DNA from: Desulfobacteraceae bacterium
Lineage (GTDB): Bacteria > Desulfobacterota > DSM-4660 > Desulfatiglandales > Desulfatiglandaceae
Length of the DNA stretch: 7,972 bases
Direction of reading: 5' to 3'
NCBI GenBank assembly: GCA_020349865.1
Contig: CP070700.1
Location: forward strand, 852,619 to 860,590
Shown here: piece after piece, positions 1 through 7,972 of the stretch
Position numbering within the stretch: the stretch's first letter is position 1
How the letters are laid out: each line of letters opens with the position of its first letter
Notes under the pieces: generated by a model
What the model saw: the letters and a program-made list of their open reading frames with translations, nothing else
Told to the model about the DNA's origin: nothing
The model's database searches: none
Program-made: the position numbers and the translations under genes

Positions 1-61
1 TAACAGAAGAAACAAGCTCCCGTCAGGAGAAAGGCTGGCACATTTTGAGTGGTTTCTCCAT
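1..61 (-). other. Start of a further gene running off the left edge (in-frame UGA at codon 13)
   Basis: A minus-strand ATG at 61-59 has a near-ideal Shine-Dalgarno, AAGGAGG (74-68), six bases upstream. It encodes MEKPLKMCQPFS and then meets TGA at 25-23. The first 18 bases match the start of the neighbouring TPR gene at 16 positions (MEKPLK versus MERPLK), so the two starts look like duplicates, and this gene lies downstream of the TPR gene in the same direction. Only about 22 bases remain after the UGA. I cannot tell whether it is a true stop (a 12-residue peptide), a disrupted paralogue or a selenocysteine codon; no hairpin can be judged in so short a stretch. Both other frames stay open to the window edge, so a frameshift is also possible. 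No function is recognised. Confidence 0.4.
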
Positions 62-114
62 GGGAATCCTCCTTGATCGTAGGTTAACTGATAAGAGAAA
101 TGATTTGAGAACCG

Positions 115-148
115 CTTTATAAGCCAAAACAAAACGGCACTTATAAAG
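115..148. repeat. Perfect 9-bp inverted repeat, possible hairpin
   Basis: CTTTATAAG (115-123) and its reverse complement (140-148) flank a 16-base spacer, and an inner GCC/GGC pairing can extend the stem on the minus strand. It lies between the stop of the TPR gene and the Shine-Dalgarno of the next minus-strand gene. No T-run follows it, so a standard intrinsic terminator is unlikely. An operator or mRNA structure is possible. Confidence 0.45.
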
Positions 149-185
149 ATGTCCTCAACTGCACTGTGAAAAGAAAAAACTCGTA

Positions 186-965
186 TTATTCTTTCATCGT
201 CTTCGGCCTCTCAGGCCAAGGCTTATGGTTTCTATAGGACTTTAGGTGCTCTATAAATTCATCAATTAATTTTTTTGCGTCGCCTTCATTTTTTAGCTGA
301 GCGATGGCCTTTTCCTGCATTGTTATTGCATGTTCGAATTTACCTGCTTCAGCGTAAGCCGCAGCTAATGTATCCAAGTTTTGCGAGTGCCGGACAAGAT
401 CCACTGACTTTTGCGCTAGTTCTAATGCTTTAGTACCGTCACGGTATCTGGCATCGGGACAAGTAGCCAAGATCCAAGCTAGGTTGTTGTAAGCCTCAGC
501 ATCACTAGGATTTATCTCAAGAGCCTTGTTGATGTCAGAGATAGCTTTGTCATACTGGCTTTTCCCAGCATAGGCAAGCCCCCGAGCCGAATAGGCTCTC
601 TCATCCGTAGGATTTATCTCGATGGCTTTGGTGAAAACAGAGATGGCCTTTTCATATTGGCCTTTTTTATAATAAGTAAGCCCACGATTATTATAGAAAC
701 CGGCATATAAACTCGACCAATCCCCTCCCACTAATTTTCTTACCGACCAGTCTTTGTGTTTTGCTACCAAATACAACCCACCCACAAAAACAGCTAAAAG
801 GAGAATCACACCACTAATAATGAGCGCATCCCTATATTTTGGATATTCGGCTGACATTGATATGATAGTAGGGGTAGATTTATCATTTTCAATCTTGGAA
901 TAATCTGGTTCAGGGGGATGAGATCCCGAGTGGGACATTATTACAGGTTTGAGAGGTCTCTCCAT
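186..965 (-). CDS. Membrane-anchored tetratricopeptide-repeat (TPR) protein
   Basis: A 259-residue protein. I place the start at ATG 965 (MERPLK), because AGGAGG lies seven bases upstream; an in-frame ATG 12 codons earlier (at 1001) lacks such a site. Residues 1-46 are polar and probably cytoplasmic. Residues about 47-68 are a single hydrophobic segment (ALIISGVILLLAVFVGGLYL) followed by K/R residues. The C-terminal part holds three to four TPR units at about 88-121, 122-155, 156-192 and 193-226, with typical cues such as Y-x-K-A-I and A-x-E-I-N-P. The third carries the NLAWILATCPD variant seen in many bacterial TPR proteins. TPRs are protein-binding scaffolds; the partner is unknown. No enzyme domain is visible. 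It is probably expressed from the promoter at 1016-1044 and may be co-transcribed with the gene start at 61. Confidence 0.88.
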   Translation of the reverse strand: MERPLKPVIMSHSGSHPPEPDYSKIENDKSTPTIISMSAEYPKYRDALIISGVILLLAVFVGGLYLVAKHKDWSVRKLVGGDWSSLYAGFYNNRGLTYYKKGQYEKAISVFTKAIEINPTDERAYSARGLAYAGKSQYDKAISDINKALEINPSDAEAYNNLAWILATCPDARYRDGTKALELAQKSVDLVRHSQNLDTLAAAYAEAGKFEHAITMQEKAIAQLKNEGDAKKLIDEFIEHLKSYRNHKPWPERPKTMKE

Positions 966-1015
966 GAAGTAACCTCCTGAAAAGAGGTTAATGAGTGGCA
1001 TGGAAAATTCAGCTT

Positions 1016-1044
1016 ATTGGACAAAAAAGGGTATTTGAAGTCAA
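1016..1044 (-). promoter_or_regulatory. Candidate sigma70 promoter of the TPR gene
   Basis: On the minus strand, TTGACT (1044-1039) and TCCAAT (1021-1016) are separated by 17 bases. The -35 matches consensus at five of six positions and the -10 at four. The start codon is about 50 bases downstream. The -35 abuts the inverted repeat at 1044-1088. Confidence 0.4.
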
Positions 1045-1088
1045 GAAAAATCGCTTTTTAGAGTCACCTCAGGGTCAGCGATTTTTCT
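1044..1088. repeat. Perfect 12-bp inverted repeat upstream of the TPR promoter
   Basis: AGAAAAATCGCT (1044-1055) and its reverse complement (1077-1088) flank a 21-base loop. The T-rich ends of the arms give it the look of a bidirectional terminator insulating the TPR promoter. It is also the right size for an operator. No transposase gene adjoins it, so I do not call it an insertion-sequence end. Confidence 0.5.
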
Positions 1089-1475
1089 CAGATGAAGATT
1101 AAGCCACGATCTCAAGATCTTGCGATTCCAGCCTTGGCCGAAATGATAGACTACTTGCCATATGCTTCACGGTAACTTGTTGAATTTAGGCATGACTTTG
1201 TTTTGTAATCTGGGATGGGGGTGAATTCCAGAATACCCAAATTAATCATCACATCAATATCGTTGAATGTCCTGCTAGATTAGAAGCTATGGTCAAGGAT
1301 TGAAAGATCAAATCTCAGCTTTCACAAGTAAGCTGCTCTTAATGTAAAATCCGCTGAGGTAATGACAATCAGGACATTCGTCTTGAAAAAGCAGGAGCTT
1401 TTTCGCAGCCCACCTAATGGTTAGGCGCTCTTTTTTGTGAAAATAGATTGCCGGTAAAGCGTTCTGTATTTTACC
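1089..1475. other. Stretch without an intact gene; remnant-like frames
   Basis: No start-to-stop gene with a ribosome site was found. On the minus strand, a frame of about 41 codons, containing YHFGQGWNRKI and ending in the hairpin near 1042, has no start codon. A 55-codon frame directly behind the lyase stop (1475-1311) contains CPDCHYLSG, also without a start. These may be decayed genes or chance open frames. Hairpins at 1385-1404 and 1413-1425 lie inside the stretch. Confidence 0.4.
1385..1404 (-). terminator. Possible terminator after the MerB-like gene
   Basis: GAAAAAGC and GCTTTTTC form a perfect 8-bp stem around a 4-base loop (TCCT on the minus strand), with A-rich and T-rich sides, 72 bases after the lyase stop codon. 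The stem has few G-C pairs, so termination may be weak. A second small hairpin at 1413-1425 is followed on the plus strand by CGCTCTTTTTT and could end plus-strand transcription. Confidence 0.35.
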
Positions 1476-2225
1476 TTACTGCTTAAATCCAAAAATCGTA
1501 CTTTGGATGGTTATGGTCACATACGTGAGCTGTTTTGGTGTAAAGTATGCACCACGTATCCTGTGAACCTTTCTGCGATATTCCTTTGCGTGTTCTTCTG
1601 ACCAGAAGAATACACTCTCTTTTCAAAATGCATTAATAATATGAGGATCTTCAAGCTTGTATAGATTTACATCCGGCACAAAAACTATGGGCTCACAACC
1701 CTTCTCCTTAACATGGTAGTTTAAGTCGCTGTTAATTTCAATGTGCATGGGCTGAGAACAGTGGGCGCATTCAGTTCTAACGACTATCGACAGAGCTTCT
1801 TTACGTAATCGCCCTTGCACGAAGGGCGTCGCAAACGCATCGACTGCTCACGCGGCGTACAACTGTTCACCAGTGCTGAAGGTGACATGATGAGGAGTTT
1901 CCTCAACGGTCACAGGATATGCCCAAACAACCGCCCCCTCACTATTTCTGAACAGGAAGGTCATGTGCTCTTCCAACTCATTGAAAACGGATGTCACCCG
2001 ATCGGTGGCCAGATCCAACTTGTTTGCGACGAATTCTGGTGATAACGGTTCGCCAACACGCGGGAGGTCTTTGACCACACAATGATGAACCATTCGGTGT
2101 TCATCGGACATGAAGTCGAGCTCGGTTTCTATTCTCTTTTTAGCTTTTAGAATTTGTTTTTCCCACAAAAATGGCGGAATGGTGAGCATGTAATGCCATA
2201 TTCCACTCATCAGCTTGTTACTCAT
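1476..2225 (-). CDS. saoL: MerB-like organomercurial/organometal lyase, selenoprotein with two selenocysteines (UGA at 1850-1848 and 1625-1623)
   Basis: Reading TGA as selenocysteine joins two apparent ORFs and a downstream tail into one 249-residue frame ending at TAA 1478-1476. The start is ATG 2225 (MSNKLM), with GAGGT six bases upstream. Residues about 50-120 match the MerB N-terminal helical region (LSPEFVANKLDL, then VTVEETPHHVTF). The first UGA gives LYAAU(126)AVD(129), matching MerB LYAWC(96)ALD(99). The second gives AFU(201)KESVFFWSEE, matching MerB SFC(159)CHVHFFAS. Both catalytic Cys are thus Sec, and the catalytic Asp is kept. C153 and C156 add a CxxC. MerB, of about 212 residues, cleaves carbon-mercury bonds by protonolysis in the cytoplasm; the substrate here is unknown. 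Each UGA is followed by a SECIS-like hairpin. I recall the name SaoL for MerB-like selenoproteins; the assignment is by memory. No mercury-resistance or transporter genes adjoin it. Confidence 0.88.
1590..1615 (-). promoter_or_regulatory. Bacterial SECIS element for the second UGA
   Basis: After the UGA at 1625-1623, TTCTTCT and AGAAGAA (between 1610 and 1593) form a perfect 7-bp stem with the tetraloop GGUC. A lower GUG/CAC pairing (1615-1613 with 1592-1590) extends it. The loop begins 19 bases after the UGA and has G and GU at its start. This fits the known bacterial SECIS rule: a hairpin with its loop about 16-37 bases downstream and a G in the first two loop positions. Confidence 0.78.
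1810..1828 (-). promoter_or_regulatory. Bacterial SECIS element for the first UGA
   Basis: After the UGA at 1850-1848, CGCCCTT and AAGGGCG form a perfect 7-bp stem around the loop CGUGC. The loop begins 26 bases downstream of the UGA and has G at its second position. Both distance and loop fit the bacterial SECIS pattern that recruits SelB. Confidence 0.75.
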
Positions 2226-2265
2226 AGGCGTACCTCTATCCAGTTTAAAATTAGGACATTCGAAA

Positions 2266-2460
2266 CTATAGAAAATTAGCGGCATTAACGATTCTGGAGA
2301 TCTTGTCCTCTTTCAATCCATCGAGATCTTCTTTCTTTATCCATCCTTCACTCATCAAACGTGCAAAAACGAGAATAAATCTTGAACATCTGCCTGCGTT
2401 CTATTCCCCGTATAATCAAGTGATGCAGTGCAGACGCCACATCCGGTCTGGTTGATCATG
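2266..2460 (-). pseudogene. Disrupted or frameshifted gene fragment upstream of the MerB-like gene
   Basis: Two adjoining minus-strand frames look protein-like. From ATG 2459 one encodes MINQTGCGVCTASLDYTG and continues to QDLFSF before a TGA. The other takes over at the T5 run (about 2362-2366) with ARLMSEGWIKKEDLDGLK and ends at TAG 2268-2266, 40 bases before the lyase start. One extra T in the run would join them in a single frame. No Shine-Dalgarno precedes the ATG. Further upstream the same frame continues through TGA and TAG codons. A decayed gene, a sequencing error in a homopolymer, or a programmed -1 shift are all possible. The product is not recognised, though the GCGVCT motif suggests a redox or metal-binding pair of cysteines. 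Confidence 0.35.
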
Positions 2461-2471
2461 GCATAAAAAAT

Positions 2472-2500
2472 ACAATACTATCAACAGCCTAAGGCGTCAA
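2472..2500 (-). promoter_or_regulatory. Candidate sigma70 promoter upstream of the MerB-like gene
   Basis: Minus-strand TTGACG (2500-2495) and TATTGT (2477-2472) are 17 bases apart, matching consensus at five and four positions. The arms of the inverted repeat at 2478-2515 flank the -35, which suggests control by a bound regulator or an RNA hairpin. The start codon would be about 240 bases downstream, leaving a long leader. Confidence 0.3.
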
Positions 2501-2515
2501 CTACTTTGCTGATAG
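2478..2515. repeat. 9-bp inverted repeat around the lyase promoter
   Basis: CTATCAACA (2478-2486) pairs with TGCTGATAG (2507-2515), with one G-T pair. An inner GCC/GGC pairing is possible. On the plus strand it is followed by AACTTTTTC and on the minus strand by a T-rich run, so a bidirectional terminator is an alternative to an operator. Confidence 0.45.
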
Positions 2516-2830
2516 AACTTTTTCATACGCTATAGTCTGTATAAACCGGTTCGAATGGAGCGCAATGCTGGACATGGTGCGACGTTCCCACAAAAATCAT
2601 TTTTCTTTTGTCGTTATGTGATATCATTGCTGTACGCGCCCCATATTTCGAGCTGGACACAGAGGGTATTTGGGTTCCTCAAACCAAAACCTGTTTTGGA
2701 CAAGCGTGATGTGATATAAAATCAGACAAACTCCGAAAACAGGAACAAAAATAAAAGTTCAAATTTCAAAACAGGATATTTCAGATTGCTGCTTAGTTTT
2801 AAGATCCCGATTCACATACTATTTTAACGT
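2516..2830. other. Intergenic stretch without a supported gene
   Basis: No ORF with a ribosome site was found. A minus-strand frame free of TAA and TAG, but with several TGA codons, runs through much of it (for example VGTSHHVQHCAPFEPVY) and ends in Cys-TGA-TAG near 2487-2479; it is discussed as a finding. The plus-strand promoter region of the next operon lies at 2684-2830. Confidence 0.4.
2684..2776. promoter_or_regulatory. Three AAAACAGG octamers upstream of the acyltransferase/TraB operon
   Basis: A 16-base palindrome CCAAAACCTGTTTTGG (2684-2699) contains the octamer in minus orientation (2697-2690). Plus-strand copies of AAAACAGGA lie at 2736-2744 and 2768-2776, 32 bases apart, about three helical turns. 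A -10-like TATAAA at 2715-2720 has no good -35, as expected if an activator bound at these sites. Regulator binding is inferred. Confidence 0.35.
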
Positions 2831-3682
2831 ATGATCACGCCTGAAGAAGAGAGATATATACGGGCCCATGCCTATGTGCCGGAGCACAGCGTCGGATTGA
2901 TGACATGCGTGTCAGGCGGCGAACCTTATCTCGTAGACGGCTATTTCTGCTGCCGCAGAAAAGATTGGCTTATAGTTGTCGGCTACCCATTGGAAAAGGA
3001 TTTCGTCTTGAGCGAATTTGAGGTGTTCATTGATAACATTAAAAAAAAATACCGACCCGAATACCTTTCGCTCATAGCGCCGGAATTGTCCCCTTCAATT
3101 ATTGAAAACTGCCGGGAGAGAGAAAGCGACCATTATTACATCCTGGATCTTCAGAGCGTGGTCCTAAAAACCAGCCTGAGAAGAACTGTTGCCAAGGCGC
3201 AAAGCCGCCTGATCGTCGAACGGTCTTCTGAAATCCTTGGGCAACACAAGGCGCTGATGAAAGAGTTCGTCGAAAACGTCGACCCACCGTCCCGCGTTAA
3301 AACACTTTTGTTCAAGACACCGGAATATTTTGACAATGACGGAAACGCCATGGTCTTGAACGCGTGGGACCAAGAAGAAAATCTGTCAGCGTTTTACATC
3401 GTGGATCTTGAGCCGGAAGACTTTTCCACTTATGTTATAGGATGCCATTCAAAAAAAGATTATGTTCCTGGTGCCTCGGATCTTCTGCTTTTTGAAACCG
3501 TCCGCTTGAGCGAGGAGCGTGGAAAAAAGTATGTACATCTCGGTCTCGGCGTAAATGAAGGAATCCGGCGATTCAAAATGAAATGGGGATCACAACCCAC
3601 CCTAAAATATGAAATGTGCGAACTTGTCCTGAAAAAGCCTTCCATCCGTGACACCATCCTGGCTTTACAAAGGTCTCGATGA
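2831..3682 (+). CDS. Acyltransferase with GNAT/FemAB-like C-terminal half
   Basis: A 283-residue soluble protein without signal peptide or membrane segment. The N-terminal half (1-110) is not assigned. Residues about 112-130 (LRRTVAKAQSR) resemble the basic helix that joins two halves in FemAB/DUF2156-like acyltransferases. Residues 171-255 look like a GNAT core: the strands AFYIVDL and FSTYVIGC, the helix GASDLLLFETVRLSEERG, then YVHLGLGVNEGIRRFKMKWG, the typical ending of such folds. Such enzymes transfer acyl or aminoacyl groups; donor and acceptor are unknown. ATG 2831 is the first possible start, since a TAA lies two codons upstream, but it has almost no Shine-Dalgarno. Its TGA stop overlaps the next gene's ATG (ATGA), so the two are probably translationally coupled. 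Confidence 0.72.
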   Translation: MITPEEERYIRAHAYVPEHSVGLMTCVSGGEPYLVDGYFCCRRKDWLIVVGYPLEKDFVLSEFEVFIDNIKKKYRPEYLSLIAPELSPSIIENCRERESDHYYILDLQSVVLKTSLRRTVAKAQSRLIVERSSEILGQHKALMKEFVENVDPPSRVKTLLFKTPEYFDNDGNAMVLNAWDQEENLSAFYIVDLEPEDFSTYVIGCHSKKDYVPGASDLLLFETVRLSEERGKKYVHLGLGVNEGIRRFKMKWGSQPTLKYEMCELVLKKPSIRDTILALQRSR

Positions 3683-4530
3683 AGTGGTTGCGAAAAAGAA
3701 AGACAGATTTTTTCACGAAAATGAAAGAAAAAGAATTGAAAATGATTCGGGAGGTAAGGAAAAACGACAAAGCGTCATTCCTTGTTGGAACGGCCCATTT
3801 CTTTCCATATAGTTTCAGGTCTTCGCTCATTCGCTACATTAAGAACGCCCGTACAGTGATATTTGAAGGGCCGCTCGATCAAGAAAATATGGACAGGGTC
3901 GTGAGGGCGGGAGTCGCTGAAGCGAAGGCCCCGCACATTTTCGATGCGCTGGACCGGCAAACCACGGCCCGTATTGTCAGAGCACTCGTTCTGCCGGGTT
4001 CGATAAGGATTCCGTCCTTTTTCTACCTCCTATCCACCAACACAGAAAAAACCGTATACGACATGGTAAAGGGAATGAAACCCTGGATGGCTTTTTTCAC
4101 GATCTGGTCGAGCTTCCTTGAGAAAAGAGGGTGGAGAAATTCAGTTGATCTGGAAGCGTATCGCATCGCCGGAGAGCTGGATAGAAATATCGTCTTTCTG
4201 GAAACAATTGAAGAACAGATAAAAGTACTTGAAAATCTCTCGTATGAAAAGATCATCGGTTTTTTAAAACGAATCGACCAATGGAATGATTACGCGCATT
4301 CATACATGAAATACTACTTAAACGGCGACTTGGAAAAGATCATATCCATGGGCACCCGTATTCCCAGCCGCAATTATCAAGCGATTGACCGGCGGGATAA
4401 AATATTCTTCGAAAGAATGATCAATTATTTTGAAGAGGGAAACGCCATAGCGTTTGTGGGTGCGCCGCATGTCGTAGGAATAAGCGAGATGTTTCGCGAA
4501 CGAGGATATGAAATGGCGAAAATAAAATGA
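3679..4530 (+). CDS. TraB/GumN (TIKI-like) family protein
   Basis: A 283-residue protein. Family hallmarks are visible: a first GxxH motif, GTAH (residues 37-40), followed by FFP; a conserved Glu in VIFEGPLD (63); SVDLEAYRIA (155-164) and IVFLETIEEQIKVL (171-184), matching the central VDxE and FLET segments; and a second GxxH motif, GAPH (261-264), in FVGAPHVVG near the C-terminus. In animal TIKI proteins of this superfamily the two GxxH motifs form a metal-dependent protease site; activity in bacterial members is largely unproven. A TraB-type membrane tail is absent, and no signal peptide is visible. The ATG overlaps the stop of the acyltransferase gene by ATGA, so expression depends on it. 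A start at codon 15 (MKEKEL) is possible but less likely given the overlap. Confidence 0.8.
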   Translation: MKWLRKRKTDFFTKMKEKELKMIREVRKNDKASFLVGTAHFFPYSFRSSLIRYIKNARTVIFEGPLDQENMDRVVRAGVAEAKAPHIFDALDRQTTARIVRALVLPGSIRIPSFFYLLSTNTEKTVYDMVKGMKPWMAFFTIWSSFLEKRGWRNSVDLEAYRIAGELDRNIVFLETIEEQIKVLENLSYEKIIGFLKRIDQWNDYAHSYMKYYLNGDLEKIISMGTRIPSRNYQAIDRRDKIFFERMINYFEEGNAIAFVGAPHVVGISEMFRERGYEMAKIK

Positions 4531-4632
4531 TTTCTATAAGATTATTTAATTTAATCAAATAGTTAGATTGATCAGAACCGATTAACACAATTCAACTGCC
4601 AATCAACAAACGATCTAAAGACAAGTCTTACT
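4531..4632. other. Short convergent intergenic gap
   Basis: An AT-rich gap between the ends of the TraB-like gene (plus) and the radical SAM gene (minus). Only a weak GATTA/TAATC pairing is seen, without a T-run. I see no confident terminator. Confidence 0.5.
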
Positions 4633-6390
4633 TCACCGCTCGGACTTGACATATAGCCTGTCCGTGCCGAAAGGGGATCTCTCGTGAGATCGAGATTGAG
4701 GTTGTTCTTTTACGATAGCCTTTAGTTTCCTCAATATCACTTCGACTTTGAGCGATACCTTGTCGTCGAACGGCGATTCTTCAAGTGCTAAGGCTAATGC
4801 CCTTTTTAGCTTCAGGAGCCTGTATATGTCTTCAGGCGGATACCCTTCTCCTCGCAAAAGCCTAAATGTTTCCCATACGCTGACTTGTGGCTCATGGAAT
4901 CCATGCTCAATTCTTCTCACCATCTCAACCATTAACTCAGAAGCTTCGGCAGAGTCCATGGTGTTGTGCTTCCAAGCCATGCCCAGACCTGTCAATCCGA
5001 ATTTGACTTTGTCATCATCGACCAGCATGTCTTTTGAATAATAGAACAAATTAGGTTGAAAAAAAGGGAGCCTGCTCGAGTTAACCAGATCAACTGTCTC
5101 AGAAAAGGTTTCCCGGGTTTCTCCCGGATACCCCAGAATAAATCCCCCCTCACCGTATATTCCATGTTCATTTAATCGTCTAATAGCATCAATGACCGTA
5201 TCGCGCTTGAGTCTTTTGTCCATATTGTCCAGAATCTTTTGACTTCCCGATTCGATACCCATATTCACGAATTCACATCCTGCTATTTTCATCAACTTCA
5301 CCAACTCAGCCGTCAGCGAGCTCGCTCTTGCATAGGTAGACCAGGTAAAGTCAAATCCCTCTTCAATCATCATTTGCAAGACCGATTTGAGTCTTCTCTT
5401 GTTCCCGGTGAAATTGTCATCGGTAAAGCGAATGTGTTTTACGAATCCCAAACCCTGGATTTTGAGAAGTTCGTCGCGGATAACATCCAATGACTTATAG
5501 TGAACCTGTGGACACAGACGCCAGCAGGTGCAAAAACGACATCGGTATGAACAGCCCCTGCTTGTCGTGACGGGCAGCGTCTTCCTTAAGTACTCTCGGG
5601 GAATCCTGTCCCAGGCCATGATGGTCTGGTTTATGTCCATGTTTTCCTGCTCACGATGCGTGAAAACTATCTTCCCCTCCTCGCTAAAAAAAGCCAGGTT
5701 TGGTGTCTTTTCTAAACCATCTCCGCGTTTCAGAGCATCAAGGGCCCTCACGAGAGTCTGCTCTCCCTGAAACTCAATAACAAATATATCGACCTTCCCG
5801 TGAAAGGTGGAAAGCCAGCTAAGAGTCTCAGGATAAAGGTCGGCCCCACCTTCCAGAACTTTCTTAACCAGCATGCCGCCGGCAATAACAGGCACACTCG
5901 GCTCATATTTCTTGATCTGCGCAGCCATTTCTGCAATTTCATCCAGGTAGATGAAATTAGAGGAGATGCAGACTGCAAGAGGCCTGTCCTCTAAGATATC
6001 GGGCAAATTGGCGAGTGAGTAATTTTGTATAACGAACGGATCATAGCCTCGTGTCTTCAGGTAATGATAGAGGTATATGCCATTCAACGTAATCATTTCA
6101 GAGTGAGTCAAATATTTGTCCGCATTGTATGGCGTAATATCGGGCAGTTTTCGATTGTTTTTCACATAATTCATCAGATCCAGGAGTCCCATGTATCTAC
6201 CATTCATGGATAATTGAAGTTTCGAAATATTATTGTTCACGGCCTCCTGGATGGCCGGGAGAGCGATATCTTCGAAACGGCCAGCATGCCTTATAGCTCG
6301 CTGCATCAAATTGTTCAGCCTTTTCCTGAAGTGAACATCATAGTTCAACGGATAATCCGTCGCAATTATGGCAACTTTTGAGTTTCGCAT
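4633..6390 (-). CDS. B12-binding-type radical SAM enzyme
   Basis: A 585-residue protein. Residues about 95-225 resemble a cobalamin-binding Rossmann-like domain (YLYHYLKTRGYDPFVI, PLAVCISSNFIY, VPVIAGGMLVKK, then DIFVIEFQGEQTL), but the classical DxHxxG cobalt-ligand motif is not apparent. The radical SAM core starts near 272 with TTSRGCSYRCRFC. C280, C284 and C287 form the CxxxCxxC that binds the SAM-cleaving 4Fe-4S cluster; C289 and C293 lie close by. FTDDNF (322-327), MGIESGSQKIL (377-387) and FILGYPGET (417-425) are typical later strands. The C-terminal 130 residues are unassigned. The order B12 domain then radical SAM fits class B-type methylases or ring-forming enzymes; the substrate is unknown. 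ATG 6390 is bounded by an upstream TAA. Its AGGAGG is 13 bases away, longer than usual. No operon partner is present. Confidence 0.88.
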   Translation of the reverse strand: MRNSKVAIIATDYPLNYDVHFRKRLNNLMQRAIRHAGRFEDIALPAIQEAVNNNISKLQLSMNGRYMGLLDLMNYVKNNRKLPDITPYNADKYLTHSEMITLNGIYLYHYLKTRGYDPFVIQNYSLANLPDILEDRPLAVCISSNFIYLDEIAEMAAQIKKYEPSVPVIAGGMLVKKVLEGGADLYPETLSWLSTFHGKVDIFVIEFQGEQTLVRALDALKRGDGLEKTPNLAFFSEEGKIVFTHREQENMDINQTIMAWDRIPREYLRKTLPVTTSRGCSYRCRFCTCWRLCPQVHYKSLDVIRDELLKIQGLGFVKHIRFTDDNFTGNKRRLKSVLQMMIEEGFDFTWSTYARASSLTAELVKLMKIAGCEFVNMGIESGSQKILDNMDKRLKRDTVIDAIRRLNEHGIYGEGGFILGYPGETRETFSETVDLVNSSRLPFFQPNLFYYSKDMLVDDDKVKFGLTGLGMAWKHNTMDSAEASELMVEMVRRIEHGFHEPQVSVWETFRLLRGEGYPPEDIYRLLKLKRALALALEESPFDDKVSLKVEVILRKLKAIVKEQPQSRSHERSPFGTDRLYVKSER

Positions 6391-6661
6391 TTCTTATAAA
6401 CTACCTCCTGATGCGTAATAAAACTCATTGGCGTTATGAAATTACTGCACTCGTAATCATTTCAGTTTGTTTTCTGCTGATGGAGTAGTGTAGTTTGAGA
6501 GAAAGGATTGGCATTTCAACCAAGTCCAACCCGTACCTGGTGGAGACAATATCAAAACTGATTTCAGGCGATCGGCTTGCTATGCCTATTGGGGCCCCAC
6601 CTTTGATTACTAATGAGAAAACCTCATATTTAAAAAATACACCTAATAGGAGGAGAGCAAA

Positions 6662-6768
6662 ATGGGGTGAACAAGGTATTTTTTGTGGGGAATGGCAGTA
6701 TTTTGCGAGTGATTTGGTGGGATTTTATTTCAATTGCTATCTATTTCTATATGTGTCCAGGAATATAG
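6662..6768 (+). CDS. Possible mini-ORF (ATG-GGG-TGA) coupled to a 33-residue hydrophobic peptide
   Basis: AGGAGG at 6648-6653 lies eight bases before ATG 6662, which is followed at once by GGG and TGA. The TGA overlaps GTG 6667 (GTGA), which opens a frame ending at TAG 6768. That peptide is rich in hydrophobic and aromatic residues (IWWDFISIAIYFYM). The arrangement resembles translational coupling, but there is no homology to support it and the surrounding sequence looks degenerate. Chance is a serious alternative. Confidence 0.2.
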
Positions 6769-6790
6769 TGTCTTTTCGCTCTCGCCATAA

Positions 6791-6819
6791 ATGACACTCA
6801 AGAACGCCGGTCTTGTCAT
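6791..6819. repeat. Imperfect inverted repeat (hairpin)
   Basis: ATGAC (6791-6795) pairs with GTCAT (6815-6819) and AAGA (6800-6803) with TCTT (6811-6814), leaving a four-base bulge and a 7-base loop. It sits next to the terminator-like hairpin at 6821-6840. Confidence 0.35.
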
Positions 6820-6820
6820 C

Positions 6821-6840
6821 AAAAAGGGCGTTATAGGCCC
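6821..6840 (-). terminator. Weak minus-strand intrinsic terminator
   Basis: On the minus strand GGGC and GCCC form a 4-bp stem around a 7-base loop, followed by TTTTT (6825-6821). It is about 240 bases after the stop of the DUF3795 gene. The stem is short, so this is tentative. Confidence 0.3.
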
Positions 6841-7018
6841 AAAAAAGAGCCTTATTTTCTAAGAACGTTTCTCAAAATCAAATATTTAGCATGGACTGAC
6901 GCCCTCACTACCTCACTCATCACTATCGATTACTTCCGGACATATCTTCTTTGATTCAGAAATCTCCTTTTCCTTTCTTTTTTTTCATAGGACGTCACTC
7001 ATCACACTCATCCTAAGG

Positions 7019-7051
7019 GGGAGACCAAATGCGCCGGCAGAATCGTCTCCC
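7019..7051. repeat. 7-bp inverted repeat downstream of the DUF3795 gene
   Basis: GGGAGAC (7019-7025) and GTCTCCC (7045-7051) flank a 19-base loop containing the palindrome GCCGGC. It lies 32 bases after the DUF3795 stop. No T-run follows in either direction, so rho-independent termination is not assured. Confidence 0.4.
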
Positions 7052-7082
7052 GGAATCTGCCAACCTTTTCATGGGTTGTTCT

Positions 7083-7538
7083 TCAGACATATCTGGGACA
7101 GGTTCGGGTCTTTTCATAAAAATCTTCCAGACCTGTTTTTTTGATTTTCTCGTTGATCAGTACCCAGCTTTTATACAGATATTTATCAAAATTGGTTCTG
7201 TTACAGGGAAATTCGTCACACTGGTAGCAAAAATCAATCTGTTTTTCCTGATGGCAGCCGCGCACCCCACAGTCTTTAAACATCTTGCACTGCTCGTTAC
7301 GGCATCCCTTGCAATTCTCTGAAGCAAAGTAATCCAGCATTTCCTTGAAATCAGGGTATTTTTGAAAAACCGGATCACCCAGCAGGGTTTCAAACCGTTT
7401 GGCATACATGTCGAAATTCCCCAGCTTTTCCTTGAGTTTTAAACTGTACCTGCGGATATCTCCATCCACATGGGCAAAGCATTTTTCACAACTCAGACCG
7501 CAGGGGGCCAATGATGCCTTAATTTCACCATTTGTCAT
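7083..7538 (-). CDS. DUF3795 Cys-rich (putative metal-binding) protein
   Basis: A 151-residue soluble protein with 12 cysteines, about the usual length for the DUF3795 family. The N-terminal signature APCGLSCEKC gives C13, C17 and C20. A second cluster gives C76, C79, C84, C90, C95, C104, C107 and C112 (ENCKGCRNEQC, then DFCYQCDEFPC), and C147 is near the end. The spacing suggests zinc or Fe-S binding. The family is common in anaerobic bacteria and archaea and has no established function. ATG 7538 has AGGAG seven bases upstream and a perfect TATAAT (7576-7571) for its promoter. The TGA stop follows PRYV, a normal family ending as I recall it, so I treat it as a true stop. It is divergent from the GlxA-type regulator gene. 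Confidence 0.85.
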   Translation of the reverse strand: MTNGEIKASLAPCGLSCEKCFAHVDGDIRRYSLKLKEKLGNFDMYAKRFETLLGDPVFQKYPDFKEMLDYFASENCKGCRNEQCKMFKDCGVRGCHQEKQIDFCYQCDEFPCNRTNFDKYLYKSWVLINEKIKKTGLEDFYEKTRTCPRYV

Positions 7539-7570
7539 TAACTGTCTCCTTTCTTCAAAAAATTAATCTG

Positions 7571-7576
7571 ATTATA
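7571..7576 (-). promoter_or_regulatory. -10 element of the DUF3795 gene promoter
   Basis: The minus strand reads a perfect TATAAT, placing transcription start near 7563 and leaving a leader of about 25 bases. The -35 region is T-rich and poor, which may point to activation. Confidence 0.45.
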
Positions 7577-7580
7577 GAGG

Positions 7581-7618
7581 TTGCATTTCGGAAATAAAAG
7601 TGGCATAAACGCCATTTT
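7581..7618 (+). promoter_or_regulatory. Candidate promoter and operator of the GlxA-type regulator
   Basis: TTGCAT (7581-7586) and CATAAA (7604-7609) are 17 bases apart. An inverted repeat with one mismatch, AAAGTGGC (7597-7604) and GCCATTTT (7611-7618), straddles the -10. This placement suits autorepression, or joint control of the divergent DUF3795 gene. Binding by the adjacent regulator is inferred. Confidence 0.35.
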
Positions 7619-7661
7619 AAAGGGTGATATCGTCATTTATCCATTATTTAAGGGAGACCTA

Positions 7662-7972
7662 ATGAAAAAAGTAACCATTCTCGGACTTTATAACTCAATG
7701 GCAACCACCATTTTCGGCCCAATGGATATCCTGAACCAGGCGGGACGGCTGTGGAACCATGTAAGCAAGTCCCCTCAAGCCCCGTTTTTTGATGTCACCA
7801 TTGCCTCGGCAGACGGGCAACCCATCCGATCCACGAATAATATCCTTATCCAACCCCATTGCAGTATTGAGGAAATTCATCAAACCGATTTGATTGTCAT
7901 TGCATCGGCCACCTATATCAAAAAGATTCTTGAAAAGAACCCTGAGCTGGTTCCCTGGATCCTGCGTCAATA
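7662..7972 (+). CDS. GlxA-family (DJ-1/PfpI plus AraC-type) transcriptional regulator, N-terminal part, cut by the window edge
   Basis: ATG 7662 is preceded by AAGGGAG (7650-7656) five bases upstream. The frame stays open for 103 codons to the window end. The visible part fits the start of a DJ-1/PfpI (class I glutamine amidotransferase-like) domain as found in GlxA-type regulators: a first strand VTILGLYNSM, then FGPMDILNQAG (the usual GP-x-x-x-x position), a second strand FDVTIASADGQPI and a third TDLIVIASATY. Full-length members are about 320 residues and end in an AraC-type helix-turn-helix, which lies outside the window, so a stand-alone DJ-1/PfpI protein cannot be excluded. The insertion NHVSKSPQAP before the second strand also fits the GlxA type. 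Divergence from the DUF3795 gene suggests that gene as a possible target. Confidence 0.75.
   Translation, partial: MKKVTILGLYNSMATTIFGPMDILNQAGRLWNHVSKSPQAPFFDVTIASADGQPIRSTNNILIQPHCSIEEIHQTDLIVIASATYIKKILEKNPELVPWILRQ

Follow-up and report, generated by a model that had tools for sequence, protein, structure and literature searches.

This locus raises the question of whether a protein of the MerB fold can carry selenocysteine (Sec) at both of its metal-binding positions, and what such a protein would do. MerB holds a single Hg with its two cysteines and uses an Asp for catalysis. The original prediction placed a gene with TGA in place of both cysteine codons at 1476..2225 of the window, by which we mean the whole stretch of 7,972 nucleotides analyzed here. 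The coordinates are correct and the strand is minus; the plus strand of this interval has different stops and encodes no such protein. Translation of the minus strand from 2225 to 1476 with TGA read as U gives a 249-residue product with a TAA stop at 1478-1476. Codons 126 and 201 are the only internal stops of this frame, each a TGA, and the contexts LYAAU-AVD and AFU-KESVFF, pointed out beforehand, are both seen in the translation (Table 1). A start at 2285, also an in-frame ATG, would lengthen the product by 20 residues and is the less likely one, since the ATG at 2225 is preceded by AGAGG.

Table 1. Features of the predicted double-Sec gene, in window coordinates
Feature	Position	Strand	Basis
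Predicted double-Sec MerB-family gene	1476..2225	minus	translation with TGA as U; Pfam MerB PF03243; 80 related loci
UGA codon 126, probable Sec	1848..1850	minus	column of MerB Cys96 (translation, 80 loci, profile alignment)
UGA codon 201, probable Sec	1623..1625	minus	column of MerB Cys159 (translation, 80 loci, profile alignment)
Asp129 codon	1839..1841	minus	MerB Asp99 column; invariant in 77 aligned proteins
C153-A-H-C156 motif	1758..1769	minus	C153 at MerB Cys117 column
AGAGG, probable ribosome binding site	2233..2237	minus	7 nt before the ATG at 2225
Hairpin 1 (SECIS-like), CGCCCUUCGUGCAAGGGCG, codons 133-139	1810..1828	minus	codon conservation and pairing
Hairpin 2 (SECIS-like), UUCUUCU-GGUC-AGAAGAA, codons 206-211	1593..1610	minus	pairing, frozen codons

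The window protein scores 57.3 bits against Pfam MerB (PF03243; gathering cut-off 27), and its predicted fold is that of MerB. When the family profile was aligned to PDB MerB, U126 fell on C96, D129 on D99, C153 on C117, and U201 on C159, which bears out the predicted positions of the two TGA codons and the retention of the Asp. The register of this alignment was fixed by a solved chain that is a C160S mutant, and the MerB residue numbers are taken from PMC8261052 and that chain. Compared with canonical MerB (NF009710; PDB 3f0o, 3f2g), both ligand cysteines are UGA, whereas the counterparts of Asp99 and Cys117 are present, and about 20 N-terminal residues lie outside the MerB coverage. C153 and C156 are each found in at least 90% of the rows of a 77-row protein alignment, which holds the window and 76 of the 80 related loci (L025, L029, L059, and L074 excluded). 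The scores against the MerB model NF009710 (52.9 bits, cut-off 193) and against NF033555 (48.0 bits, cut-off 200) are far below the cut-offs. The protein also differs from MerB2 (PDB 5c17), whose ligand columns both hold Cys and whose Asp99 column holds Ser.

We collected relatives by scanning one genome per species with six peptide patterns that all lie clear of both TGAs. The scan found 95 relatives, of which 80 loci were retained. The survey of homologues for Cys or Sec at the two columns, suggested along with the original prediction, gave U/U in 78/80 loci and Cys/U in 2/80 (L065 and L077, with TGC at the first column and TGA at the second), and D129 is retained in 80/80. The earlier argument that the conserved context speaks against random nonsense is strengthened by these counts. 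The hosts are Deltaproteobacteria and Desulfobacterales, Chloroflexi, and Acidobacteria, together with single members from Nitrospirae, Rokubacteria, Binatia, KSB1, and others. As in selenoprotein genes, the in-frame UGA is aligned with Cys in relatives and is kept in many genomes. The aligned stretches have no further stops, and L074, which probably has a frameshift, matches as two pieces. On account of the TGAs themselves and the origin of all 80 loci in metagenome-assembled genomes, one could invoke nonsense mutations, a reassigned UGA code, or an assembly artefact, but the identical two TGAs occur in 78 assemblies and neither TAA nor TAG is found at those places; we give this explanation practically no credence. 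The double TGA is far beyond chance, and the predicted double Sec is the rule of a clade, not the oddity of one genome.

A second mark of selenoprotein genes, a conserved hairpin shortly downstream of the UGA, is present at both sites. We looked for conserved residues that favor one codon beyond the genes' own usage, in 77 genes whose third-position GC ranges from 0.33 to 0.93. The top six of the 80 testable columns all lie inside the two hairpins: V136 (GTG 76/77), G138 (GGG 75/76), and P134 (CCC 76/76) in hairpin 1, and E210 (GAA 77/77), S209 (TCA 73/77), and E211 (GAA 71/77) in hairpin 2. Hairpin 1 lies 8-12 codons after UGA126 and hairpin 2 lies 5-10 codons after UGA201, and the flanking codons 140, 141, 204, 212, and 213 are unconstrained. 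The seventh and eighth constrained columns, S166 and D165, are outside both hairpins, and some codon constraint is also seen at D129 and A132, which follow UGA126 and precede hairpin 1. Random nonsense, a changed code, and assembly error are ruled out for the family by these frozen hairpin codons together with the TGA pairs.

The pairing is likewise conserved. In hairpin 1 the inner five pairs are standard in 75/75 sequences and the outer pair in 66/75, and L078 has a compensated pair; in hairpin 2 all seven pairs are standard in 77/77. The two loci that have lost UGA126 behave differently, as hairpin 1 has three changed codons and broken pairing in L077 and is retained in L065. Counted from the U of the UGA, the GGUC loop of hairpin 2 begins at 22 nt, and that of E. 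coli fdhF, the yardstick, at 21 nt. A second double-Sec clade, described below, has the hairpin 2 consensus CUCUUCC-GGUC-GGAAGAG (31 sequences), with an identical loop and swapped pairs. In the window, the 48-nt stretch with hairpin 2 has a folding z of -3.05, and the hairpin 1 stretch, at -0.05, is no stabler than shuffles. Across the family, the lowest seven of 249 mean folding z values (dinucleotide z) belong to residues 198-204, and site 126 ranks 22nd. With codon-swap folding, site 126 ranks 25th, site 201 ranks 180th of 236, where the test is uninformative since the codons hardly vary, and the best-ranked places are elsewhere in the gene. The case for hairpin 1 rests on the family-wide codon conservation. 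A search of window 1400-2400 against Rfam gave four sub-threshold matches and no SECIS.

The Sec machinery was searched in the genomes of 34 of the 80 loci (19 for selB; L002 not included) and in 14 controls. The selA gene was over the cut-off in 31/34 relatives' genomes vs 1/14 controls, and selB was found in 15/19 vs 2/14. A tRNA-Sec of at least 61 bits was present in 30/34 relatives' genomes, and the Rfam tRNA-Sec cut-off was reached in 31/34 (one at 47.2 bits, which may be another tRNA) and in 5/14 controls. One genome (G020) had neither selA nor a good tRNA-Sec. Since selA is over the cut-off in 146/160 genomes of the same phylum, Desulfobacterota (75/80 + 71/80), its presence in the relatives is permissive evidence only. 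The selA and selB genes of the relatives' genomes are full-length and free of internal stops, which goes against a changed code. We infer Sec insertion at both UGAs in the window organism.

The original prediction also brought up SaoL, the MerB-like selenoprotein of the proposed SAO system. SaoL is similar in belonging to the MerB family, in keeping the Asp, and in having Sec at the Cys159 column, but it has Cys at C96, CU at 158-159, and a single Sec, whereas the window protein has U at C96 and FU at 158-159. The window protein scores 49.5 bits against the SaoL model NF040728 (cut-off 140), while the positive control L085 passes at 175 bits and shows Cys at the C96 column, Cys-Sec at 158-159, and one Sec. 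The score, the motif, and a separate clade in the tree rule out SaoL as the identity of the window protein. A scan of five further window proteins gave no match to a Sao model, and the gene is isolated in the window. No NCBIfam model reached its cut-off for L001, L077, or L078 of the window's clade or for L107 of the second double-Sec clade.

Published selenoprotein inventories were compared in their available portions. Most selenoprotein families have a single Sec, and a 2026 review of 119 families has one MerB-like entry, which is SaoL with the motif CU and one Sec (both in the available text of PMC13188914). The alkylmercury lyase MerB-like selenoprotein of a 2022 review has the same accession as that entry (available text of PMC9312934), and MerB2 is named among predicted selenoproteins, without detail, in the accessible part of PMC7435645. 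Neither mercury nor lyase is mentioned in the accessible part of the deep-Sep paper (PMC12013277), and the main text of PMC5029168 mentions neither MerB nor mercury. Replacement of both active-site cysteines by Sec is described for an unrelated redox enzyme, ferredoxin-thioredoxin reductase, in one of the two selenoprotein sequences of a survey (portion of PMC2398784 consulted). The literature search, supplements aside, turned up neither a double-Sec MerB nor an assay of any enzyme of the window's clade; an earlier record of the clade may exist in two papers beyond its scope, Haft and Gwadz 2023 and Haft and Tolstoy 2025. The window protein belongs to a conserved double-Sec branch of the MerB superfamily, for which no name was found.

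To place this branch, we ran PF03243 against genomes of three phyla, 395 from Desulfobacterota, 400 from Chloroflexota, and 297 from Acidobacteriota (taken to be the phyla of G026, G023, and G032). The search gave 155 matches (60, 72, and 23, respectively), of which 144 were aligned; three short ones (L139, L198, and L200) and eight fragments or weak matches, including L226, L229, and L230, were left out. The residues at the C96/D99/C159 columns were UEU 27, CEC 12, UDU 9, CDU 4, CDC 3, and four single others in Desulfobacterota (59 rows); CDC 39, CDU 16, UDU 5, UEU 3, and two single others in Chloroflexota (65 rows); and CDU 10, UDU 4, CDC 2, CVC 2, and two single others in Acidobacteriota (20 rows). 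Sec is found at the C159 column in 80/144 rows and at the C96 column in 49/144, and 48 of these 49 have Sec at C159 too. The second half of the remaining row, L137, is unreadable, and there is thus no clear case of Sec at C96 without Sec at C159. For the window's clade these counts are lower bounds, as the model under-detects it: among the 34 genomes that carry the clade, G020 and G024 had no match, G031 was below the cut-off, and in G014 only the other copy was matched.

In a tree of 156 rows and 122 columns (15 window-clade loci added; L137, L097, L182, and L172 left out), the window's clade comprises 33 rows (31 UDU, 2 CDU) with an SH-aLRT of 100. The second double-Sec clade, termed UEU, has 32 rows (30 UEU, one UDU, one CEU; SH-aLRT 92) and is joined (96) to 11 CEC/CEU rows, not to the window's clade. 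Parsimony gives 5 changes at C96 and 9 at C159. The deep order of this few-column tree is uncertain, and gain of Sec is indistinguishable from loss. The UEU clade is represented by L107:1294-1989 (+) and 26 other UEU rows from Desulfobacterota, with Glu at the Asp99 column and the motif KWFGQUxFES...YAUSTMNLFRSEEH; in the survey of this phylum UEU outnumbers the window-type UDU by 27 to 9, the latter being under-detected. L160:1384-2061 (-) and similar CDU rows form a branch of Chloroflexota and Acidobacteriota that is distinct from SaoL; its C96 column holds Cys and its C159 column Sec, which is preceded by Thr in most rows, and L160 is below all NCBIfam cut-offs. L119:289-972 (+) has a TGA at the C159 column inside a Cys/Glu/Cys branch, and its close relative L096 has Cys there, which may reflect a recent change to Sec.

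The gene neighborhood was inspected for functional hints. Gaps of 478 and 606 bp separate the window gene from its nearest called neighbors, and no mer genes were found among the window proteins scanned. Other genes of the window encode a 283-residue protein without Pfam or NCBIfam match (2831-3682, +), a TraB/PrgY/gumN-family protein overlapping it (3679-4530, +), a B12-type radical SAM protein closest to PhpK-family P-methyltransferases (4633-6390, -; 312 bits, cut-off 600), and a cysteine-rich DUF3795 protein (7083-7538, -). A conserved operon was not found, with a co-directional neighbor within 100 bp upstream in 38/74 loci and downstream in 26/74. A MerR-type regulator adjoins the gene start in 7/80 loci, and a MarR-type regulator lies 51-445 bp upstream in 6/80. 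The MerR type has one Cys common to 6/7 and no conserved set, and the MarR type has zero Cys. A 4HBT-type thioesterase is adjacent in 4/80 loci.

MerA, the usual partner of MerB, was over the cut-off in 1/34 relatives' genomes, that of L065, which has Cys at the first site. Two MerA-like flavoprotein matches below the cut-off (G003:C99:72361-73749 and G013:C120:4391-5722) have one internal TGA each and are possible further selenoproteins. HgcA was over the cut-off in 13/34 relatives' genomes. Among the 395 Desulfobacterota it was found in 20/30 double-Sec genomes vs 94/365 others (Fisher p 8.6e-6, size and kinship uncontrolled), and in 1/11 genomes whose copies are all of the Cys/Glu type. In G405 and G417, both among the 30, the first UGA alone is seen, and the PF03243 search overlooked G006, which is known to carry the gene (L008), has HgcA, and was counted among the 365. 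The contrast is gone in the 160 genomes of listed size, with 0/2 vs 11/85 below 3 Mb, 0/1 vs 16/42 at 3-4 Mb, and 3/5 vs 13/25 at 4 Mb and above. Because genome size and kinship are uncontrolled, we make no claim on a link to mercury methylation.

We consider with moderate confidence that both UGAs are read as Sec and that this MerB-fold protein works as a carbon-metal lyase. The sequence-level basis of this proposal consists of the UGA pair at the ligand columns, the hairpins, the fold prediction, and the retained Asp, and we infer the lyase chemistry, the substrate, and the metal hand-off. Each UGA would be decoded as Sec under the direction of its own hairpin just downstream. The two selenolates, in place of MerB Cys96 and Cys159, would capture a soft organometal cation such as methylmercury, and Asp129 would donate a proton, releasing the hydrocarbon. 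The metal ion would be held on the diselenolate site until its transfer to a cellular thiol, with the conserved C153xxC156 perhaps acting as a relay for the hand-off. As proposed beforehand, such a site might bind metals more tightly or turn over faster, and might act on mercury, arsenic, or selenium compounds. Hg-Se bonds are strong, and with these and the single genome with MerA, product release is puzzling.

In one alternative, the protein is a double-selenol metal or metalloid binder or carrier on the MerB fold and breaks no bond. The absence of MerA, the expected taker of the product, over the cut-off in 33/34 genomes agrees with it, as do the very tight grip on Hg(II) to be expected of a diselenolate site, the conserved CxxC beside the site, and the second double-Sec clade, which has Glu at the Asp column in 31/32 tree rows and Asp in 1. 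However, a mere binder would not need Asp129, which is kept in all 80 loci, and residue 99 matters in other MerB-like proteins, where a different metal affinity is reported for 99Ser variants (available text of PMC8261052). We consider a pure binder unlikely. Two selenols facing each other could also pair, and a redox enzyme with a Sec126-Sec201 diselenide, a thiol- or selenol-dependent reductase on the MerB fold, would conform to the view that most prokaryotic selenoproteins are redox enzymes (PMC9312934, available text). This seems quite improbable, as redox motifs such as UxxC are absent from both sites, and the kept Asp is described as essential in MerB along with Cys96 and Cys159 (in the portion of PMC8261052 consulted).

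The carbon-metal lyase that we prefer may act on a substrate other than a mercurial, for example an organoarsenic, organotin, or organoselenium compound of anoxic sediments. MerB binds organotin and organolead. The upstream regulators of 13/80 loci lack a conserved cysteine set, and the adjacent thioesterase in four loci would also fit such a substrate, but no one compound of this kind is indicated and soft Hg suits a selenol. Within the lyase proposal, we regard a non-mercurial substrate as the smaller, rather unlikely part.

The annotation of this clade in protein databases is misleading. Among the 120 of 133 protein relatives listed, 78 break off right at residue 125, just ahead of the first UGA, and another four fail to reach 126 in other ways. 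Trp is written at both sites in 30 of these 120 records and at the first only in one, and in five the first site is Cys while the second lacks a residue. Two of the 120 break the rule at the two columns, with Ser/Cys in P0028 and Gly/Leu in P0019, both being protein records only. Since the records end before the UGA or carry Trp, surveys of merB in annotated proteins would miss or misread the clade.

A conserved family with a metal site of two selenocysteines is unusual, and the clade allows the contribution of selenium to a known metal-cleaving mechanism to be tested directly. It may also bear on who removes methylmercury in anoxic mud without the merB/merA pair. As a wider and still doubtful possibility, diselenolate MerB-type enzymes in two clades (Asp and Glu), independent of MerA and missed by gene callers that cut at the first UGA, might be a main organometal-cleaving system of anaerobic Desulfobacterota and occur in Chloroflexota and Acidobacteriota as well. 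If this is true, they would count among the candidate demethylators of methylmercury in anoxic sediments without classical merB.
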